The notes under the pieces are model-generated. The model saw only the letters and a list, made by a program, of their open reading frames with translations. It was not told the DNA's origin and made no database searches. A stretch of DNA of 64,000 bases from Oscillospiraceae bacterium (GTDB lineage Bacteria > Bacillota > Clostridia > Oscillospirales > Oscillospiraceae): the NCBI GenBank assembly GCA_017416685.1, contig JAFQBN010000002.1:264991-328990 (forward strand), given 5' to 3'. Both the position numbers and the translations under genes were made by a program. Shown piece by piece: positions 1-64,000 of the stretch; position 1 is the first letter of the stretch, and every line of letters starts with the position of its first letter.

Positions 1-826
1 ATCCGGCCTTTCTGGGCTGCTCGGCTTCGGCAGGCTTGGCCGCCGCAGACTCACCGTCCAGAGGGACGTCGATGACCGGGCGGGGGGCGACAGGCTGCTG
101 CGCAGCGGGACGTCTGGCAGAGACCGGCTCGACAGGCGCCGCCGGCTTTTTCTTCTCTTCTTCCGGTTCGGGGTAATCAACATGGGGTCGATTACGGATG
201 TATTCCACCACGTCCATAATGCTGCGGTTGAAGGCGACCAGACACAGCACCACCGCGGCAACGACCATCAGTACCACAGTACCGGGTACGCTGAACAGGG
301 AGCGTCCGCCCTCCGCCAGCACACCGCCGACGATACCGCCGCAGCGGACATTTTGTCCGTCCTTCCACAACTGGCTGACCATCTGACCGGACCAGGCATA
401 GCGCTCCGCCAGGAACAGGTGCAGCAGCACACCGGGCACCACGGGCAAAGCCAGCGTGCAGCCAAGGCGCAGGCGGACCGGTCTGCCGCGATGGAAGGCC
501 AGCACGTAGAATGCCACCAGCAGAATGGGCGGCACGATGTAATAGCCATAGCCCACAAGGCCCTTCAGCAGGGCGCAGAACGCATCGATAAACAGGGCCT
601 CAATATGGAAATAACCAAAGGCAGAGAACAGAGCCAGCACAAGGCACACGGCGGCACCCACCTCGCGTCGGATGGGCCGTTTGACCTCCTGATGCTTGGC
701 AGCAGGCTTGCGCGTGCGGCTTCCGGTTGCCGCGCCTGCACGCGTACTCTGCACGCTGCGTCTTGCGGTCGTATTGACTGCGGTACTTTTTTTCTTGCCC
801 GCAGGTTTCTTTCGTGTTGCAGCCAT
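1..826 (-). CDS. FtsK/SpoIIIE-type DNA translocase, N-terminal part (gene cut by window edge)
   Basis: Only the first 275 codons are in the window; the motor domain lies beyond position 1. The start at 826 follows a GGAAGATCACCC stretch. Residues 1-55 are a basic Lys/Arg/Ala-rich cytoplasmic tail. Hydrophobic segments follow at about 56-72, 90-111, 121-140 and 182-199, matching the four-helix membrane anchor of FtsK/SpoIIIE. From about 215 an acidic then Pro/Ala-rich linker begins, as expected before the ATPase. Family members pump chromosomal DNA through the division or sporulation septum. The neighbour tepA also lies beside spoIIIE in Bacillus subtilis, which supports the call. Without the motor and gamma domains I cannot say whether it is the vegetative or the sporulation type. 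Confidence 0.85.
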   Translation of the reverse strand, partial: MAATRKKPAGKKKSTAVNTTARRSVQSTRAGAATGSRTRKPAAKHQEVKRPIRREVGAAVCLVLALFSAFGYFHIEALFIDAFCALLKGLVGYGYYIVPPILLVAFYVLAFHRGRPVRLRLGCTLALPVVPGVLLHLFLAERYAWSGQMVSQLWKDGQNVRCGGIVGGVLAEGGRSLFSVPGTVVLMVVAAVVLCLVAFNRSIMDVVEYIRNRPHVDYPEPEEEKKKPAAPVEPVSARRPAAQQPVAPRPVIDVPLDGESAAAKPAEAEQPRKAG

Positions 827-851
827 GGGTGATCTTCCTTTCTCGACGGTA

Positions 852-1697
852 TCAGACCAGCGTCCAGCCGGTCAGGCTGAGGACGAGGAACAGCAGACCC
901 GCACCCCAGCAGTAGTAGGCAAATGCACCGAACTTTCCCTTAGCGGCCAGCAGATTGACAAGGCCGATGGAGAAATATCCCACCACACCGGCCACGACCA
1001 TACCCACAAGGTACTTGGGCAGCAGGCCGGCAGCCAGACCGCCGTCCATCTCCAGCACGTCCAGCACCTCCAGCAGGGTGGCACCCAGCACGGCGGGCAG
1101 GGACATCAGAAAAGAGTAGCGCACAGCAAAGCTGCGCTCAAACCCCAGCGCCATACCGGCGGAGATCGTGGTGCCGGAACGGGACAGCCCGGGAATGGTG
1201 GCAATACCCTGGGCAATGCCGACAAGCAGCACGTCGCGCTTGCGGGCAGTGGCCGCAGTCTTCCGTCCCCTGGCCATACGGTCGGACAGGAACAGCAGAC
1301 AGCCGGTGGCCAACAGAGCGCAGCACACGAATACGGGACTGTTGCCCAGCCCCTCCACCAGATCCTTCACCGGCAAAATCACAAGCAGGGGCAGCGTACC
1401 CAAAATCACCAGCCACACCATGCGCCGCGCTTCGGGCACGGGTTTGACACGGTACTGCCTGCAAAACAGCGCCCGCAAACTCAGAAAAAACTCATACACC
1501 ATAGCGGTGATGTCCCGCCAGTAGTACACACACACGGCGATCAAAGTCGCAAAATGAAGCAGGACGTTAAACAGGTTGTCCGCCTCTTTCAAGCCGAAGA
1601 AGTGCTGAAACAAAGTCAAATGCCCGGAACTGGAGATGGGCAGAAATTCCGCCACACCCTGCACCAGACCCAAGACTACAGACATTAAGTAAGTCAC
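852..1697 (-). CDS. uppP: Undecaprenyl-diphosphatase UppP (BacA family)
   Basis: Membrane enzyme that removes one phosphate from undecaprenyl pyrophosphate, recycling the lipid carrier for peptidoglycan synthesis. The 281-residue product has the two family signatures: EFLPISSSGHL near the N-terminus and IPGLSRSGTT in the second half, the latter holding the catalytic Ser/Arg loop. Several hydrophobic helices fill the rest, and length is typical. The chosen start is a GTG at 1697, about 10 bases after GGGAGG; an ATG four codons later is too far from that site. It is read toward the ftsK-like gene and may be cotranscribed with it. Members of this family can raise bacitracin tolerance, but nothing here shows that as a special role. 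Confidence 0.97.
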   Translation of the reverse strand: MTYLMSVVLGLVQGVAEFLPISSSGHLTLFQHFFGLKEADNLFNVLLHFATLIAVCVYYWRDITAMVYEFFLSLRALFCRQYRVKPVPEARRMVWLVILGTLPLLVILPVKDLVEGLGNSPVFVCCALLATGCLLFLSDRMARGRKTAATARKRDVLLVGIAQGIATIPGLSRSGTTISAGMALGFERSFAVRYSFLMSLPAVLGATLLEVLDVLEMDGGLAAGLLPKYLVGMVVAGVVGYFSIGLVNLLAAKGKFGAFAYYCWGAGLLFLVLSLTGWTLV

Positions 1698-1738
1698 GTG
1701 ATATGTACCCTCCCGGATTTGAAATTCATTTCTAATAT

Positions 1739-1767
1739 ATTATCACACTTTGCGCAACATTTCCAGT
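1739..1767 (-). promoter_or_regulatory. Possible promoter for uppP, extended -10
   Basis: The minus strand reads TGTGATAAT, an extended -10 element, about 40 bases before the uppP start. The -35 hexamer 17 bases upstream (ACTGGA) is weak. Uncertain. Confidence 0.35.
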
Positions 1768-1773
1768 TCTTTT

Positions 1774-1807
1774 CAAAAAGAATTATGTAAACAGGTTTTC
1801 ACCTGTT
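1774..1807 (-). terminator. Terminator-like hairpin at the tepA stop
   Basis: Seven-base arms AACAGGT and ACCTGTT with a GAAA tetraloop on the minus strand; the tepA stop codon lies within it. The T run (about 8 bases later, TTCTTTTT) is separated from the stem, so termination may be weak and partial readthrough to uppP is likely. Confidence 0.5.
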
Positions 1808-2503
1808 TTGTTTTGCTTTTTCCCCCTCGATCATCTCGTGCAGACATCCCAGAGCATCGGACAGCCCGCCGATCCGGTCGATGATGCCCAGCTGCACCGC
1901 CTCCTCTCCGTAGATCACGCTGCCCACGTCCGCAGCAAGCTGCCCGGTTTGCAGCATAAGGCGTGTAAAGTCCTCCCGCTTCACATTACTGTTGGCGGTA
2001 ACAAACTGAATGATCCGCTCCTGGATGCGTTCAAAGTAGTAAAAGGTCTGGGGTACACCGATGATCAGGCCGTTCATCCGAACCGGGTGGATGGTCATGG
2101 CAGCCGACGGTGCGATAAAGGACCGCTTAGCCGACACCGCCAGCGGCACACCGATGGAGTGTCCCCCGCCCAGCACCAGCGACACCGTGGGCTTGGACAT
2201 ACTGGAGATCAGTTCCGCAATGGCAAGTCCCGCCTCGATGTCGCCGCCCACGGTGTTCAGCAGCACCAGCAGGCCGTCTACCTCGTCGCTCTCCTCCACC
2301 ATGGCAAGCAGGGGCATCACATGTTCGTACTTGGTGCTTTTGCTGTCCGCGGGCAGCATTTGATGTCCCTCGATCTGACCCACCACGGTCAGCACGTGGA
2401 CCCTCCCCTTCCCGCTTTCGATCAGCGCCGAGCCAAGCTCCACAATGGGTTCCACCGTCCGCTCTTTGGACAACAGGCCCTCTTCTTTCTTTTCTTCGTC
2501 CAT
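1799..2503 (-). CDS. tepA: TepA/YmfB-type ClpP-fold serine protease
   Basis: A 234-residue member of the ClpP/crotonase-fold protease group related to Bacillus TepA (translocation-enhancing protein). The catalytic triad can be placed as Ser116 in GGGHSIG, His139 in TIHPV and Asp192 in LAADVG, so it looks active. The N-terminal 30 residues are charged and lack a signal peptide, so it is cytoplasmic. The start at 2503 sits 5 bases after GGAGGTG; the frame is open further upstream but has no comparable site. In Bacillus the gene lies just before spoIIIE; here uppP is between them. Its substrates are not established in this group, and I infer none. Confidence 0.88.
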   Translation of the reverse strand: MDEEKKEEGLLSKERTVEPIVELGSALIESGKGRVHVLTVVGQIEGHQMLPADSKSTKYEHVMPLLAMVEESDEVDGLLVLLNTVGGDIEAGLAIAELISSMSKPTVSLVLGGGHSIGVPLAVSAKRSFIAPSAAMTIHPVRMNGLIIGVPQTFYYFERIQERIIQFVTANSNVKREDFTRLMLQTGQLAADVGSVIYGEEAVQLGIIDRIGGLSDALGCLHEMIEGEKAKQNR

Positions 2504-2555
2504 ATCGCACCTCCGCACATTTTCTTTATTGTGTGCGGCAGGCGCGTTTCTATGC

Positions 2556-2593
2556 AAAAACAGCGGCAAGTACGAAACTTGCCGCCGTTTTTC
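2556..2593 (-). terminator. Terminator of the ddl-to-aminopeptidase operon
   Basis: Stem CGGCGGCAAG / CTTGCCGCTG with a 7-base loop and T runs on both sides, starting just after the aminopeptidase stop. It separates the ten-gene operon from tepA. Confidence 0.85.
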
Positions 2594-2596
2594 AAA

Positions 2597-4006
2597 TTAT
2601 TTTGCGTTGAAGATGGCGCTCATGCCGCGGTAAGTCATATAGCAGTCCAGCTTGCCCACGGTTTCAAAGGGAGCGTGCATGGACAGCACGGGTACACCGG
2701 CATCAATGGTGTCGATGTTGCGGTTGGCCATATAGCAGGCCACGGTACCGCCGCCGCCGGCATCCACCTTGCCCAGCTCCGCCATCTGCCATGCCACATC
2801 GGCCTCGTCCAACACACGGCGGACGTAGGCCACCACCTCGGCCGAGGCATCGGAAGCACCGGACTTGCCCCGAGCGCCGGTGTACTTGCACAGGCCCATG
2901 CCGTAGTTGACAAAGGCGCTGTTGCGCTTTTCATACACCTCGGCGTAGTTGGGGTCGTAGGCCGCAGTCACGTCGGCAGACAGGCAGAAGGACTTCTCGT
3001 AGCAGGCACTCAGGGACACGTTCTGCCCGGCACACAGGTCCTCCATAAAGGTATCAAAGGCAGAGGACTGCATACCGCTGACACCCTCGGAGCCGATCTC
3101 CTCCTTGTCCGCCAGCATGCAGATGGCAGTGCGCTCGGGAGTATCCAGCTCCAGCAGAGCGGCAAGACTCGCGTAGGCACACACCCGGTCATCGTGACCG
3201 TAAGCGCCAATGAGGGAGCGGTCAAAGCCGATGTCCGAGGCGTTGAAGGCAGGCACGGCGCACAGCTCGGCGGAGATGAAGTCCTCCTCCACAATGCCGT
3301 ACTTTTCGTGCAGCAGTTCCAGCACGGTCAGCTTGACGCGGTCGGCACCGTCATCGTCGGCCAGAGGACGGCTGCCCACCAGAATGTTCAGGTTTTCACC
3401 GGGAACGGCGTCAGCCATCAGCTTTTTGGCCTGTTCAGCACCCAGATGGGGCAGCAGGTCATTGATGACGAAACGAGGTTCCCCCTCACCGTTGCCAATG
3501 CAAACACGGACCACACTGCCATCCCGCAGCGCCACCGCACCGCGCAGCTCCAGGGGAACCGCCAGCCACTGGTACTTGCGCACGCCGCCGTAGTAATGGG
3601 TCTTGAAATAACCCAGCTCCTCCGCCTCGTACAGCGGATTCTGCTTCAGATCCAGGCGGGGGGAATCGATATGGGCGGCAGTGATGTTCACGCCGCAGTC
3701 CAATCCCTTCTTACCCACGACCGCCAGCATGACCGCCTTACCCCGGTTGACCCGGTACACCCGGTCCCCGGCCTTGAGGGTCATGCCCCGCTCGTAGGGC
3801 TTGAAGCCGGCCGCCTCGGCCAGCGCCACAGTGCGATCCACGCACTCGCGCTCAGTCTTGCCGGCATCCAAAAACTGCTTATAACCAACACAATAGGCCT
3901 CCATAGCCTGCAGGTCGCTTTCGTTCATGCGGTCATAGCCGTTCTTGCGTTTGTAGATCAGGGTCTCGCGCAGCTGTGCGCCCCGGGTCATTTCCTTGTC
4001 CGCCAT
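2597..4006 (-). CDS. M18 family aminopeptidase
   Basis: A 469-residue cytoplasmic metallopeptidase that trims N-terminal residues from peptides using two metal ions. His112 and Asp114 in AHIDSPRLDLK, and the downstream DKEEIGSEGVSG segment, are the expected metal-binding and catalytic regions of M18 (aspartyl/leucyl aminopeptidase) enzymes. The start ATG overlaps the coaE stop by one base (TAATG), with AGGAGG just upstream, so it is translationally coupled. It is the last gene of the ddl operon and is followed by a strong hairpin terminator. Substrate preference cannot be read from the sequence. Confidence 0.93.
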   Translation of the reverse strand: MADKEMTRGAQLRETLIYKRKNGYDRMNESDLQAMEAYCVGYKQFLDAGKTERECVDRTVALAEAAGFKPYERGMTLKAGDRVYRVNRGKAVMLAVVGKKGLDCGVNITAAHIDSPRLDLKQNPLYEAEELGYFKTHYYGGVRKYQWLAVPLELRGAVALRDGSVVRVCIGNGEGEPRFVINDLLPHLGAEQAKKLMADAVPGENLNILVGSRPLADDDGADRVKLTVLELLHEKYGIVEEDFISAELCAVPAFNASDIGFDRSLIGAYGHDDRVCAYASLAALLELDTPERTAICMLADKEEIGSEGVSGMQSSAFDTFMEDLCAGQNVSLSACYEKSFCLSADVTAAYDPNYAEVYEKRNSAFVNYGMGLCKYTGARGKSGASDASAEVVAYVRRVLDEADVAWQMAELGKVDAGGGGTVACYMANRNIDTIDAGVPVLSMHAPFETVGKLDCYMTYRGMSAIFNAK

Positions 4007-4623
4007 TATCTTGTTCCTCCTGTTTCGTATTGGGTCATGATCCCTTCAAACAATGCCTTCGCCCGCCCGGCAAACTGCTCCGGGTCGGTACAATCGTTGT
4101 ATAAAACGTGGTCACAGTTTGCCCGGAAAAAGGCATCCTCTTTCTGCGCCGCCACGCGGCTGCGGGCATATTCTTCGCCGATGCCCTCCCGGGCGCAGAT
4201 GCGGCGCACCCGCTCTTCCGGCGGAGCCAGCACCGCAACCGTGGTGTCACACCGGGCAGCAAGCCCGCTTTCGATGATGGTGATGCCATCAACTGCAGCA
4301 AGCCGTTTCCCCTGCTCTTTTGCCGCAGCAAGCGCCCGCTCAACCGCAGCGGTAACAAAAGGCTTTATGATAGCATCCAAGTCCGCAAGGGCCTTGGCAT
4401 CACCAAAGACTACCCGGCCCAGCGCCTTGCGGTCGATGCCGCCATCTGCCGTTTTAATATCGCCAAAGCGATTGCAAAGAAACGTCTGTAAAGTTGTATC
4501 ACTTTTCAGCAATTCATGATAGACCGCATCGCAGTCCACCACCGTGCCACCCAGTTTTTCAACCTGATTGAGGGCGGTGGTTTTGCCCGCACCGGTGGGG
4601 CCGGTAATTCCGATCACGATCAT
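4006..4623 (-). CDS. coaE: Dephospho-CoA kinase
   Basis: Catalyses the last step of coenzyme A synthesis, phosphorylating dephospho-CoA on the ribose 3' hydroxyl. The P-loop GPTGAGKTT is at residues 8-16, followed by a Cys-Asp-Ala segment (VVDCDAVYH) typical of the CoaE acceptor site. At 205 residues it has normal length. The ATG overlaps the preceding tsaC/sua5 stop in an ATGA arrangement and its own stop overlaps the aminopeptidase start, placing it inside a coupled operon. No unusual residues noticed. Confidence 0.97.
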   Translation of the reverse strand: MIVIGITGPTGAGKTTALNQVEKLGGTVVDCDAVYHELLKSDTTLQTFLCNRFGDIKTADGGIDRKALGRVVFGDAKALADLDAIIKPFVTAAVERALAAAKEQGKRLAAVDGITIIESGLAARCDTTVAVLAPPEERVRRICAREGIGEEYARSRVAAQKEDAFFRANCDHVLYNDCTDPEQFAGRAKALFEGIMTQYETGGTR

Positions 4624-5639
4624 GGCTCCACCTCGATCACATGGAAGCCGGCAGCCTTACTCAGTCGGTTGACCACCGCAAGGCCGATGCCGGAACTGTC
4701 GGGACATTGTGCCCAGATGGCCAAAACCTCTGTATGGTCAAAGGCACGCAGGGCATCAAAAATATGCCGCGCCTGCTCCTGCTTGTCCGCAAACTTGCCC
4801 ACGGCGATCACGTGACAGCCGGGGAATTGGTCGGAATACTCGTCAAAGCAAATCACTCCGTCCCCGCCCTTTGCGTGGGACAGGATGTAGCCTGCCGTAG
4901 CCTTGGCGTCACCGGTCACCACAGTCACCGGCGCACGGGGCGCATAGTGGCGGTAGGCCATACCGGGGGCTTTCGGTTTCTCTCCCGCCCGCATCTGTCG
5001 GCGGACAGCGGGATCGACTTCCACCTCGCCCAGCACCTCGGTCAGCTGCTCCAGAGTGATTCCGCCGGGCCGCAGCAGTCGGGGCGGGGTGCAGGTCAGG
5101 TCAATGATGGTGGACTCCACACCCACACCGCAGGGACCTCCGTCCACGATGGCATCGATCTTACCGTCCATATCCTCCAGCATGTGGGCCGCGGTGGTGG
5201 GACTGGGCCGTCCGGAGGTGTTTCCCGAAGGCGCCGCCACCGGCACGCCCGCCAGACGGATGATCTCCCGACACAGCTCATGGCCCGGGCAGCGGATACC
5301 CACGGTATCAAGGCCCGCGGTCACCCGGTCAGACACCAGCGCACTGCGGGGCAGTACCATGGTCATAGGGCCGGGCCAGAAGCGTTCTGCCAGCCGCCAC
5401 GCCGTATCCGGCACGTCAGTGCAGTATTGCTCCAGCCACGCCGCTTCGGGGATGTGGATGATCAGTGGGTTATCCTGAGGCCGCCCCTTTGCGATGAAAA
5501 TATTGGCCACCGCTGTATCGTCAAGAGCATTGGCGCCCAGGCCGTACACCGTTTCGGTTGGGATACCCACAAGGCCACCTTCCCGCAGGATGCGGGCCGC
5601 TTCTTCCGTATCCGATTGTGTCAAAACTTTAGTATTCAC
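4620..5639 (-). CDS. L-threonylcarbamoyladenylate synthase, long Sua5/YwlC type
   Basis: Makes threonylcarbamoyl-AMP, the intermediate for the t6A modification at position 37 of ANN-reading tRNAs. The YrdC/Sua5 core fills about residues 1-200 with the KGRPxxNPL segment and a following proline-rich ATP site; the rest is the Sua5 C-terminal domain, giving 339 residues as usual for the long form. I chose the GTG at 5639 because GGAG lies 8 bases upstream and it falls just after the gph stop; the frame stays open upstream inside gph but that extension is not conserved-looking. It overlaps coaE by four bases. The family is called tsaC, sua5 or ywlC in different organisms. Confidence 0.95.
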   Translation of the reverse strand: MNTKVLTQSDTEEAARILREGGLVGIPTETVYGLGANALDDTAVANIFIAKGRPQDNPLIIHIPEAAWLEQYCTDVPDTAWRLAERFWPGPMTMVLPRSALVSDRVTAGLDTVGIRCPGHELCREIIRLAGVPVAAPSGNTSGRPSPTTAAHMLEDMDGKIDAIVDGGPCGVGVESTIIDLTCTPPRLLRPGGITLEQLTEVLGEVEVDPAVRRQMRAGEKPKAPGMAYRHYAPRAPVTVVTGDAKATAGYILSHAKGGDGVICFDEYSDQFPGCHVIAVGKFADKQEQARHIFDALRAFDHTEVLAIWAQCPDSSGIGLAVVNRLSKAAGFHVIEVEP

Positions 5640-5653
5640 AATCAAAACTCCAA

Positions 5654-6328
5654 TTATGCACCCAAAATAATGTTCAGCAGGTCTCCCGGGGTGGCGGCGA
5701 TGTAGTCCGCGCCCTCCCCTTCCAGCTCCTGTCTGCTGCGGAAGCCCCACAGCACACCGCAGCCGGCAAGGCCGCTGTTCCTAGCCGTTTGAATGTCCAC
5801 GTTGCTGTCACCCACAAACAGGGTGTTCTCTTTGCGGGCCCCCATGCGCTCCAGCAGTTTATGTACCGGCGCGGGGTCAGGCTTCAGCGGCACACCGGGC
5901 AGACCGCCCTGCACCAGCCGGAACATGCCGGGATAGTACTGCTCCATCACCGGGCCGGCGGCAGCATCGGGTTTGTTGGTCAGCACCGCGACGTTCACCC
6001 CCGCCTGTTTCAGCTTATCCACCAGTTCCGGCATGCCCGCGTACGGACAGGTCTTGTCCGCCTTGTGCTGCTCATAATAGACCAGAAATTCATCCAGCGC
6101 CTTCTGCCCCAGCTGTGTACCCCGGACGGACTCCGGAATGGCGCGCTCCACCAGTTTTGCTGCCCCATTGCCAACGAAATAGCAGTAGGCGGAGTAGTCG
6201 TGGGTCGGCCAGCCGTGGCTGGCGCAGACATGGTTGCAGGAGTCGGCCAAATCTGCCAGCGTATCCAGCAGCGTGCCGTCCAGATCAAAAATCACATTGG
6301 AAAACCGGGGTTTATCAGTAGTAGGCAT
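5654..6328 (-). CDS. HAD-superfamily phosphatase, phosphoglycolate phosphatase-like
   Basis: A 224-residue haloacid dehalogenase hydrolase. The nucleophile motif DLDGTLLD begins at Asp15, motif II is the VLTNKP segment, and motif III/IV is seen as KPDPAP and VGDSNVDIQTA. This combination with an alpha-helical cap fits the Gph/PGP group that dephosphorylates 2-phosphoglycolate, a by-product of DNA repair, but HAD substrate calls are loose. Its start overlaps the end of the small upstream gene by 14 bases, so it is probably translated by coupling. Confidence 0.88.
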   Translation of the reverse strand: MPTTDKPRFSNVIFDLDGTLLDTLADLADSCNHVCASHGWPTHDYSAYCYFVGNGAAKLVERAIPESVRGTQLGQKALDEFLVYYEQHKADKTCPYAGMPELVDKLKQAGVNVAVLTNKPDAAAGPVMEQYYPGMFRLVQGGLPGVPLKPDPAPVHKLLERMGARKENTLFVGDSNVDIQTARNSGLAGCGVLWGFRSRQELEGEGADYIAATPGDLLNIILGA

Positions 6329-6584
6329 TGATCTTCATGCCTCCCAGCTCAATGATAGTATCCTGAGGAAAGCCCACCCGCATCACAAAGCTCTTTACTG
6401 CTCCCTGTGCCAGTTTGGGATTGTGGAAGTCCTCCTCCAGATCCAGGTCGATACGGCCGCCCTGCCCGGTAACGACCACGTCGTTGACCACGCCGCCGTC
6501 GTCCATGGCCTGATTCAGGCCCTCTACGACCTCACCCAGCTCCATGCCCGCAGGCAGAGCGGTATAGTGAATAAACATATCCAT
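6315..6584 (-). CDS. Small uncharacterised protein between prfA and gph
   Basis: An 89-residue protein I do not recognise. The reading is supported by its operon position: it starts 15 bases after the prfA stop, with GGAG 9 bases before the ATG, and overlaps the next gene. It is acidic, has no membrane segment or signal peptide, no cysteine pairs, and shows alternating hydrophobic positions such as GMELGEVVEGLNQAMDD and GGRIDLDLEEDF, suggesting a small alpha/beta fold. A role linked to translation or metabolism is only suggested by its neighbours. A link to any named family would need a profile search. Confidence 0.7.
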   Translation of the reverse strand: MDMFIHYTALPAGMELGEVVEGLNQAMDDGGVVNDVVVTGQGGRIDLDLEEDFHNPKLAQGAVKSFVMRVGFPQDTIIELGGMKINAYY

Positions 6585-6599
6585 TTCAAGTCACTCCAA

Positions 6600-7661
6600 T
6601 TAACTGTTATTCGCCTTCAGCCGTTCAGCCTGATCGGCGGTCACCAAAGCGTTGATGACCTCCTCCAGATCACCGTCCATCACGTTGTCCAGCTGGTACA
6701 GGGTCAACCCGATACGGTGATCGGTCAGCCGTCCCTGTGGGAAATTATAGGTGCGGATCCGCTCGTTGCGCATACCGCTGCCGATCTGACTGCGTCGCTG
6801 GGCGCAGAAGTCGCTGTCCATACGTTCCTGCTCCTGCTCGTACAGGCGGGAGGCCAAAATCCGCATGGCCTTATCCCGGTTCTGGAACTGACTGCGCTCC
6901 TGTTGACATTCTACTACCATGCCGGTAGGTTTGTGAATCAGGCGCACAGCGGAGGAGGTTTTGTTCACGTGCTGGCCGCCCGCGCCGGAGGAACGGAACA
7001 CCTGCATCTCCACATCGGCAGGGTCCAGCCTCACGTCGGCGGTCTCCCGCTGGGGCAGCACCGCCACCGTGACGGTGGAGGTGTGGACGCGGCCGCCGGA
7101 CTCGGTCTCCGGCACGCGCTGGACACGGTGAACGCCGCTTTCAAACTTCAGTCGTGAAAACACGTCCACGCCCTCAATTGTGAATGATATTTCCTTGACA
7201 CCGCCCAGCTCCGTTTCGTTCAGACTGGCAATTTCGGTATGCCAGTGCTGCCGCTCGGAGAACATGGAGTACATGCGGTACAGAGAATGGGCAAACAGGG
7301 CGGCTTCCTCCCCGCCCACACCGGCCCGTATCTCCACCACCACGTTACGGTGGTCGTCCGGGTCACGGGGCAGCAGCAAAAGCTGCAGCTCCTGCTCCAG
7401 CCGCTCCTGCTCCCGCCGGGCCAGCAGGCATTCCTCCTGCGCCAGATCCTTCATTTCCGGGTCGCTCATCAGCATCTGCGCTTCCCGCTCAGCCTTTTGG
7501 GCGCAGCACAGGGCGCGATAGGTCTCGATGATAGGCTGCAGTTCCGCCTGCTCCCGGTTCAATTTGGCCACAAGGGCCGGGTCCGCATAGGTTTCGGTGG
7601 CGGCCAGCCGTGCTTCGATCTGGCTGTATTTTGCTTCCACTTCCTGCAGCTTATCCAGCAT
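6600..7661 (-). CDS. prfA: Peptide chain release factor 1
   Basis: Recognises UAA and UAG stop codons in the ribosomal A site and triggers hydrolysis of the peptidyl-tRNA. The catalytic GGQ is at residues 228-230 inside SSGAGGQHVNK, and the codon-reading PxT tripeptide is Pro184-Glu185-Thr186, the form also found in Bacillus RF1, which separates it from RF2 (SPF). Length 353 residues is normal. A GGAGG site precedes the ATG. Often prmC follows prfA; here it does not, at least within the window. Confidence 0.98.
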   Translation of the reverse strand: MLDKLQEVEAKYSQIEARLAATETYADPALVAKLNREQAELQPIIETYRALCCAQKAEREAQMLMSDPEMKDLAQEECLLARREQERLEQELQLLLLPRDPDDHRNVVVEIRAGVGGEEAALFAHSLYRMYSMFSERQHWHTEIASLNETELGGVKEISFTIEGVDVFSRLKFESGVHRVQRVPETESGGRVHTSTVTVAVLPQRETADVRLDPADVEMQVFRSSGAGGQHVNKTSSAVRLIHKPTGMVVECQQERSQFQNRDKAMRILASRLYEQEQERMDSDFCAQRRSQIGSGMRNERIRTYNFPQGRLTDHRIGLTLYQLDNVMDGDLEEVINALVTADQAERLKANNS

Positions 7662-7676
7662 GGCGGGCCTCCTTTC

Positions 7677-8285
7677 TCATCGGTCAACGATAAACGATTT
7701 TACAAGGGCCAGCGGCTCGCGGATATACATCCACAGCCGGGACGGCGCGTGAGAGCTTGGTGCGGCGAGGACGGAGAGGTACTCTCCCTGTCCCGTCACC
7801 CGGTCCCACAGCATTTTAGCACGGGTCAGGTGGAAGCCGTTGGACACCACCAGCACGCCGTCGGCAGGGTCAAGCCCCTGCTCCTGCATCAGCTCCGAGC
7901 TGCAGATCATATTCTGGTAGGTGTTGTGGGACACATCCTCCACCAAAATTTTCTCGTCCGGGATACCGGCTTCTACCAGATAGTCCCGCATGACGGCAGC
8001 CTCGCTGGCATGCTCGTCATTTCCCTTGCCGCCGGAAACGATCACTGTCACATCCGGATGGTCTGCAAGGTATTCAATGGCCGTATCAAGACGATCCTGC
8101 AGCAGAATGGAGGGTCCCCACGGGTGGACCTGACAGCCCAGCACGATCATGGTCTTGGGTTCCCCCTCCACCCGATCGTACTCACCGCTGATCACTACGC
8201 CGAGCAGGGCGGAGTAGCACAGCACCCCGGCAAGGATCAGAATGCACAGCGTCCGCAGCCAGCGGTTGTGCCATATCTTTTTCAT
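7677..8285 (-). CDS. DUF218 (YdcF/SanA/ElyC-like) membrane-anchored protein
   Basis: A 202-residue protein with one N-terminal transmembrane helix (about residues 8-32) and an extracytoplasmic DUF218 domain. Family signatures are IVLGCQV, the RLDTAIEYL helix, IVSGGKG and the SHNTYQN segment. Relatives affect envelope integrity or carrier-lipid use in enterobacteria (SanA, ElyC), but biochemical functions are mostly unknown. The ATG overlaps the ABC-F stop as ATGA. Presence in an operon with murF and ddl makes an envelope role plausible; this is inference. Confidence 0.88.
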   Translation of the reverse strand: MKKIWHNRWLRTLCILILAGVLCYSALLGVVISGEYDRVEGEPKTMIVLGCQVHPWGPSILLQDRLDTAIEYLADHPDVTVIVSGGKGNDEHASEAAVMRDYLVEAGIPDEKILVEDVSHNTYQNMICSSELMQEQGLDPADGVLVVSNGFHLTRAKMLWDRVTGQGEYLSVLAAPSSHAPSRLWMYIREPLALVKSFIVDR

Positions 8286-10180
8286 CCTTTGGCCTCCTCC
8301 AGTTCAGCGCTCAGCCGCTCCCAGTCGCCGTACAGTTTGAGTATTTCTTCCTCCAGCGCTTCCCGCTGCTCGTAGAGTTCCTGCAGCTTGAGGTAGTCGC
8401 TGGCGGCCTGTTCGATCTGCTCGGTCAGCTCAAACATGCGCTCTTCAGCCTTGGCAACCGCGCGCTCGGCGGCGGCCACTTCTTTCTCCAGGTTTTTTGT
8501 GCCGCCGGGGCGCTTAGGCTTGTCCGGCTTTTTCTCTTTCTGTTCCGGCACGACAGGTTCAACGGCCTGCGCACATTTCGCTTTGGCCGCCAGATACTGG
8601 CGGTAGTCGCCCCGGAAGTCGGTGATGACGCCGTCCTCCAGCTCCCAGATACGGGTGGCAAAGCGGTCGATGAAGTATCGGTCGTGGGACACGAACAGCA
8701 GCACGCCGTCGTAGTCCTCCACCGCCTCCTCGATCCACTCGCGGCTGGCAATGTCAAGGTGGTTGGTAGGCTCGTCCAGAATGAGGAAGTTGATCTTCTC
8801 ATCCATCAGCATGCACAGCCGCAGGCGGCTGCGCTCGCCGCCGGACAGGACGGACACCTGCTTGAACACGTCCTCGCCCCGGAAGTTGAAGGCCGCAAGA
8901 CGGTTGCGGGCGGTCTGGGCAGTACAGTCCTGATCGTAGATCATGGTGTCCACCAGCGTTCGCTCCGGGTGATCGAATGACACCACCTGAGGCAGGTACC
9001 CAATTTTCACCGTGGGACCCATACGCAGCTTGCCGCTGTCGGGCTGTTCCTCCCCGGTGATGAGTTTAATGAGGGTGGATTTGCCCGTGCCGTTGTCGCC
9101 AATCAGGCCAATGCGCTCTCCTCCAATGATTTCAAGGTCAAGGTCGTGGAACAGATTCTTGTCGCCGTAGCCTTTGGAAAGGCCCTTTGCGGTCAGCACC
9201 TCGTCCCCATGGAACTCCCGCTGGCCGAAGCCGACCTCCAGCTTGCGGTCACGGGTGGGCTTGTCCATAGTGCGCATGCGCTCGATGCGCTTTTCCATGG
9301 ACTTGGCCCGGCGGAAAGTCTTGTCCATGCCGGAATAGGCCCACACACGCAGCTGCTCGGCAGACTTCTCCAACTGCTGGATCTTAGCCTGTTCCTTCTC
9401 ATACTGGCGCAGTTTTTCCTCATATCGCCGCTCTTTCTCCACGGCGTAGAAGGTGTAGTTCCCCTCGTAAAACTCCGCCTTGCCGTCCTGAATTTCGATG
9501 ACCCGGTTGACCACCCGGTCCAGGAAATAGCGGTCATGGGAGATGGCCAGCACCGTGCCTTTGAACCGGGACAGGTACTCCTCCAGCCACTCCACCGCAT
9601 GCAGGTCAAGGTGGTTGGTCGGCTCGTCCAGCAGCAGCACGTCGGTGTCCTCCAAAATGAGGCGGGCAAGGTTCACCCGGGTCTTTTCGCCGCCGGACAG
9701 GTCGTCAAACTGCTGCTGGCGCATAGCTTGGGGAATGGACAGGCCGTTGCACACTTTATTCTTTTGTGTCTGGGCGTCGTAGCCGCCGCCGGCCTCGAAG
9801 GCGGCGGTCAGGCTGTCGTACCGACGCAGCAGAGCCGGGTCGGTATCCTCGCTCATCCGGATGGCCAGCTCCTCCAGCTCCTGCTCCATCTGGTGCAGGC
9901 GGGCAAAGGCGGTGTCCAGTACATCCTCCACCGTGTAGCCTGCGGGGTACACGGGGATTTGGGAGATCAGGCCCAGCCGCCGTCCGGGGGCCAGCATAAC
10001 CTCACCTTCGTCCCAATCCACCTCGCCGGTCAGGATGCGGAACAGGGTGGTCTTGCCGCTGCCGTTTTTGCCCAGCAGACCCACCCGCTCCCCGGTGTCC
10101 ACCTGAAAGGTCAGTCCATCCAGTATTCTACTGCCGACCTCAAATTCCTTTACAAGGCCGGAAACTGAAATTTCGATCAT
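8282..10180 (-). CDS. ABC-F family ATPase (two ATP-binding domains, no membrane part)
   Basis: A 632-residue soluble protein with two ATP-binding cassettes joined by a charged linker. The first has Walker A GKNGSGKT at residues 37-44, signature LSGGEKTRVNLARL and LLLDEPTNHLD; the second has GDNGTGKST, LSGGERSRL and LILDEPTNHLD. A lysine/proline-rich spacer and a C-terminal coiled coil of about 80 residues follow. ABC-F proteins act on the ribosome, and some protect it from antibiotics; this one has the Uup/YdiF-like layout rather than a recognised resistance layout. The ATG at 10180 has GGAGAG 4 bases before it; a GTG six codons earlier overlaps that site. Confidence 0.95.
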   Translation of the reverse strand: MIEISVSGLVKEFEVGSRILDGLTFQVDTGERVGLLGKNGSGKTTLFRILTGEVDWDEGEVMLAPGRRLGLISQIPVYPAGYTVEDVLDTAFARLHQMEQELEELAIRMSEDTDPALLRRYDSLTAAFEAGGGYDAQTQKNKVCNGLSIPQAMRQQQFDDLSGGEKTRVNLARLILEDTDVLLLDEPTNHLDLHAVEWLEEYLSRFKGTVLAISHDRYFLDRVVNRVIEIQDGKAEFYEGNYTFYAVEKERRYEEKLRQYEKEQAKIQQLEKSAEQLRVWAYSGMDKTFRRAKSMEKRIERMRTMDKPTRDRKLEVGFGQREFHGDEVLTAKGLSKGYGDKNLFHDLDLEIIGGERIGLIGDNGTGKSTLIKLITGEEQPDSGKLRMGPTVKIGYLPQVVSFDHPERTLVDTMIYDQDCTAQTARNRLAAFNFRGEDVFKQVSVLSGGERSRLRLCMLMDEKINFLILDEPTNHLDIASREWIEEAVEDYDGVLLFVSHDRYFIDRFATRIWELEDGVITDFRGDYRQYLAAKAKCAQAVEPVVPEQKEKKPDKPKRPGGTKNLEKEVAAAERAVAKAEERMFELTEQIEQAASDYLKLQELYEQREALEEEILKLYGDWERLSAELEEAKG

Positions 10181-10209
10181 AGTTCTCTCCGTCCGCACGG
10201 GGCGGTGTA

Positions 10210-11592
10210 TCAGTTATCTTTGGTGATCTGTCTGAGATACTCTACCAGCTGCTCCATAGCCATGCCGCGGGACGCCTTGACCAGCACGGTGGTATTGGGG
10301 CGGAGCTTCTCCGCCAGCACCGGCTTTGCCGCTTCTTTATCCGGGCAGTGGATCACGTTGGCAACGCCGGTCTCCCGGGCCGCTTCGGCAATGTGGACGG
10401 ACAGTTCACCTACCGCCACAAGGCAGTCGATACCCGCCCGTCCAAGGCACTCGCCCACCTCCCGATGGAGGATGGGGGCAAGGCTGCCCAGTTCAAACAT
10501 ATCGCCCAGCACCGCCAGCTTGAATTCGCTCTTGCTGTCGGCCAGAATACCGATGGCCGCGCGCATGGATTGGGGGTTGGCGTTGTAAGTATCGTTCAGG
10601 ATGGTGATATCCTGTCCCCGGCGGATGACATCCATGCGCATTTTGGTGGGTTTGAACTGCTGGATCCCCTCCAGGATCTCGTCCGCGGTCAGGCCGAATC
10701 GCGCGCCCACCGCCGCCGCCATCAGAGAGGGATAAATCATGTGCGCACCCATGGCGGGAATGTCCAGTTCCAATTGCCCCAGGGGAGTCTGCGCCGTACA
10801 CACAGTCCGGCCGTCCACCTGCTCGGGCTGACCGGCACGCCACTGACACAGGTCGCTTTGACCGCAGCGAACGATCTCCTGCCCCACCACGATGGTGTTG
10901 AGCAGCTCGTCATCGCCGTTGAGGATGGCCACGCCGTCCGGCTTCAGACCGGTAAAAATCTCACACTTGGCTGCAAGGATCCCTTCCCGGCTGCCAAGGT
11001 TTTCAATATGGGCATCACCCACGTTGGAGATGACCGCCACGTCGGGTTTTGCAATATCGCTCAGGTAGGCGATCTCCCCCGCCTGACTCATGCCCATCTC
11101 CAGCACACAGATCTCATGGCTGCGGTCAAGGCGCAGGATGGTCAGGGGCAGACCCACCTTGTTATTGAAGTTGCCCTCGGTCTTCAGCACCCGGTACTTC
11201 ACACCCAACACCGCCGCCAGCATATCCTTGGTGGTGGTCTTGCCCACACTGCCGGTCACACCGATGACGGGGATGCTGAACCGGGCCAGATACCATGCCG
11301 CAAGGTCACGCAGGGCGCGCTGGGTGTTGGTCACCTTGATGTAGAACTTGCCGGGCAGATAGCTGTCCCGCTCCCGGGCGGTAAAACAGCCGGCGGCGCC
11401 GGCCTCCAGCGCGGAGTTGATATAGGCGTGACCGTCAAACCGCTCGCCGCTCAGGGGCAGAAAGACCGAGCCGGGATGGATATTCCGGCTGTCGGTGTCC
11501 AGACTGTCCACCGTAACATCCAGATTGTCAAAGCTGCCCAGCAAAGTGCCGTTTACCGCCTGCAGCAGATCACGCAGAGTCAGAGCTTCCAT
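10210..11592 (-). CDS. murF: UDP-N-acetylmuramoyl-tripeptide--D-alanyl-D-alanine ligase
   Basis: Adds the D-Ala-D-Ala dipeptide to the UDP-MurNAc-tripeptide, completing the cytoplasmic peptidoglycan precursor. The Mur ligase ATP loop GVTGSVGKTTTKDML spans residues 111-125, and the NDTYNANPQSM segment of MurF enzymes is present. The start at 11592 lies one base after the ddl stop with AAAGGA upstream; a longer reading into ddl is unlikely. The 460-residue length is normal. Pairing with ddl is functional: Ddl makes the dipeptide that MurF uses. Confidence 0.97.
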   Translation of the reverse strand: MEALTLRDLLQAVNGTLLGSFDNLDVTVDSLDTDSRNIHPGSVFLPLSGERFDGHAYINSALEAGAAGCFTARERDSYLPGKFYIKVTNTQRALRDLAAWYLARFSIPVIGVTGSVGKTTTKDMLAAVLGVKYRVLKTEGNFNNKVGLPLTILRLDRSHEICVLEMGMSQAGEIAYLSDIAKPDVAVISNVGDAHIENLGSREGILAAKCEIFTGLKPDGVAILNGDDELLNTIVVGQEIVRCGQSDLCQWRAGQPEQVDGRTVCTAQTPLGQLELDIPAMGAHMIYPSLMAAAVGARFGLTADEILEGIQQFKPTKMRMDVIRRGQDITILNDTYNANPQSMRAAIGILADSKSEFKLAVLGDMFELGSLAPILHREVGECLGRAGIDCLVAVGELSVHIAEAARETGVANVIHCPDKEAAKPVLAEKLRPNTTVLVKASRGMAMEQLVEYLRQITKDN

Positions 11593-11593
11593 A

Positions 11594-12655
11594 TTACAGT
11601 CCTTTCTTCCGGGCATCCAGCGAGGCGTGGATGATCCGCTCGCACAGCTCCCCGTAGCCGATTCCAACAGCCGCCGCCTCCTGCGGGACCAGACTGGTGG
11701 GTGTCATACCGGGCAGGGTGTTGATCTCAAGGAAATAGGCCGTTCCGTCCGGGGTAATGATATAGTCCGCGCGGGAATAGACCGCCAAACCCAACGTGTT
11801 GAATACAGCCTTGGCCGAGGCGGCCATGCGCTCCTGCCACGCATCGGGGATGTCCGCGGGACAGACCTCTTCCGTAGCACCGGCCTGATACTTGTTGGCA
11901 TAGTCATAGAAGCCGGCCTTGGGGATGATCTCGATTGCGGGCAGTGCCTCCCCCTCCAAAACGGCGATGGAGAACTCACGACCCTTGACAAACTGCTCCA
12001 GCACCGTGCGGCCGCCCAGCTTGCGGCTTTCCTGCAGTGCGTTCAGCAGTTCCTCTTTGGTGTTGGCAATGTACACGCCGATGGAAGAACCGCTGTCCAG
12101 CGGTTTGACTACCACGGGCAGTTGGGTGCGATCGGCGATGGCGTGCAAATCTTCGGCAGAGCAGTCAACCGTTTCCCACTTTGGAGTGACCACATCGGGG
12201 TGACCCAGCACCAGCCGCTTGGTCATGTCCTTATCCAGCGCCAGCGCGCTGGACAGATAGCCCGAGCCGGTATAGGGAATGCCCAGCAGATCCAGTGCCG
12301 CCTGCACACGGCCGTCCTCACCACACACGCCATGCAGGGCAAGGAACACGATATCCGCCATGGCGCACACGTCCAGCACGCCGGGACCAAACTGGCTGGC
12401 AGATCGGTCCTGACGGGATGCCTTCACCACATCAAGGTCAGGAGCCTGAGCGGACACCTTGCAGAAGGACTCGGGAATGGGCGCATCGAACAGCTGGGCA
12501 GGCTCGGTAACACCGCGGCCCTCCATACCGAAATACAGGTCCACCAGCGCCACGCTGTGACCCCGCTGGCGCAGGGCGCGGCACACCATGGAGCCGGAGC
12601 TGAGGGACACGTTGCGCTCAGGACTCAGGCCGCCGGACAAAACAACAATTTTCAT
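11594..12655 (-). CDS. ddl: D-alanine--D-alanine ligase
   Basis: ATP-grasp ligase that forms D-Ala-D-Ala for MurF, encoded immediately downstream. Recognised by LHGVCGEDGRVQ, VVKPLDSGSSIGV and the metal site EINTLPGMTPTSL. Residues 1-353 cover all three ATP-grasp subdomains. The ATG at 12655 is 6 bases from GAGGTG; an in-frame GTG three codons upstream would itself overlap that site. The GMTP near the C-terminus and ALHGVCGED fit a normal D-Ala enzyme rather than a D-Ala-D-Lac one, though active-site Tyr/Phe placement was not modelled. It is the first gene of a ten-gene operon. Confidence 0.96.
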   Translation of the reverse strand: MKIVVLSGGLSPERNVSLSSGSMVCRALRQRGHSVALVDLYFGMEGRGVTEPAQLFDAPIPESFCKVSAQAPDLDVVKASRQDRSASQFGPGVLDVCAMADIVFLALHGVCGEDGRVQAALDLLGIPYTGSGYLSSALALDKDMTKRLVLGHPDVVTPKWETVDCSAEDLHAIADRTQLPVVVKPLDSGSSIGVYIANTKEELLNALQESRKLGGRTVLEQFVKGREFSIAVLEGEALPAIEIIPKAGFYDYANKYQAGATEEVCPADIPDAWQERMAASAKAVFNTLGLAVYSRADYIITPDGTAYFLEINTLPGMTPTSLVPQEAAAVGIGYGELCERIIHASLDARKKGL

Positions 12656-12708
12656 ATCAAACACCTCTGTGTAGGGTATTGTGTTTCAAGTGTATACGCT
12701 AACAAGTT

Positions 12709-12737
12709 ATTTTAACACATCTAAATAAAATACTCAA
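12709..12737 (-). promoter_or_regulatory. Promoter for ddl operon
   Basis: TTGAGT, 17 bases, TAAAAT on the minus strand, about 55 bases before the ddl start. Sigma-A-like. Confidence 0.65.
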
Positions 12738-12753
12738 TGGTATTTCTCCCTTT

Positions 12754-12786
12754 TGCGCGGTTTTTCCCGGATAAATCCGCCGCGCA
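12754..12786. other. Stem-loop in the ddl / cysteine-rich gene spacer
   Basis: Arms TGCGCGG and CCGCGCA enclose a second hairpin CGGAT/ATCCG. The spacer from 12656 to 12894 holds otherwise only the ddl promoter and a possible CATAgaaT -10 for the plus-strand gene. No T run on either side, so terminator function is unlikely; an operator is possible. Confidence 0.4.
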
Positions 12787-12894
12787 TCCACACACCAATT
12801 TCTCCCCCCGTCATAGAATGATTTGGAAGCGATACCATCGCGCCAGTCTTGTGCAGAGGGTATCAGACCCAAACAAAATCGGGAGGTATGTATT

Positions 12895-13716
12895 ATGCCT
12901 GAAAAGGTCATGCCCGGCCCCGTGGCTGAAGATGTCAGCATCCGGGAGGCTGTGTGCACACACACCAAGAAGATTTTCGACTCCTGCCGTGACAAGGACT
13001 GCATCGAGGACCTGCGGGTCTATCCCACCGTCACGTCCCAGGAAGTTCTGTCCCAGGCCATGTCCATCAAGCCCGGACGGGCGGAGCTGCTTTACACCTA
13101 CATCGATGTGGAACCGGTAGGCTTTAACCGCGGGTTCTACACTGTGGATGCGCGCTTTTTCTACCGGGTGACCGCCTGTGCCTTTGTGGGAACGGCCCGG
13201 CCGGTGGAACTGAGCGGCCTTGCAGTATTTGACAAGCGGGTCATCCTCTTCGGCAGCGAGGGCGGCGCCAAGATGTTCTCCTCCGCCCCCTGCGGTATGC
13301 AGGACTGCACTGTCGCCTGTGGCTGCCAGCTGCCCACCGCCGTAGTGGAGGCTGTGGACCCCATTCTGCTGAATATGAAGGTGACCGAAGCCTGCAGCTG
13401 TCCCACCTGTGACTGCGTCCCCACCGACATTCCCGCCTGTGTCAGCGCCGCCTTCGACAGCGCGCTGGTCACCAGCAGCGAGGGTCGGCGGATGTACGTG
13501 TCCCTGGGTCAGTTCTCCATCATCCGCATGGAGCGGGATGCCCAGCTGCTCATGCCCGTCTACGACTACTGCATGCCCGACAAGGAGTGCGCCTGCGGCG
13601 ACGGCGACTGCGGCTGCGACGACCCCTGCGAGGTGTTCCGGCAGGTCAAGTTTCCTGTGGATGAGTTCTTCCCGCCCAATACCAGCTGTTCCTGCAGCGA
13701 CGGCTATCACCGCTGA
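12895..13716 (+). CDS. Cysteine-rich protein of unknown function
   Basis: A 273-residue protein with about 21 cysteines and no signal peptide or membrane helix. Notable elements are DSCRDKDCIEDLRVYP near residue 30 and cysteine-dense patches APCGMQDCTVACGCQ, ACSCPTCDC and ECACGDGDCGCDDPC toward the C-terminus. The start follows GGGAGG by 8 bases. I recall similar hypothetical proteins in Clostridia but no tested function. Cysteine clustering and a possible mother-cell type -10 (CATAgaaT, 12812-12819) suggest a spore-coat or metal-related structural role; this is inference. Transcription is isolated and ends at a clear terminator. Confidence 0.8.
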   Translation: MPEKVMPGPVAEDVSIREAVCTHTKKIFDSCRDKDCIEDLRVYPTVTSQEVLSQAMSIKPGRAELLYTYIDVEPVGFNRGFYTVDARFFYRVTACAFVGTARPVELSGLAVFDKRVILFGSEGGAKMFSSAPCGMQDCTVACGCQLPTAVVEAVDPILLNMKVTEACSCPTCDCVPTDIPACVSAAFDSALVTSSEGRRMYVSLGQFSIIRMERDAQLLMPVYDYCMPDKECACGDGDCGCDDPCEVFRQVKFPVDEFFPPNTSCSCSDGYHR

Positions 13717-13731
13717 ATTTTTCTCTCTTTT

Positions 13732-13757
13732 CCCGCCCAAATTTGGGCGGGTTTTTT
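13732..13757 (+). terminator. Terminator of cysteine-rich gene
   Basis: Perfect palindrome CCCGCCCAAA/TTTGGGCGGG followed by TTTTTT, 15 bases after the stop. Confidence 0.9.
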
Positions 13758-13768
13758 ATTGCTTCCCC

Positions 13769-13797
13769 TTGTTAATTCTTCGTTTTTGGCTTATAAT
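13769..13797 (+). promoter_or_regulatory. Promoter for DUF4364 gene
   Basis: TTGTTA, 17-base spacer, TATAAT, about 30 bases before the ATG. Strong sigma-A-like match. Confidence 0.8.
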
Positions 13798-13827
13798 GTA
13801 CAAAACCCCTATGCAAGGAGGCCCACC

Positions 13828-14361
13828 ATGACCAATCCCGGCTACATCCAAACCGACCTGGACCTGAAATTTCTGGTCCTTTACATTATGAACCGCGTTG
13901 CCGCCCCCGTTTCCCCTGACCAGCTGCTGGAGCTGTGTCTGTGCGATGAGGGCGTGAACTACTTCAATTTCCAGCAGGCGGCTGCCCATCTGGTGGAAAC
14001 GGAGCATCTCACTTTTGACAACAACCGCTACGCCATTACGGAAAAAGGCCGCCGCAACAGCTACATCTGCGAAAGCAGCCTGCCCTTCTCCGTCCGCCGC
14101 CGCTGCGACAAGAACCTGTCCGTTCTTAACGCCCAGCTGCGCCGGGATGCCCAGGTGCAAAGCAGTGTGACCGAACGGGAGGACGGCACCTACACCGTGG
14201 CGCTGCAGCTCAATGACGACGCCGGCACTCTGCTGAAGCTGGAACTGCTCACCCCCTCCCACACCCAGGCCCATCACCTGGCCCAGCAGTTCAACGCCCA
14301 CCCTGAGCAGGTGTACAACGGTGTGGTCAACGCCCTGCTGTCCGACTTTCAGGATGAATAA
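13828..14361 (+). CDS. DUF4364 family protein (winged-helix type)
   Basis: A 177-residue protein matching the clostridial DUF4364 family, in which the first 80 residues resemble a winged-helix DNA-binding domain (LKFLVLYIMN, then NYFNFQQAAAHLVE, then the YAITEKGRR wing), followed by an alpha/beta domain. No ligand or target is known to me. It has its own near-consensus promoter, an AAGGAGG site 7 bases before the ATG and a terminator behind it, so it is a single-gene unit. A regulator role is inferred from the fold. Confidence 0.85.
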   Translation: MTNPGYIQTDLDLKFLVLYIMNRVAAPVSPDQLLELCLCDEGVNYFNFQQAAAHLVETEHLTFDNNRYAITEKGRRNSYICESSLPFSVRRRCDKNLSVLNAQLRRDAQVQSSVTEREDGTYTVALQLNDDAGTLLKLELLTPSHTQAHHLAQQFNAHPEQVYNGVVNALLSDFQDE

Positions 14362-14366
14362 GCAGT

Positions 14367-14407
14367 AAAAAGTACCCTGTCCTTGACGGACAGGGTACTT
14401 TTTTATT
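14367..14407. terminator. Bidirectional terminator between DUF4364 gene and dnaE
   Basis: Arms AAGTACCCTGTCC and GGACAGGGTACTT around a 5-base loop, with A/T runs on both sides, shared by converging genes. Confidence 0.9.
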
Positions 14408-17400
14408 TTACGACTACGTTTTCCCCGCCGAGGATCTCCTGCATCTCCTTCACCAGCGAGGGGTGAATGACACATGGCGTTCCCATACGGGTCCCGGTAT
14501 CGGCAAAGTACAGGATAGCCTGTCCCGCGCCCGGGAACATGGACAGCACCAGTTTGACTTTGCGCAGGCGGGGGTCCTCCCGGTCAGGCAGCTTCAGATA
14601 CAGCTTGCTGCCCACAGGTCTGGGCTGCTCCGGCGCGGGTCGAACCTGCTCCGCCTCCTGATCCAGATCGCCGATGGGCCGCAGGGTGTCGCACAGGATC
14701 TGCGGTTCTTTCTCGTCCCGGACAGACAGGCGGCCGGATACGATGACAGGACTGTTCTCCCGGATATAGTTGCCACTTTCACCCAGAGTCCGGGCAAAAA
14801 CCAGCAGCTCCATAGAGCCGGTATCGTCCTCCAGCGTCACATAGGCCATAAGGGTGTTGTTGCGGGTCGTTTTGGTCTTGTAGCGGGAGATGATACCCGC
14901 CACGGTGACCTTCTGCTCGTCCCGATAGGTGACAGGCCCCTCCTCCCGCTTGAAGTCGGCAAGGATAGAGCCGATGGATACCGCGCCCCGGCGGCGGGCC
15001 GCCTGCCGATAGGCGTCCATAGGGTGACCGCTGAGATAGAGGCCCGTGGTCTCCTTCTCCATGGCCATCAGCTCCTGAGGCGAGAACTCCGGCAGGTCAG
15101 GCAGCTGCAGGGTCACGGGGGCGGTCTCCTCCTCCGCAGATGCCATGCCGAACAGATCCAGCTGCCCCTCCAGATTGCGTTTGCGGGCGGCGGCAATGCC
15201 ATCCAGCACCTGGCCGAATACCGCCAGCAGCTGGGAGCGCTTATACCCCATGCTGTCAAAGGCACCGCAGCGGATCAGATTTTCCACCACACGGCGGTTC
15301 AGATCCACGAACATTCGCTCGCAGAAGTCCACAAAATCTGTAAAGGGACCGTTCTTTACACGTTCTGCAAGCAGAGCATCTACAGCACCAACGCCCACGC
15401 CTTTCACCGCCGCAAGGCCAAAGCGCAGGTTTTCGCCGGACACGGTAAAGCTTGTGCCGGACTCATTCACGTCGGGGGGCAGCAGCGCGATACCACAGTT
15501 CTTGCATTCGCCGATATATTCGGCCACCTTGTCCTGATCGTCCAGCACAGAGGTCAGCAGGGCCGCCATATACTGGCGTGGATAGTGGCACTTAAACCAC
15601 GCGGTCTGATAGGCTACCACGGCATAGGACACGGCGTGGGCCTTGTTGAACGCATAGCTTGCAAAGTCCAGGATCTCATCATAAATGGACTGGGCAACTT
15701 CTTCGGGAATGCCGTGGGCCACACAGCCGGTGATGTTGCGCTCCGGGTCGCCGTGGAGGAAGGACTCCCGCTCCCGGATGATGTCTTTTTCCTTCTTCTT
15801 GGACATGGCCCGGCGCACCATATCGGCCTGACCAAGGGAATAACCCGCCAGACGGCGGAAGATCTCGATGACCTGCTCCTGATAGACGATGCAGCCGTAG
15901 GTAACGGACAGGATCGGCTCCAGCAGCGGGTGCTTGTAGCGCACCAGCTTTGGGTCCTGGGCGCAGGCAATAAACCGCGGTATGGAGTCCATGGGGCCGG
16001 GCCGGTAGAGGGCGATGATAGCGGTGATATCCTCCACGCTCTTGGGCTTGAGTCCCACACACACCCCGGTCATGCCGGCGGATTCCATCTGGAACACGCC
16101 GCTGGTGCGGCCCTCGCACAGCATCTTATAGACCTCCGGGTCGTTGTCCGGGATATCGGCAATGGAGAAGTCCGGCTGTTCCTGCCGCACCAGCTCCACC
16201 GCATCGTCCAGAATGGTCAGGTTGCGCAGGCCGAGAAAGTCCATCTTCAAAAGACCCAGTTCTTCCAGTGTGACCATGGTGTACTGGGTCACCGCCAAAT
16301 CGTCGTTGGTGGCAAGGGGAACGTACTCGTACACCGGCTTTTTGGTGATGACCACGCCGGCGGCATGGGTGGAGGAGTTGCGCGGCATACCCTCCAGCTT
16401 GCGGGCGGTGTCCACCAGCTTGCGGACGGTGTCATTTTCGTCGTAGAGTTCCCTGAACGGTTTGGACAGCTCCAGCGCCTTGTCAAGGGTCATGTCCAGA
16501 GCAAAGGGCACCTGCTTGGCGATATTGTCCACCTCGGCATAGGGCAGGTTCAGCACCCGGCCCACGTCCCGGATGGCCGCTTTGGCCTTCATGGTGCCAA
16601 AGGTGACGATCTGGGCCACGTGGTCCTCCCCGTACTTGCGGGAGACATAGTCGATCACATCCTGACGGCGGCGGATGCAGAAGTCAATATCAATATCGGG
16701 CATGGTCACGCGCTCGGGGTTCAGGAAACGTTCGAAGTACAGACTGTACTTCAGCGGGTCGATATCGGTGATGTTCAGGCAGTAGGACACCATAGAGCCG
16801 GCGGCAGAGCCGCGGCCGGGACCCACGGGGATACCGTGGCTCTTGGCGTAGCCGATGAAGTCGGACACGATGAGGAAGTAGTCCACAAACCCCATCTGCT
16901 CAATGACGCCCATCTCGTACTCCAGCTGTTTGCGGTTCTCCTGCGTGCCGTTGGGATAGCGCCAGTCAAACCCCTTGCGGCACAGGTACTTAAAGTACTC
17001 CGTAGCGTTGTCCCAACCCTCGGGCAGCTTGAACTCGGGCAGATGGTAGTGACCGAACTCAAAGTCCATATTGCACAGTTGGGCGATTTTCGCGGTATTT
17101 TCAATGGCCTCGGGATATTGGGGGAACAGGTCCAGCATCTCCTGCTCGCTCTTGATGTAAAACTCCTCTGTCTCAAACTTCATGCGGCCGGGGTCGTCCA
17201 GGGTTTTGCCCATCTGGATGCACATAAGGATGTCCTGAGTCTCGGCATCCTCACGGGTCAGGTAGTGGGCATCGTTGGTGGCGATGATGGGGATGCCCGT
17301 TTCCTCATGCAGGCGAATGATGCCCGCATTGACCTGCCGCTGGGAGGGAATGCCGTGGTCCTGCAGCTCCAGATAGTAACCATCCTCACCAAAAATATCC

Positions 17401-17885
17401 CGCATTTCCAGCGCATGAACCTTGGCTCCTTCGTAGTCATTTGCCAGCAGGCGGCGGGGGATCTCACCGCCCAGACAGGCCGAGCAGGCGATCAGGCCTG
17501 CGCTGTGCGCGCGCAGCATGTCCATATCCACACGGGGCTTGATGTAAAACCCCTCGGTAAAGGCACAGGACACCATGTAGGACAGGTTGCGATACCCCTC
17601 CTCATTGCGGCACAGCAGCACCAGGTGGCGGGCCTCGCTGTCCAGCTCATGGACCTTGTCAAACCGGGTGCGGGGAGCCACATAGACCTCGCAGCCGATA
17701 ATAGGCTTGATGTCCGCCTTTTTACAGGCGCGGTAGAAGTCGATAGCGCCGAACATTACGCCGTGGTCGGTGATGGCCACAGCGGTCTGTCCCAGCTCTT
17801 TTACCCGCTCCACCAGCTTGGAGATACGGCATGCGCCGTCCAGCAGGGAGTACTCCGTATGCAGATGTAAGTGGACAAAGGACAT
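14403..17885 (-). CDS. dnaE: DNA polymerase III alpha subunit, DnaE type
   Basis: Replicative-type polymerase of about 1160 residues. The N-terminal PHP domain has HLHLHTEYSLLDG, AITDHGVMFG and TNDAHYL, so metal ligands look retained. The palm carries GPGRGSAAGS and MPDIDIDF with its catalytic aspartates, followed by fingers, a helix-hairpin-helix region and an OB-fold near residue 990 (VTVAGIISRY). In Gram-positives DnaE works beside PolC, extending primers on the lagging strand. I chose the ATG at 17885, 6 bases after GGTGA; a GTG three codons upstream is possible. It ends at a bidirectional terminator. Confidence 0.97.
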   Translation of the reverse strand: MSFVHLHLHTEYSLLDGACRISKLVERVKELGQTAVAITDHGVMFGAIDFYRACKKADIKPIIGCEVYVAPRTRFDKVHELDSEARHLVLLCRNEEGYRNLSYMVSCAFTEGFYIKPRVDMDMLRAHSAGLIACSACLGGEIPRRLLANDYEGAKVHALEMRDIFGEDGYYLELQDHGIPSQRQVNAGIIRLHEETGIPIIATNDAHYLTREDAETQDILMCIQMGKTLDDPGRMKFETEEFYIKSEQEMLDLFPQYPEAIENTAKIAQLCNMDFEFGHYHLPEFKLPEGWDNATEYFKYLCRKGFDWRYPNGTQENRKQLEYEMGVIEQMGFVDYFLIVSDFIGYAKSHGIPVGPGRGSAAGSMVSYCLNITDIDPLKYSLYFERFLNPERVTMPDIDIDFCIRRRQDVIDYVSRKYGEDHVAQIVTFGTMKAKAAIRDVGRVLNLPYAEVDNIAKQVPFALDMTLDKALELSKPFRELYDENDTVRKLVDTARKLEGMPRNSSTHAAGVVITKKPVYEYVPLATNDDLAVTQYTMVTLEELGLLKMDFLGLRNLTILDDAVELVRQEQPDFSIADIPDNDPEVYKMLCEGRTSGVFQMESAGMTGVCVGLKPKSVEDITAIIALYRPGPMDSIPRFIACAQDPKLVRYKHPLLEPILSVTYGCIVYQEQVIEIFRRLAGYSLGQADMVRRAMSKKKEKDIIRERESFLHGDPERNITGCVAHGIPEEVAQSIYDEILDFASYAFNKAHAVSYAVVAYQTAWFKCHYPRQYMAALLTSVLDDQDKVAEYIGECKNCGIALLPPDVNESGTSFTVSGENLRFGLAAVKGVGVGAVDALLAERVKNGPFTDFVDFCERMFVDLNRRVVENLIRCGAFDSMGYKRSQLLAVFGQVLDGIAAARKRNLEGQLDLFGMASAEEETAPVTLQLPDLPEFSPQELMAMEKETTGLYLSGHPMDAYRQAARRRGAVSIGSILADFKREEGPVTYRDEQKVTVAGIISRYKTKTTRNNTLMAYVTLEDDTGSMELLVFARTLGESGNYIRENSPVIVSGRLSVRDEKEPQILCDTLRPIGDLDQEAEQVRPAPEQPRPVGSKLYLKLPDREDPRLRKVKLVLSMFPGAGQAILYFADTGTRMGTPCVIHPSLVKEMQEILGGENVVVK

Positions 17886-17916
17886 ATTGCTCACCCAACT
17901 TTTCTGTTTCGTTCAA

Positions 17917-18399
17917 TCATTGCTCCGCCGCCTGCTTCAGGGTATCCCCGGTCAGGCGGTAAATAGTCCAATCTTCCATAGGGACGGCACACATGCGCTT
18001 GGTGTAAAACTCAATGGAGGGGGTATTCCAGTCAAGGCATGCCCACTCCAACCGACCACATTCCCGCTCCTCAGCGATGGCGGCAAGCTTCTTCAGCAAA
18101 CCCTTGCCATAGCCTTTCCCACGGTGTTCCGGCAGCACGAACAGGTCCTCCAGATAGATACCCGCCCGGCCCAAAAAGGTGGAGAAGTTGTGGAAAAACA
18201 GGGCAAAGCCCACTTCCCTGCCCTCTTCCAGCGCGAAGAGGACCTCAGCCTTACTTTTTTCAAAAACCCACTCACGCAGCAGTTCCGGCGTGGCGACCAC
18301 CTCGTGGGCCATGTGTTCGTACTCGGCCAGCGCGCGGATGAAATTCAATATGGTTTGCTCGTCACCGGGGACGGCCATACGAAAGGACAAACCGCTCAT
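17917..18399 (-). CDS. GNAT family N-acetyltransferase
   Basis: A 160-residue acetyl-CoA-dependent acetyltransferase. The core GNAT elements are visible: YLEDLFVLPEHRGKGYGKGLLKKL, where RGKGYGKG is the acetyl-CoA pyrophosphate loop, and the C-terminal NTPSIEFYTK segment. The sequence resembles spermidine/diamine N-acetyltransferases (an FIRALAEYE-like start and EDLFVLPEHR), so a small amine is a likely substrate, but this is family-level inference. Its ATG overlaps the VanZ-family stop (ATGA), with AAAGGAG upstream. Confidence 0.88.
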   Translation of the reverse strand: MSGLSFRMAVPGDEQTILNFIRALAEYEHMAHEVVATPELLREWVFEKSKAEVLFALEEGREVGFALFFHNFSTFLGRAGIYLEDLFVLPEHRGKGYGKGLLKKLAAIAEERECGRLEWACLDWNTPSIEFYTKRMCAVPMEDWTIYRLTGDTLKQAAEQ

Positions 18400-19013
18400 T
18401 TCTTTGCTCCTTTGAACCAGGAATAAATCGACTGACACAGCCGGGTCACCACCCAGCCGGCCAATGCTCCCATAAAATTCAGGATGGAGTCATCCACATC
18501 GGCAACCCCAAATCCCGTGTACCACTGCAGCCACTCCACCCCGGCGCAGACCAACGCCAGCAGCGGTACTGCCAGCCACACTCGCCGCATAGAGCGGAAC
18601 ATGACCGGCAGCAGCACACCCAGTGGGATGAGGATGACCACGTTGCCCAGCAGATTGAACAGGCTGGACAAGCTGCCCGTTCTGCGGAAATGGCTCCAGA
18701 AGCGGCTGATGGTGTAAAAGGGTTCCAAATTCACCGCACCGCCCCAGGCCCGGTCCAGATGGAACAGGCCGCCGAAAAACAGCATAACAGACAGGATAGC
18801 AAGGTAATAGACAAGCAATACCCATAACCCCTTGCGGCGATAGCTTCCTGCCTCAGCACGGCTCATGCCATGCGTGCGCAGCAGCACACCAAAGCCCGCC
18901 AGCATGACGGATGCCAGCGGCACGATAAGCTGATGATTGACCGAAAGCCTGTCCCCCATCAGCAGCCACAGGGCGTTCAGCGCCGCTGCGGCAAGGTAAC
19001 AAAACACGCTCAT
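18396..19013 (-). CDS. VanZ-like family membrane protein
   Basis: A 205-residue integral membrane protein with about six hydrophobic helices and the VanZ-family C-terminal signature: NLLGNVVILIPLGVLLP, then EWLQWYTGFGVADVDDSILNFMGALAGW. The prototype VanZ confers low-level teicoplanin tolerance by an unknown mechanism, but most chromosomal relatives are uncharacterised, so resistance should not be assumed. Start and stop overlap whiA and the GNAT gene by four bases each, indicating tight coupling. Confidence 0.87.
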   Translation of the reverse strand: MSVFCYLAAAALNALWLLMGDRLSVNHQLIVPLASVMLAGFGVLLRTHGMSRAEAGSYRRKGLWVLLVYYLAILSVMLFFGGLFHLDRAWGGAVNLEPFYTISRFWSHFRRTGSLSSLFNLLGNVVILIPLGVLLPVMFRSMRRVWLAVPLLALVCAGVEWLQWYTGFGVADVDDSILNFMGALAGWVVTRLCQSIYSWFKGAKK

Positions 19014-19909
19014 GCTTCCCCGTGTCCCAGCTCCACCAGCTTGCGCAGGCGGTGGTTCATGGCCGACTTGGTCACCGGCGGATCGCAGCGGTCGGCAAGC
19101 TGGGCCAGCGTATCCTCCGGGTGGGCCGCACGCAGGCGGGCCGTCTCCTTCAGCTTGTCGGGCAGGGTATCCAGCAGTCCGGTCTGTTCCAGCAGACGGA
19201 TAGCCTCCAGCTGGCTTTGGGCCGCCTCCACAGCCTTGTCCAAATTGGCAGCATCGCAGTTGACCCGGCGGTTCACACTGCCCCGCAGGGTCTTTTCCAC
19301 CTTGGCATTCATGATCTCCATGGCAGAGATAGGCGCGCCGACCCCGGTAAGAAAATCTTCAATTGCCTCACTTTGCTTGAAGTAAGCGATGTAATTGGCC
19401 TTGCGGGTGACCTGCTTGGGCGCAAATCCGCACTCCTGCATCAGGGCATGGGCCTCCCGGCTGACGTTGAAGTGGGAGGTGGCCAGTTCCAGATGATACC
19501 CCTTCTCCGGGTCGGTCACCGAGCCGCCGGCCAGAAACGCCCCCCGCAGGAAGGCAAGCCGGCAGCACGTCTCCTCCAACACGGCGAAGTTGATGTGGTG
19601 GGCCAGCATATTTTTTACGTCAATTCCAAACGTCTCCCGGATGATACTCATTTTTTCCGGGTCAGTGATGCCGAACACCCGCTTGCCTGTGGCCTCCGGC
19701 CGGGGCAGGCGGTCGAACTCAATGCGGAACGCCTTTTTGAACAGGGCGGGCAGACGGGCAGAAAAGGCATCACTTTCCGTGACGATGCGCACCTGACTGC
19801 TGAACTGGTTGCAGAACAGCAGCACACCGTAAGCCTCCGCCTGAGCGCAGCATTTTTTATTCAGGCCGGAGCGGCACAGCTCCGCCTTGACGTCAGATGC
19901 AAATGACAT
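19010..19909 (-). CDS. whiA: WhiA DNA-binding protein
   Basis: A 299-residue protein with an N-terminal LAGLIDADG-like fold (FLRGAFLAGGSVTDPEKGYHLEL) and a C-terminal helix-turn-helix (SLA-type: LAQLADRCDPPVTKSAMNHRLRKL). WhiA controls sporulation genes in Streptomyces and affects division or chromosome segregation in Bacillus. It lies directly after yvcK and rapZ, an order conserved across Gram-positives. It overlaps the VanZ gene by four bases. Length and both domains look complete. Confidence 0.96.
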   Translation of the reverse strand: MSFASDVKAELCRSGLNKKCCAQAEAYGVLLFCNQFSSQVRIVTESDAFSARLPALFKKAFRIEFDRLPRPEATGKRVFGITDPEKMSIIRETFGIDVKNMLAHHINFAVLEETCCRLAFLRGAFLAGGSVTDPEKGYHLELATSHFNVSREAHALMQECGFAPKQVTRKANYIAYFKQSEAIEDFLTGVGAPISAMEIMNAKVEKTLRGSVNRRVNCDAANLDKAVEAAQSQLEAIRLLEQTGLLDTLPDKLKETARLRAAHPEDTLAQLADRCDPPVTKSAMNHRLRKLVELGHGEA

Positions 19910-19932
19910 ATCCTCTCACCTGTCTTCCCGCG

Positions 19933-20940
19933 TTATCTCGTTCGCATTTTCTGTTGATAGACCCGCAGCACCTCGCGGGCAAGACGGTCGGAGCTGTGAC
20001 GGGCAAAGTTGCTGTCCTGAGAGGCCACGGGCCGCTCCACCAGTTCCAGCCCCATAGCGGCAAACCGCTCCCGATCCACCGTCAGCGGCACCGCATCTTC
20101 CTGTCTGTATCGCTCCAGCAGCCAGCCGGGTACCGCCTGACTGTTGGCAAGGCACAGATCCACCATCCCCGGCGCACCGTGAGCCATCAGCGCCTCCACA
20201 TGGTCGGCGGCGGTGTACCCCTCGGTCTCGCCCTCCTGGGTCATGATGTTGCAGATGTACATTTTCAGACCCCCGGCATTGCACAGGGCTTCCACAACAC
20301 CGTCCACCAGCAAATTGGGAATAATGCTGGTGTAAAGACTGCCGGGACCGAGCAAAATCAGGTCCGCCTGCGCGATGGCATCCAGCGCATCGGGCAGGGC
20401 CGGAGGATGCTCCGGAATCAGGGCAACGCGGGAAATACGGCAATCCTGTTCCTTTTTGAATGCAAAAATGCTGGATTCCCCCACGATGCTGCTTCCGTTT
20501 TCAAACACGGCCTCCAACTGCACATCGGCGCCGGTCACAGGCAGAACACGTCCGGTAATGGCCAAAACGCGGCCCATCTGCCGCACCGCCTCCTCAAAAG
20601 AGCCGGTCACGCCATCCATGGCCGCCAGCAGCAGGTTGCCGAAGCACTGGCCCCGCAGGCTGCCCTCGGTAAAACGATACTTCAGCAGGTCGGTCATAAT
20701 GGGTTCGGCATTGGCCAACGCTTCCATACAGTGGCGGATATCGCCGGGAGGCAGAATGCCGATGTCCCGCCGCAGCATGCCGGAGCCGCCGCCGTCATCG
20801 GACACGGTGACGATAGCGGTCAGATTGGCCGTATAGCGCTTCAATCCGCGCAGCAGAGTGGACAGGCCCGTTCCGCCGCCGATAACGACGATTTTTGGCC
20901 CGTTTTCCCAGCTGTGGCGGTCGGTAAAATCAAAAAACAT
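19933..20940 (-). CDS. YvcK/GlmR family protein (gluconeogenesis factor)
   Basis: A 335-residue cytoplasmic protein of the CofD/YvcK fold. The N-terminal nucleotide-binding motif GGGTGLSTLLRGLK and the VSDDGGGSGMLR segment are diagnostic. In Bacillus the homologue binds UDP-GlcNAc and stimulates its synthesis through GlmS, tying carbon supply to wall precursor flow. That fits the operon with murB and rapZ. The ATG at 20940 is 5 bases after AAGGTGA; a GTG three codons earlier overlaps that site and is less likely. Confidence 0.95.
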   Translation of the reverse strand: MFFDFTDRHSWENGPKIVVIGGGTGLSTLLRGLKRYTANLTAIVTVSDDGGGSGMLRRDIGILPPGDIRHCMEALANAEPIMTDLLKYRFTEGSLRGQCFGNLLLAAMDGVTGSFEEAVRQMGRVLAITGRVLPVTGADVQLEAVFENGSSIVGESSIFAFKKEQDCRISRVALIPEHPPALPDALDAIAQADLILLGPGSLYTSIIPNLLVDGVVEALCNAGGLKMYICNIMTQEGETEGYTAADHVEALMAHGAPGMVDLCLANSQAVPGWLLERYRQEDAVPLTVDRERFAAMGLELVERPVASQDSNFARHSSDRLAREVLRVYQQKMRTR

Positions 20941-20951
20941 ATCGTTCACCT

Positions 20952-21815
20952 TCAGTTCCGAAGCATATCCCGATGGTTCTCCGCCACAGGATAACCGCAG
21001 TTGGCAACAAACTCCGCCAACCGGTGGGAAACCGCCACAGAGCGGTGACGGCCACCGGTACAGCCCACGGCGATGAATAGGGCGGATTTTCCCTCCTCTT
21101 TGTACCGAGGCAGCAAAAACTGCAGCATATCACACAGCCGCCTCATGAACTCCACGGCACTGTCATCGTTGAAAACGTAATCAGCCACCGGCTGCTCCAA
21201 CCCCGTGTGGGGGCGCAGCTGGGGGTCATAGTGGGGGTTTGCCATAAAGCGAACATCAAACACCAGGTCCGCCTCCGGCGGAATGCCGTATTTGAATCCA
21301 AAGGACGTCACGTTTACCCGCATCTCGTCCGCGTGGCTGTCCCGGCTGCGGAAAATTTTCAGCAGCATATCCTTCAGTTTCAGCTTGGGCAGTTCGGTGG
21401 TATCCACCACCCAATCTGCCTTCTCCCGCAGGGGCGCAAGCAGCTCGCGCTCGGCGGCAAGGGCGGCCTCCAGTCCCTCCTGCTCCGCTTCAAGGGGGTG
21501 GCTGCGGCGGGTCTCTTTATACCGCTTGATAATGGTACTGTCGGCGGCATCCATGAAAAGGATGCGCACCGGGCAGTGGCTTCGCTCCAACTCGTCCAGC
21601 ACACGGGACAGGCCCTCAAAGGCCGCGCCGGCACGCACATCCGTGACCAGCGCCATCCGCTTGTACTCACCGCTGCCCCCCATACCCAGCTCGGCAAACT
21701 TGCCGATCAAAGGTACGGGCAGGTTATCCACACAGAAGAACCCCATGTCCTCCATACAGTTGGCGGCATAGCTTTTCCCCGCGCCGGACATGCCGGTCAC
21801 AATGATAAATTCCAT
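20952..21815 (-). CDS. rapZ: RapZ/YvcJ nucleotide-binding adapter
   Basis: A 287-residue P-loop protein with GMSGAGKS at residues 8-15 and the conserved C-terminal domain (FGFKYGIPPEADLVFDVRF, VGCTGGRHRSV). In E. coli RapZ guides RNase E to the GlmZ small RNA and senses glucosamine-6-phosphate; in Bacillus YvcJ affects competence. GlmZ is not expected in Clostridia, so the target here is unknown. It sits between murB and yvcK, with short spacers, giving a cluster around amino-sugar supply. Confidence 0.95.
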   Translation of the reverse strand: MEFIIVTGMSGAGKSYAANCMEDMGFFCVDNLPVPLIGKFAELGMGGSGEYKRMALVTDVRAGAAFEGLSRVLDELERSHCPVRILFMDAADSTIIKRYKETRRSHPLEAEQEGLEAALAAERELLAPLREKADWVVDTTELPKLKLKDMLLKIFRSRDSHADEMRVNVTSFGFKYGIPPEADLVFDVRFMANPHYDPQLRPHTGLEQPVADYVFNDDSAVEFMRRLCDMLQFLLPRYKEEGKSALFIAVGCTGGRHRSVAVSHRLAEFVANCGYPVAENHRDMLRN

Positions 21816-21846
21816 CTTCCATCACCTTTTCCGTCTGCCGGAAAAA

Positions 21847-22749
21847 TCAATCCAGCACCTTGACTTCCATCTCAAGTTCCACCCCGGTGGCCTCATGCAC
21901 CTTTCGGCGCACCTGCTCCACCAGAGCCAGCACATCGGCGCAGGTCGCCCCGCCCCGGTTGACCACAAATCCCGCATGCTTTTCCGAAACCTGCGCTCCG
22001 CCCACCTGCAGGCCCTTCAGCCCGCATCGGTCGATGAGCGCCGCGGCAAAGTGACCCACGGGCCGCTTGAACATACTGCCCGCGCTGGGGTATTCCAGCG
22101 GCTGTTTATCCCGGCGGCGGACAGCCAACTCGTCCATGCGGGCGGTGACAGCCACGGGGTCACCGGGAGCAAGTTCCATCCGGGCCGACAAGATCATGCG
22201 TCTGCCATCGGAAAATGCGCTGTGGCGATAGGCAAAATCAAATTCCTCCGCCTGCTCCACACTGCCATCTGCATTCAGGCAGGTCACGCCCACGACCACC
22301 TGTGCCATCTCGCCGTCGTAGGCACCGGCGTTCATGGTCACCGCGCCCCCCAGACTGCCGGGGATCCCGTGCGCAAATTCCAGTCCTGTCAGGCCCGCAT
22401 CCCGGGCCAGCACAGCAAGCCGGGCCAGTGTGATCCCGCACTCCGCGGTAACGGCAGTTCCCTCTACTACACAGCCTTTCATCCCGGAGGTCTTGATGAT
22501 GAACTGCTCGACCCCCTCGTCGGGGACCAGCAGGTTGGAGCCGTTGCCCATGAAGAAGGGCGTGATACCCAGTTCTGCCGCTGCGCGCACAGCACACACC
22601 GCCTGTTCCGTATCCACAGGCAGCGCCATCAGCCGGGCCGGGCCGCCGATATGGAAGGAGGTATGACTGCTCATAGGCTCAAAGGGGCGCAATTCCAGCC
22701 CCGGACACACCTCATTCAGCCGTTTTGCAAGTTGTTCGAACCGCTCCAT
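21847..22749 (-). CDS. murB: UDP-N-acetylenolpyruvoylglucosamine reductase
   Basis: FAD enzyme that reduces UDP-GlcNAc-enolpyruvate to UDP-MurNAc. The FAD-binding part shows SSHTSFHIGGPA, FFMGNGSNLLV and the GIPGSLGGAVTMNAGAY motif; the C-terminal domain has the catalytic Ser in SAGSMFKRP (type II, without the tyrosine loop). Length 300 residues is normal for Gram-positives. GAGG lies 7 bases before the ATG and an extended -10 promoter is seen upstream. It opens the murB-rapZ-yvcK-whiA operon. Confidence 0.97.
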   Translation of the reverse strand: MERFEQLAKRLNEVCPGLELRPFEPMSSHTSFHIGGPARLMALPVDTEQAVCAVRAAAELGITPFFMGNGSNLLVPDEGVEQFIIKTSGMKGCVVEGTAVTAECGITLARLAVLARDAGLTGLEFAHGIPGSLGGAVTMNAGAYDGEMAQVVVGVTCLNADGSVEQAEEFDFAYRHSAFSDGRRMILSARMELAPGDPVAVTARMDELAVRRRDKQPLEYPSAGSMFKRPVGHFAAALIDRCGLKGLQVGGAQVSEKHAGFVVNRGGATCADVLALVEQVRRKVHEATGVELEMEVKVLD

Positions 22750-22810
22750 ACGCGTTCCTCATTTCCGGGCAGCCACGATGGGTATACTGCACCAAACTAT
22801 AATCCAATTT

Positions 22811-22839
22811 ATTATAACAAATCTTGCAGACAAATAGAA
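22811..22839 (-). promoter_or_regulatory. Promoter for murB operon, extended -10
   Basis: Minus strand TGTTATAAT (extended -10) with a weak TTCTAT -35 at 17 bases, about 60 bases before murB. Confidence 0.5.
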
Positions 22840-22847
22840 TACCTTAA

Positions 22848-22881
22848 ATAAAAAAAGTGGGGCGATCTACGCCCCACTTTT
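22848..22881 (-). terminator. Terminator of hprK
   Basis: Arms AAAGTGGGGCG and CGCCCCACTTT, 5-base loop, followed by a T run on the minus strand, directly after hprK. Confidence 0.9.
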
Positions 22882-22884
22882 CAC

Positions 22885-23829
22885 TCAGATCTCCTGATTT
22901 TGACGGAAGTACTCGTCCATACGCTGGCTCAGCTCCAGCGCAGCGTTGTGGCCCATCTTGCGGTTGCGGTTATTCATGGCCGCCACCTCAAGAATACTGG
23001 CCAGATTTCGGCCCGGCTTGACCGGTATGGTCACGGAAGGCAGGGGCGTATCCAAAAGGATGGTATAGTTATTGTCCATCCCCAGGCGGTCGTAGACCTT
23101 CCCCTCTTTCCACGCCTCCAGATTGACCACAAAGTCAATTTCCTGGCTGTCCTTGATGGCACCCATACCAAACAGGCGGCGCACGTCGATGACACCGATG
23201 CCGCGCAGCTCCATGTAGTGACGAATAAGTTCCGGCGCGGTGGCCACCAGATTGCCCGCGTTGTCCTTGTAGATCTCCACAGCATCGTCAGCAATGATGC
23301 GGTGACCGCGCTTGATCAGCTCAATGGCCACCTCGCTCTTACCCACACCGGACTCACCCTGGATCAGCACGCCTTCGCCATACACCTCCAGCATAACACC
23401 GGAACAGGTCAGGCGTGGCGACATGTGCAGACGCAGACTGCCGATAAGAGAGCTGGTAAAGATGGAGGTCGCCTCATGGGTGCGCAGGATGGTGCGGTCG
23501 TACTTTTCCGCCATCTCCATACATTCGGGGAACGGCTCCATCCCCCGGGTGATGATCAGGCCGGGGACCGGGTGGGCCAGCAGGCGGTCAAAGCTCTTTC
23601 TCCGCTCGTCAGGCGTCAGCTTGGACAGATAGGTCGTCTCCACCAGACCAATGACCAGCAGGCGCTCCTCATCAAAGTGGTCAAAAAAACCGATCAGGGG
23701 CAGACCGGGACGGTTGATGTCCGCGGTACGCAGGGGGTACTCGCCGAAATTCTCACCGCTGCGCAGAATTTCAAGATGGAACTGCTCAATAATTTCCTTC
23801 AGCTTGACGCTGGGACCCTCCTGTGGCAT
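22885..23829 (-). CDS. hprK: HPr kinase/phosphorylase
   Basis: Bifunctional sensor that phosphorylates HPr on Ser46 and removes that phosphate, controlling carbon catabolite repression in Firmicutes. Walker A GESGVGKS is at residues 158-165 and the HprK signature ELRGIGVIDVRRLFG at 207-221. The N-terminal domain (1-130) is complete; total length is 314. The ATG follows AAAGGAG by 9 bases. A good promoter and a terminator bracket it, so it is transcribed alone, next to but apart from murB. Confidence 0.97.
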   Translation of the reverse strand: MPQEGPSVKLKEIIEQFHLEILRSGENFGEYPLRTADINRPGLPLIGFFDHFDEERLLVIGLVETTYLSKLTPDERRKSFDRLLAHPVPGLIITRGMEPFPECMEMAEKYDRTILRTHEATSIFTSSLIGSLRLHMSPRLTCSGVMLEVYGEGVLIQGESGVGKSEVAIELIKRGHRIIADDAVEIYKDNAGNLVATAPELIRHYMELRGIGVIDVRRLFGMGAIKDSQEIDFVVNLEAWKEGKVYDRLGMDNNYTILLDTPLPSVTIPVKPGRNLASILEVAAMNNRNRKMGHNAALELSQRMDEYFRQNQEI

Positions 23830-23860
23830 AGCAGTCGCTCCTTTGCTTGTTATTTGTTCC

Positions 23861-23889
23861 AGTATAGCCTATTTTTCTCTGCGGCGCAA
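23861..23889 (-). promoter_or_regulatory. Promoter for hprK
   Basis: TTGCGC, 17 bases, TATACT on the minus strand, about 30 bases before the start. Confidence 0.65.
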
Positions 23890-23948
23890 GTACATTCCGT
23901 CCCGCACATGCCCTCCGCTGACTTTTCGAAAAAAACTTGAAAAAGCTC

Positions 23949-23977
23949 TTGCTTTTTGATAAACAATCTGCTATTAT
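23949..23977 (+). promoter_or_regulatory. Promoter for rpmB
   Basis: TTGCTT, 17 bases, TATTAT, about 60 bases before the ATG. Divergent from the hprK promoter. Confidence 0.6.
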
Positions 23978-24035
23978 ATCTGTCGATACTCCGATTTGTG
24001 ATTTGAGTGTACTTCTAAACGAGGAGGTAAGCGAA

Positions 24036-24224
24036 ATGGCCAAATGTGAATTCTGCGACAAGGGCATGGTGTTCGGCATTCAGGTGTCCCACTCCCACCG
24101 CCGTTCCAACCGCCCCTGGAAGCCCAACGTGAAGCGTGTCAAGGCGATCGTGAATGGCGCCCCCACTCATGTGTACGTCTGCACCAGATGCCTCCGTTCC
24201 GGTAAGGTCACCCGTGCGGTGTGA
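24036..24224 (+). CDS. rpmB: 50S ribosomal protein L28
   Basis: A 62-residue ribosomal protein with a zinc ribbon formed by Cys4/Cys7 and Cys49/Cys52 (the C+ form of L28). The conserved block VSHSHRRSNRPWKPN identifies it. The start follows GAGGAGG; the open frame continues upstream but lacks homology. It has its own promoter (23949-23977) and a strong terminator, and is divergent from hprK. Confidence 0.97.
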   Translation: MAKCEFCDKGMVFGIQVSHSHRRSNRPWKPNVKRVKAIVNGAPTHVYVCTRCLRSGKVTRAV

Positions 24225-24239
24225 TTGATAAGGCAAACT

Positions 24240-24275
24240 AAAACTCCGTGTCCGATGGACACGGAGTTTTTTTAT
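24240..24275. terminator. Bidirectional terminator between rpmB and rnmV
   Basis: Arms AAACTCCGTGTCC and GGACACGGAGTTT with a 3-base loop and a T run on the plus side; it overlaps the rnmV stop region. Confidence 0.88.
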
Positions 24276-24868
24276 TCTTTCAACTGTAAAAGTGCCGCGT
24301 CCAATTCTCTTTTGGTGCAGCAGGTATTCAAATATTGCAGCAGGGCGTTTGCCGACATATGCCGGGGCAACCCAAGCACACGGAGCAGTTCGCCCCGGCG
24401 CGCACCGCTGTCCGGCGTACCGGTAAGGCCAAAACGCATCAGGTCCGCCTTGGTCAGGGCAAGGTCACAGACAGAAGCCTCCGCCCCCTCCAGCACCGTG
24501 GCACCGGCATGGAGCAGCGCCTGCTCCAAAATTGCGGGGTCCATGCCCTCCACGCCCAGCTTCCCCTCCTTGCCGGGGCGGATCTTGCGCCGCTCCTTTC
24601 CCATGATGTCCGGGACATAGGCATGCTTGAGATATTGTGGGTCAACGGCACTTTTAATGCGGTTTCGGATGACAAATCCCGCCCCATCCGGGTCGGTAAA
24701 GACGATCAGCCCCCGCTTTTGCGCCAGACGGCGCAGCAGGTCCATCTGCTCCTCATTTTTGAAAATACCGAATCCTCCCGTCTCCACGATGAGGGTATCC
24801 ACCACCTGAGACAGGGTGTTCTTATCGTAGCGGCCCTCCACCACCACAGCTTCGCGAATGCGCAGCAT
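24272..24868 (-). CDS. rnmV: Ribonuclease M5
   Basis: Toprim-fold nuclease that matures 5S rRNA with the help of ribosomal protein L18. The Toprim motifs are VVVEGRYDKN near the N-terminus and the FTDPDGAG acidic pair; the C-terminal part resembles the M5 rRNA-binding domain. Length 198 residues fits. It is the last gene after holA with a 12-base gap and GAGGGGGC upstream; the ATG at 24868 is chosen over an out-of-frame ATG four bases earlier. In Bacillus rnmV lies near ksgA, which is absent here. Confidence 0.93.
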   Translation of the reverse strand: MLRIREAVVVEGRYDKNTLSQVVDTLIVETGGFGIFKNEEQMDLLRRLAQKRGLIVFTDPDGAGFVIRNRIKSAVDPQYLKHAYVPDIMGKERRKIRPGKEGKLGVEGMDPAILEQALLHAGATVLEGAEASVCDLALTKADLMRFGLTGTPDSGARRGELLRVLGLPRHMSANALLQYLNTCCTKRELDAALLQLKE

Positions 24869-24880
24869 ACATCCGCCCCC

Positions 24881-25933
24881 TCAGTTGTCGGCCCTGCCCG
24901 CCGGGGTGGACAGCTCCAGCAGCAGGTCCGCCATCAGCTCCCGCTCGGTGCCGCTGCTGGACTTCAGGGCCAGATCGGTTTTTGCACACGCAATGACCGC
25001 CTTGCGGCACCAAGCCAAAGAGAACCGACGTGCGTTGTTCATCAGCTTTTCCGCAGGGTAGGGCTTCATCCCCCACTGAGCCGCCAGATCCCCCGCCGTA
25101 CCGTGCCGTTCCATGCACAGCCGGGCGGAGTACAGCTGCCGCAGCTGCTTGCCCAGGGCCGCAAGGATGGGAATGGCTTTCTCCTGCATTTGGAACAACT
25201 CACCCAGCACCTGGGCAGCCTTGTCGAAGTTGCCCACGCCAATGGCGTTGGTCATTTCAAAGACCACCGCATCCAGCTGGGGGGTAGCCACCGCATCAAT
25301 GTCCTGCCGTGTAACGCGCTCGCCCCTGGCAAAGGCCGCTATCTTTTCGATCTCACCGATGAGGGCGTTCATCAAGTCACCGCACAGGAAGATGAGATAC
25401 TGGGCCTGCTCCGTGTCGATATCTTTGCTCAGGGCCCGGAAGCGGCGGCGGACCCAGTCAACGAGGTCCCCCTGCTCCTGTCGGGCAAATTCCACCACGC
25501 TTCCATGCTCTTTCAATGCCGCCGCCAACTTGGTGCGGGCATCAGCCTTGTAGACCAGCGTGTCGTACACGAACACTACACAGCAGTAGTCGGGAAGCTG
25601 TCCAAACAGCTCGGCCATTGCCTGCCGGTCAGACTCCGGGGCCTTGAACAGGTCGTAGTCCTCCACCAGCACCATGGTGCGCTCACTCATCATGGGCAGG
25701 GCATCCACCGTCTGTTCCAGCAGTTCCGGGGTCAGTTCCTTTCCGGACAGCACGTGCAGGTTGAAGTCTGCCATCCCCTGCCCCACCAGCTGCTCTTTCA
25801 TCTTTTCCAGATAGTAGCTGCGCAGATAGGCCTCTTCGCCGTGCAGCACATAGAGCCGTCCGAGGGTGCCGGCGGACAGATCCTGCTTGAACTGTTTGTA
25901 TGCCGAGTTGTCTGCTTTCTGCTTGACAGCCAT
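24881..25933 (-). CDS. holA: DNA polymerase III delta subunit (clamp loader)
   Basis: A 350-residue AAA+ family clamp-loader subunit that opens the beta clamp. It lacks a Walker A, as expected for delta, and shows YVLHGEEAYLRSYYLEKM near the N-terminus and a C-terminal collar domain (LGKQLRQLYSARL, then WGMKPYPAEKLMNNARRF). The ATG at 25933 has AAAGGGG upstream and lies 19 bases after the comEC stop. The pairing with comEC is a common Firmicute arrangement. Confidence 0.93.
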   Translation of the reverse strand: MAVKQKADNSAYKQFKQDLSAGTLGRLYVLHGEEAYLRSYYLEKMKEQLVGQGMADFNLHVLSGKELTPELLEQTVDALPMMSERTMVLVEDYDLFKAPESDRQAMAELFGQLPDYCCVVFVYDTLVYKADARTKLAAALKEHGSVVEFARQEQGDLVDWVRRRFRALSKDIDTEQAQYLIFLCGDLMNALIGEIEKIAAFARGERVTRQDIDAVATPQLDAVVFEMTNAIGVGNFDKAAQVLGELFQMQEKAIPILAALGKQLRQLYSARLCMERHGTAGDLAAQWGMKPYPAEKLMNNARRFSLAWCRKAVIACAKTDLALKSSSGTERELMADLLLELSTPAGRADN

Positions 25934-25952
25934 GCCGTCACGCCCCTTTCTG

Positions 25953-28238
25953 TCACGGGTCAACCGTCAAACTGACCGTTCCCATGGTATCCGTTCTGTA
26001 AAGTTCCGCCCCCACAGCCCTAAACCGTTCCATAGCCTCCGGCGTTGGGTGTCCGTACGTGTTATAGGCTCCCACGGAAAATACAGCGATGTCAGGCCGC
26101 ACCGCCTCCAATAGCTGCATGGAATTGGAATACTTGGAGCCGTGGTGACCGGCCAGCATCATTTCCACATCGGGCAGGTCCGCATACTGCAGCAATTCCT
26201 GCTCAATTTCTCCGTCCATATCTCCGGTGATGAGGATATCCTGCTCCTGCGCACTGCACAGCACGGTCAGGCCCAATTCGTTGGCATCGTCATCACCCAA
26301 GGGCGGGTAAAGGTTGATGACAGTCTTTCCCGCTTGCAGCACAGTGTCCTCCCGGATGAATATAACCTCGGTTTTCTCCTGCCCGGCCTTGAGCAAAATC
26401 TCCCGAAACAGGTCGGATTTCGGTTCAATATCCGGCAGGGCGATACGCTTTACACGCACTCTGCTCAAAAGCTCCGGGACACCGTTGGCGTGGTCATCAT
26501 GGTAATGAGTCAAAACCAGCAGGTCCAATTGACTCTGTCCAAAACTCATCAGTCGGTCTGCGGCAGCGTCACCCGCTTCGTGGTAGCTGTCACCCCCGCA
26601 GTCCACAAGGACAAAGTCCTCCCCGGAGCGCAGCAGCACGCTTTGCCCCTGACCAACGTCCAGCACATCCACCTGCAGCGGCGGTATCTTCATGGCGGAA
26701 ACTGTGCAGGAAATCGCCGTCACAAGTGTCAGCACACTCATCGCGCAGGGCAGCAAAACCCGTTTCTTCCCGGGCAGCACGAACGCCAGCCCCAGCAGCA
26801 AATAAACAAACACCAGCCACAGCCGGTAGAGTTCCGGTCCGGCAGGGATCGCTGCAAAGGGGATCTGCGCCAAAGTGGTGACCACCCGGTAAATATAGTC
26901 TCCAAAGGGCGCCGCCGCCATACCGATCAGCGGTGCAGCGCCGGGCAAAAGCAGACCTGCAATACCGCCCACAGCGCCAAACACGAACAGGGCGGATATT
27001 GCCCATGCGCACAGTACATTGGCGACAGGCGAAATCAGCGAGATCGTATCAAAATAATATGCGGACAGGGGGATGGTGAACACCTGCACCCCGAGGGTGA
27101 CCGAAATCACGGCAGCAACGGAACGCACCACCTTGTGGCAAAGTCTCATAATGCCCTTTCCGGGCTTGAGTCCGGCGGTCATGCGGTCCTGCAGCTTCCG
27201 GGCAAACAGAGCAATGCCCGCCACTGCACCAAAGGACAACTGCAGACCGATATCCGCACAGGCGTAGGGGTTATGGGCAAGTAGCAGGAACAGTGCAAGC
27301 ATCAATGAGGTGGGCGTATCCCCCTCCCTGCCCAGCAGGGGTGCAAGTTCAAGCAAGATCAGCATGACTGCCGCACGCACAGCGGAGGGCGTGCAGCCGA
27401 TCATCAGGACGAAAAATACGATGATTGGGATGCTCACAAGGGCGGTCAGCCGTCTGTTTCGACCCAACAGCAGATTCAGCAGGCCCGCCAAAAAGGCAAG
27501 GTGCATACCGGAAACCACTACCATATGGCTCATACCAACACGCCTGAGTCCGGCAGTCAACAGCGGTTCCAGCCCCGCTCGGTTTCCGGTAACAACCGCC
27601 CATACAAGGCTCTGTGTGCGGCCCGAACACGCCGCGGCGATCCCCTGCTGCAGCCCGCGCATAGCCAGAGCAGGAATTGCAGACAGCGGCATCCGCTCCG
27701 GACGGCTCACCCCTGCCTCACCGTAGGCGGTGGCCACCAGAAACACGCCTTTGGCCGTGTTATAGCTCACCTGCTGCCCCAGTCCGTTCACATTGGAAAA
27801 GGAACAGTGTGCCACGGTGGTCACCGTGTCGCCCGGCTGCAGGTCGGCGTACTGTGCATCCATATAAATCAGCGCATCGGTACTGTTTCCCGCGGGCAGC
27901 TGAGTGCGAACCCTGACTTTGATCCCGTAATCGGTATCCTCCGGCCAGTCGGTCACCGCGCCGCTCAGCACAAGGGTGGTATCGTCCAGTGTCCGGACCG
28001 GCTCCACAAACAGCCGGTCATAGCCGCTTGTCCACAGCATGCCCAGGGCCACGCCCGCGCAGTACAGCATAGCCCGTCGACGCACCCTGTCCGGCAGAAG
28101 TCGGCGCAGCAGGGCAAGCAGCACGGCAAATCCCCCGCAAACCGCACCAACCGCGAGCCGCCCCATATTCGGAAAAAGAAGGATTGCCGCAAACACCGCC
28201 GCGGCAAAGCCGCCGGTAAAGATAGCGAGTTTGCGCAT
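25953..28238 (-). CDS. comEC: ComEC/Rec2-type DNA uptake channel with metallo-beta-lactamase domain
   Basis: A 761-residue membrane protein. The order is N-terminal hydrophobic helices, a DUF4131 region (about 60-170), the competence membrane domain (about 200-480, with VVVSGMHLAFLAGL and LSFGAVAGIALF), and a C-terminal metallo-beta-lactamase fold with VLDVGQGQSVLL, DCGGDS and LTHYHDDHANGV. The metal motif HYHDDH is intact, so the nuclease-like domain may work. ComEC imports single-stranded DNA in transformation. No other competence gene is seen here, so natural competence is not shown. Confidence 0.95.
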   Translation of the reverse strand: MRKLAIFTGGFAAAVFAAILLFPNMGRLAVGAVCGGFAVLLALLRRLLPDRVRRRAMLYCAGVALGMLWTSGYDRLFVEPVRTLDDTTLVLSGAVTDWPEDTDYGIKVRVRTQLPAGNSTDALIYMDAQYADLQPGDTVTTVAHCSFSNVNGLGQQVSYNTAKGVFLVATAYGEAGVSRPERMPLSAIPALAMRGLQQGIAAACSGRTQSLVWAVVTGNRAGLEPLLTAGLRRVGMSHMVVVSGMHLAFLAGLLNLLLGRNRRLTALVSIPIIVFFVLMIGCTPSAVRAAVMLILLELAPLLGREGDTPTSLMLALFLLLAHNPYACADIGLQLSFGAVAGIALFARKLQDRMTAGLKPGKGIMRLCHKVVRSVAAVISVTLGVQVFTIPLSAYYFDTISLISPVANVLCAWAISALFVFGAVGGIAGLLLPGAAPLIGMAAAPFGDYIYRVVTTLAQIPFAAIPAGPELYRLWLVFVYLLLGLAFVLPGKKRVLLPCAMSVLTLVTAISCTVSAMKIPPLQVDVLDVGQGQSVLLRSGEDFVLVDCGGDSYHEAGDAAADRLMSFGQSQLDLLVLTHYHDDHANGVPELLSRVRVKRIALPDIEPKSDLFREILLKAGQEKTEVIFIREDTVLQAGKTVINLYPPLGDDDANELGLTVLCSAQEQDILITGDMDGEIEQELLQYADLPDVEMMLAGHHGSKYSNSMQLLEAVRPDIAVFSVGAYNTYGHPTPEAMERFRAVGAELYRTDTMGTVSLTVDP

Positions 28239-28267
28239 ACTGTTCCTCTCTTACGCCGCCGAAGGGT

Positions 28268-28867
28268 TTACCAGGGGCGAATCAGGTCGTTTTTTCCTTT
28301 CAGCACACCGATACGCCCCAGAATGGGCAGCATCGCCTGGAAGAAGAAATAAAGCACCACACTTTTGGGGACGATGGTCACCAGATTTTTGGTCAGACTG
28401 GGAACAAACCAGCCAAAGTACCCGCCCCCGCGGATCATCATGGTCCACAGCGAACCCAGCATGGCGTTGACGAAAATATTGACCAACACGTTGGCCGCCA
28501 CGATGCGCACCACCGTCACACGCCGGCGGTAGAAGCACAGCGCGTAGACCAGCATGCCTGCCATGGTGGAGATGGTATAGCCGAAGAAAAATTCCCCGGT
28601 AGGCTGCAGAATGAATCCCAGAATATCCTCCACAAAGCCATAGGCCATACCCGCCACAGGGCCGCACACGAGGGCGCACATGGCACGGGCCGGAAAACTG
28701 AAGCTAAGTCGGGTATGGGCGATGGGAATGCTGGGGATCAGGGCCAGCACCCGGGCCATGGCCACCATCAGGGCGGCAAAGACCAGATTGCGGGTGCTGT
28801 ACAGATCGGCTGCCGCCGTCTTCCAGTAGCTGCGGTGGAGCAGAGTCTCTTTTGCAGGTGCACTCAT
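28268..28867 (-). CDS. ECF transporter substrate-binding (S) component, FolT-like
   Basis: A 199-residue membrane protein with about six helices. The ARAMCALVCGPVAGMAYG, DILGFILQPTGEFFFG and YTISTMAGMLVYAL segments match the folate-specific S component FolT, which docks on a shared energising module (EcfA/A'/T) encoded elsewhere. The ATG at 28867 has AAGGAGG 6 bases before it; that site can pair with an upstream element (see the leader entry). Substrate is inferred from family; related S components carry other vitamins. comEC starts 29 bases downstream, so cotranscription is likely. Confidence 0.85.
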   Translation of the reverse strand: MSAPAKETLLHRSYWKTAAADLYSTRNLVFAALMVAMARVLALIPSIPIAHTRLSFSFPARAMCALVCGPVAGMAYGFVEDILGFILQPTGEFFFGYTISTMAGMLVYALCFYRRRVTVVRIVAANVLVNIFVNAMLGSLWTMMIRGGGYFGWFVPSLTKNLVTIVPKSVVLYFFFQAMLPILGRIGVLKGKNDLIRPW

Positions 28868-29072
28868 AAAAAATCCTCCTTCTGTGCATGGGCAGCCCAC
28901 ATCGTTGGGCGAGCCGCACAGAGGAGGTCATGCTCCGGTATGCGGCAGTGGGAACCGGTTTGCGTACTGCAAGCCAACGGCTATTCGTCCGGCGGACAGT
29001 CCCTGTTCCGCCGGCACTCAGCGCCCCAAAGGAGCGCAGCACACGCAAGCCTAAGCTGCCTGTTTCTTTGAC
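28868..29072 (-). promoter_or_regulatory. Long structured leader of folT with ribosome-binding-site-hiding hairpin
   Basis: About 205 bases of transcript precede folT and carry no gene. The part at 28875-28927 can fold so that an upstream CCTCCTCTGTGC arm pairs with the GCACAGAAGGAGG that contains the ribosome binding site; inner pairs GCCCA/TGGGC extend it. Further upstream are a GC-rich stem CCGGCGGA/TCCGCCGG (about 28991-29015) and CCGGT/ACCGG. This is the layout of a translational riboswitch or attenuator. I could not align it with the tetrahydrofolate riboswitch usually found before folT, nor with TPP, FMN or cobalamin elements. Confidence 0.55.
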
Positions 29073-29078
29073 CCATTC

Positions 29079-29107
29079 AGTTTACCGCTTTTGGTCGAAA
29101 AAAGCAA
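29079..29107 (-). promoter_or_regulatory. Likely promoter for folT leader
   Basis: TTGCTT, 17 bases, TAAACT on the minus strand. Start of transcription would fall near 29072. Confidence 0.5.
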
Positions 29108-29130
29108 TAGTTTTTGCCCTTTTTACGCAG

Positions 29131-29169
29131 AAGAAATCCCCTGTCCACTCCGTGGGCAGAGGATCTCTT
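29131..29169 (-). terminator. Hairpin after the patatin gene
   Basis: 18-base arms (one mismatch, two G-U pairs) with a 3-base loop begin 6 bases after the patatin stop. The T run on the minus side is poor (TTTCTT inside the arm), while the plus side has CTTTTT. Probably a terminator; direction uncertain. Confidence 0.5.
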
Positions 29170-29175
29170 TTTCAC

Positions 29176-30033
29176 TCAATTTCCACTTACAAACATGCGG
29201 ATCTCGTCCATCCGGTCAGCGGCCTGTCGATAGCCGTCCGCCCACAGCAGACGCAGCTTTTCCACGTTGCGTTCCGTGCGGGATACGCCGTGGGTATCCT
29301 CCGGCGCGATGACCAGCACCCTGCCCTGCCGTTCCAGCTCGAACAATTCTTCTCTGCAGGCGTTGTAGCATCGGGCGCGGTCCGCCATGGTTCTGCAGAA
29401 TTCCGGCCACTTGCGGTACTTATGCAGCACCAGCGGCAGGCTGCGATCCGCCTTTTTTACATAGTCCCGGGGTCGGGTCAGCACCACGATGACACGGTCG
29501 CAGCCCTGCTCAAAGGCACGTTGATACGGGATGGAGTCGGCCACGCCGCCGTCCACGCACTCCACGCCCTCGATACAGTAGCTCGGGAACATCAAAGGCA
29601 GGGCGCAGGTAGCCTGCAGCACAAGACTGCTTCCCTCTTTGTCCCGGGGTACGGTGCAGTAGCGTGCCTTGCCGCTTGCAAGCTCGGTGACCACCGCCTC
29701 CACCTGTCCGGGAAAGGCAGCAAAGGCTTCATAGTCAAAGGGAATGAGAGTTTCCGGAATTTGCCGGTAGGTGAAGTCAAGGCCGAAATAGCTGCGGTTT
29801 TTGGGGTCAAGCAGGTTGCCAAGGCCCATGTACCGCCGATCTCTGGCAAAGCGGGTCACGATCTCCAGATTGCGGCCGGATTGCCCGGAAATGTAGCTGA
29901 CCCCGTAGGCGATGCCCGCGGACACACCCACCACATAGTCGGTCATAACCCCGCCGGCCAGCAGCCCGTCGCACACGCCGCTGGAGTAGATGGTGCGCAA
30001 CGCACCGCCCTCCAGTACCAAGCCTGTTTTCAT
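29176..30033 (-). CDS. Patatin-like phospholipase
   Basis: A 285-residue serine hydrolase of the patatin fold. The oxyanion loop is GGALRTIYSSG, the nucleophile Ser38 is in GVSAG, and the catalytic Asp161 in VDGGVADS completes the Ser-Asp dyad. The YqhO/YjjU-like C-terminal extension is present. No signal peptide, so it acts on membrane lipids or acyl esters from inside the cell. Substrate unknown. It has a clear promoter facing away from cysK and a hairpin after its stop. Confidence 0.9.
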   Translation of the reverse strand: MKTGLVLEGGALRTIYSSGVCDGLLAGGVMTDYVVGVSAGIAYGVSYISGQSGRNLEIVTRFARDRRYMGLGNLLDPKNRSYFGLDFTYRQIPETLIPFDYEAFAAFPGQVEAVVTELASGKARYCTVPRDKEGSSLVLQATCALPLMFPSYCIEGVECVDGGVADSIPYQRAFEQGCDRVIVVLTRPRDYVKKADRSLPLVLHKYRKWPEFCRTMADRARCYNACREELFELERQGRVLVIAPEDTHGVSRTERNVEKLRLLWADGYRQAADRMDEIRMFVSGN

Positions 30034-30061
30034 TCCCTCACCCTCTTTCCTTGTTTGCTAC

Positions 30062-30090
30062 ATTTTACCGCCGGTTTCCAACTTTTGCAA
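30062..30090 (-). promoter_or_regulatory. Promoter for patatin gene
   Basis: TTGCAA, 17 bases, TAAAAT on the minus strand, about 30 bases before the start codon. Confidence 0.7.
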
Positions 30091-30118
30091 TTGATTTTTT
30101 CTCCCGCTGTGCTATGAT
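30091..30118 (+). promoter_or_regulatory. Promoter for cysK
   Basis: TTGATT, 16 bases, TATGAT. Its -35 begins exactly where the divergent patatin -35 ends. Confidence 0.65.
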
Positions 30119-30147
30119 AAAGGCACGACGGCAAAGGAGGCTTTATT

Positions 30148-31080
30148 ATGGAACGAATTTATCGCAGTGTGGAGCAGCTCATCGGCGGCACTCCCCTGTT
30201 GGAACTGGCCCGCTACGGCGCGGCTCATGATGTGAAGGCTGCCCTTCTGGCCAAGCTGGAGTTTCTCAACCCCGGCGGCAGTGCCAAGGACCGCGTGGGT
30301 GTCGCCATGCTGAACGATGCCGAGCAGCGGGGTCTTCTCTCCCCCGGCAGCATTATCATCGAACCCACCTCGGGCAACACCGGAATCGGCCTTGCTTGTG
30401 TAGCCGCCGCCCGCGGCTACCGGGTCATCCTGACCATGCCCGACACCATGAGTGCCGAACGGCGCACCATGCTGCAGGCCTACGGTGCCGAGCTGGTACT
30501 GACCCCCGGCGAGCTGGGGATGCAGGGTTCCATCGATAAAGCCAACGAGCTGGCCGCTGCCAATCCCGGCAGCTTTATCCCCGGCCAGTTCACCAACCCC
30601 GCCAATACCCACGCCCACTACACCACCACCGGCCCGGAGATCTGGCAGGACACCGACGGAAAGGTGGACGTGTTCGTGGCCGGCGTTGGTACCGGCGGCA
30701 CTCTGACCGGTACGGGGCGCTATTTGAAGGAACAGAACCCCAACGTGGAGATCGTGGCGGTAGAGCCTGCCGGCTCCCCCCTGCTGTCCGGCGGCGAAGC
30801 CGGCCCTCACGGCCTGCAGGGAATGGGCGCCAACTTCATCCCCGAGATACTGGACACCCAGCTCTACGACAAGGTCATCACCGTCACCGAGGAACAGGCC
30901 TACGAAACCGGCCGGGATCTTGCTCGCCGGGAGGGTGTGCTGTGCGGCATCTCCTCCGGTGCGGCGCTGTACGCCGCTACCCAGCTGGCACAGCTCCCTG
31001 AGTACGCCGGCAAGACCATCGCGGTGCTGCTGCCCGACTCCGGTGACCGCTACTTCTCCACCCCCATGTTCCATGGGTGA
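30148..31080 (+). CDS. cysK: Cysteine synthase (O-acetylserine sulfhydrylase)
   Basis: PLP enzyme that replaces the acetate of O-acetylserine with sulfide to make cysteine. The PLP lysine is Lys47 in [18 protein letters not shown] is the substrate loop, [11 protein letters not shown] the phosphate cup and CGISSGAAL the C-terminal site. Length 310 residues is normal. AAAGGAGG precedes the ATG. No cysE neighbour is present and no regulatory leader is obvious in the short 5' region. A rho-independent terminator follows. Confidence 0.97.
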
Positions 31081-31085
31081 TTTGC

Positions 31086-31120
31086 AAACGCACGACCCGC
31101 TTCCGGGCCGTGCGTTTTTC
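31086..31120 (+). terminator. Terminator of cysK
   Basis: Arms AACGCACG...CCCG and CGGG..CGTGCGTT followed by TTTTTC. Confidence 0.88.
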
Positions 31121-31173
31121 TTTGTCAAGGTTGCGGTCTTTATTGTAATTATTGCGGGTCCTCCGGGAAGCAA

Positions 31174-31202
31174 TTGACTTTCCCACAACCAAAATCTATA
31201 GT
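31174..31202 (+). promoter_or_regulatory. Promoter for DUF2264 gene
   Basis: TTGACT, 17 bases, TATAGT, about 30 bases before the ATG; near consensus. Confidence 0.78.
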
Positions 31203-31232
31203 TAAATCACTACAAGCTGAGGAGGCATTTCC

Positions 31233-32897
31233 ATGCTCCATTCCAAGCAGGATTTTATCGGCTGCCTGAATCAAATTATCGACCCTCTGACCAATTATTA
31301 TACGCCCGGTCGCGCCGGCATCAAGTGTGGTTGGTCGGGCAGTTCTTACCCCGATTCAACTGCCAAGCTGGAGGCATACGCCCGTGTGCTGTGGGGTCTT
31401 GCCCCATTGTGGGGCGGTGGCAACACCAGTAAGCTGGATACCTCGCATTTGGAGGGCATCATCAACGGCACCGACCCCAACCATCCGGAGTACTGGGGTG
31501 AAATGCCCGACACCCAGCAGTCCCTTGCGGAGGCCGCCCCCTTCGGTCTTGCGCTTGCGCTTGCTCCCGAAGTGGTTTGGAATCCCCTGACCGACGAACA
31601 GAAGCAGAATTTCTACAACTGGCTCAACCAGGTCAACGTCGCTGCCGCCTGCGAAAACAACTGGAAATTCTTCGCTGTGCTGGTCAACCTTGGCTTCAAG
31701 CGTGTGGGTCTGCCCTACAACAAAGAGGTCGTGCAGCACGGCATCGACTGCTTTGACGAGTACTATAAGGGTGACGGCTGGTACAGCGACGGTCACGGCA
31801 ATCGCATGGACTACTACATCCCTTTTGCCATGCAGTTCTACACCCTCATCTATGCCAAAATTATGGAGAAAGATGACCCCATCAACAGCAAGAAGTACAA
31901 GGATCGTGCCTGCCGGTTTGCTCAGGACTTCATCTACTGGTTTGCCGAGGACGGCGGTGCCCTGTGCTTTGGCCGTTCCCTGACCTATCGCTTTGCCCAG
32001 TGCTGTTTTTGGAGTGCCTGCGTCTTTGCCGATATCCACCCCTTCCCCCTGGGCGTGATGAAGGGCCTCATCGCCCGCAATCTGGAATGGTGGCTGTCCC
32101 TGCCCATCTTCGACAACGGCGGCATCCTGTCCGTGGGTTACGGTTACCCCAATCAGAACATGGCCGAAACCTATAACGCCTACGGCTCTCCCTACTGGGC
32201 ACTGAAAAGCTTTTTGATTTTGACCCTGCCCGACGAGCATGAATTTTGGTCTGCCGAAGCCCTGCCCCTGCCGAAGCTGGACAGCCTCCACCCCATCCCC
32301 CAGGCACTCATGACCATCCAGCGGTTCAACGGCTATCCCATCGCCCTGACCGCCGGTCAGTGGCTGACCTGGAATCCCTCCCATATCGCATGGAAGTATT
32401 CCAAGTTCGCCTACAGTTCCAAGTATGCCTTCAGTGTGCCCCGTACCGTATCCTCGATCCGAGAGGCGGGTACCGACAGCATGCTGGCCTTCGACATCGA
32501 TAAGCATATCTATGTGCGTGAGCAGTGCCTCGACTTCCGCGTGGAGCCGGACGGCAGCATTTGGTCCCGCTGGTCGCCCTTCCGGGGTATCGAAGTGGAA
32601 ACCACCCTCATCCCCACCGCCGACGGCCACATCCGCCGCCACACTGTTACCTGCAACGAGCCTTGTAAGGCTTATGATTGTTCCTTCGCCATCCCCACAA
32701 CCTCATCGGATCGCGACGCCGCCCTGGACGCCCAACAACCCGGCACCGGCTGCATCGAGGGATCCGGCACTTACGTCTCCTTCCCCTGCAACCCCAGCAC
32801 CAACCTGCTCCATCCCAAGACCTTCATCAAATCCATCTGCTACGAATTCCCCAAGGGTACCAACACTGTGGAAACCCGGATCGTCTATCCCGATTAA
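31233..32897 (+). CDS. DUF2264 family protein
   Basis: A 554-residue soluble protein of the DUF2264 family. The N-terminal two-thirds, rich in W/Y/G motifs (KCGWSGSSYPDST, EGIINGTDPNHPEYWG, GYGYPNQNMAETYNAYGSPYW), resembles the all-helical toroid seen in glycan-active lyases and hydrolases; the C-terminal third looks beta-rich. No signal peptide, so intracellular. Activity of the family is unknown to me; action on sugars is inferred from fold and repeated aromatic patches. It is a single-gene unit with a near-consensus promoter and a terminator and has no carbohydrate genes nearby. Confidence 0.85.
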   Translation: MLHSKQDFIGCLNQIIDPLTNYYTPGRAGIKCGWSGSSYPDSTAKLEAYARVLWGLAPLWGGGNTSKLDTSHLEGIINGTDPNHPEYWGEMPDTQQSLAEAAPFGLALALAPEVVWNPLTDEQKQNFYNWLNQVNVAAACENNWKFFAVLVNLGFKRVGLPYNKEVVQHGIDCFDEYYKGDGWYSDGHGNRMDYYIPFAMQFYTLIYAKIMEKDDPINSKKYKDRACRFAQDFIYWFAEDGGALCFGRSLTYRFAQCCFWSACVFADIHPFPLGVMKGLIARNLEWWLSLPIFDNGGILSVGYGYPNQNMAETYNAYGSPYWALKSFLILTLPDEHEFWSAEALPLPKLDSLHPIPQALMTIQRFNGYPIALTAGQWLTWNPSHIAWKYSKFAYSSKYAFSVPRTVSSIREAGTDSMLAFDIDKHIYVREQCLDFRVEPDGSIWSRWSPFRGIEVETTLIPTADGHIRRHTVTCNEPCKAYDCSFAIPTTSSDRDAALDAQQPGTGCIEGSGTYVSFPCNPSTNLLHPKTFIKSICYEFPKGTNTVETRIVYPD

Positions 32898-32903
32898 GTA
32901 CAA

Positions 32904-32940
32904 AAAAGAGGTCAAGCCAATATGGCTTGACCTCTTTTTT
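32904..32940. terminator. Bidirectional terminator between DUF2264 gene and rqcH
   Basis: Arms AAAGAGGTCAAGCC and GGCTTGACCTCTTT, 5-base loop, T/A runs on both sides. Confidence 0.9.
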
Positions 32941-34696
32941 ACGCATTTATCTGCAATTTCTTTACAAGGTACTCGTCCGGGGTGACCACGGCAGTTTCAT
33001 ATGTGGTATAGACCACCATGCCCGGTCTGGCACCGGCAGGCTTTTTGACAAATTTCACCGGGGTATAGTCCACGGGGACTTTATCTCCCTCCCGTCCCTG
33101 AGAAAACCACGCCGCCAGGCAGGCCGCCTCGTTCAGGCTCTGCAGATCCGGGTCCCGCCCCTCGGTCCACAGGATAACATGAGAGCCGTGAATTTTCTGG
33201 GTATGCAGCCAAATATCCCCTTTAGATGCCATTTTTGTGGTCAGCAGGTCGTTTTGGGTGTTGTTCTTGCCCACGGAGATGCGCATGCCGGTGGAGGAAC
33301 GAAACTCCATCGGTTTGCCCGTTACCCGCTTCTCCCGCCCTTTGGCCTTGGAGGCGCGGCGCAGATAGCCGGTGTCCACCAGTTCCTGCCGAATTTCCAT
33401 CAGATCCCGCTCACCCTGTGCAAGGGTCACGCTTTCCAGCACGCTGTTGAGATAATCCAATTCCCGCCGGCCCTTTTCGATCTGCACGGTCAGCACCTGT
33501 TCAGCGGTCTTGGCCTTGTTGTAGTCCTTGTAGTACTTGGCCGCATTCTGCTGTGGGGTCAGCAGCGGGTCCAGGGGAATGTCGATCATCCCGCCCTCCG
33601 GGTCATAGAAATTCATCGCCGTTAACCGAGCCATGCCACGACTCATGGCATGCAGGTTGGAGGTAATGATGTCGCCCTTCTGCCGCATCTGCTCCCGGTC
33701 AGCAGCCGCCTCCAGTTCCTGCTGCTGCAAGGCAAGCTTGCGCGCCGTTCTGTCCCGGGCATTGGTCACTGTTCGGATCATATCCTGCCCCTGCTGGCGC
33801 ACACGCTCCTGGGTTTCCCGGGTGGCGTAGAACACATCCAGCAGCGTGCAGAAGCTCTCTTCCTGCCGCAGTGCTACCAATTCGCCGTACTGTCCCACGG
33901 GCATAAAGGTAAAGTCCCAAGGTCTGTTATCCTTGTATAGGACAATCGGTGTAAAGCTTTTTTGATTTACAGTTTTTCGCAGTATTTCGACCGCGTTCGA
34001 CACCGCTTCCGGGGCAATTTCATGCAGCCGCACGTCCACATCACCACCGGCAAGGAAGGCCAGTTCCCGACATACAAGGGGCGACAGACCGCCAAAGGTA
34101 TCCAGCAGCCACCGTTCCACCTTCGCTTTCGCTGGGGCGTCGGCAACGGCCTGTTCCAGTTCCTCTTTGGACAGTGCAAAGATGTCCAGCTTGTCCTGCA
34201 CCGGCGGCAGGCGGTAGAACATACCGGGCAGGATCTGCCGCGCCTGAGAAAGGTCACCGTCCACCCGCCGCAGGCTGTCCATGATGCGGCTCTCGCCGTC
34301 CAGCAAGATCAAATTGGCGCGGCGGCCCATGGCCTCCAGCACCAGCTTTCGCTCCACACGGTCGCCCAGTTCGTCGGTACATTCCAGCACAAATATCAGC
34401 ACGCGCTCCATTGGCGGCTGCTCCAAGCGCAGGATGCGTGCGCCGGTCAGGTGCTTGCGCAGCAGCATACAGAACATGGGCGGCTTGTCCGGGTTTTCCC
34501 GGGAAATAGCGGTCAGCTGGGCCCGGGGGTGGGATGGGTTGGCGGACAGCAGCAGCTTGCAGCCGCCCTGTGTCCCGCGCACAGCCACCACGATTTCGTC
34601 CCGACCCGGCTGGTGGATCTTGTCCACCCGTCCGCCGCACACAGCACCGCGGATCTCTTCCGCCACGGCAGTCAGGCAAATTGCGTCAAGAGGCAT
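32939..34696 (-). CDS. rqcH: RqcH/NFACT family ribosome rescue protein (FbpA-like)
   Basis: A 585-residue NFACT protein. NFACT-N fills residues 1 to about 260, followed by two helix-hairpin-helix elements, a long coiled coil (about 270-440), and the NFACT-R domain with RISVGKNNTQND and KGDIWLHTQKIHGSHV. Bacterial RqcH binds stalled 50S subunits and adds alanine tails to the nascent chain. Earlier names were fibronectin-binding protein A. The ATG overlaps the end of mrnC by 11 bases with GGAGGGGG upstream. It ends at a bidirectional terminator shared with the DUF2264 gene. Confidence 0.94.
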   Translation of the reverse strand: MPLDAICLTAVAEEIRGAVCGGRVDKIHQPGRDEIVVAVRGTQGGCKLLLSANPSHPRAQLTAISRENPDKPPMFCMLLRKHLTGARILRLEQPPMERVLIFVLECTDELGDRVERKLVLEAMGRRANLILLDGESRIMDSLRRVDGDLSQARQILPGMFYRLPPVQDKLDIFALSKEELEQAVADAPAKAKVERWLLDTFGGLSPLVCRELAFLAGGDVDVRLHEIAPEAVSNAVEILRKTVNQKSFTPIVLYKDNRPWDFTFMPVGQYGELVALRQEESFCTLLDVFYATRETQERVRQQGQDMIRTVTNARDRTARKLALQQQELEAAADREQMRQKGDIITSNLHAMSRGMARLTAMNFYDPEGGMIDIPLDPLLTPQQNAAKYYKDYNKAKTAEQVLTVQIEKGRRELDYLNSVLESVTLAQGERDLMEIRQELVDTGYLRRASKAKGREKRVTGKPMEFRSSTGMRISVGKNNTQNDLLTTKMASKGDIWLHTQKIHGSHVILWTEGRDPDLQSLNEAACLAAWFSQGREGDKVPVDYTPVKFVKKPAGARPGMVVYTTYETAVVTPDEYLVKKLQINA

Positions 34697-35102
34697 GGTC
34701 TTCCCCCTCCATCATCAGGCCGAACAGCTCGTTGATGCGCTCATGCCGACCCTGCAGCCAAAGCCAGCCAAGCAGGGACTCCAGCGCCGTGGCGGTCTGG
34801 TACTGCCCACGGCTGGCCGCCTTGGGGATACTGTGGGGTGCGGCGTTGCGGCCCCGGCGGAACACATCGGCTTCTTCCTCGCACAGCACAGGCAGGATAC
34901 GCTCCGCCATAGCCGCCTGAGCCGGGGCGCTGACGTAGCTGACAGCGGCCTTGTGCAGGTCCTTGGGTTTTGCCTTGCCATGGACGGCAAGCCAGCCGCG
35001 CACCAGCACCTCAAACACCGCATCGCCCAGATGGGCAAGGCCGAGGGAGGACGCGGCAAGCAGCTCGTCCCGAGACATATTCAGATGGAGATAGTCGGCC
35101 AT
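34686..35102 (-). CDS. mrnC: Mini-ribonuclease III
   Basis: A 138-residue RNase III catalytic domain without the double-stranded RNA-binding domain. LGLAHLGDAVFEVLVR is the catalytic-type helix and the AASRGQYQTATALESLLGWLWL segment holds the second acidic cluster. It matures the ends of 23S rRNA in Bacillus. The ATG has GGAGGCGG upstream. It is coupled to rqcH by an 11-base overlap; both act on ribosomes. Confidence 0.94.
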   Translation of the reverse strand: MADYLHLNMSRDELLAASSLGLAHLGDAVFEVLVRGWLAVHGKAKPKDLHKAAVSYVSAPAQAAMAERILPVLCEEEADVFRRGRNAAPHSIPKAASRGQYQTATALESLLGWLWLQGRHERINELFGLMMEGEDHAS

Positions 35103-35164
35103 AATTCCGCCTCCAATTTCATTCTTCGACCTATCTTACCACAACCCGATGCCCCGCACAACCT

Positions 35165-35683
35165 TTAATCTTCCATTCTTGGCCGTCCCTGTCCGTCAAA
35201 GGAGAACACGGCACACAGCCGCCCCTCCACCTGCTCCACCTTTGCAAAGCAAAAGGCAGGTGCAAGACCAAAAGGCCGGTTACTGTCAAAGGGCAGCGCC
35301 AGCCGAAAACCGTCCCTGTCTCCCAGAACCAGTGCTGACAGCCCCCGGGCAGACCGACGCAAAACGGGATCGCTCATGCGGCGCTCCGCGCTTTCCCGGA
35401 CCCAGCCGCCGCGCGAAAAGGGAAATGCCAGCACGCATCGCCCGCCATCGACAGGCCAGCAGCCTGCCCGGACAAGGCTGTCCCGGCTCACCCGCCGGCA
35501 CAGACGCAGTTCTCCCCGCTCCGGGGCAAGGGTGCCAAGCAGCAGTGTCCCTCCCGCCCCGGTCAGCCACGCCTTGTAGATACCCTGTCCGTCATTGGGT
35601 CGGGTGGCCTCACAGCGCACAAAGCCGCCGTCCTGCTCGATGCTCAACTGCCCGCCACCATCCAAATCAAACGTTTCCGCCAT
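35165..35683 (-). CDS. Uncharacterised protein upstream of mrnC
   Basis: A 172-residue protein I do not recognise. Support for coding comes from an AAAGGAGG site 8 bases before the ATG and codon use like its neighbours. No signal peptide, membrane helix or cysteine pairs. The N-terminal half has short beta-like stretches (GGGQLSIEQDGGFVRCEATRP), followed by an arginine-rich centre. It ends 62 bases before mrnC and may be cotranscribed with mrnC-rqcH. No function is proposed. Confidence 0.65.
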   Translation of the reverse strand: MAETFDLDGGGQLSIEQDGGFVRCEATRPNDGQGIYKAWLTGAGGTLLLGTLAPERGELRLCRRVSRDSLVRAGCWPVDGGRCVLAFPFSRGGWVRESAERRMSDPVLRRSARGLSALVLGDRDGFRLALPFDSNRPFGLAPAFCFAKVEQVEGRLCAVFSFDGQGRPRMED

Positions 35684-35736
35684 ACCCAGTGCCTCCTTTT
35701 TACTATAGTATGCACAGGTACAACTGTATAGAAAAG

Positions 35737-35773
35737 TAAAAGCGCACCCTTTTTAAGGGCGCGCTTTTTCACA
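35737..35773 (-). terminator. Terminator of the smc-to-rsfS operon
   Basis: Arms AAAAGCGCGCCCTT and AAGGGTGCGCTTTT followed by TACTTTTC on the minus strand, after rsfS. Confidence 0.82.
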
Positions 35774-35785
35774 AGTTTATTTCTC

Positions 35786-36145
35786 TCAGGGCAGCAGTTC
35801 CGCAGACACGTCCACCTGCTCAGCGTCGGCCCACAGCCGCTCCAGATCGTAGAACTTACGGGCCTCGTCGGTGAAGATGTGGACGATCACCGTGGAGAAG
35901 TCCAGCAGCACCCAAGTGCCGTCCCGGTGTCCCTCCACGTGATGGGCGGGTTCCCCGGCCTCGTCCATCGCCTTCTCACAGGCATCAGACAGAGCCTTGA
36001 TCTGGGTATTGGAAGTACCGGAGCAGATCACGAAGTAATCAGCCAGGGTAGTCAGATCGCCGGTACGCAGTACCTTGATATCAATACCCTTTTTGCTGTC
36101 CAGCGCTTTGGCCAGCGTAATTGCACTTTCAAAAGAAGTCATCAT
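35786..36145 (-). CDS. rsfS: Ribosome silencing factor
   Basis: A 119-residue RsfS/Iojap protein that binds L14 on the 50S subunit and blocks joining to 30S when nutrients are scarce. The core is [18 protein letters not shown] and the [20 protein letters not shown] stretch. It starts at ATGATG overlapping the LCP-gene stop. Position after nadD and an HD (YqeK) gene is the classic Firmicute order nadD-yqeK-rsfS, here with an LCP gene inserted. The operon ends at the hairpin at 35737-35773. Confidence 0.96.
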
Positions 36146-37425
36146 TGGTCATTCTCTCCTTGTTCAATGGGTGTGGTTTCCTCCGGAGCAGGCTCGGGGA
36201 CTGGCTCCGGCTCGGGTTCGGGAGCAGGCTCAGGCTGCGGAGTCGGCTCAGGTTCTGGCTCAGGTTCTGGTTCAGGCTCAGGTTCAGGTTCAGGAACCGG
36301 CTCCGGCTCAGGTTTAGGCTCGGGCTTCGGTTCCTCCTTGGGCGGATTTCCGCCGCCCTTTCCAAGGGATTCGTCGGCAAACACACCGCTGGTCAAATAC
36401 AGACCCTTGTTCCCGCGCTGGATGACCTCCAGATCCTCCGGGGTAATATCGTCCTCATAGGGGTTCATGCCGTTATTGATGATAGCCAGCATTTCGTCCA
36501 CTACGGGCAGAACGTAAGCTGTTCCGCGGGAATAGTTGGTATAGGGCATGGTGCAGAAAGACACATCCTCCCCCATGTCGATACCCATGGCCTTCTGAGC
36601 AAGCCAGACCAAATTGCCCACGGACAGATCGGTTTCCACGTTTTCGGTAAAGATTTCTGCAAATGCACCGAAGTTCATCAGGTGCTTTGCCTGCAGACAC
36701 TCGCGCATCACGGCGGTCAAAAAGTCCTGCTGTATCTTCATGCGGCCGGCATCACCGATTTGGAAATGTCCGTACTTTCCGTTGTTCTTCCGCCAGCGGA
36801 TGACCTCCATGGCATCCTCGCCGGTCAGGCGGCGCTGCCCCTTATCCTGATGGATGTGCAGATCCTGGGCCGGGTCATCGTAATGCATGTCGTAGGGTAC
36901 GTCAAATTCCACACCGCCCACGGCATCCACCAGCTGCCCGATCACCTCCCACTCCACCATGGCATAAAAGTCGGGGACGATGCCGGTCAGCTTGCCCACG
37001 TGTTCCTTCAGGGCGGCCATGCCTTTTTCCACCTGAGTCTCTTTCTCCTTGCCCTTGCAGGAGTTGTAGACGGTGTTGAGCTTTTTGTTGCGCCAGCTGA
37101 CGTTGACCATGGTGTCCCGAGGCAGGCTCATGGCGGAAACCTGCTTGCTTCGGGAGTTGAAGCTGACCAGCACCATGGTGTCCGTATTGCCGCCGCCGGC
37201 TGTATCCCGGCCCACCAGAAGGAAGGTGTACATGCCGCTGCGCCGGTCACTGTGCAGTTCGGCGTTTGCCCCCACCTGCTGGCCGTGAGGCACTTCGGGC
37301 GCACGCACCAGGAAGGAATACACCACGGAAAGAGCCACCATGGTCACAGCGATGCCAAACAGCACCCGCAGCAGGATCCGCCCTTTGCGGCTATCCACAA
37401 ACGCACGTATCTTCTCGTTGTCCAT
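36142..37425 (-). CDS. LytR-CpsA-Psr (LCP) family phosphotransferase with Pro-Glu tail
   Basis: A 427-residue protein with one membrane helix at about 18-39 and an external LCP domain beginning at about 66 ([41 protein letters not shown]). LCP enzymes transfer polymers such as teichoic acids or capsule from the lipid carrier to peptidoglycan; the conserved Arg/Asp residues are present. Residues 360-427 are an unusual low-complexity tail of repeated Pro-Glu/Pro-Lys units. The ATG at 37425 has AAGGAGGG upstream. It lies between nadD/yqeK and rsfS. Confidence 0.93.
36169..36348 (-). repeat. Low-complexity Pro-Glu repeat inside the LCP gene
   Basis: About 60 codons alternate proline with glutamate (sometimes lysine, alanine or valine). 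The DNA is a degenerate hexamer repeat around GAACCT-like units and may slip. It encodes the C-terminal tail outside the membrane. Confidence 0.9.
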
Positions 37426-37435
37426 GTTGCCCTCC

Positions 37436-38632
37436 TTATCCGCGGTGTGCAAGCAGCCAGTCATGGGCCGCCTGTGTATTTTGATGGACGGGAACGCCCC
37501 GCTCCTTCATCTCTTCGATGGTCATTTCCATGCCCAGCATCAAAGCTGCATCCAGATCCTCGTAGGCCAGGCGGCGCAGCTGAGCCACACCGTCAAAGTC
37601 ACGGGTGGGTTCCATGTAGTCGGCAATGTAGATGATTTTTTCTAGCAGGGTCATATCCGCCCGGCCGGTGGTGTGGTAGTAGATAGCGCGGTACACCTGC
37701 TCATCTTCTCCAAAAACGTACTTTGCCATACAGGCACCCGTCTTGGAATGCAGCAGCTTGACCGCCTTCTGCTCCAGTTCGTCCAGCTCTACCCCGTACT
37801 GACGGCAGATAGCCGTCTGTTCCGCCAGATCCAGGTACTTGGTGCAGTCGTGCAGAATGGCGGCGCGGCGGGCGGCAGTTTCGTCCGCGCCCCAGTGGGC
37901 CGCAAGGCGGACAGCCTCCTCCTCCGTTCCCATAATGTGGGGGATGCGCTTGGCCCGTACCATGGAATAGGAGCAGGCCCGCAGTTCCGGGAAGTCAAGA
38001 TGCTTCAAATCGGCATTGGTACCGTACAGACCGCTGCGCAGGATATATCCGTAAACGGCAGGGGCCAGATACTCCCGGCCCTTGCCCCGGGCCAGCATAT
38101 CACGCAGGTCGGTGGACGAGATGTCCACCAGTCCCGGCAGGGTGATGGTGGTCACCCGGGCGTTGTAGGTCTCCTGCAGGAACTGGCGCTGAGGCGCAAA
38201 CAGCTCCTCCCCGTCCTGTTCCGTGCGGCCAAAGGCGCAGATACCCGCCAGCTGACAGATTTTCTCCGGTTCGCGCCAATACTGGAGGGTCAGGAACATA
38301 TCCGTCCCCATCAACAGCCACAGTTCTGCTCCAGGGTACAGGGCGGTCAGTGCCACCAGTGTGTCGGCAGTGTAACTCTTCCCCTCCCGGCGCAGTTCGA
38401 TGTCGCACACCTCGGCAACGCCGGGCAGATCGAGATTGTCCGCCATCAGCTTCGCCATTTCAAAGCGCTGCTCAGCGGTGGCAGACCCCTCCGGAACCTG
38501 TTTGTGGGGCGGATTCGCCGCCGGGATCAGCAGCAGCTTATCCAGTCCCAGCACGGATACCGCAGTCTTTGCCGCGGCCATGTGGCCCAGATGGGGCGGG
38601 TTGAAGGTCCCGCCATAGATACCGATTTTCAC
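37436..38632 (-). CDS. nadD: Fusion of nicotinate-nucleotide adenylyltransferase (NadD) and YqeK-type HD phosphohydrolase
   Basis: One 398-residue frame carries two enzymes that are separate neighbouring genes in Bacillus. Residues 1-200 are NadD, with [11 protein letters not shown] at 7-17 and ISSTDLR at 171-177, making deamido-NAD from nicotinate mononucleotide. Residues from about 210 to 398 are a YqeK domain with the HD pair His261-Asp262, a second His at 295 and [10 protein letters not shown]; YqeK relatives cleave diadenosine tetraphosphate. A GTG at 38632 is the only start near GAGGTG. No stop or frameshift separates the domains. Confidence 0.93.
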
Positions 38633-38674
38633 CTGCGTGTCACCTCACACGATACACGGGCGTTTGCCCGGCGG

Positions 38675-39007
38675 TCAAACGGTTTTCTTCTTTTTGGTGT
38701 CAGCCACCAGTACGATCTTATCCTTCTTATCCTTACGGTGGCTGGGACGGTACAGCACAAACTTGGTACCAATGACCTGCACCACCTCGCTGCGGGTCAG
38801 GGGGGCAAGCTGGTCAGCCACTTCACGGGCGGACATGAGAGCGTTTTCCAGTACCCGGCCCTTAATGAGTTCCCGGGCCTCCAGCGCATCGTTGGCCTGC
38901 TTGAGCAGGTTGTCGCCAATGCCGTCCTTGCCCACGATCAAAATGGTGTCGATGCTGTTTGCAAGACCCCGCAGCTGGGCGCGCTGCTTACTGGTTAATT
39001 CTGCCAT
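38675..39007 (-). CDS. yhbY: YhbY/CRM-domain RNA-binding protein
   Basis: A 110-residue CRM-domain protein that associates with pre-50S ribosomal particles in other bacteria. The SKQRAQLRGLAN start, the VGKDGIGDNLL loop with its GxxG, and the VQVIGTKFVLYRPS strand are typical. The lysine-rich end (KKDKIVLVADTKKKK) is slightly extended. It precedes nadD, as in the Bacillus yqeH-yhbY-nadD cluster. Confidence 0.95.
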   Translation of the reverse strand: MAELTSKQRAQLRGLANSIDTILIVGKDGIGDNLLKQANDALEARELIKGRVLENALMSAREVADQLAPLTRSEVVQVIGTKFVLYRPSHRKDKKDKIVLVADTKKKKTV

Positions 39008-39017
39008 AGTTTCTTCC

Positions 39018-39608
39018 TCACTTGTTCAGGTATTCCTCCAGCTTCTCCCTGAACGCCTGCAGGGCGCGGCCCCGGTGGGAGATGGCGTTCTTTTCCTCGG
39101 GAGAAAGCTGGGCAAAGGTCTTTTTCAATTCGGGGATGAAGAATACGGGGTCGTAGCCGAAGCCGCCGTCCCCTATAGGTGCAAAGGCGATGGTGCCGTG
39201 GCACTCACCCCGGGCGGAGATCACATCACCATTGGGGAAACAGCAGGTGATGACAGAGACGAATTTGGCCGCACGGGTATCCGCACCGCGCATATTCTCC
39301 AGCAGCAGGCGGGTACGGCCGGGGTCGTCCAGACCCTCGCCGCCGTAGCGGGCGGAATAGACACCGGGCGCCCCCTGCAGGGCATCCACGCACAGGCCGG
39401 AATCGTCTGCGATGGCGGGCATGCCGCTCGCCTTCATGACTGCATCGGCCTTGAGCAAGGAGTTTTCCTCAAAGGTGGTCCCCGTCTCCTCCACGTCTAC
39501 GTCCACACCCACGTCCGCCTCGGAACAGACCCGGATGCCAAGCTGGGACAGGATGGCATTTAACTCGATCAACTTCTTTGGATTCTTGCTGGCAAGGACC
39601 AGTTCCAT
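39018..39608 (-). CDS. rdgB: RdgB/HAM1 family non-canonical purine NTP pyrophosphatase
   Basis: A 196-residue house-cleaning enzyme that hydrolyses dITP, XTP and similar purine triphosphates. Substrate and metal motifs ASKNPKKLIEL and IADDSGLCVDALQGAPGVYSAR are intact, and SHRGRALQAF near the end is typical. AAAGGA lies upstream of the ATG. It follows rph in a pair widespread in Firmicutes. Confidence 0.97.
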   Translation of the reverse strand: MELVLASKNPKKLIELNAILSQLGIRVCSEADVGVDVDVEETGTTFEENSLLKADAVMKASGMPAIADDSGLCVDALQGAPGVYSARYGGEGLDDPGRTRLLLENMRGADTRAAKFVSVITCCFPNGDVISARGECHGTIAFAPIGDGGFGYDPVFFIPELKKTFAQLSPEEKNAISHRGRALQAFREKLEEYLNK

Positions 39609-39624
39609 GTAAGGCTCACTTCCT

Positions 39625-40347
39625 TTACAGATTTACGCCCAGAATATCTTTCTGGATTTTTTGCAGCTCCACAACGCCCTTGTGACACAGGCGGACCAGC
39701 TGCTGCTGTTCCTCCAGGGTAAAGGGGCGTTCCTCGCCGGTACCCTGCAGTTCGATGAGCCGACCCTGGTCGTCCATAACACAGTTCAGGTCCACCATGG
39801 CGGCGGAGTCCTCCTCATAGCACAGGTCCAGTAAGGCCACATCGTCCACGATACCGGCGGATACGGCGGCCACATAGCCGCTGACGGGATAGTCGGCCAG
39901 CTGACCGTTTTCCATCATCTTTTTGAAGGCCAGCATCATGGCCACAAAGCCGCCGGTAACAGAGGCGGTGCGGGTACCGCCGTCACCCTGCAGCACGTCA
40001 CAGTCAATGGTAATGTTCCATGGCCCCAGCTTCTTCATGTCCACCACGCTGCGCAGGGCGCGGCCGATGAGCCGCTGGATTTCGGCGCTGCGGCCGTTGA
40101 GCTTCAGCTTGGCGATATCACGCTTAGACCGCTCCCGGTTGGCCCGGGGCAGCATAGAGTACTCGGCGGTGACCCAGCCCTCCCCCTCGGGGACGTGGCG
40201 GGGCGGCTTGTCCTCCACACTGGCGGTACACAGAACATGGGTGTTTCCGCAGCGGATCAGGCAGGAACCCTCCGCAAATTTGTTGATGTTGGGGATGATC
40301 TCAACCGGCCGCAGCTGGTCAACATTTCTTCCGTCAATTCGAGTCAT
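39625..40347 (-). CDS. rph: Ribonuclease PH
   Basis: A 240-residue phosphate-dependent exoribonuclease that trims tRNA 3' ends. RVxR-type contacts and the conserved EIQRLIGRALRSVVD and DCDVLQGDGGTRTASVTGG blocks identify it. The ATG has GGGAGGAAA upstream, and the spacer between ftsY and this gene is made of heptanucleotide repeats. It belongs to the smc-to-rsfS operon. Confidence 0.97.
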   Translation of the reverse strand: MTRIDGRNVDQLRPVEIIPNINKFAEGSCLIRCGNTHVLCTASVEDKPPRHVPEGEGWVTAEYSMLPRANRERSKRDIAKLKLNGRSAEIQRLIGRALRSVVDMKKLGPWNITIDCDVLQGDGGTRTASVTGGFVAMMLAFKKMMENGQLADYPVSGYVAAVSAGIVDDVALLDLCYEEDSAAMVDLNCVMDDQGRLIELQGTGEERPFTLEEQQQLVRLCHKGVVELQKIQKDILGVNL

Positions 40348-40360
40348 AGGATTTCCTCCC

Positions 40361-40388
40361 TATCTCATATCTCATATCTCTTATCTCA
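40361..40388 (-). repeat. Heptanucleotide tandem repeat between ftsY and rph
   Basis: Four consecutive heptamers on the minus strand, TGAGATA-AGAGATA-TGAGATA-TGAGATA. The first holds the ftsY stop codon, and the last ends just before the rph ribosome binding site. The same unit appears at 56779-56810 in opposite orientation relative to transcription. Confidence 0.85.
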
Positions 40389-41255
40389 GATGAGCGCCTG
40401 CGCAAATTCAACCGGGTCAAAGGGCTTCAAATCGTCGATCCCCTCGCCCACACCGGCGTACTTCACCGGCACGCCCAGTTCCTTGGCAATGGCAAGGGCA
40501 ATGCCGCCCTTTGCAGTTCCGTCCAGTTTGGTCAGCACGATACCGGTGATGCCGGCGGCCTCTTTGAACTGCTTGGCCTGCACAAGGCCGTTCTGTCCGG
40601 TGGTGGCATCCAGCACCAGCAGGGTCTCCCGGCTGCTGCCAGGCAGTTCCCGGTCGAGAACGCGGCTGATCTTATTCAGTTCGTTCATCAAATTCTGTTT
40701 GTTGTGCAGGCGACCGGCGGTGTCCACCAGCACCACGTCTGCCTTGCGGGCGCGGGCGGCGGAGGTGGCATCGAACACAACAGCAGCGGGGTCAGCCCCC
40801 TCGTGCTGTTTGATAATGTCCAGATTGGATCGCTCGGCCCAGATGGTCAGCTGGTCTGCGGCAGCGGCACGGAAGGTATCCGCCGCGCACAGCAGCACCT
40901 TCTTGCCCTCTCCCTTCAGCTGGTGGCCGATCTTGCCGATGGTGGTGGTCTTGCCCACGCCGTTTACGCCGATGAATAGCACCACGGCGGGGGGATTTTC
41001 CACGTTCAGCTTGCCCTCCCCCACCGACAAAAGGTCGGTCAGGATGGCACACATGGCAGCCCGGGCATCCTCCACGGTCTTGATATGCTCCTGCTTCACC
41101 CGCTGACGCAGCTGCTCCACCATGTCGATGGCAGTATCCATGCCCGCATCGGCAAGGATCAGCGCCTCTTCCAGCTCGTCGTAGAAATCATCGTCCAGCT
41201 CTGAGCCGAAAGCCGCAAAGATATTGATTTTTTTCAGCTTATCAAAAAAGCCCAT
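40386..41255 (-). CDS. ftsY: Signal recognition particle receptor FtsY
   Basis: A 289-residue SRP GTPase that docks ribosome-SRP complexes at the membrane. GVNGVGKTT is at residues 96-104, with DTAGRLHNKQNLM and TKLDGTAKGG after it. The acidic A domain of E. coli FtsY is missing; only a short amphipathic N-terminus remains, which is usual in Firmicutes. It follows smc in the common smc-ftsY order, here with a small zinc-ribbon gene between. The stop codon lies inside the heptad repeat at 40361-40388. Confidence 0.97.
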   Translation of the reverse strand: MGFFDKLKKINIFAAFGSELDDDFYDELEEALILADAGMDTAIDMVEQLRQRVKQEHIKTVEDARAAMCAILTDLLSVGEGKLNVENPPAVVLFIGVNGVGKTTTIGKIGHQLKGEGKKVLLCAADTFRAAAADQLTIWAERSNLDIIKQHEGADPAAVVFDATSAARARKADVVLVDTAGRLHNKQNLMNELNKISRVLDRELPGSSRETLLVLDATTGQNGLVQAKQFKEAAGITGIVLTKLDGTAKGGIALAIAKELGVPVKYAGVGEGIDDLKPFDPVEFAQALI

Positions 41256-41270
41256 GGGGTCGTTCCTTTC

Positions 41271-41585
41271 TCACAGTCGGGGGTTCCTGGTTTTGCAGCG
41301 GGGACACTGGGGATCGTCCAGATCGTGCCGGGTGCCGCAGGTCGGGCAGGTAGTCTGAGCGATGCGGTCGGATACAAATTCGTCTGCATCCTCTTGCTCA
41401 TACAGCTCGCCCCGGAAAAACTCCAGCTTGCCGCACCGGGGACAGGTAAAGATGGCCACGTCCAGCGCGCCGGCCCACAGGTTGCTCCAGTCGCCGCTGA
41501 AAAAGCCTGTCTTGCCGAGCTGCACATTCTCCCGCTTGACAAACTCCATGGGAATATTACAGCGCAGACAGTTGAGTTTTTGCAT
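41271..41585 (-). CDS. Small zinc-ribbon protein between smc and ftsY
   Basis: A 104-residue protein with four CxxC pairs (Cys6/9, Cys48/51, Cys80/83, Cys94/97), enough for two zinc ribbons. The N-terminal ribbon is interrupted by a 38-residue insert with aromatic residues (GFFSGDWSNLWAGALDV); the C-terminal ribbon is compact and followed by a basic tail. No known name comes to mind. Position between smc and ftsY with 12-15 base gaps makes it part of the operon; a nucleic-acid or protein-binding role is inferred. Confidence 0.78.
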   Translation of the reverse strand: MQKLNCLRCNIPMEFVKRENVQLGKTGFFSGDWSNLWAGALDVAIFTCPRCGKLEFFRGELYEQEDADEFVSDRIAQTTCPTCGTRHDLDDPQCPRCKTRNPRL

Positions 41586-41597
41586 GGGTCATCCTCC

Positions 41598-44500
41598 TCA
41601 GCGCAGCTTCAACTCTTTCTCCACGTCATTGAGGTTGATCGTGAGCATTCTGGAAACACCTTGTTCCTGCATGGTCACACCGTACAGCACGTCGGCCTCT
41701 TCCATGGTGCCGCGGCGGTGGGTGATGACGATAAACTGGGTCTTTTCGGACATGGTGCGCATGTAGTCGGCAAAGCGGACCACGTTGCTGTCGTCCAGAG
41801 CAGCCTCTATCTCGTCCATAACGACGAAGGGCGTGGGCCGGACCTTCAAAATGGCGAAGTACAGGGCGATAGCCACGAAGGCCTTCTCGCCGCCGGACAG
41901 CAGGCTGATGATCTTCAGCGCCTTGCCCGGAGGCTGCACCTTGATCTCGATGCCGCAGTTGAGGATATCGTCGGGGTCCTCCAGCTCCAGCGTAGCCTTG
42001 CCGCCGCCGAACAACTCCAGGAATGTCTGTGCGAAGGAGTCGTTGATAACCTTGAACTCCCGGGCGAAGATGGTCTTCATCTCGCCGGTGATGTTGGCAA
42101 TCACGCTTTCCAGCTCCGCCTTGGCCTTGTTGACGTCATCACGCTGCTCGGTCAGGTATGTATACCTCTCGTTCACGCGCTCGAATTCCTCGATAGCGCC
42201 CAGATTCACGTGGCCCAGCGCGGCAATGCCGCGCTTCAGCTCGCCGATGCGGCGCTCGGCCTTGGGTACGGATTCCAGCTCCACCCGCTGATTTTTGGCC
42301 GCCTCGTGGGACAACTCGTAAGTGTCCCAGAGCTTGTCCAGCAGCGACTTTTCTTCCATAACAGCGGCGGTACGCTTCTGCTCCAGCACGGTGACTTCCT
42401 GCTGCATATTCATCAGGTCCGCGTTTTTCTCACGGCTCTCCTTATCGGTGCGGTTGCGCTCCCCCTCCAGGGTCAGCTTCTGGGTGTTGAGGGTGCGGAT
42501 GGCTTCCTCCTGGGCCTGATCGTTCTTACGCAGGTCGTCCAGCTGAGTCTGCTTCTGGGCGATCAGGGCGGCGCAATCCCGGTTCTTCTGCTCGTAATCG
42601 GCCATCAGGGCGCGGCTGTTGTCCCGGTCACCGGCCATGTCGCGGCGCAGGGACTCCAACTGCTCCAGCGCAGCGTTGTTGGCCTCCCGCTCGGCCTGCA
42701 GTGCGGCGCGCTGTGCGGCCAGATCGGCCTGCTGTGCGGCCAGATCGGCGGCCTTTTGTCTGCCCTCGGTCTGACCCTGCAGCTTGCCCTGCGCCTCGCT
42801 CTCCAGCGCAGCGGCTTCTCCCTCCAGCTGGGCGATGCGGTCCCGGGCAGCCTTGGTGTCCGCCTCGATACCGGCGGCACGCTGGCGAAGCTGCTCCAAC
42901 TCGGTCTGCTGATTTTCCTGCTGGCGCTCCAGATCGGCGACCACACTGCTGCAGTGGTCGCACAGGGCCTGTGCCTTCAGCAGGTCGTCCTCCCACTGGC
43001 GCAGCTGGCCCTGAGCGGTCTCCATCTCGTAGGCGGCAGCGGCACTCTCCCGCTGGGCCTCCTCCATAGCGCGCTGGGCCTCGGCCACCTTTTCACCCAT
43101 GGCGGCAATTTGACCTTTCAGCCGCTCCAATTCGTTGGCGCGGCTGAGGATGCCGGCGCTGCGGCTGGCAGAGCCGCCGGTCATGGAGCCGCCCGCATTC
43201 AGCACCTGCCCGTCCAGCGTCACGATGCGGAAGCTGTGTCCGAACCTGCGGGCGCAGGCCATGGCGCTGTCCAGTTCCTCCATGACCACTACGCGGCCAA
43301 GCAGGTTGGAAAATATGGGAGCGTACTTCTTGTCAAAGGTGATGATCTGGTCGGCGATTCCCACAAAGCCGGCCTCTTTTTTGATCTGCGCCTCTTCCTT
43401 CAGACTGCCGGGGCGCACGGTATTCAGGGGCATAAAGGTGGCGCGTCCACCGTCCCGTCGCTTGAGGTAGTTGATGGCGGCCTTGCCGTCCTCGTCCCGC
43501 TCCACCACGATGTCCTGCATATGACCGCCCAAAGCGGTCTCGATGGCCACAGTGTACTTGTCCGATACCTTCAAAAGCTTGGCTACAGGGCCGCAGATAT
43601 TTTTCAGAGTCCCCCGCTGGGCCTCCTCCACTACGATCTTGGCGGCACGGGACAGACCCTCCTGATGCTTTTCCATCTCGGTGAGCATCTTGAAGCGGGA
43701 GGTCAGCTCATTTTCCTCCATCTGCAGCTTTACATGGGCGCTGCGGGCCTGCTCGGCCTTCTGCCTGCGGGTGTCCACACGCAGGGCGTAGCCATTGATG
43801 ATATTGCGCACGGCATCCCGCTCTTCCTCCGCCTTGGCGCGGTCTGCGCGGGCGGCCTTTTGGCTGGCTTTGGCCTCTTCCATGCGGGTGTCCAGTTCGG
43901 CGCGTTCCCGGCCCACGGCACCTTCACGGTCCAACACCTCCTGAGCGGCGGCGGCAAGGGCGGACAGCAGGGCCTTGGCCTCGGTAGCGTCGGCAGAGCC
44001 GACGGCCTGACGCTGACGCAGCTGCTCCAACTCCATGTCCAAAGTACCCACGGACTTAGCGGCTTCCTCCGCCTGACGGCGCAGTTGATCCAGCTGCGCA
44101 TCCAGCCGAGCAATACCCTCGTCAATTTCTGCAAGTCGGGTCTGATGCTGGTTGATCTGGCTGACCAGACCGCCCTCGCGGCCCTCCTGCTGCTCCAACT
44201 CCGCCTGCAGGCGGCGGGCGTTGTCCTTGTTGTTCTCGATGTTGCTGTTGAGTACGGCGATGGCGCTTTCCAGCTCGGCCTGACCGGCCTGACGCTGACT
44301 GATGACCTGACGGATCTGCTCCATCTCCAGATCCTTTTCCCGGATCTGCTCGGAGCAGTGCTCGGTAGCGGCGTAGAGGGCATCGCGCTCCCGCTCCAGC
44401 GCTTCGCGGCGGCGCACGGCATCCTCATAGTCGGCGTTGAACTTGATGGTGTTGGTACGGATACGCTCCAGCTTGTCCAGCCACACGGAGATCTCCAGAC

Positions 44501-45170
44501 CCCGCAGCTCGTCCCGCAGGATCAGGCACTTCTTGGCCTTGGCGCTCTGCTCGCGCAGAGGTTCCACCTGCTGCTCCAGTTCTTCGATCTTATCGTTGAT
44601 GCGCACAAGGTTTTCGTCGGTGTGGGCCAGCTTGCGTTCGGCCTCTTCCTTGCGGTGGCGGTAGCGGGAGATGCCGGCGGCCTCCTCAAAAATCTCGCGG
44701 CGGTCGGCGGACTTGACGGACAGGATCTCGTCGATCTTTCCCTGACCGATGATGGAGTAACCCTCCCGACCCAGGCCTGTGTCCATGAACAGCTCGTTGA
44801 CGTCCTTCAGACGGACGGAGCGGCGGTTGATGTAGTACATACTCTCGCCGGAACGGTAGTACCGGCGGGTGACCATCACTTCGCTCTCTTCCATGTCGAA
44901 GATGTGGCTGGTGTTGTCCAGCACCAGGGACACTTCAGCATAGTTGGTCTGCTTGCGCTTGGCCGTACCGCCGAAAATGACATCCTCCATCTTGCCGCCG
45001 CGCAGAGCGCGGGTGGACTGTTCGCCCATGACCCAGCGGATAGCATCGGAAATATTCGACTTACCGGAACCGTTGGGACCCACGATGGCGGTAATGTCTT
45101 CGCCAAAGGTGAGGACCGTGCGGTCCGGGAAGGATTTGAAGCCTTCGATCTCCAGTGCTTTCAGATACAA
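41598..45170 (-). CDS. smc: Chromosome partition protein SMC
   Basis: A 1190-residue SMC ATPase that compacts and segregates DNA with ScpA/ScpB. The Walker A GPNGSGKSN is at 31-39; two long coiled coils flank a hinge at about 520-640 (with glycine-rich GGSMTGGSASRSAG after it); the signature LSGGEK begins at 1091, and Walker B MDEIEAALDD follows. The start is a TTG at 45170 preceded by GGGAGAGGTG; the translation matches the family from the second residue. A strong promoter lies 75-100 bases upstream. It is the first gene of a nine-gene operon. Confidence 0.97.
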   Translation of the reverse strand: MYLKALEIEGFKSFPDRTVLTFGEDITAIVGPNGSGKSNISDAIRWVMGEQSTRALRGGKMEDVIFGGTAKRKQTNYAEVSLVLDNTSHIFDMEESEVMVTRRYYRSGESMYYINRRSVRLKDVNELFMDTGLGREGYSIIGQGKIDEILSVKSADRREIFEEAAGISRYRHRKEEAERKLAHTDENLVRINDKIEELEQQVEPLREQSAKAKKCLILRDELRGLEISVWLDKLERIRTNTIKFNADYEDAVRRREALERERDALYAATEHCSEQIREKDLEMEQIRQVISQRQAGQAELESAIAVLNSNIENNKDNARRLQAELEQQEGREGGLVSQINQHQTRLAEIDEGIARLDAQLDQLRRQAEEAAKSVGTLDMELEQLRQRQAVGSADATEAKALLSALAAAAQEVLDREGAVGRERAELDTRMEEAKASQKAARADRAKAEEERDAVRNIINGYALRVDTRRQKAEQARSAHVKLQMEENELTSRFKMLTEMEKHQEGLSRAAKIVVEEAQRGTLKNICGPVAKLLKVSDKYTVAIETALGGHMQDIVVERDEDGKAAINYLKRRDGGRATFMPLNTVRPGSLKEEAQIKKEAGFVGIADQIITFDKKYAPIFSNLLGRVVVMEELDSAMACARRFGHSFRIVTLDGQVLNAGGSMTGGSASRSAGILSRANELERLKGQIAAMGEKVAEAQRAMEEAQRESAAAAYEMETAQGQLRQWEDDLLKAQALCDHCSSVVADLERQQENQQTELEQLRQRAAGIEADTKAARDRIAQLEGEAAALESEAQGKLQGQTEGRQKAADLAAQQADLAAQRAALQAEREANNAALEQLESLRRDMAGDRDNSRALMADYEQKNRDCAALIAQKQTQLDDLRKNDQAQEEAIRTLNTQKLTLEGERNRTDKESREKNADLMNMQQEVTVLEQKRTAAVMEEKSLLDKLWDTYELSHEAAKNQRVELESVPKAERRIGELKRGIAALGHVNLGAIEEFERVNERYTYLTEQRDDVNKAKAELESVIANITGEMKTIFAREFKVINDSFAQTFLELFGGGKATLELEDPDDILNCGIEIKVQPPGKALKIISLLSGGEKAFVAIALYFAILKVRPTPFVVMDEIEAALDDSNVVRFADYMRTMSEKTQFIVITHRRGTMEEADVLYGVTMQEQGVSRMLTINLNDVEKELKLR

Positions 45171-45243
45171 AGTAAGACACCTCTCCCTGTCCGACCGGCA
45201 AAGCGGCCGGGCGCGGATTTTCGCTTATAATACGAGATAGTAT

Positions 45244-45272
45244 ATTATAACAGTTCGCCCGGCTTTTTGCAA
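45244..45272 (-). promoter_or_regulatory. Promoter for smc operon
   Basis: TTGCAA, 17 bases, TATAAT on the minus strand, about 75 bases before the TTG start. Confidence 0.78.
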
Positions 45273-45320
45273 TGGATTTTCGCCGAGCTGCCGGCAAGAT
45301 TTTCCTCTTGCGCAACAGAA

Positions 45321-45350
45321 AAAACCACCCTCCCGCAGGAGGGTGGTTTT
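45321..45350 (-). terminator. Terminator of the SLH/Asp-box locus
   Basis: Arms ACCACCCTCC and GGAGGGTGGT (plus flanking A/T) with a loop of a few bases, after the TIGR04076 stop. The core is the same as the hairpin at 53738-53766. Confidence 0.88.
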
Positions 45351-45362
45351 CTTCTCATTCAC

Positions 45363-45665
45363 TTAAAGCTGCTCCAGCAGGAAAACCACCGGGCGGTAGC
45401 CATCGGTGCAGCAGGTGACAAATTCCCGGTTTCCGCCCCGAGCCATGCCGTGGACAATTTTCTGCATATCAGCCCAGGCCCAGCCACAGAACCCTTCGGG
45501 CATATCCCAGGGTCTGTTGCCGTCGACCACAAAGGTATCCCCCACCTCAAAGTGTCCGCAGGGGTTCCACTTCTCCGGCTGTGCCGTGTGCTCGCGCACC
45601 AGATCCTCGTGGAACAGTTTTTTCATTACGGTGATGCGTACAGGGTGACACTTCATTTCCGCCAT
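45363..45665 (-). CDS. TIGR04076 family protein
   Basis: A 100-residue protein matching the uncharacterised TIGR04076 family: a KCHPVRITVMKKLFHEDLV start, PCGHFEVGDTF, then PEGFCGWAWADMQK and the end CCTDGYRPVVF. Conserved cysteines suggest a redox or metal site, but no function is known. The ATG at 45665 is 5 bases after the stop of the Asp-box gene and uses GGGAG inside the end of that gene. It is the last gene of the SLH-AraC-Asp-box locus and is followed by a terminator. Confidence 0.87.
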   Translation of the reverse strand: MAEMKCHPVRITVMKKLFHEDLVREHTAQPEKWNPCGHFEVGDTFVVDGNRPWDMPEGFCGWAWADMQKIVHGMARGGNREFVTCCTDGYRPVVFLLEQL

Positions 45666-45670
45666 TAGAC

Positions 45671-46741
45671 TCACTCCCGACGCAGCTTCACATAACGGAT
45701 GCCCTTCTTGCCGTTGTGGCGATACCACAGAGTGACCAGAATGGTCTCGTCGGCCAGCACCATGACGTGCGGCTCGCCAAACGCGAAGTCGATAAATTCA
45801 TCAAACTCGCCGCTGGTGCCACTCTGGGTGGTGGCAAGGGTCTGCCATACAGGCTGATTTTCCATCATGTTGAAGCCATTCTCGTCCGGCTTTGCAAGGG
45901 CCAGCCACACGCCGGTAGGCTCCTCCTTGCGCTGGTTGTAGACCACCAGCACCGTGCCGTCCTTCCACGCCTCCAGCGCGGTGGTCTGGCCGCGGAAGGG
46001 CATGGGGAACGGGCCGGAGAAGGTCTTTCCGTCATCGGAAGACAGCAGATACTGATCCGGAGCCTGCTCGTCCTTATTCTGCCAGGTGGATACCATCAGT
46101 CGACCGTCAGACAGGCGAACAATCCAGCTCTCGCCGTACTGGCAGGGCGCAGGCTGCTTGGCAAAGGCAGTGGGCGTCCAGGTCTTGCCGCCGTCGGTGC
46201 TGCGCACCATGACCAGCTGGCAGGTGTCGGTGGGCTGCTTCTGCTCGATGGTGGGATAGGGCGCGTAAATCATGGTCATGGTTCCGTCCTTATCCACCAG
46301 CATGCCGCCCGGCTGCTCGGCAGAGCCATAGAAGGGCAGCTCCACCCGCTGAGGGGGCGGGAAATTGATGCCGTCCTCGGAGATGGCGGCGGCCATGCAG
46401 TTCTCCCACATGCCGCCCACCTCGCCGGACCAGAAGGACTCTCCAAACTCGTGGATGGGGAACCACTGTCCGGCAATGGACACCCGGCCGTCCGCCGTGG
46501 TGCGCACGGAGGCAAAGATGGATTCCTGATTCACCAGTTCGGGCCAGACCGGCTTGCACTCGCTCCAGTTCTCGCCGTCCTTGGAATAGGAAACTACGGG
46601 ATAAAAGTCATTGGAGCCACCCGCCTGATGCAGGTTGAAGGAACACACAAGGGTTCCATCGGGCATGGTTGCCAGCCGCGGGCCGGCAGCAGCCAGCGTA
46701 TCGTTGACGTAAACGTCACCTTCTGCAATTTTTTTAAACAC
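45671..46741 (-). CDS. Sialidase-fold Asp-box (BNR) protein, intracellular
   Basis: A 356-residue protein with at least four Asp-box repeats (SKDGENW at 53-59, SEDGINF at 121-127, STDGGKTW at 181-188, SSDDGKTF near 225), which mark a six-bladed beta propeller. No signal peptide. The RIP-type arginine motif of true sialidases is not clear at the N-terminus (AAGPRLATMPDG), so glycan specificity is open; exo-sialidase naming is only by fold. The GTG start at 46741 has GGGAGGAAG 5 bases upstream and overlaps the AraC gene by 8 bases, showing coupled translation. Confidence 0.83.
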   Translation of the reverse strand: MFKKIAEGDVYVNDTLAAAGPRLATMPDGTLVCSFNLHQAGGSNDFYPVVSYSKDGENWSECKPVWPELVNQESIFASVRTTADGRVSIAGQWFPIHEFGESFWSGEVGGMWENCMAAAISEDGINFPPPQRVELPFYGSAEQPGGMLVDKDGTMTMIYAPYPTIEQKQPTDTCQLVMVRSTDGGKTWTPTAFAKQPAPCQYGESWIVRLSDGRLMVSTWQNKDEQAPDQYLLSSDDGKTFSGPFPMPFRGQTTALEAWKDGTVLVVYNQRKEEPTGVWLALAKPDENGFNMMENQPVWQTLATTQSGTSGEFDEFIDFAFGEPHVMVLADETILVTLWYRHNGKKGIRYVKLRRE

Positions 46742-47582
46742 GGTTCTTCCTCCCGGATTTGTTGTTATGTTTGCGTTTATCTGTAGGCGTTTCCCCGAAA
46801 TACCTCTTAAAGGCACCGGAGAACGATTCAACCGACGCATAGCCCAGTTCAGCCGCCAGCTTGACCACCGAAACATCGCTGTTTTCCAATCGATAGGCCG
46901 CCGTTTCCATGCGCATATTACTCAAAAGCGTCCGGAACGGCACATCGAAATATTTTATGCAAAGCCGGTGTACCTGTCGGGTGGACAGTCCCATTTCCCG
47001 CGCCAGCTCCTCACAGGAGCAGCGCGGGTCATACCGATGGTTGGCCAGGTAGGACGTAATGATATCCGCCCGGCCGTCATCTTCACTCTTCCCCGCCGCA
47101 GGAACCGCACTCCCGCAATAACGGGTAAAGGCCGCCAGCAATGCCAGCAGCTCCCCCTGCACCATCTCGACATAGGCCGGTTCATTCCCCAGCAATTCAC
47201 TGCGAATGCGCATCAGCCGCTGTTGCCCCTGGAACTCATCCCGAATCAGCACCGGCTCCGTGCACACGGGCAAAGCCGCGTCTTTTGCGCCGCGATCCTC
47301 AACCGCATAAAGGAACGAGATGGTCTGCACCTGTCCCCCGTCAGGCAGAATGCGGTGCTGCTGCCGGGGCGGAAGCACCAAAAAGTGTCCCTGCGGACAG
47401 GAAATCTTTCTCTCCCCTGTAATCAGCGTGCAAGTGCCGGACAGGATATAATGCACCTCATATTTCGGATGGCTGTGGGGGTACGGATCATTGGTCAGGC
47501 TGTTACAGTGAAAATCCCGGGGCAGCCGCACACCGATACGGGCTGTGCCAAACTGCAGGCTGGTATGAAACGCAGATGCCAT
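46734..47582 (-). CDS. AraC family transcriptional regulator with cupin sensor domain
   Basis: A 282-residue regulator. The N-terminal cupin (PYPHSHPKYEVHYILSGTC, then CPQGHFLVLPP) senses a small ligand; the C-terminal about 100 residues hold two helix-turn-helix units (CEELAREMGLSTRQVHRL and VKLAAELGYASVESFSGAFKRYFG). The ATG at 47582 has GGGGGAGAG upstream. Lying between the SLH surface gene and the Asp-box gene, it probably controls this locus in response to a carbohydrate or related ligand. This is inference by position. Confidence 0.9.
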   Translation of the reverse strand: MASAFHTSLQFGTARIGVRLPRDFHCNSLTNDPYPHSHPKYEVHYILSGTCTLITGERKISCPQGHFLVLPPRQQHRILPDGGQVQTISFLYAVEDRGAKDAALPVCTEPVLIRDEFQGQQRLMRIRSELLGNEPAYVEMVQGELLALLAAFTRYCGSAVPAAGKSEDDGRADIITSYLANHRYDPRCSCEELAREMGLSTRQVHRLCIKYFDVPFRTLLSNMRMETAAYRLENSDVSVVKLAAELGYASVESFSGAFKRYFGETPTDKRKHNNKSGRKNRV

Positions 47583-47610
47583 GGTCTCTCCCCCTTTCGT
47601 CGGTTGTCGC

Positions 47611-47648
47611 AAGCCACAGCAGGCCCCAAGCGGAGCCTGCTGTGGCTT
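47611..47648 (-). other. Strong hairpin between the SLH gene and araC
   Basis: 14-base perfect arms AAGCCACAGCAGGC and GCCTGCTGTGGCTT with a 10-base loop. There is no T run after it, so it is not a standard terminator. It may stabilise or separate the messages of the SLH gene and the downstream araC gene. Confidence 0.7.
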
Positions 47649-47652
47649 CGAA

Positions 47653-50600
47653 TCACTTACTCAGATACTTCATCAAGATCTGCGCTGTCTGGGCACGGGT
47701 AGCCGTTTCGGTCACGTGGATGAAGGGGATACCGTCAAACAGTCCCTGTTCCACGGCCCACTTCAAGGCATCTGCCGCCCAATCACTGTGGGCACCGATG
47801 TCGCTCAGCTCGCCGTTGCCCGCAGGCTTGCCGGAGTAGTTATGCAGGATAACGGCCACCTGTTCCAAAGTAACGGATTCGTTGGGCTTGAATACATTGC
47901 CGCCGAAGCCGCTGACCACGCTCTTGCTGGCACCCCAGGTCACCGCATTGTTGAACCACTCGGTGGCAGGCACGTCGGTAAAGTTGTTGGTGGCGCCATT
48001 CAGGTCGGGCTTGCCCTCCTTGTTGTACAGCATCTGTACCACCATGGCGCGGGACAGCTTATCATTGGGGCCGAAGGTGGTGGCGTTGTAGCCGGCCATG
48101 ATGTTGTTCTCCACGGCATACTTTGCCGCGTCATAGAACCAGTCCTCGCTCTTCACGTCCTTGAACTCGCCCAAGGTTTCCACAGGAATTTGGGTGATGA
48201 TCAGGTTGTCCACGTCGATGTGGGTGTTGATCTTTTCCCAGCCGCTGCCGATACCGCCGCTGGAGTGGAACTGGAAGCGGAAGTGGTTGACCTTGTCAAT
48301 GGGCAGACCGGGTACCTTCTCAATCTCGGTCCACGCCTCGGGTTCCGGCTGACCACGGTCCCAGATCTTTGCGTACAGCGCGTCGGCGGTACACACCATC
48401 TTCAGGGTCTTCCATCCATCTGTGACGTAGGGGCCGCGGTGCCAGATTTCGTTCATGCCCAGGCCGATGCTGCCCTCCAGGCGGTACATAGCCGCACCGG
48501 TCTGCTGGGCGGACAGATCCTTCTGGAACATGGTCATGTACAGGCTGTTTGCCATGAAGCCCTTGCCGCGGTAGTCCAACTGGACGGAGTAGGCGCCGGT
48601 GATGTCCTTGTTGACCATGACCCAGGTCGGGGCCTGTTTAAAGTCATCGTACATGCGCAGGAACTTATCGCCGTTCTCCTCCAGGATGTTGTAGCCGGTG
48701 GTGCTGCTGGATTGGGTGGCGTACACCTTGTCCGGGCCCATGTAGCTGTAGAATGCATTGTCGCCCACGGGGTAAGCAGAGAAGTCATCGGTATGGATCA
48801 CCGTCTTCTCGCCCTGGCCGGTCACTTCCTGGGGCGCGGAGGAAACGGACACGATGGTCTTGCCGCTGATGATCTCACCCGCGCTGTTGGAAATGGTGGT
48901 GGTAACCACAGCTCTGCCGGGATTATGGAAGGTAGCAACGCCTTCATTGTTCACGGTGACCACGTTAGGATCGCTGCTTGTAAAGGTCATGGTGCCCTCG
49001 GTGCTGTAGCGGTCATAGGCAATGGGGTGGCTGCCGTCGGCGGCGGAGGCGGCAACGCTCTCCTCCACTTTCAGCTTGGCAGGAATTTTGGCAACCAGGT
49101 TGTTGATCTTGATGCTGCCATTCAGCGCAACGATGGACGCCGCCTTGGTGCAATCCTGATCCAGATGGTCGGTACACCAGATAGCCCAATCAGGCTCTTG
49201 GGCTCCGTCCGCCCAAATCTTGCCCCAAATCATTCTTCCCACATAGGCCAGCTGCACGTTGTATCTCTTGTTGGTGGCAAGGGTCATCTCCTTCACACAG
49301 GTATTCTCCAGACAGGTGATACCCTTGGTGCTGAACTTCACGCCAATACCCTGACGCATCCGCACCTCTGCCACGGAGGAGGCATTGTCCAAAGACAGGT
49401 CAAACTCCATGATGTAGCTGCTGTCTGGAATCTTGTCCGCAGGGGCCCGCCAGGTCTTGATCACCGCAGACAAATTCTTCTTCTCCAGAGTGAACTGAGG
49501 CACATAGTGTTCCGCCTTAAGAATATTAGGCCAGAACTCAGGGCTGTTGGGATCATCCCACACGCCCACGATGCTGCGCAGGGAGGTTTCATACATGATG
49601 GTAAGCACTCTGCCGTCGTCCAGGTAGGCGCAGGAGGGGTCGGCGCAGTCCTGCTCCACCCCCTGCCCATGCTTGATGGGCGCATAAATCAAGGAAGTCT
49701 CGCTCTCCTCCCAGCCGGCGTTCAGGTAGAACACCTTGCCCCAGGAGGGACGGCCCTCACCGTTTGCCAGCTTGCCGGTGGCCCAGGTGGTGAAGGCACG
49801 GTTGGAGTCGATCAGCGTCATCTGAGGCTGCAGAACGCCGGTAACCTCGTTATCAATCAGCTCCCACGTTCTGCCGCGGTCACGGGTAATCACCACCATA
49901 CCGCTGCTTCGGGCAAAGCCGTAAACCAGCTTGTCGGTGCCGTCGGGGGTCAGCAGGGAGAATTCGTTGAATTCCTCACCGATGGAAACGGTGTCGCCTT
50001 CGGGAGCCAGATTGGGAACCTGTCGGGCATCCTCCACGGGATCCCACTCCCAGCGCTGAATCTCGGGATTGAACTTCAGATCATACACGTGGACGTTTTC
50101 CACACCGCTGTAAGTAGGCAGCAAAATGGTGCCGTCATTAAACTGCACGCCGTCGCCGCGCTTGTTGTCGCCGCTGAGGTACTGGAAGTCGGCCCAGCGC
50201 TTGCCGGGTTCCCCGGCCATCCAGCCGGCCAGATCGTCCACGGCAATCCAGGTCAGCCACACCTGGGCATCGTACCCGCCGTTGTGGTACAGGCGGAAGG
50301 TGCCGGTGTGCAGCAGGGCGTCCTCCATCTCGCCGTCATTGTCCAGATCCATCTTGACGGGCATCAGGTCGCTGTCGCCGGACATACCGGCTACAACGTA
50401 GTCGTTGTTGGGCAGCTGGACTTTCAGCAGCTCGTAGCGATTGAAGGCACTGCCCATGCCGGGGGCATTCATTTCCTCCACGGCGGTGCGGGTATCGTAG
50501 AACTCACGGACGGTCCAGGTTTCGCCGTTGTCCTCGCTGATGGCGAAGTGGGGGCCGTAGTTGCCCATGATGGGGTAAGTAAAGTTACCGCTGTGGATGG

Positions 50601-53568
50601 GGGCGTCGATATAGGTGGCCACCAGACGGCCGTCGGGCAGCTTCTTCAGATCGGGGAAGCGCAGCGCGGAGGGAGCGTTCACCTGATCCACGGTGACCAC
50701 GCCGTCCCGGGTGTCACGCTGAACCTTGGGGGCATCCAGCTGGGTCAGCTCCTTATCCGCCATGTCAGCGAAGGCGGCCTTGACCGCAGCCACAATCTTG
50801 GGCAGCTCGGAAGGCTTATAATCCTTGTCGGGATACTGAGCCACGCCGTCCACCAGGAAGTTGACGTTGCCCTCGTTCAGCAGGGACAGATCGGGGGTAT
50901 AGCCGGCCTCCAGGCACAGGCTGTTAAAGAGGGTCACACCCGCCACCAGACGGCCGGTCTTATTGGTCAGACGATCCTTGTCACGGGTCAGGTCGCGACC
51001 CAGAGCGGTGCGCAGGTTCTGCACCGCCACGCCGGTGGGCACCACGCCGTCGACCCAGTCGCCGTTCAGGATGTAGCGGTTGGTACAGTAGACAATGGCG
51101 TTGTAATGCCACAGGCTGTTTTCCTGATAGTCGGCCTGATCCCGGGCAAAGGGCACGTCATAGGGGTCATAGCCGTCGGCAAAGGACCACGCAACGGGCC
51201 AGTAGAACTTGGCACCGGGTTCCTCGCCGTGGATATAGTCGGACATATACTTCAGGTCGGTGCTGTATGCGGTATCATAACCGGCCAGATAGTTCTGGTT
51301 GCCGACGGAGATGACATCCCACTCCTCGGCATCGATCATCTCGGAAATGGTGACCTTGTCGCGGCTCTTGACCAGGTTGCCACTTGCGTCTGTGGTGTAC
51401 AGGGCATAGGCGGCCACATCGTTGACGGCATTTTTCGCGTGGCTCTCTATGGAGATACCGGAAACGTGCAGCACAGCGATGTCGAAATTCACCTCGGGGT
51501 ACAGCAGATCCAGCTTTTTCAGATAGAAGGCGGTATCCACGGCGTAGTCATCACCGATGGCCAGATACTTCACGTTCTTGACCGCTTTACCCACCTGAAT
51601 GGTGACAGAGTCGGTGATCGCCTTGCCTCTGTCGGTCCATGTGGCGGTAATCTTAGCCACGCCGCGGCTCTTGCAGGTCACCTTGCCGCTTGCGTCCACC
51701 GTGGCCACGATGGGGTCGGCACTGGCCCACTTGACGCCGGAAACCGCGCGGGTCATGGCCAGGGGCACGGTGTCACCCACGTTGTACTGCTTGGCGGCAG
51801 CGGTGGGGTCGATACCCGTGGCATCGGCGGTCACTTCGCAGGAGGCAGCCAAATTGGTTGTACCGTCTGCATGGGTCAGCTTGGCCGTAACGGTGGCCTT
51901 GCCCGGCTTCACGGCGTAGGCCACGCCGTCCTCCACCCGGATGACGGAGGGATCACTGCTCTCCCAGGTGTAGGCAGGCTCCACCATACCAACGCCAGTC
52001 AGCACAGGTGTCAGCTTCGTGCCGGCCTTGTCGGCGGTGGCGTTGGCCATGGTCAACCCGACGCCGGTGGTACGCATCTGAATGTTATCCAGATACACGG
52101 TATACTCCCGGCCGGCCTGGTTGCGGGCGCGGCTCATAAAGCGCACCTGGGTGCCGGTTTTCAGGAAGGCATCGTCAAAGGTGTCACTCTTGAACACGCT
52201 CACACCTTTGCCGGAGTCGGCGGCAGGCTCCTGCTGGCCACGGGGCCACATCTTGACCAGCAGTTGCCCCTTGCTCAGGGCAAGCTTGAAGGAGTACCAA
52301 GTGTCATAATCCGGACTGAACCCCATGCCGATATCGTTCTTCATGGTGATTTCGCCGGCGGGAGTGACAAGGCGTACGGGGTTCTTGGCATCGATATACA
52401 CCATGATTTTCTCGTCATTGTTGCCATGGAGGATATCGAAGATCATGCCGGGAACCGAACTGCCAATCGGCTTTTTAAACTTCAGATCCAGGGAAAGGGT
52501 CCTCTCGCCGGCCACCTTGTCCCGGGACAGGAACCAGTTGTAGGTCTTGTTCTCGCTGACCAGCTCCAGCACCTTGTTGCCGCTGTCTTCCACAATATTG
52601 TAGAGGGCATAGGAGCCAAGGACACGGCTGCTGTGGCAGGAGGCGGTCCAATCGGTGTAGTAGCGGCTGCGCCAGAAGGTGTCCTCCCCCACAGGATAGA
52701 CACTCATGTCATCGGAAAAGACCACATCGCCCTTGGGCGGCTCGTTTGCATCGATTTTCTCCACGCTGCCGGCCGCACCGCCGGAACCGGCCACCTTCGT
52801 GCCGGTCAGGCGCACATTGTCCAGGCGGGTGGTATACGCCTCGCCGGCACGGTTGCGGCTACGGTTCATAATACGCACGGTGCTGGTGCTGGTGATGGCC
52901 GCATCACCCAATGCGTCGCTTTCCAGCACGCATACGCCGGCAATATCGTCGTCAGCAGGCTCCGTCTGCCCCTTGAGCCACATTTTGAGGATCATCTGAC
53001 CCTCGGTCAGGCTAATCTCCAGCGAATACCAGGTGTCATAATTCGGAGCAAAGTTCTCCCCATAGGCATTCTTCATATAAATTGTCTGGCCGGCGCCGGT
53101 CAGTCGCACATCGCTCTTGGCATCGATGTAGACCAAAGTTGCGCCGCCGGGCACCGAGTAGCCGTGCAGCAGATCAAACACAGCGCCGGACACGGACTCG
53201 CCGCTGGGCTGAGGGAACTTTATATCTACGCTGAACGTACGCTCCCCGGTGACCTTGGCCGCGGTAGCGCACCAGTTGAAGGTTTCGTTCACACTGGTCA
53301 GCTCCAGCACCTTGTTCCCGCCTTCGTCCGCAATGCCATAGGTGGCATAGCTGGCGTCATTGGGGGTGTTATGGAGCGACTGGGAAAATTCGGTGTAGTA
53401 CGGGCTTTGCCAGAATGTATCAGCACCCACGGGATAGAGGCTGAAATCGTCGGCAAACACCTCGTCCTGCTTGGCTGCGACAGAAATCGTCATGGCAGGC
53501 ACCATGCCGATACACATCACAACCGCTAACAGCAGAGATAGGGTTCTCTTCCATGCGGTTTGTTTCAT
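47653..53568 (-). CDS. Giant secreted SLH-anchored multidomain protein with sialidase-fold and SGNH-like domains
   Basis: 1971 residues. Signal peptide about 1-32, probably cut after VAA. Two related lectin-like modules at about 37-256 and 282-498, two bacterial Ig-like (Big2) domains at about 505-660, an SGNH-hydrolase-like domain of DUF4886 type at 664-885, a sialidase-type propeller at about 945-1340 with an LRFPDLKKLPDG arginine motif and Asp boxes SEDNGETW and TRDRGRTW, a third module at about 1355-1495, a third Ig-like domain (1500-1575), a fourth module (1590-1795), and three SLH repeats at 1801-1850, 1862-1912 and 1921-1970. SLH repeats bind secondary wall polymers, so the protein is on the cell surface. 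Good spacing of AAAGGAGG before the ATG. Substrate unknown; a host or microbial glycan is likely. Confidence 0.92.
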   Translation of the reverse strand: MKQTAWKRTLSLLLAVVMCIGMVPAMTISVAAKQDEVFADDFSLYPVGADTFWQSPYYTEFSQSLHNTPNDASYATYGIADEGGNKVLELTSVNETFNWCATAAKVTGERTFSVDIKFPQPSGESVSGAVFDLLHGYSVPGGATLVYIDAKSDVRLTGAGQTIYMKNAYGENFAPNYDTWYSLEISLTEGQMILKMWLKGQTEPADDDIAGVCVLESDALGDAAITSTSTVRIMNRSRNRAGEAYTTRLDNVRLTGTKVAGSGGAAGSVEKIDANEPPKGDVVFSDDMSVYPVGEDTFWRSRYYTDWTASCHSSRVLGSYALYNIVEDSGNKVLELVSENKTYNWFLSRDKVAGERTLSLDLKFKKPIGSSVPGMIFDILHGNNDEKIMVYIDAKNPVRLVTPAGEITMKNDIGMGFSPDYDTWYSFKLALSKGQLLVKMWPRGQQEPAADSGKGVSVFKSDTFDDAFLKTGTQVRFMSRARNQAGREYTVYLDNIQMRTTGVGLTMANATADKAGTKLTPVLTGVGMVEPAYTWESSDPSVIRVEDGVAYAVKPGKATVTAKLTHADGTTNLAASCEVTADATGIDPTAAAKQYNVGDTVPLAMTRAVSGVKWASADPIVATVDASGKVTCKSRGVAKITATWTDRGKAITDSVTIQVGKAVKNVKYLAIGDDYAVDTAFYLKKLDLLYPEVNFDIAVLHVSGISIESHAKNAVNDVAAYALYTTDASGNLVKSRDKVTISEMIDAEEWDVISVGNQNYLAGYDTAYSTDLKYMSDYIHGEEPGAKFYWPVAWSFADGYDPYDVPFARDQADYQENSLWHYNAIVYCTNRYILNGDWVDGVVPTGVAVQNLRTALGRDLTRDKDRLTNKTGRLVAGVTLFNSLCLEAGYTPDLSLLNEGNVNFLVDGVAQYPDKDYKPSELPKIVAAVKAAFADMADKELTQLDAPKVQRDTRDGVVTVDQVNAPSALRFPDLKKLPDGRLVATYIDAPIHSGNFTYPIMGNYGPHFAISEDNGETWTVREFYDTRTAVEEMNAPGMGSAFNRYELLKVQLPNNDYVVAGMSGDSDLMPVKMDLDNDGEMEDALLHTGTFRLYHNGGYDAQVWLTWIAVDDLAGWMAGEPGKRWADFQYLSGDNKRGDGVQFNDGTILLPTYSGVENVHVYDLKFNPEIQRWEWDPVEDARQVPNLAPEGDTVSIGEEFNEFSLLTPDGTDKLVYGFARSSGMVVITRDRGRTWELIDNEVTGVLQPQMTLIDSNRAFTTWATGKLANGEGRPSWGKVFYLNAGWEESETSLIYAPIKHGQGVEQDCADPSCAYLDDGRVLTIMYETSLRSIVGVWDDPNSPEFWPNILKAEHYVPQFTLEKKNLSAVIKTWRAPADKIPDSSYIMEFDLSLDNASSVAEVRMRQGIGVKFSTKGITCLENTCVKEMTLATNKRYNVQLAYVGRMIWGKIWADGAQEPDWAIWCTDHLDQDCTKAASIVALNGSIKINNLVAKIPAKLKVEESVAASAADGSHPIAYDRYSTEGTMTFTSSDPNVVTVNNEGVATFHNPGRAVVTTTISNSAGEIISGKTIVSVSSAPQEVTGQGEKTVIHTDDFSAYPVGDNAFYSYMGPDKVYATQSSSTTGYNILEENGDKFLRMYDDFKQAPTWVMVNKDITGAYSVQLDYRGKGFMANSLYMTMFQKDLSAQQTGAAMYRLEGSIGLGMNEIWHRGPYVTDGWKTLKMVCTADALYAKIWDRGQPEPEAWTEIEKVPGLPIDKVNHFRFQFHSSGGIGSGWEKINTHIDVDNLIITQIPVETLGEFKDVKSEDWFYDAAKYAVENNIMAGYNATTFGPNDKLSRAMVVQMLYNKEGKPDLNGATNNFTDVPATEWFNNAVTWGASKSVVSGFGGNVFKPNESVTLEQVAVILHNYSGKPAGNGELSDIGAHSDWAADALKWAVEQGLFDGIPFIHVTETATRAQTAQILMKYLSK

Positions 53569-53588
53569 GTCGGTTCCTCCTTTTACAC

Positions 53589-53609
53589 GATAGCCGTTTT
53601 TTCGCTATC
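53589..53609 (-). other. Small hairpin in the SLH gene leader
   Basis: Arms GATAGC and GCTATC separated by 9 bases, about 12 bases upstream of the AAAGGAGG site. Function unknown. Confidence 0.5.
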
Positions 53610-53615
53610 ATCATA

Positions 53616-53645
53616 ATTGTAAGTATATACCGCTTCTTCCGGCAA
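53616..53645 (-). promoter_or_regulatory. Possible promoter for the SLH gene
   Basis: TTGCCG, 18 bases, TACAAT on the minus strand, about 50 bases before the ATG. Confidence 0.5.
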
Positions 53646-53737
53646 TGGAATACTTTCAGCCGACCACTTTCTTCCAAAAATGTCCGATAGTATTAGGTTA
53701 TCTTACCATACGGTCGCCTTCCCCGCAAGAAAAAAAG

Positions 53738-53766
53738 GAAACCACCCTCCCGCAGGAGGGTGGTTT
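53738..53766 (-). terminator. Terminator of the DUF512-der-plsY-gpsA operon
   Basis: Same hairpin core as 45321-45350 (arms ACCACCCTCC / GGAGGGTGGT), then a TTTCCTTTTTT tract on the minus strand, after gpsA. Confidence 0.88.
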
Positions 53767-53783
53767 TTATACATATTTTTCGT

Positions 53784-54776
53784 TTATTTGTCCGTTTCCG
53801 ACCGCTTTTCACGGGACATAAGTTCCACAACCACGGTATTCACATCCCGACCCTCATACAACACTTCATAGGCCATCTGGGCGATGGGCATCTCCACCCC
53901 GGCCTTGACCGCAAGGGCCCGGGCGTTGGCGGCGGCATAGTAACCCTCCACCACGGCACCGATCTCTTTCAGCGCCTGCTCAATCGGCATGCCCTGACCG
54001 ACCAAAATACCACAGCGGCGGTTTCGGGAGTGCATGGAGCAGCAGGTCACGATCAGATCGCCCACACCGGCAAGACCGGTAAAGCTCTCCTGCTTGCCGC
54101 CGAGCGCCACACCCAGGCGGGCGATCTCGGCCAGACCGCGGGTCATAAGCATGGCCTTTGTATTGTCGCCGTAGCCAAGGCCGTCGCAGCAGCCGGCACA
54201 CAGGGCAATGACGTTTTTCAGCGCAGCGCAGATCTCGGTTCCCACCCGGTCGGTACTTGTGTAGACACGGAAGCGGGTGTTCATAAACAGATCCTGCACC
54301 AGCTGGGCATGCTTGAGATCGTCGGCTGCGGCCACCACGGCAGTGGGGATGTGGCGGCCAACCTCCTCGGCGTGGGAGGGGCCGGACAGCACCACCACAG
54401 GACACTGCTCCCCCACCTCTTCCTCAATGGCCTGACTCAGGCGCAGAGAGGTGTCCTTTTCAATACCCTTGGCCACCGAGATCAGCACGGTACCGGGGTC
54501 AGCCACCTGCCGCAGGGCGGCAGCTGTGGAGCGAACCGCAAAGGACGGGGTGGCAAGCACAACCGCTTGACAACCCTTGACAACATTGATATCGGTGGTC
54601 AGCTTCAGCTCCGGAGGCAGCTTCACACCCTTAAGCATGGGGTTCTCGCCGGTTTGGCGCAGAACGTCGCTTTCCTCCTGGGTATAGGACCACAGGGTAA
54701 CGTCATTTCCGTTTTCCAGCAGCACCAGCGCCAGAGCCGTTCCCCAGCCGCCGCTGCCCAAAACCGTAACTTTCAT
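53784..54776 (-). CDS. gpsA: NAD(P)-dependent glycerol-3-phosphate dehydrogenase
   Basis: Makes sn-glycerol-3-phosphate from dihydroxyacetone phosphate for phospholipid synthesis. The Rossmann motif GSGGWGTA is at 7-14; LSGPSHAEEV, the AALKNVIALCAG lysine helix and GVGDLIVTC are typical. 330 residues from the ATG at 54776, which has GGGAGGAT upstream. It directly follows plsY, which uses its product. A terminator lies just after it. Confidence 0.97.
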   Translation of the reverse strand: MKVTVLGSGGWGTALALVLLENGNDVTLWSYTQEESDVLRQTGENPMLKGVKLPPELKLTTDINVVKGCQAVVLATPSFAVRSTAAALRQVADPGTVLISVAKGIEKDTSLRLSQAIEEEVGEQCPVVVLSGPSHAEEVGRHIPTAVVAAADDLKHAQLVQDLFMNTRFRVYTSTDRVGTEICAALKNVIALCAGCCDGLGYGDNTKAMLMTRGLAEIARLGVALGGKQESFTGLAGVGDLIVTCCSMHSRNRRCGILVGQGMPIEQALKEIGAVVEGYYAAANARALAVKAGVEMPIAQMAYEVLYEGRDVNTVVVELMSREKRSETDK

Positions 54777-54793
54777 GGCTGATCCTCCCGTCC

Positions 54794-55438
54794 TCACTTT
54801 TTCTTGTGGAAGCTGAATTTGTTCTCGTTGCCGGCCAGCAGGCGCTGAATGTTGCTGCGGTGCTTCCACACAACAAGGCCGCCCAAAAGAATGGCCATGG
54901 CCAAAATGATCCAATCCCGGAACACGAACCAGGAGGCAACAGGGAACGCGACCCCCGTAAATACAGAGCCGAGGGACACGTAGCGGGTCAGCAGGAACAG
55001 CACAAGGAAGCCGCCCCAGACCACCAGCGCCACCCGCCAGTCAACCATGATGGCAATGGTGCCGCCGGACAGGATGCCCTTGCCGCCCCGGAACTGGAAC
55101 ATACAGGGGTAGGCGTGGCCCAGCAGGCAGAACAGACCGGCAAAGTAACGGGCATACGCCGTCAGGTCACCCTGCCAGAAGGCGGGGGCCCAGCTGTTGG
55201 CAACTGCCACACCCACCAGTACCGCCACCACGGCCTTCAGCACGTCGCAGGCGATGACCACAAAGGTCAGCCCACCGCCGAACACGCGGTAGAAGTTGGT
55301 CAGGCCGGCGTTGCCGCTGCCGTGATTGCGCACATCGTTGCGCAGGATGTACTTGGACACAATGACCGCCCCGTTGAAGCAGCCACACAGGTAAGCAAAT
55401 ACGGCGACAAACGCCGCTTTCAGCCAGAATTCCAGCAT
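54794..55438 (-). CDS. plsY: Glycerol-3-phosphate acyltransferase PlsY
   Basis: Membrane enzyme that acylates glycerol-3-phosphate at position 1 using acyl phosphate. A 214-residue protein with about five to seven helices and the three PlsY motifs: GSGNAGLTNFYR, the GHAYPCMFQFRGGKG loop, and the C-terminal VVWKHRSNIQRLLAG. It starts one base before the der stop region ends and precedes gpsA; the der-plsY-gpsA order is common in Firmicutes. Confidence 0.96.
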   Translation of the reverse strand: MLEFWLKAAFVAVFAYLCGCFNGAVIVSKYILRNDVRNHGSGNAGLTNFYRVFGGGLTFVVIACDVLKAVVAVLVGVAVANSWAPAFWQGDLTAYARYFAGLFCLLGHAYPCMFQFRGGKGILSGGTIAIMVDWRVALVVWGGFLVLFLLTRYVSLGSVFTGVAFPVASWFVFRDWIILAMAILLGGLVVWKHRSNIQRLLAGNENKFSFHKKK

Positions 55439-55439
55439 A

Positions 55440-56759
55440 TCAGTCGTCCCCTTTCTGCCGCACGGTCAGGCGCACGGGCGTACCCTCCAGACCAAAGGTA
55501 GAGCGGATCTGATTCTCCAGATACCGCTGGTAGGAGAAGTGGAACAGCCGAGCATCGTTGCAGAAGCAGACGAAATGCGGCGGCTTGACCCCCACCTGCG
55601 TCATGTAGTAGATCTTCAGCCGGCGGCCCTTGTCCGTGGGCGGCTGGACCCGGGCAGTGGCATCGGCCAGCAGGGTGTTGAGCATGCCGGTGGTGATGCG
55701 CATGGCGGACTGGTCGTTGACGTAGTTGATCAGTTCAAACAGTCGATCCACGCGCTGTCCGGTCATGGCGGAGATAAAGACGATGGGGGCGTAGGTCATG
55801 TAGCTCAGGTCCCGGCGGATGTCCTCACGCATACGGTCCATGGTCTTGTCGTCTTTTTCAATGGCGTCCCACTTATTGACCACGATGATGCAGGCTTTGC
55901 CCGCCTCGTGAGCAAGGCCCGCCACCTTGGTGTCCTGCTCGGTGACACCCTCGTTGGCATCGATCATGATAAGACACACGTCGCTGCGCTCGATAGCCAT
56001 GGTGGCACGCAGGACGGAGAATTTCTCGATCCGGTCGTCCACCTTGGACTTCTTGCGCATACCGGCGGTGTCAATAAAGACGTACTTGCCATGTTGGTTC
56101 TCAAAGCGGCTGTCGATGGCATCCCGGGTCGTACCGGCCATGTTGGACACAATGACCCGTTCCTCACCCAGAATGCGGTTGACCAGTGAGGATTTGCCCA
56201 CGTTGGGCTTGCCGATGACGGCAACCTTGACGGTATCGTCCTCCTCCTGCTCCTCTTCCAAAGAGGGGAAATACTTCACGCACTCCTCCAGCAGGTCACC
56301 GGTACCGTGACCGTGGACGGCGGACACGGCGATGGGGTCGCCCAGTCCGAGGTTGTAGAACTCGTAGATGTCAGGATTCTCCCGGCCCACGCTGTCCATC
56401 TTGTTCACCGCCAGCACCACGGGCTTCCGGGAGCGCAGCAGCATGTTGGCTACCTCCTGATCAGAGGCGGTCAGGCCGCTTTTGATGTCACAAACAAAGA
56501 TGACCACGTTGGCGTTTTCAATGGCGATCTCCGCCTGACGGCGCATGAAGGCCAAAATTTCGCTGTCGGTACCCGGCTCGATACCGCCGGTATCTACGAT
56601 ATTGAAGGTGCGGCCCGCCCACTCACACTCGGCATAAATGCGGTCACGGGTGACACCGGGAGTGTCCTCCACGATGGACAGGCGCTGGCCGCACAGCTTA
56701 TTAAACAACATGGACTTGCCCACGTTGGGCCGGCCCACGATGGCAACCAAAGGCTTCAT
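55440..56759 (-). CDS. der: Ribosome-associated GTPase Der (EngA)
   Basis: A 439-residue protein with two GTPase domains and a C-terminal KH domain, needed for 50S assembly. The P-loops are GRPNVGKS at 9-16 and GKPNVGKS at 183-190; VDTGG/DTAG and NKMD/NKWD complete both G domains. GAAGGAG lies upstream of the ATG. The spacer before it carries the heptanucleotide repeats described under repeats. Confidence 0.97.
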   Translation of the reverse strand: MKPLVAIVGRPNVGKSMLFNKLCGQRLSIVEDTPGVTRDRIYAECEWAGRTFNIVDTGGIEPGTDSEILAFMRRQAEIAIENANVVIFVCDIKSGLTASDQEVANMLLRSRKPVVLAVNKMDSVGRENPDIYEFYNLGLGDPIAVSAVHGHGTGDLLEECVKYFPSLEEEQEEDDTVKVAVIGKPNVGKSSLVNRILGEERVIVSNMAGTTRDAIDSRFENQHGKYVFIDTAGMRKKSKVDDRIEKFSVLRATMAIERSDVCLIMIDANEGVTEQDTKVAGLAHEAGKACIIVVNKWDAIEKDDKTMDRMREDIRRDLSYMTYAPIVFISAMTGQRVDRLFELINYVNDQSAMRITTGMLNTLLADATARVQPPTDKGRRLKIYYMTQVGVKPPHFVCFCNDARLFHFSYQRYLENQIRSTFGLEGTPVRLTVRQKGDD

Positions 56760-56778
56760 AGAACATCAACTCCTTCGA

Positions 56779-56810
56779 TGAGATAAAAGATATGAGATAA
56801 GAGATATGAG
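56779..56810 (+). repeat. Heptanucleotide tandem repeat between the DUF512 gene and der
   Basis: On the plus strand TGAGATA-AAAGATA-TGAGATA-AGAGATA-TGAG, four and a half units. It lies between two minus-strand genes, just upstream of the der ribosome binding site, in the reverse sense to the copy at 40361-40388. Confidence 0.85.
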
Positions 56811-56817
56811 CTACCTT

Positions 56818-58200
56818 TTACCTCGTTCCGGGATTGTAGCGGTAATATTTATCCTCCGTCATGGGCCCGCCGCCCACGTCCGGCACATCAATGCCGAACA
56901 TGGCATCGCACAGATCGTAGCCGTCCTGCGCCACAGTAACCACGCGCACGCCCAGCTCCCGCTCCACATCGTCCACGGACACATCATCCAAAAAGACACG
57001 CTCACCGCTACGCAGCATACTGGCAGGGATCAGCAGTCTTTCTCCCAACGGTTTTCCCCGCAGCTGGGCGATCAGGTCGCCGCCGGTGACCAGACCCGCC
57101 ACCACAACAGTGTGACCGAAGAAATCGTTTTCAATGGGATAGACCCGCCCATCCACCTTGGGACACTTGCCTCTGGCCTGCTCCACCAGTTTGGCAAGGA
57201 AGGGCGCCGCCGACACGCCGGTGGCGATGGAGAATGGGGTCGCGTCCGCCATCTCCTCATCATCCAGCAGGTCCAGCGCTCTACCGAACTCACTCATCAG
57301 CAGCCGCAGCATACCAACGCCGTTGTCCAGCTGGGTAAACTCTTCAAAGTACGCCTCGTCGGGCAGGTCCCGTCCGGCGATGAGATAGAACTCGTCGGAA
57401 CACCACACAAGACTTGTACCGGTTTTTTCCTTATGCACTGCCGCAAAGCGTTCCACCTGTTCCACCACGGCCTCCGCCTGCTCCCTGGTGTAGGGCTTCA
57501 GGGGGTAAAGACCCTCGCGGAACTTGGTCACACCGACGGGTACGACAGAAACGCTGTTCACCGCCGGATACATGGCGGCAAGGTCGGAAAGGGTCTTATC
57601 CAGAGCCGCTCCGTCGTTGATACCGGGGCAGGCCACGATCTGGCAGTTCATGGTGATGCCCGCCCGGGCAAACTGCTCCATAATGTCAATGCCGCGCCCG
57701 GCGGTCTTGTGTCCCAGCATCATGGCACGAAGCTGGCGATCCGTGGTGTGGACGGAAACGTTCACCGGGGACACACGCAGGTCGATGATACGCTGCACCT
57801 CTCTGGGTGAGAGGTTGGTCAGAGTGATGTAGTTGCCCATCAGAAAGGACAGACGGGCATCGTCGTCCTTGAAATACAGTGTCTGGCGCATATTGGGGGG
57901 CAGCTGATCCACAAAGCAGAAAATGCAGTTGTTGGCACAGCACCGGGCCCGGTCCATCAGGTAGGTCTCGAACTCCAGACCCAGATCCTCGCCCTCGTGC
58001 TTGACCACGCGGACATGGCGCACCTTTCCCTCCGGATTTTGCAGCGTCAGGGTCAGGCGGGTGTCGTAGGCATAGAACTTGTAGTCCAGCACGTCCACGA
58101 TGGGTTTTTCATTGATGTGGGTCAGGGTCTCCCCCACCCGCACGCCCGCCCGATCGGCAGGACTGTGCCGCTGGACACGGCACACACTGGTCAAACTCAC
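56818..58200 (-). CDS. DUF512 protein with PDZ and radical-SAM-like cysteine motif
   Basis: A 460-residue protein of the DUF512 family that neighbours der in many Clostridia. A PDZ-like domain (residues 5-45) comes first. A cysteine motif CANNCIFC (Cys88, Cys92, Cys95) has the spacing of radical SAM enzymes, followed by a barrel-like region and the DUF512 C-terminus. No substrate is established. It starts at a GTG (58200) with GGAGGGCGCG just before. It heads the DUF512-der-plsY-gpsA operon. Confidence 0.9.
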   Translation of the reverse strand: MSLTSVCRVQRHSPADRAGVRVGETLTHINEKPIVDVLDYKFYAYDTRLTLTLQNPEGKVRHVRVVKHEGEDLGLEFETYLMDRARCCANNCIFCFVDQLPPNMRQTLYFKDDDARLSFLMGNYITLTNLSPREVQRIIDLRVSPVNVSVHTTDRQLRAMMLGHKTAGRGIDIMEQFARAGITMNCQIVACPGINDGAALDKTLSDLAAMYPAVNSVSVVPVGVTKFREGLYPLKPYTREQAEAVVEQVERFAAVHKEKTGTSLVWCSDEFYLIAGRDLPDEAYFEEFTQLDNGVGMLRLLMSEFGRALDLLDDEEMADATPFSIATGVSAAPFLAKLVEQARGKCPKVDGRVYPIENDFFGHTVVVAGLVTGGDLIAQLRGKPLGERLLIPASMLRSGERVFLDDVSVDDVERELGVRVVTVAQDGYDLCDAMFGIDVPDVGGGPMTEDKYYRYNPGTR

Positions 58201-58233
58201 ACGCGCCCTCCTTTCCCTACTTCCTCACCCTAC

Positions 58234-58262
58234 AGAATACCACATTTGGCAGGAAAATGGAA
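58234..58262 (-). promoter_or_regulatory. Possible promoter for DUF512 operon
   Basis: Minus strand TGGTATTCT, an extended -10, with a poor TTCCAT -35 at 17 bases. Confidence 0.4.
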
Positions 58263-58276
58263 GTAATTTACACCCT

Positions 58277-59137
58277 TTATTTTGACCGCACAGACCGGGT
58301 ATATTCCGTGGGTGTCATGCCGGTAACGCGGTGGAACACCGTGGTGAAATACTGGCTGGTGTTGAAGGACAGCCGCCCGGCTATCTCCGAGAAATTCAGG
58401 TCGCTCTCCCGAATCATCTTCTTGGCTGCATCCACCTTCAATCGGGTGAAATACTCCATCACACCGCACCCCATCTGGTCCCGGAAGGTCTTTTTCAGCA
58501 CCGAGGCGGACACATTGAAGTGCCGGCGAATATCCTGAAACCGCAGGGCGCACTCCACGTTCCGTTCCAGATAGTCGCACACCTGCGCCAGCAGAGCGCT
58601 GTTCTCCGTCTTGGGCAGAGGCTCGCTGCGGCGGTTGCCGCGAATAAGCAGGATCAGCAGTTGCTCCAGATACAGCCGCACCAGCTGTTCGCAGCCGAAT
58701 ACACTGTCCTCCGCCTTGCGCATGCTGCGGATATAGGCAAGGCCCAAAGGAGTCGCAAAGGCCTGCTGCGCCTCTTTGATGATCTGGGACAGCAGGGTGC
58801 GTTCCTCCGCCGTGCAGGCAATGGACATGCCCGCAATGTTCATCAGTTCCGGGCAGCCGCAGTCGAAGGACAGGATCACCGAGTTCGCCGCCTTCACGCC
58901 GTCGCAGCGAATGCTGTGAAACTCGTTGGGCTTGTGCAGATACAGATGGCCCGTGGGCAGCACCAGTTCCCGGGCGCCGGCGGTGATAATGACACTCTGC
59001 TTGTCCGCGTAGACCAGTTCCCAGAAATCATGCAGTTCCCCCGAGTGGGCAAAGTCCTTGGCATATTCAAAATAGTGTACTGTATAAACTCCGTCCACAT
59101 AGACCGGACTGTTCAGCAACGTCTTTTTGTAATCCAT
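58277..59137 (-). CDS. AraC family transcriptional regulator
   Basis: A 286-residue regulator with an N-terminal cupin-like sensor (HDFWELVYADKQSVIITAG, then LPTGHLYLHKPNEFH) and a C-terminal two-helix-turn-helix domain (RRHFNVSASVLKKTFRDQ and EIAGRLSFNTSQYFTTVFHR, then GMTPTEY). It is divergent from the phosphohexomutase gene, with an inverted repeat between them, so it may control that gene and itself. I used the ATG at 59137; a GTG five codons upstream is possible. Not similar enough to the 46734 regulator to suggest a recent duplicate. Confidence 0.9.
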   Translation of the reverse strand: MDYKKTLLNSPVYVDGVYTVHYFEYAKDFAHSGELHDFWELVYADKQSVIITAGARELVLPTGHLYLHKPNEFHSIRCDGVKAANSVILSFDCGCPELMNIAGMSIACTAEERTLLSQIIKEAQQAFATPLGLAYIRSMRKAEDSVFGCEQLVRLYLEQLLILLIRGNRRSEPLPKTENSALLAQVCDYLERNVECALRFQDIRRHFNVSASVLKKTFRDQMGCGVMEYFTRLKVDAAKKMIRESDLNFSEIAGRLSFNTSQYFTTVFHRVTGMTPTEYTRSVRSK

Positions 59138-59161
59138 ATTTCTGTCACCCACCTTGGTTTT

Positions 59162-59190
59162 ATTCTAACAGAACCTGCAGGGATTTTCAA
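59162..59190 (-). promoter_or_regulatory. Promoter for the AraC gene at 58277
   Basis: TTGAAA, 17 bases, TAGAAT on the minus strand, about 25 bases before the ATG. Confidence 0.68.
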
Positions 59191-59230
59191 TCCTGTCGCG
59201 GCCAAAATTATAAAACAACGGACTGGATTT

Positions 59231-59268
59231 ATAACATTTCACCAAAAAAGGTGTGTTATACTTATAAT
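59231..59268 (+). promoter_or_regulatory. Phosphohexomutase promoter region with inverted repeat
   Basis: -10-like TGTTATACT and TATAAT boxes at 59254-59268 overlap an inverted repeat, ATAACA-ttt-CACC-AAAAAA-GGTG-TGTTAT (59231-59259). No good -35 is seen, which fits an activated or repressed promoter. The divergent AraC gene is the obvious candidate regulator. Confidence 0.55.
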
Positions 59269-59302
59269 ATCGACAGACCGAAATCAAACAGGAGGAATTG
59301 CT

Positions 59303-60709
59303 ATGATCCAATTCGGTACCGGCGGCTGGCGTGCCGTCATCGGAGAAGATTTTATTTGTGAAAACGTCCGTCGTGTGGCCGCCGGCATTGTGCAGCTGAT
59401 CCGCGCGGAGAACAAGGGCGAAAAACCCGTTATCATCGGCTATGACCGCCGTTTCCTGTCTTTGGAGGCCGCCCGTTGGGTGGCAGAGGTGCTGGCCGCC
59501 GACGGCATCCGGGTGTGGTTCCTGCACCGCAGCGCACCCACCCCCCTGATCATGCACACGGTCAAGGACGAGAAACTGCACTTCGGCATCGAAATCACCG
59601 CCTCTCACAACCCCTCCAACTACAACGGCATTAAGCTGATTGTGGATGAGGGTCGCGACGCTCCGCTGGAGACCACCAAGAAACTGGAGGGCTTCATCGC
59701 TCAGGCCCAGCCCAAGTTCGTTGCCTTTGACGATGCCGTAAAGACCGGCACGGTGGAATACTTGGAAAATCCCTTCAACAAGTTCCTGGACGACATCATC
59801 GGCCTGCTGGACATGAAGGCTCTGCGCAACCGCGGCCTGCGCGTGCTGTTTGACACCATGCATGGCTCCGGCGCCTATCCCCTGATGGTCATCTTCCACA
59901 CCGCCCGCTGTACCATCGATGCCATGAATCTGGACCGTGACGCCTACTTCGGCGGCATGATGCCCGCCCCCAGTGAAAAAAGCCTGACTCTGCTGCAGGA
60001 CCGGGTGGTCAAGGGCGGCTACGACATGGGCATCGCCATGGACGGCGACGGCGACCGTCTGGGCATCATCGACAAGTCCGGTCAGTACGTGGATGCCAAC
60101 GAAATTCTGTGCATGCTCTACTATTATTTGGTCAAGTACAAGGGTTGGAAGGGCCCCGTGGTGCGCAATTTGGCCACCACCCATATGCTGGACCGCATTG
60201 CCGAAAGCTTTGGTGAGACCTGCTACGAAGTACCCGTTGGCTTTAAGTATATCTCCTCCAAAATCGACGAGGTGGATGCCGTTCTGGGCGGCGAATCCTC
60301 CGGCGGCCTGACCGTCCGCGGCCACATCCACGGCAAGGACTCCGTGTATGCCGCGTCTTTGTTTGCCGAGATGGTCAGCGTTACCGGCAAGTCCCCTGCC
60401 GAGATGATGGACGAGCTGCGCCGGCAGTTCGGTACCTTCGTCATGGTGGACGATAACCTGCGCTTCACCGAGGAGAAAAAGGCCGAGATTCAGAAGACCC
60501 TTATGGTGGACAAGCAGCTGCCCGACTTTGACCGGGAAGTTGTCCGGGTCAGCTACGAGGACGGCTGCAAGGTCTACTTCGCCGACGGCGGTTTCGTGAT
60601 CTGCCGCTTCTCCGGCACCGAGCCGCTGCTGCGCATCTTCGCCGAGAGCAGCCAGCGCGCCGACGCTCAGGCCGCCATTCAGGCCTTTAAGGACATGCTC
60701 AGGGTGTAA
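59303..60709 (+). CDS. Phosphohexomutase (phosphoglucomutase/phosphomannomutase family)
   Basis: A 468-residue alpha-D-phosphohexomutase. The catalytic Ser101 is in TASHNPSNYNGIK, the metal loop is DGDGDR at 247-252, GGESSGGL binds sugar, and RFSGTEPLLR binds the phosphate. Such enzymes interconvert hexose 1- and 6-phosphates; here phosphoglucose or phosphomannose is likely, as the family is hard to split by eye. ATG at 59303 follows GGAGG by 8 bases. Its promoter region contains a symmetrical element facing a divergent AraC gene. Confidence 0.94.
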   Translation: MIQFGTGGWRAVIGEDFICENVRRVAAGIVQLIRAENKGEKPVIIGYDRRFLSLEAARWVAEVLAADGIRVWFLHRSAPTPLIMHTVKDEKLHFGIEITASHNPSNYNGIKLIVDEGRDAPLETTKKLEGFIAQAQPKFVAFDDAVKTGTVEYLENPFNKFLDDIIGLLDMKALRNRGLRVLFDTMHGSGAYPLMVIFHTARCTIDAMNLDRDAYFGGMMPAPSEKSLTLLQDRVVKGGYDMGIAMDGDGDRLGIIDKSGQYVDANEILCMLYYYLVKYKGWKGPVVRNLATTHMLDRIAESFGETCYEVPVGFKYISSKIDEVDAVLGGESSGGLTVRGHIHGKDSVYAASLFAEMVSVTGKSPAEMMDELRRQFGTFVMVDDNLRFTEEKKAEIQKTLMVDKQLPDFDREVVRVSYEDGCKVYFADGGFVICRFSGTEPLLRIFAESSQRADAQAAIQAFKDMLRV

Positions 60710-60720
60710 TAAACCTCAAC

Positions 60721-60748
60721 AAGGGCGGCTCATACGAGCCGCCCTTAT
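60721..60748 (+). terminator. Terminator of phosphohexomutase gene
   Basis: Arms AAGGGCGGCTC and GAGCCGCCCTT with a 4-base loop and a short T stretch. Confidence 0.8.
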
Positions 60749-60757
60749 TACTTGCAA

Positions 60758-60795
60758 AAAAGAACACCTGTCGATCACTCGACAGGTGTTCTTTT
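60758..60795 (-). terminator. Terminator of rpmF
   Basis: 17-base arms AAAAGAACACCTGTCGA and its complement with a 4-base loop, right after rpmF; A/T runs on both sides. Confidence 0.9.
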
Positions 60796-60799
60796 GTTG

Positions 60800-60988
60800 T
60801 TAGTTCGCCTCGTTGACCTGGCCGAACTCACGGCCGTTGTAGGTCATGCAGGACTTGCACATACGGTGGGGCAGACGGAACGCACCGCACTTGGGGCAGG
60901 TCACGATACCGGGAACAGCCAGCTTCCACACGTTGCTGCGACGCTTATCGCGACGAGCCTTAGACACTTTTCTCTTAGGAACCGCCAT
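60800..60988 (-). CDS. rpmF: 50S ribosomal protein L32
   Basis: A 62-residue ribosomal protein with zinc ribbon Cys31/Cys34 and Cys44/Cys47 (C+ form). [18 protein letters not shown] is the usual N-terminus. AAGGAGGTG lies before the ATG. It follows the DUF177 gene in the order seen in most bacteria and ends at a strong hairpin. Confidence 0.97.
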
Positions 60989-61047
60989 GGTTGACACCTC
61001 CTTCGGTTACTTCGTCCCAAAAGGGACATATGGTTGACTTTGACTAC

Positions 61048-61551
61048 TCAGCTTTCGTCATCCAACAGCTGCGCAAGCGCCGCCAACCGTGGATCTGCCT
61101 CGGACTTGCAGGTACAGGGACCGAGGTTCAGGTCGGCGCCGCACCGGCTGCAAAGTCCTTTGCAGTCTTCTGAGCATAGGTTTTTTGTATCCATGTCGAG
61201 AACAAAGGCCGTGGTGGCCACTTCGTCCAGATCCACCGCGCCGCCCTCCAGCAGGATGATCTCATCCTCGCTGTCCTCGTCCTCCAGCTCGGTGGCCAGG
61301 AGACTGTCCAGCGGGACGGATTTCTCCGCCTGATAGGCTTTGCAGCAGCGGTCACAGGTCAGGTCCAGCACAGTGGTGGCCGCGCCCTCAAGCACCAGCG
61401 CACCGCCGCGGTTGGAAACCTGCCCCTGCACCTGAATGGGCCGGGTGATGGGCCGCGCCCCGAAGAAGTCCAAATGGGTGAGATCCAGTTGGAAATCAAA
61501 GGGAACGGATGCACCGGGGACATGGATGATTTTTCGAAGATCCAGCCGCAT
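61048..61551 (-). CDS. YceD/DUF177 family protein
   Basis: A 167-residue protein of the YceD/DUF177 family, which accompanies rpmF nearly everywhere and is linked to 23S rRNA accumulation in plants and E. coli. The CDRCCKAYQAEK cysteine region, an acidic stretch (ELEDEDSEDEI), and the terminal CSEDCKGLCSRCGADLN cluster are present. It has a consensus promoter and starts the rpmF operon. Confidence 0.93.
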   Translation of the reverse strand: MRLDLRKIIHVPGASVPFDFQLDLTHLDFFGARPITRPIQVQGQVSNRGGALVLEGAATTVLDLTCDRCCKAYQAEKSVPLDSLLATELEDEDSEDEIILLEGGAVDLDEVATTAFVLDMDTKNLCSEDCKGLCSRCGADLNLGPCTCKSEADPRLAALAQLLDDES

Positions 61552-61606
61552 GGTACACCTCTTTCAAGTGGGTCAGACCCTTTGCTCGCGTAATGGTACA
61601 GCGAGT

Positions 61607-61635
61607 ATTATAATGAAAAATCCCGCACTTGTCAA
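61607..61635 (-). promoter_or_regulatory. Consensus promoter for DUF177-rpmF
   Basis: TTGACA, 17 bases, TATAAT on the minus strand: a full sigma-A consensus, as expected for a ribosomal protein operon. Confidence 0.9.
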
Positions 61636-61653
61636 ATACTTTTCGCTTTTTTC

Positions 61654-61682
61654 TTGACAATTTTTTATTTCTGTGGTGCAAT
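61654..61682 (+). promoter_or_regulatory. Promoter for RluA-family gene
   Basis: TTGACA, 17 bases, TGCAAT, about 40 bases before the ATG; divergent from the DUF177 promoter. Confidence 0.6.
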
Positions 61683-61722
61683 TTCTCTGTGACACATCAC
61701 AAAGGAGGGGAGCGATCCGGAA

Positions 61723-62691
61723 ATGAAGGAATTTACCATTGCAAAAAACGACGCCGGGCAGCGGCTGGACCGCTGGATGGGCAAAACCATGCCCCTGCTC
61801 CCCGCCCCTTTGGCGCAAAAATATATCCGCCTGAAGCGGGTCAAGCTCAACGGCAAGGGTGCCAAGCGGGACACCCGGCTGCAGGTGGGCGACGTGCTGC
61901 AGCTTTACATCAACGACGAGTTCTTTGACCGCCCCACGCCGGAGAACGCCTTTCTCTCCCTCTACCAGCCTCAGCTGAGCATCGTCTACGAGGATGAAAA
62001 CCTGCTGCTGCTGGACAAGCGGCCCGGCATGGTGGTCCACCCGGACGAGACCGAGCGTTTTAACACCCTTATCACCCATATTCAGGCCTATCTCTACCAG
62101 AAGCGGGAGTGGTCGCCTTACCACGAAAACTCCTTTGCCCCCGCCCTGTGCAACCGCATCGACCGCAACACCGGCGGCATTGTCATCGCCGCCAAAAATG
62201 CCGAGACCCTGCGCATTATGAATGACAAAATACAGGCCCGGGAAATTACCAAGAAGTATCTGTGCATCACGCTTGGAAAGATGCAGCCCCCCGCCGGTCG
62301 GCTGGAGCTGTTCCTGCGCAAGGACGAGGGAAAAAAGCTGGTGGACGTATTCGACCGGCCTGTGTCCGGGGCAAAGACCGCCCTGACCGACTACCGCACC
62401 CTGCGCACCGAGGGTCCCCTGTCTCTGGTGGAGGTGGAGCTGCTCACCGGCCGCACCCATCAGATCCGCGCCAGCTTTGCCCACAGGGGTCATCCCCTGC
62501 TGGGCGACGGCAAGTACGGAAGAGGCGATGTCAACCGCCGCTACGGCGAGACCCGGCAGGCGCTGTACAGCTATTACCTGCGCTTCGACTTTGCCACCGA
62601 CGCTGGCATTTTGGAGTACCTGCGCGGCCGGGAATTTACGGTGCGGGAGGTCCCCTTTGTTCAGCAGTATTTCCCCGAAAAATCCAAATAA
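61723..62691 (+). CDS. RluA family pseudouridine synthase with S4 domain
   Basis: A 322-residue enzyme that isomerises uridine to pseudouridine in rRNA or tRNA. An S4-like RNA-binding part is at residues 1-70; the catalytic Asp147 is in RIDRNTGGIV, and LTGRTHQIR and GDGKYG follow. The RluA-type RLD motif is here RID, a tolerated change. Which RNA and site it modifies is unclear. A GGAGGGGAG tract lies before the ATG. Confidence 0.93.
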   Translation: MKEFTIAKNDAGQRLDRWMGKTMPLLPAPLAQKYIRLKRVKLNGKGAKRDTRLQVGDVLQLYINDEFFDRPTPENAFLSLYQPQLSIVYEDENLLLLDKRPGMVVHPDETERFNTLITHIQAYLYQKREWSPYHENSFAPALCNRIDRNTGGIVIAAKNAETLRIMNDKIQAREITKKYLCITLGKMQPPAGRLELFLRKDEGKKLVDVFDRPVSGAKTALTDYRTLRTEGPLSLVEVELLTGRTHQIRASFAHRGHPLLGDGKYGRGDVNRRYGETRQALYSYYLRFDFATDAGILEYLRGREFTVREVPFVQQYFPEKSK

Positions 62692-62700
62692 AATCGCTTG

Positions 62701-62728
62701 GGCCGCCCGGACTTCCGGGCGGTCTTTT
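62701..62728 (+). terminator. Terminator of RluA-family gene
   Basis: Arms CCGCCCGG and CCGGGCGG with a 4-base loop followed by TCTTTT. Confidence 0.85.
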
Positions 62729-62765
62729 CACCCTGCAAAGCAGGCAGGAAAATTTTGCAGATATA

Positions 62766-62794
62766 TTGACATTTTCCCCTATAAATTATATAGT
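62766..62794 (+). promoter_or_regulatory. Promoter for potA
   Basis: TTGACA, 17 bases, TATAGT; near consensus. Confidence 0.85.
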
Positions 62795-62800
62795 GTAATT

Positions 62801-62912
62801 TGCTATCCGTGAAAGTCCGAACCCCCGGCAGGGGCGCCCCGCACCCACCGAACCGGACGAATAAATCGAGGGAGCTGACAACCACTTAATTCAAGAAACG
62901 GGGGACCCGATT
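62801..62912 (+). promoter_or_regulatory. Structured 5' leader of potA
   Basis: About 110 bases with no gene. GTCCG (62815-62819) can pair with CGGAC (62854-62858), enclosing CCCC/GGGG stems. A second pairing, AATCGaGGG (62864-62872) with CCCGATT (62906-62912), closes around the GGGGGA ribosome binding site and abuts the ATG. This is compatible with a translational switch. The stretch GTGAAAGTCC recalls part of cobalamin riboswitches, but no B12 box is present; I cannot name it. Confidence 0.5.
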
Positions 62913-64000
62913 ATGGCCAAAGAGTTGATCCGCCTGCGCGGCTGTTCCATGGTGTTTGACGATGTGACGGTGCTTGACGACATCAACCTGTATATCAATG
63001 ATAGTGAATTCCTCACGCTGCTCGGACCCAGCGGCTGCGGCAAGACCACCACCCTGCGTATCATCGGTGGTTTTCAGACGCCCACCTCTGGCGATATTCT
63101 GTTCGACGGGGTGAGGATTAATGATGTCCCGCCCCACAAACGCACCATCAACACGGTGTTTCAGAAGTACGCTCTGTTTCCCCATCTGAACGTATTTGAA
63201 AACATCGCTTTCGGCCTGCGCATCCCCAAGGCCGGTCCCGACGGCAAGAAGGTTCGTTTGAGTGAGGATGAGATCACCCAGCGCGTCAACGAAATGCTGG
63301 AGGTCGTCAACCTGCGCGGCTTCGGTTCCCGCAAGGTGACCCAGCTGTCCGGCGGTCAGCAGCAGCGCGTGGCCATCGCCCGCGCTCTGGTCAATCGCCC
63401 CAAGGTCCTGCTTTTGGACGAACCTTTGGGTGCCTTGGACCTGAAGCTGCGCAAGGATATGCAGAACGAACTCAAGCGTATCCAGAAGGCCATGGAGATC
63501 ACCTTCATCTACGTCACCCACGATCAGGAGGAGGCTCTTGCCATGTCCGACACCGTGGTGGTCATGGACGGCGGCCGCATCCAGCAGATCGGCACCCCCG
63601 AGGATATTTATAACGAGCCTAAGAACGCCTTTGTAGCCGACTTCATCGGCGAGTCCAACATCATCGACGGCATCATGCGTGCCGACGGCGTGGTGGAGAT
63701 CTTCAACCGCCGCTTCACCTGTCTGGACAAGGGATTTGAGAAGGACGAGCCTGTGGACGTGGTCATCCGGCCCGAGGACGTGGACATCGTCCCTGAGGAT
63801 CAGGGTCAGCTGAAGGGCACCGTCACCAACGTGACCTTCAAGGGCATGCAGTACGACATCATCGTGGATTTCTACGGCTTCAAGTGGCTGATCCAGACCA
63901 CCGACCTGTCCCCCGTGGGCAGCCGCATCGGCATCAAGATCGACCCCGACGGTATCCACGTTATGAAGAAGAGCCAGTACTCCGGCATGTTCGGCGACTA
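62913..64000 (+). CDS. potA: Spermidine/putrescine-type ABC transporter ATP-binding protein (end of gene cut by window)
   Basis: 362 codons are present; the last two bases, TA, may be a stop or Tyr. Walker [10 protein letters not shown] is at residues 38-46, signature [14 protein letters not shown], Walker B LLLDEP, and a C-terminal TOBE-like domain from about 245. The sequence fits PotA, the ATPase of polyamine importers; close relatives for other substrates exist and permease genes beyond the edge would decide. GGGGGA is 7 bases before the ATG, inside a potential hairpin. An upstream consensus promoter and a 110-base leader precede it. Confidence 0.9.

Follow-up and report, generated by a model that had tools for sequence, protein, structure and literature searches.

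A compact run of minus-strand genes in an Oscillospiraceae bacterium with a small genome combines a giant surface protein with a cytosolic one, each carrying a putative sialidase-like propeller, and raises the question of whether the genes of this block belong together and, if so, which glycan they handle. The locus lies in a 64,000-nucleotide stretch of contig JAFQBN010000002.1, which was analyzed as a whole (hereafter, the window). Genes were identified by Pfam and NCBIfam profile searches using the family cut-offs, and all four close-set genes of the original prediction were recovered in the order it had stated (Table 1). According to these profiles, the four genes include no transporter; the neighbors outside the block are gpsA and smc. 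The overlap claimed for araC and the Asp-box gene is real and spans about 8 nt once the propeller start is refined to the GTG at 46741, which overlaps the araC stop. The likely araC start is the ATG at 47582, and the start of the TIGR04076 gene was refined to the ATG at 45665, 5 nt after the propeller stop. No description of this four-gene set appears among the open-licence papers listed in searches for it.

Table 1. Features of the four-gene block and its borders (positions in the window)
Feature	Position	Strand	Basis
Right copy of 29-bp exact direct repeat (terminator hairpin)	45322..45350	-	repeat comparison
Small Cys-containing protein of the TIGR04076 family, 100 aa	45363..45665	-	NCBIfam TIGR04076
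Cytosolic sialidase-like propeller (BNR_2, Asp-box), 356 aa	45671..46741	-	Pfam BNR_2, alignments A1, A7
AraC-family regulator with cupin-type sensor domain	46734..47582	-	HTH_18, AraC_binding, Cupin_2
Hairpin between SLH gene and araC, 17-bp stem	47611..47648	-	folding
Giant secreted SLH-anchored protein, 1971 aa	47653..53568	-	Pfam, motif columns
32-bp conserved upstream element, candidate promoter/operator	53654..53685	-	G248 comparison
Left copy of 29-bp direct repeat (gpsA terminator)	53739..53767	-	repeat comparison

The block (45362-53581) is a compact, self-contained unit that was relocated whole between related Oscillospiraceae, as shown by its content, boundaries, reciprocal empty sites and own upstream element. 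It corresponds to one 8252-bp match with 86% identity in G248, another species of the same genus (SVLO01000013.1), where the flanks are unrelated to those in the window; the site occupied in one of these two genomes is empty in the other, and vice versa. The gpsA and smc genes are adjacent, with no block between them, in two of nine genomes searched, G248 and G226, the other seven having no smc on the stretch examined and being uninformative on the empty site; the site of insertion in G248 is devoid of the block in G000. In the window, copies of a 29-bp direct repeat, which is the gpsA terminator, flank the block on both sides, and the empty site of G226 contains a single variant copy of this repeat. 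The flanking terminator is not a dispersed repeat, given that its 26-bp core occurs, with up to 2 mismatches, at only these two places in the assembly. A phage or plasmid origin of the block was also considered and rejected, with no relative of the cytosolic propeller found in plasmids or viral contigs. The upstream element precedes the SLH gene, which comes first among the four genes; it is identical at 28 of 32 positions in G248 and, allowing up to 8 mismatches, is present in only two copies in 514 kb (overlaps counted) of G000, G226 and G248 sequence.

Purifying selection acts on all four genes, whose dN/dS values between the window and G248 orthologues range from 0.04 to 0.23; this range, together with a copy of 86% DNA identity set between unrelated flanks in another genome, indicates that the recurrence of the block is beyond chance. 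Because the carriers are two genomes, a single comparison, together with the relocation, underlies the case for co-selection. The cytosolic propeller (dN/dS 0.042) and the TIGR04076 protein (0.058) are the most strongly conserved, and the AraC protein (0.231; 71% amino acid identity) is the least conserved of the four. Along the giant gene, dS is uneven (0.19-0.75), and the SGNH domain shows the lowest dN/dS (0.076) of seven regions.

The proposal that the four genes form a system thus stands insofar as the unit is kept together at two sites, but not as an exclusive association, because family members occur without the others. At the family level, homologues of the SLH gene without the other three genes, the observation set in advance as a refutation, do exist: genome-neighborhood comparison detected SLH-gene relatives lacking the propeller and TIGR04076 genes, and, on short contigs, propeller relatives with 49-54% identity have no SLH gene next to them. 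The full set accompanies only the direct SLH orthologue, in 2 of the 61 genomes of the genus sample. Altogether, 13 giant SLH genes were counted in the genome, so that this small-genome lineage devotes about 4% of its genome to such proteins; among the matches listed, full-length giant proteins of the second type are found in G000, G226 and G248 (about 7 candidates per genome scored). Given that an AraC gene adjoins 8 of the 13 giant genes and that several lie near other sugar enzymes (GH116, GH20C, GH78 and Gfo/Idh genes at distances up to 2.5 kb), the giant family is not tied to these partners; only the window orthologue is, in both genomes that carry it.

The giant protein was claimed to be secreted and SLH-anchored, in agreement with its three SLH stretches (88.1 bits) and a hydrophobic N-terminus recognized by eye. 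Its predicted order comprises N-terminal lectin-like repeats (by eye), a Big domain (Big_2, 40.1 bits), a DUF4886 (SGNH) domain at 667-885, a sialidase-like propeller at about 947-1354, a Big/lectin-like part and the SLH repeats. Inspection by eye makes the claimed lectin-like modules plausible, although none of the Pfam lectin families matched the giant protein. Similarly, the proposed sialidase-type propeller is weakly supported, the BNR match (18.7) falling under the cut-off of 27; BNR_2 is also under its cut-off in the related giant genes (22.7-27.3 vs 31.4), and the best solved sialidase matched the family propeller profile with an E-value of 0.0041. In this sub-threshold domain, E256, R274 and R327 are kept in 12/12 aligned proteins and the blade-1 Arg in 7/12, and motif mapping tentatively places D364 (A4 numbering) at the Tyr column in 12/12.

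The DUF4886 domain, which the original prediction had not named, scores 105.7 bits against a cut-off of 26.7, and its A5 profile matches the solved structure 4i8i with an E-value of 6.4e-39; according to a passage on this SGNH family (PF16227), no member has a known function (PMC9487903). Block I reads GDD in the window protein and in locus L078, GGT in three relatives and GNS in 5 of the 12 aligned proteins, the Ser being absent from 7/12; block V reads DKDR in the window protein, and the five GNS proteins keep DxxH. Judging from these motifs, the window SGNH domain has lost the nucleophile and the His of the catalytic set, unlike those five proteins.

The second protein is, by sequence, an Asp-box propeller of the sialidase superfamily, as had been claimed: BNR_2 scores 35.7 bits against 31.4, no signal peptide is seen by eye, and six blades were counted by eye from the sequence. 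Against solved sialidases, the A1 and A7 profiles yield E-values of 0.00034 and 9.5e-18, respectively. The best solved match of the cytosolic group is the uncharacterized propeller Dfer_1899 (5hx0; A7 profile, 3.1e-21), which has Tyr where the window propeller has Glu and whose record title gives no function. In GH33 sialidases, a Tyr nucleophile pairs with Glu (PMC4747158). Active sites were mapped by sequence, where repeated blades can shift the register, and some HMMER alignments were partly one blade off. The window proteins resemble GH33 in the blade-4 Glu and blade-5 Arg, seen in the cytosolic group as E204 and R271 in 9/9 aligned propellers, and differ from it at the Tyr column, which appears to hold Glu in the cytosolic protein and Asp in the SLH protein. 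Anchored to the Tyr motif of a solved sialidase through a weak local alignment, this column is E323 in 4/4 close-group propellers and Y in both C34 propellers. The second triad Arg is missing from the cytosolic propeller (T219 by column, W220 counting 16 from E204) and is R in both C34 propellers. The first-blade Arg is not at the expected column (hand mapping); R22 was dropped as a candidate for the first triad Arg because alignment A7 puts the column at A19. These differences from GH33 support the earlier suggestion that the locus may serve a different sugar. In some loci elsewhere, cytosolic propellers lie near genes for a DHDPS-family aldolase, an FGGY kinase, a NagA-like protein and GH29 (G123), an HpcH/HpaI aldolase, MFS and an aminotransferase (C34), or AraC, Amidohydro_2 and Gfo/Idh (G531); the neighbors of such distant relatives (21-24% identity) may not predict the role of the window propeller.

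The AraC protein matches HTH_18 (71.3 bits), AraC_binding (39.5) and Cupin_2 (27.8). The stretch between araC and the SLH gene has a folding energy of -41.9 kcal/mol in the window and -45.8 kcal/mol in L078, with no U-run; in these two sequences, 17/17 pairs are kept and 2 are changed on both sides, a covariation that is suggestive only, 131 of 500 shuffles scoring as high. This strong hairpin may split expression of the block. The TIGR04076 protein belongs to its family (57.1 bits, cut-off 33), and a profile search for a solved relative found none (best E-value 0.12). A member of the same small family in the Bilophila isethionate cluster is called potentially redox or iron-cluster related in a passage of PMC8667426; its context is isethionate desulfonation, not a glycan locus.

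Tentatively, and with somewhat less than even confidence, we read the block as a transporter-less, PUL-like cassette for a non-sialic glycan. Through its lectin-like modules and propeller, the giant protein on the wall would capture, and perhaps trim, a glycan or glycoside; the SGNH esterase-like domain, with no serine chemistry by its motifs, would probably serve for binding only. A small product would enter through a transporter encoded elsewhere and be sensed by the cupin domain of AraC, which would drive the cassette; the divergent cytosolic propeller, to go by its relatives' neighbors, would act on the imported product, and the TIGR04076 protein might be an accessory, perhaps redox or metal-binding. 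Sialidase-like parts without the residues needed for sialic acid suggest that the block probably handles another sugar, and Glu at the Tyr column combined with the missing second triad Arg would fit an uncharged or aldose-type substrate. A bolder version, which we consider doubtful, is a mobile inside/outside pair with the sialidase fold in which a carboxylate has taken the place of the Tyr nucleophile in both propellers (Glu in the cytosolic one, Asp in the surface one) and the arginine triad has loosened. Both would then be retaining glycosidases of no existing class, acting on a sugar that has no anomeric carboxylate; a dead SGNH domain would be kept for binding, and the cassette's own AraC and operator would provide the regulation.

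That an ordinary giant SLH gene and an independent cytosolic sugar operon (araC-propeller-TIGR04076) co-travel by adjacency only is rather unlikely, if a serious contender: relatives of either part occur apart, a strong hairpin separates the two, and the adjacent AraC gene is divergent, not downstream, at 5 of the 7 other giant genes that have one, but the four genes stay together through relocation and share an upstream element before the first of them. Both propellers could instead be catalytically dead lectins, the outer one attaching the cell to a glycan and the inner one being a ligand-binding partner of AraC. The lost SGNH nucleophile, the absence of Tyr from the Tyr column of either propeller and the several lectin-like modules seen by eye would suit such an arrangement. 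It is nevertheless unlikely, because cytosolic (9/9) and SLH (12/12) propellers alike retain the blade-4 Glu and blade-5 Arg, as an active site would, and because some cytosolic propellers elsewhere sit among catabolic genes.

Far less probable is a sialic acid system composed of a surface sialidase and esterase and a cytosolic sialidase, despite the superfamily assignment and the one distant propeller that has genes for a DHDPS-family aldolase and a NagA-like protein in its vicinity; the active-site columns led us to reject it as the main reading, and the degenerate SGNH domain and the identity of the genes flanking the block, gpsA and smc, also speak against it. It is likewise very improbable that the cassette belongs to a large set of exchangeable surface-protein genes, with relocation and mosaicism as a means of antigenic or phage-receptor variation: the 13 giant genes, the relocation and the uneven dS are compatible with this, but the best conservation of the cytosolic propeller and TIGR04076 protein would be odd for such a cassette.

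The favored reading, a glycan cassette, invites comparison with the Gram-positive polysaccharide utilization locus (gpPUL), defined for Roseburia/E. rectale in a passage of PMC5320581 by a transcriptional regulator, a carbohydrate transport system and at least one polysaccharide-degrading enzyme. Like gpPULs, the cassette links a surface protein, an intracellular candidate enzyme and an AraC-type regulator, an arrangement similar to that at several other giant SLH genes, and its AraC/cupin protein supplies the required regulator. It differs in that the locus lacks a transport system, moves as a four-gene block and, judging by sequence, includes no member with clear polysaccharide-degrading activity. 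If the reading is correct, the block would be a Gram-positive glycan locus with a giant SLH surface part and no linked transporter, relocatable as a unit, and would provide a testable example of a sialidase fold that has shifted to a new sugar and changed its nucleophile. The DUF4886 domain would be worth assaying in the five relatives that keep the catalytic residues.

The locus is a real, relocatable four-gene cassette that most likely serves a carbohydrate. A single 8252-bp match at 86% identity joins all four genes to a contig (matching public record SVLO01000013.1) of G248, another species of the same genus, and near the block the likeness past the four genes is confined to a 42-bp upstream piece. 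Three more matches, of 45-89 bp, connect window 36.2-36.3 kb with an unrelated part of the same contig. The flanking genes of the window, gpsA and smc, lie about 200 bp apart, without the cassette, in both G248 and a further relative, G226, and the G248 cassette neighbourhood is present in the window's own genome (G000) without the cassette, with another ORF, DegV-like by eye, in its place. By these comparisons, each genome carries the four-gene block, with the same boundaries, at a site that is empty in the other. An exact direct repeat corresponding to the gpsA terminator brackets the cassette in the window (see table). Nowhere else in the assembly does the 26-bp core of this repeat occur, and G226 has one variant copy at its empty site. 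The bracketing has the look of a duplicated target or of a recombination event at the terminator, and no transposase was seen.

Features of the cassette and of related stretches (window coordinates unless indicated)
Feature	Position	Strand	Remark
Four-gene cassette	45362-53581	-	extent of the G248 match
29-bp direct repeat	45322-45350 and 53739-53767		gpsA terminator
TIGR04076 start	ATG 45665	-	5 nt past propeller stop
Cytosolic propeller start	GTG 46741	-	GGAGGA-type ribosome site ahead; overlaps araC
araC start, probable	ATG 47582	-
Giant SLH gene	47653-53568	-	compared with the G248 cassette stretch (L078)
Putative control element	53654-53685		upstream of giant gene
THF riboswitch	28944-29060	-	52.7 bits, gathering score 36
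Tandem propellers, G000 contig C34	L057 6448-8886
Second TIGR04076 gene and neighbours, G000 contig C32	L058 1692-5800

All four minus-strand genes of the original prediction were confirmed, as was the overlap between araC and the propeller gene, which spans about 8 nt once the propeller start is refined. The giant protein contains, besides Big_2 and three SLH stretches (Pfam), a DUF4886 domain of the SGNH hydrolase family that the original prediction did not name. Its proposed sialidase-type propeller is weakly supported: the BNR score of 18.7 bits falls short of the cut-off (27), BNR_2 is under its own cut-off in related giants, and the family profile (A4) aligns to a solved sialidase with an E value of 0.0041. 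Between G000 and G248, dN/dS is 0.058 for TIGR04076, 0.042 for the cytosolic propeller, 0.231 for AraC, and 0.162 for the giant protein, among whose seven regions the SGNH part is lowest (0.076), though dead by motif. The dS along the giant gene is uneven (0.19 to 0.75 by region), a pattern in the aligned sequences that suggests mosaic exchange between alleles or paralogues.

Five of the 12 aligned proteins keep the SGNH motifs GNS and DxxH. The window protein instead shows GDD with DKDR and its G248 orthologue GDD with DKDH; the C8-type trio has GGT with DSDH, and two further proteins have GNG or GND. In the SLH propeller, E256, R274, and R327 (A4 numbering) are present in all 12 and the blade-1 Arg in seven, and motif mapping would place Asp at the tyrosine column in 12/12. 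Mapping of this kind is risky with repeated blades, and some alignments show one-blade shifts. In the cytosolic propeller, the blade-4 Glu (E204) and blade-5 Arg (R271) are found in 9/9 relatives. The close group of four has Glu at the tyrosine-motif column, which was set by a weak local alignment of a C34 propeller to the motif of a solved sialidase; the two C34 proteins have Tyr there, and the remaining three Gln (twice) or Ala. An Arg lies 16 residues past the blade-4 Glu in both C34 proteins and is lacking in the close group (T219 by column, W220 by count). The tandem C34 pair, also cytosolic and sialidase-like, keeps Tyr and a triad Arg. A review (PMC4747158) connects the Tyr nucleophile with the charge that sialic acid carries, and the arginine trio with the carboxylate of that sugar. 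The cytosolic protein differs from GH33 in both nucleophile and triad, which argues for a substrate other than sialic acid.

Several cytosolic propellers elsewhere keep gene company of a sugar type: AraC, Amidohydro_2, and Gfo/Idh in G531 (G617 is alike by eye); a DHDPS-family aldolase, FGGY kinase, NagA-like protein, and alpha-L-fucosidase in G123; HpcH/HpaI aldolase, MFS, class-III aminotransferase, and AraC on C34; and Amidohydro_2, N-acyltransferase, and C_GCAxxG_C_C on the short contig L080. The second TIGR04076 gene of G000 likewise adjoins Amidohydro_2, a GNAT-type (GNAT_C) gene, and AraC. In the 3.8-kb contig L079, just a lipoprotein-like ORF lies beside the propeller, and in the G267 stretch no clear sugar gene set was seen by eye. 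Together, this company supports a putative catabolic role without pointing to a particular sugar. The giant SLH protein would act outside the cell, AraC would sense, and the divergent propeller would act inside, probably on a non-sialic substrate. Having no transporter, the cassette falls outside the gpPUL definition of PMC5320581.

Some results count against reading the four genes as one system: the SLH family is not tied to these partners, the propeller occurs without an adjoining SLH gene on the short contigs L079 and L080, and the full set is found in just two genomes. The window-type giant was detected in 3/61 genomes of the genus sample and a close cytosolic propeller in 2/61; the propeller was found in 2/200 genomes of the family sample (one a distant relative) and 4/391 of the class sample (three distant). 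In G000 we counted 13 giant SLH genes on contigs C1, C8, C12, C24, C27, and C28 (L043-L052), which together make up some 24,500 residues, about 4% of the 1.86-Mb assembly: five of the window (DUF4886) type, of which one is truncated where its contig ends, and eight of a second type, with BNR_2 (44.4 bits) and LamG matches in the one scanned with Pfam, all eight aligning across the BNR_2 region. An AraC-like gene adjoins 8/13 giants (within 420 bp) and lies within 5 kb of 10/13, in a sample enriched for giant-SLH loci (17 AraC-like genes in 358 kb examined); six AraC genes underlie the eight adjoining cases, two of them each common to two giants. Some other giants have GH20C, GH78, GDSL, Gfo/Idh, or GH116 genes within 2.5 kb, GH116 being identified by Pfam in G226 and by eye in G248; for another giant, an FGGY kinase gene is found at a distance of about 7.5 kb.

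The two cassettes agree at 28 of 32 bases in an element upstream of the giant gene, in a leader that has otherwise diverged, and no further copy was found at up to 8 mismatches in 514 kb of G000, G226, and G248 sequence (overlaps counted); this element is a putative control region of the cassette's own. A 17-bp hairpin that lacks a U-run sits between the giant gene and araC; it is preserved in G248, where two of its pairs differ on both sides, a statistically weak signal (two sequences; 131/500 shuffles as high). Since a long hairpin follows within 75 nt of the end in 16/17 giant genes (by eye; G000, G226, and G248), this one may dampen read-through into araC. Several of these 3' hairpins have similar CCCCGCAGTCC stems. 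Elsewhere in the window, a THF riboswitch scores well over its gathering threshold.
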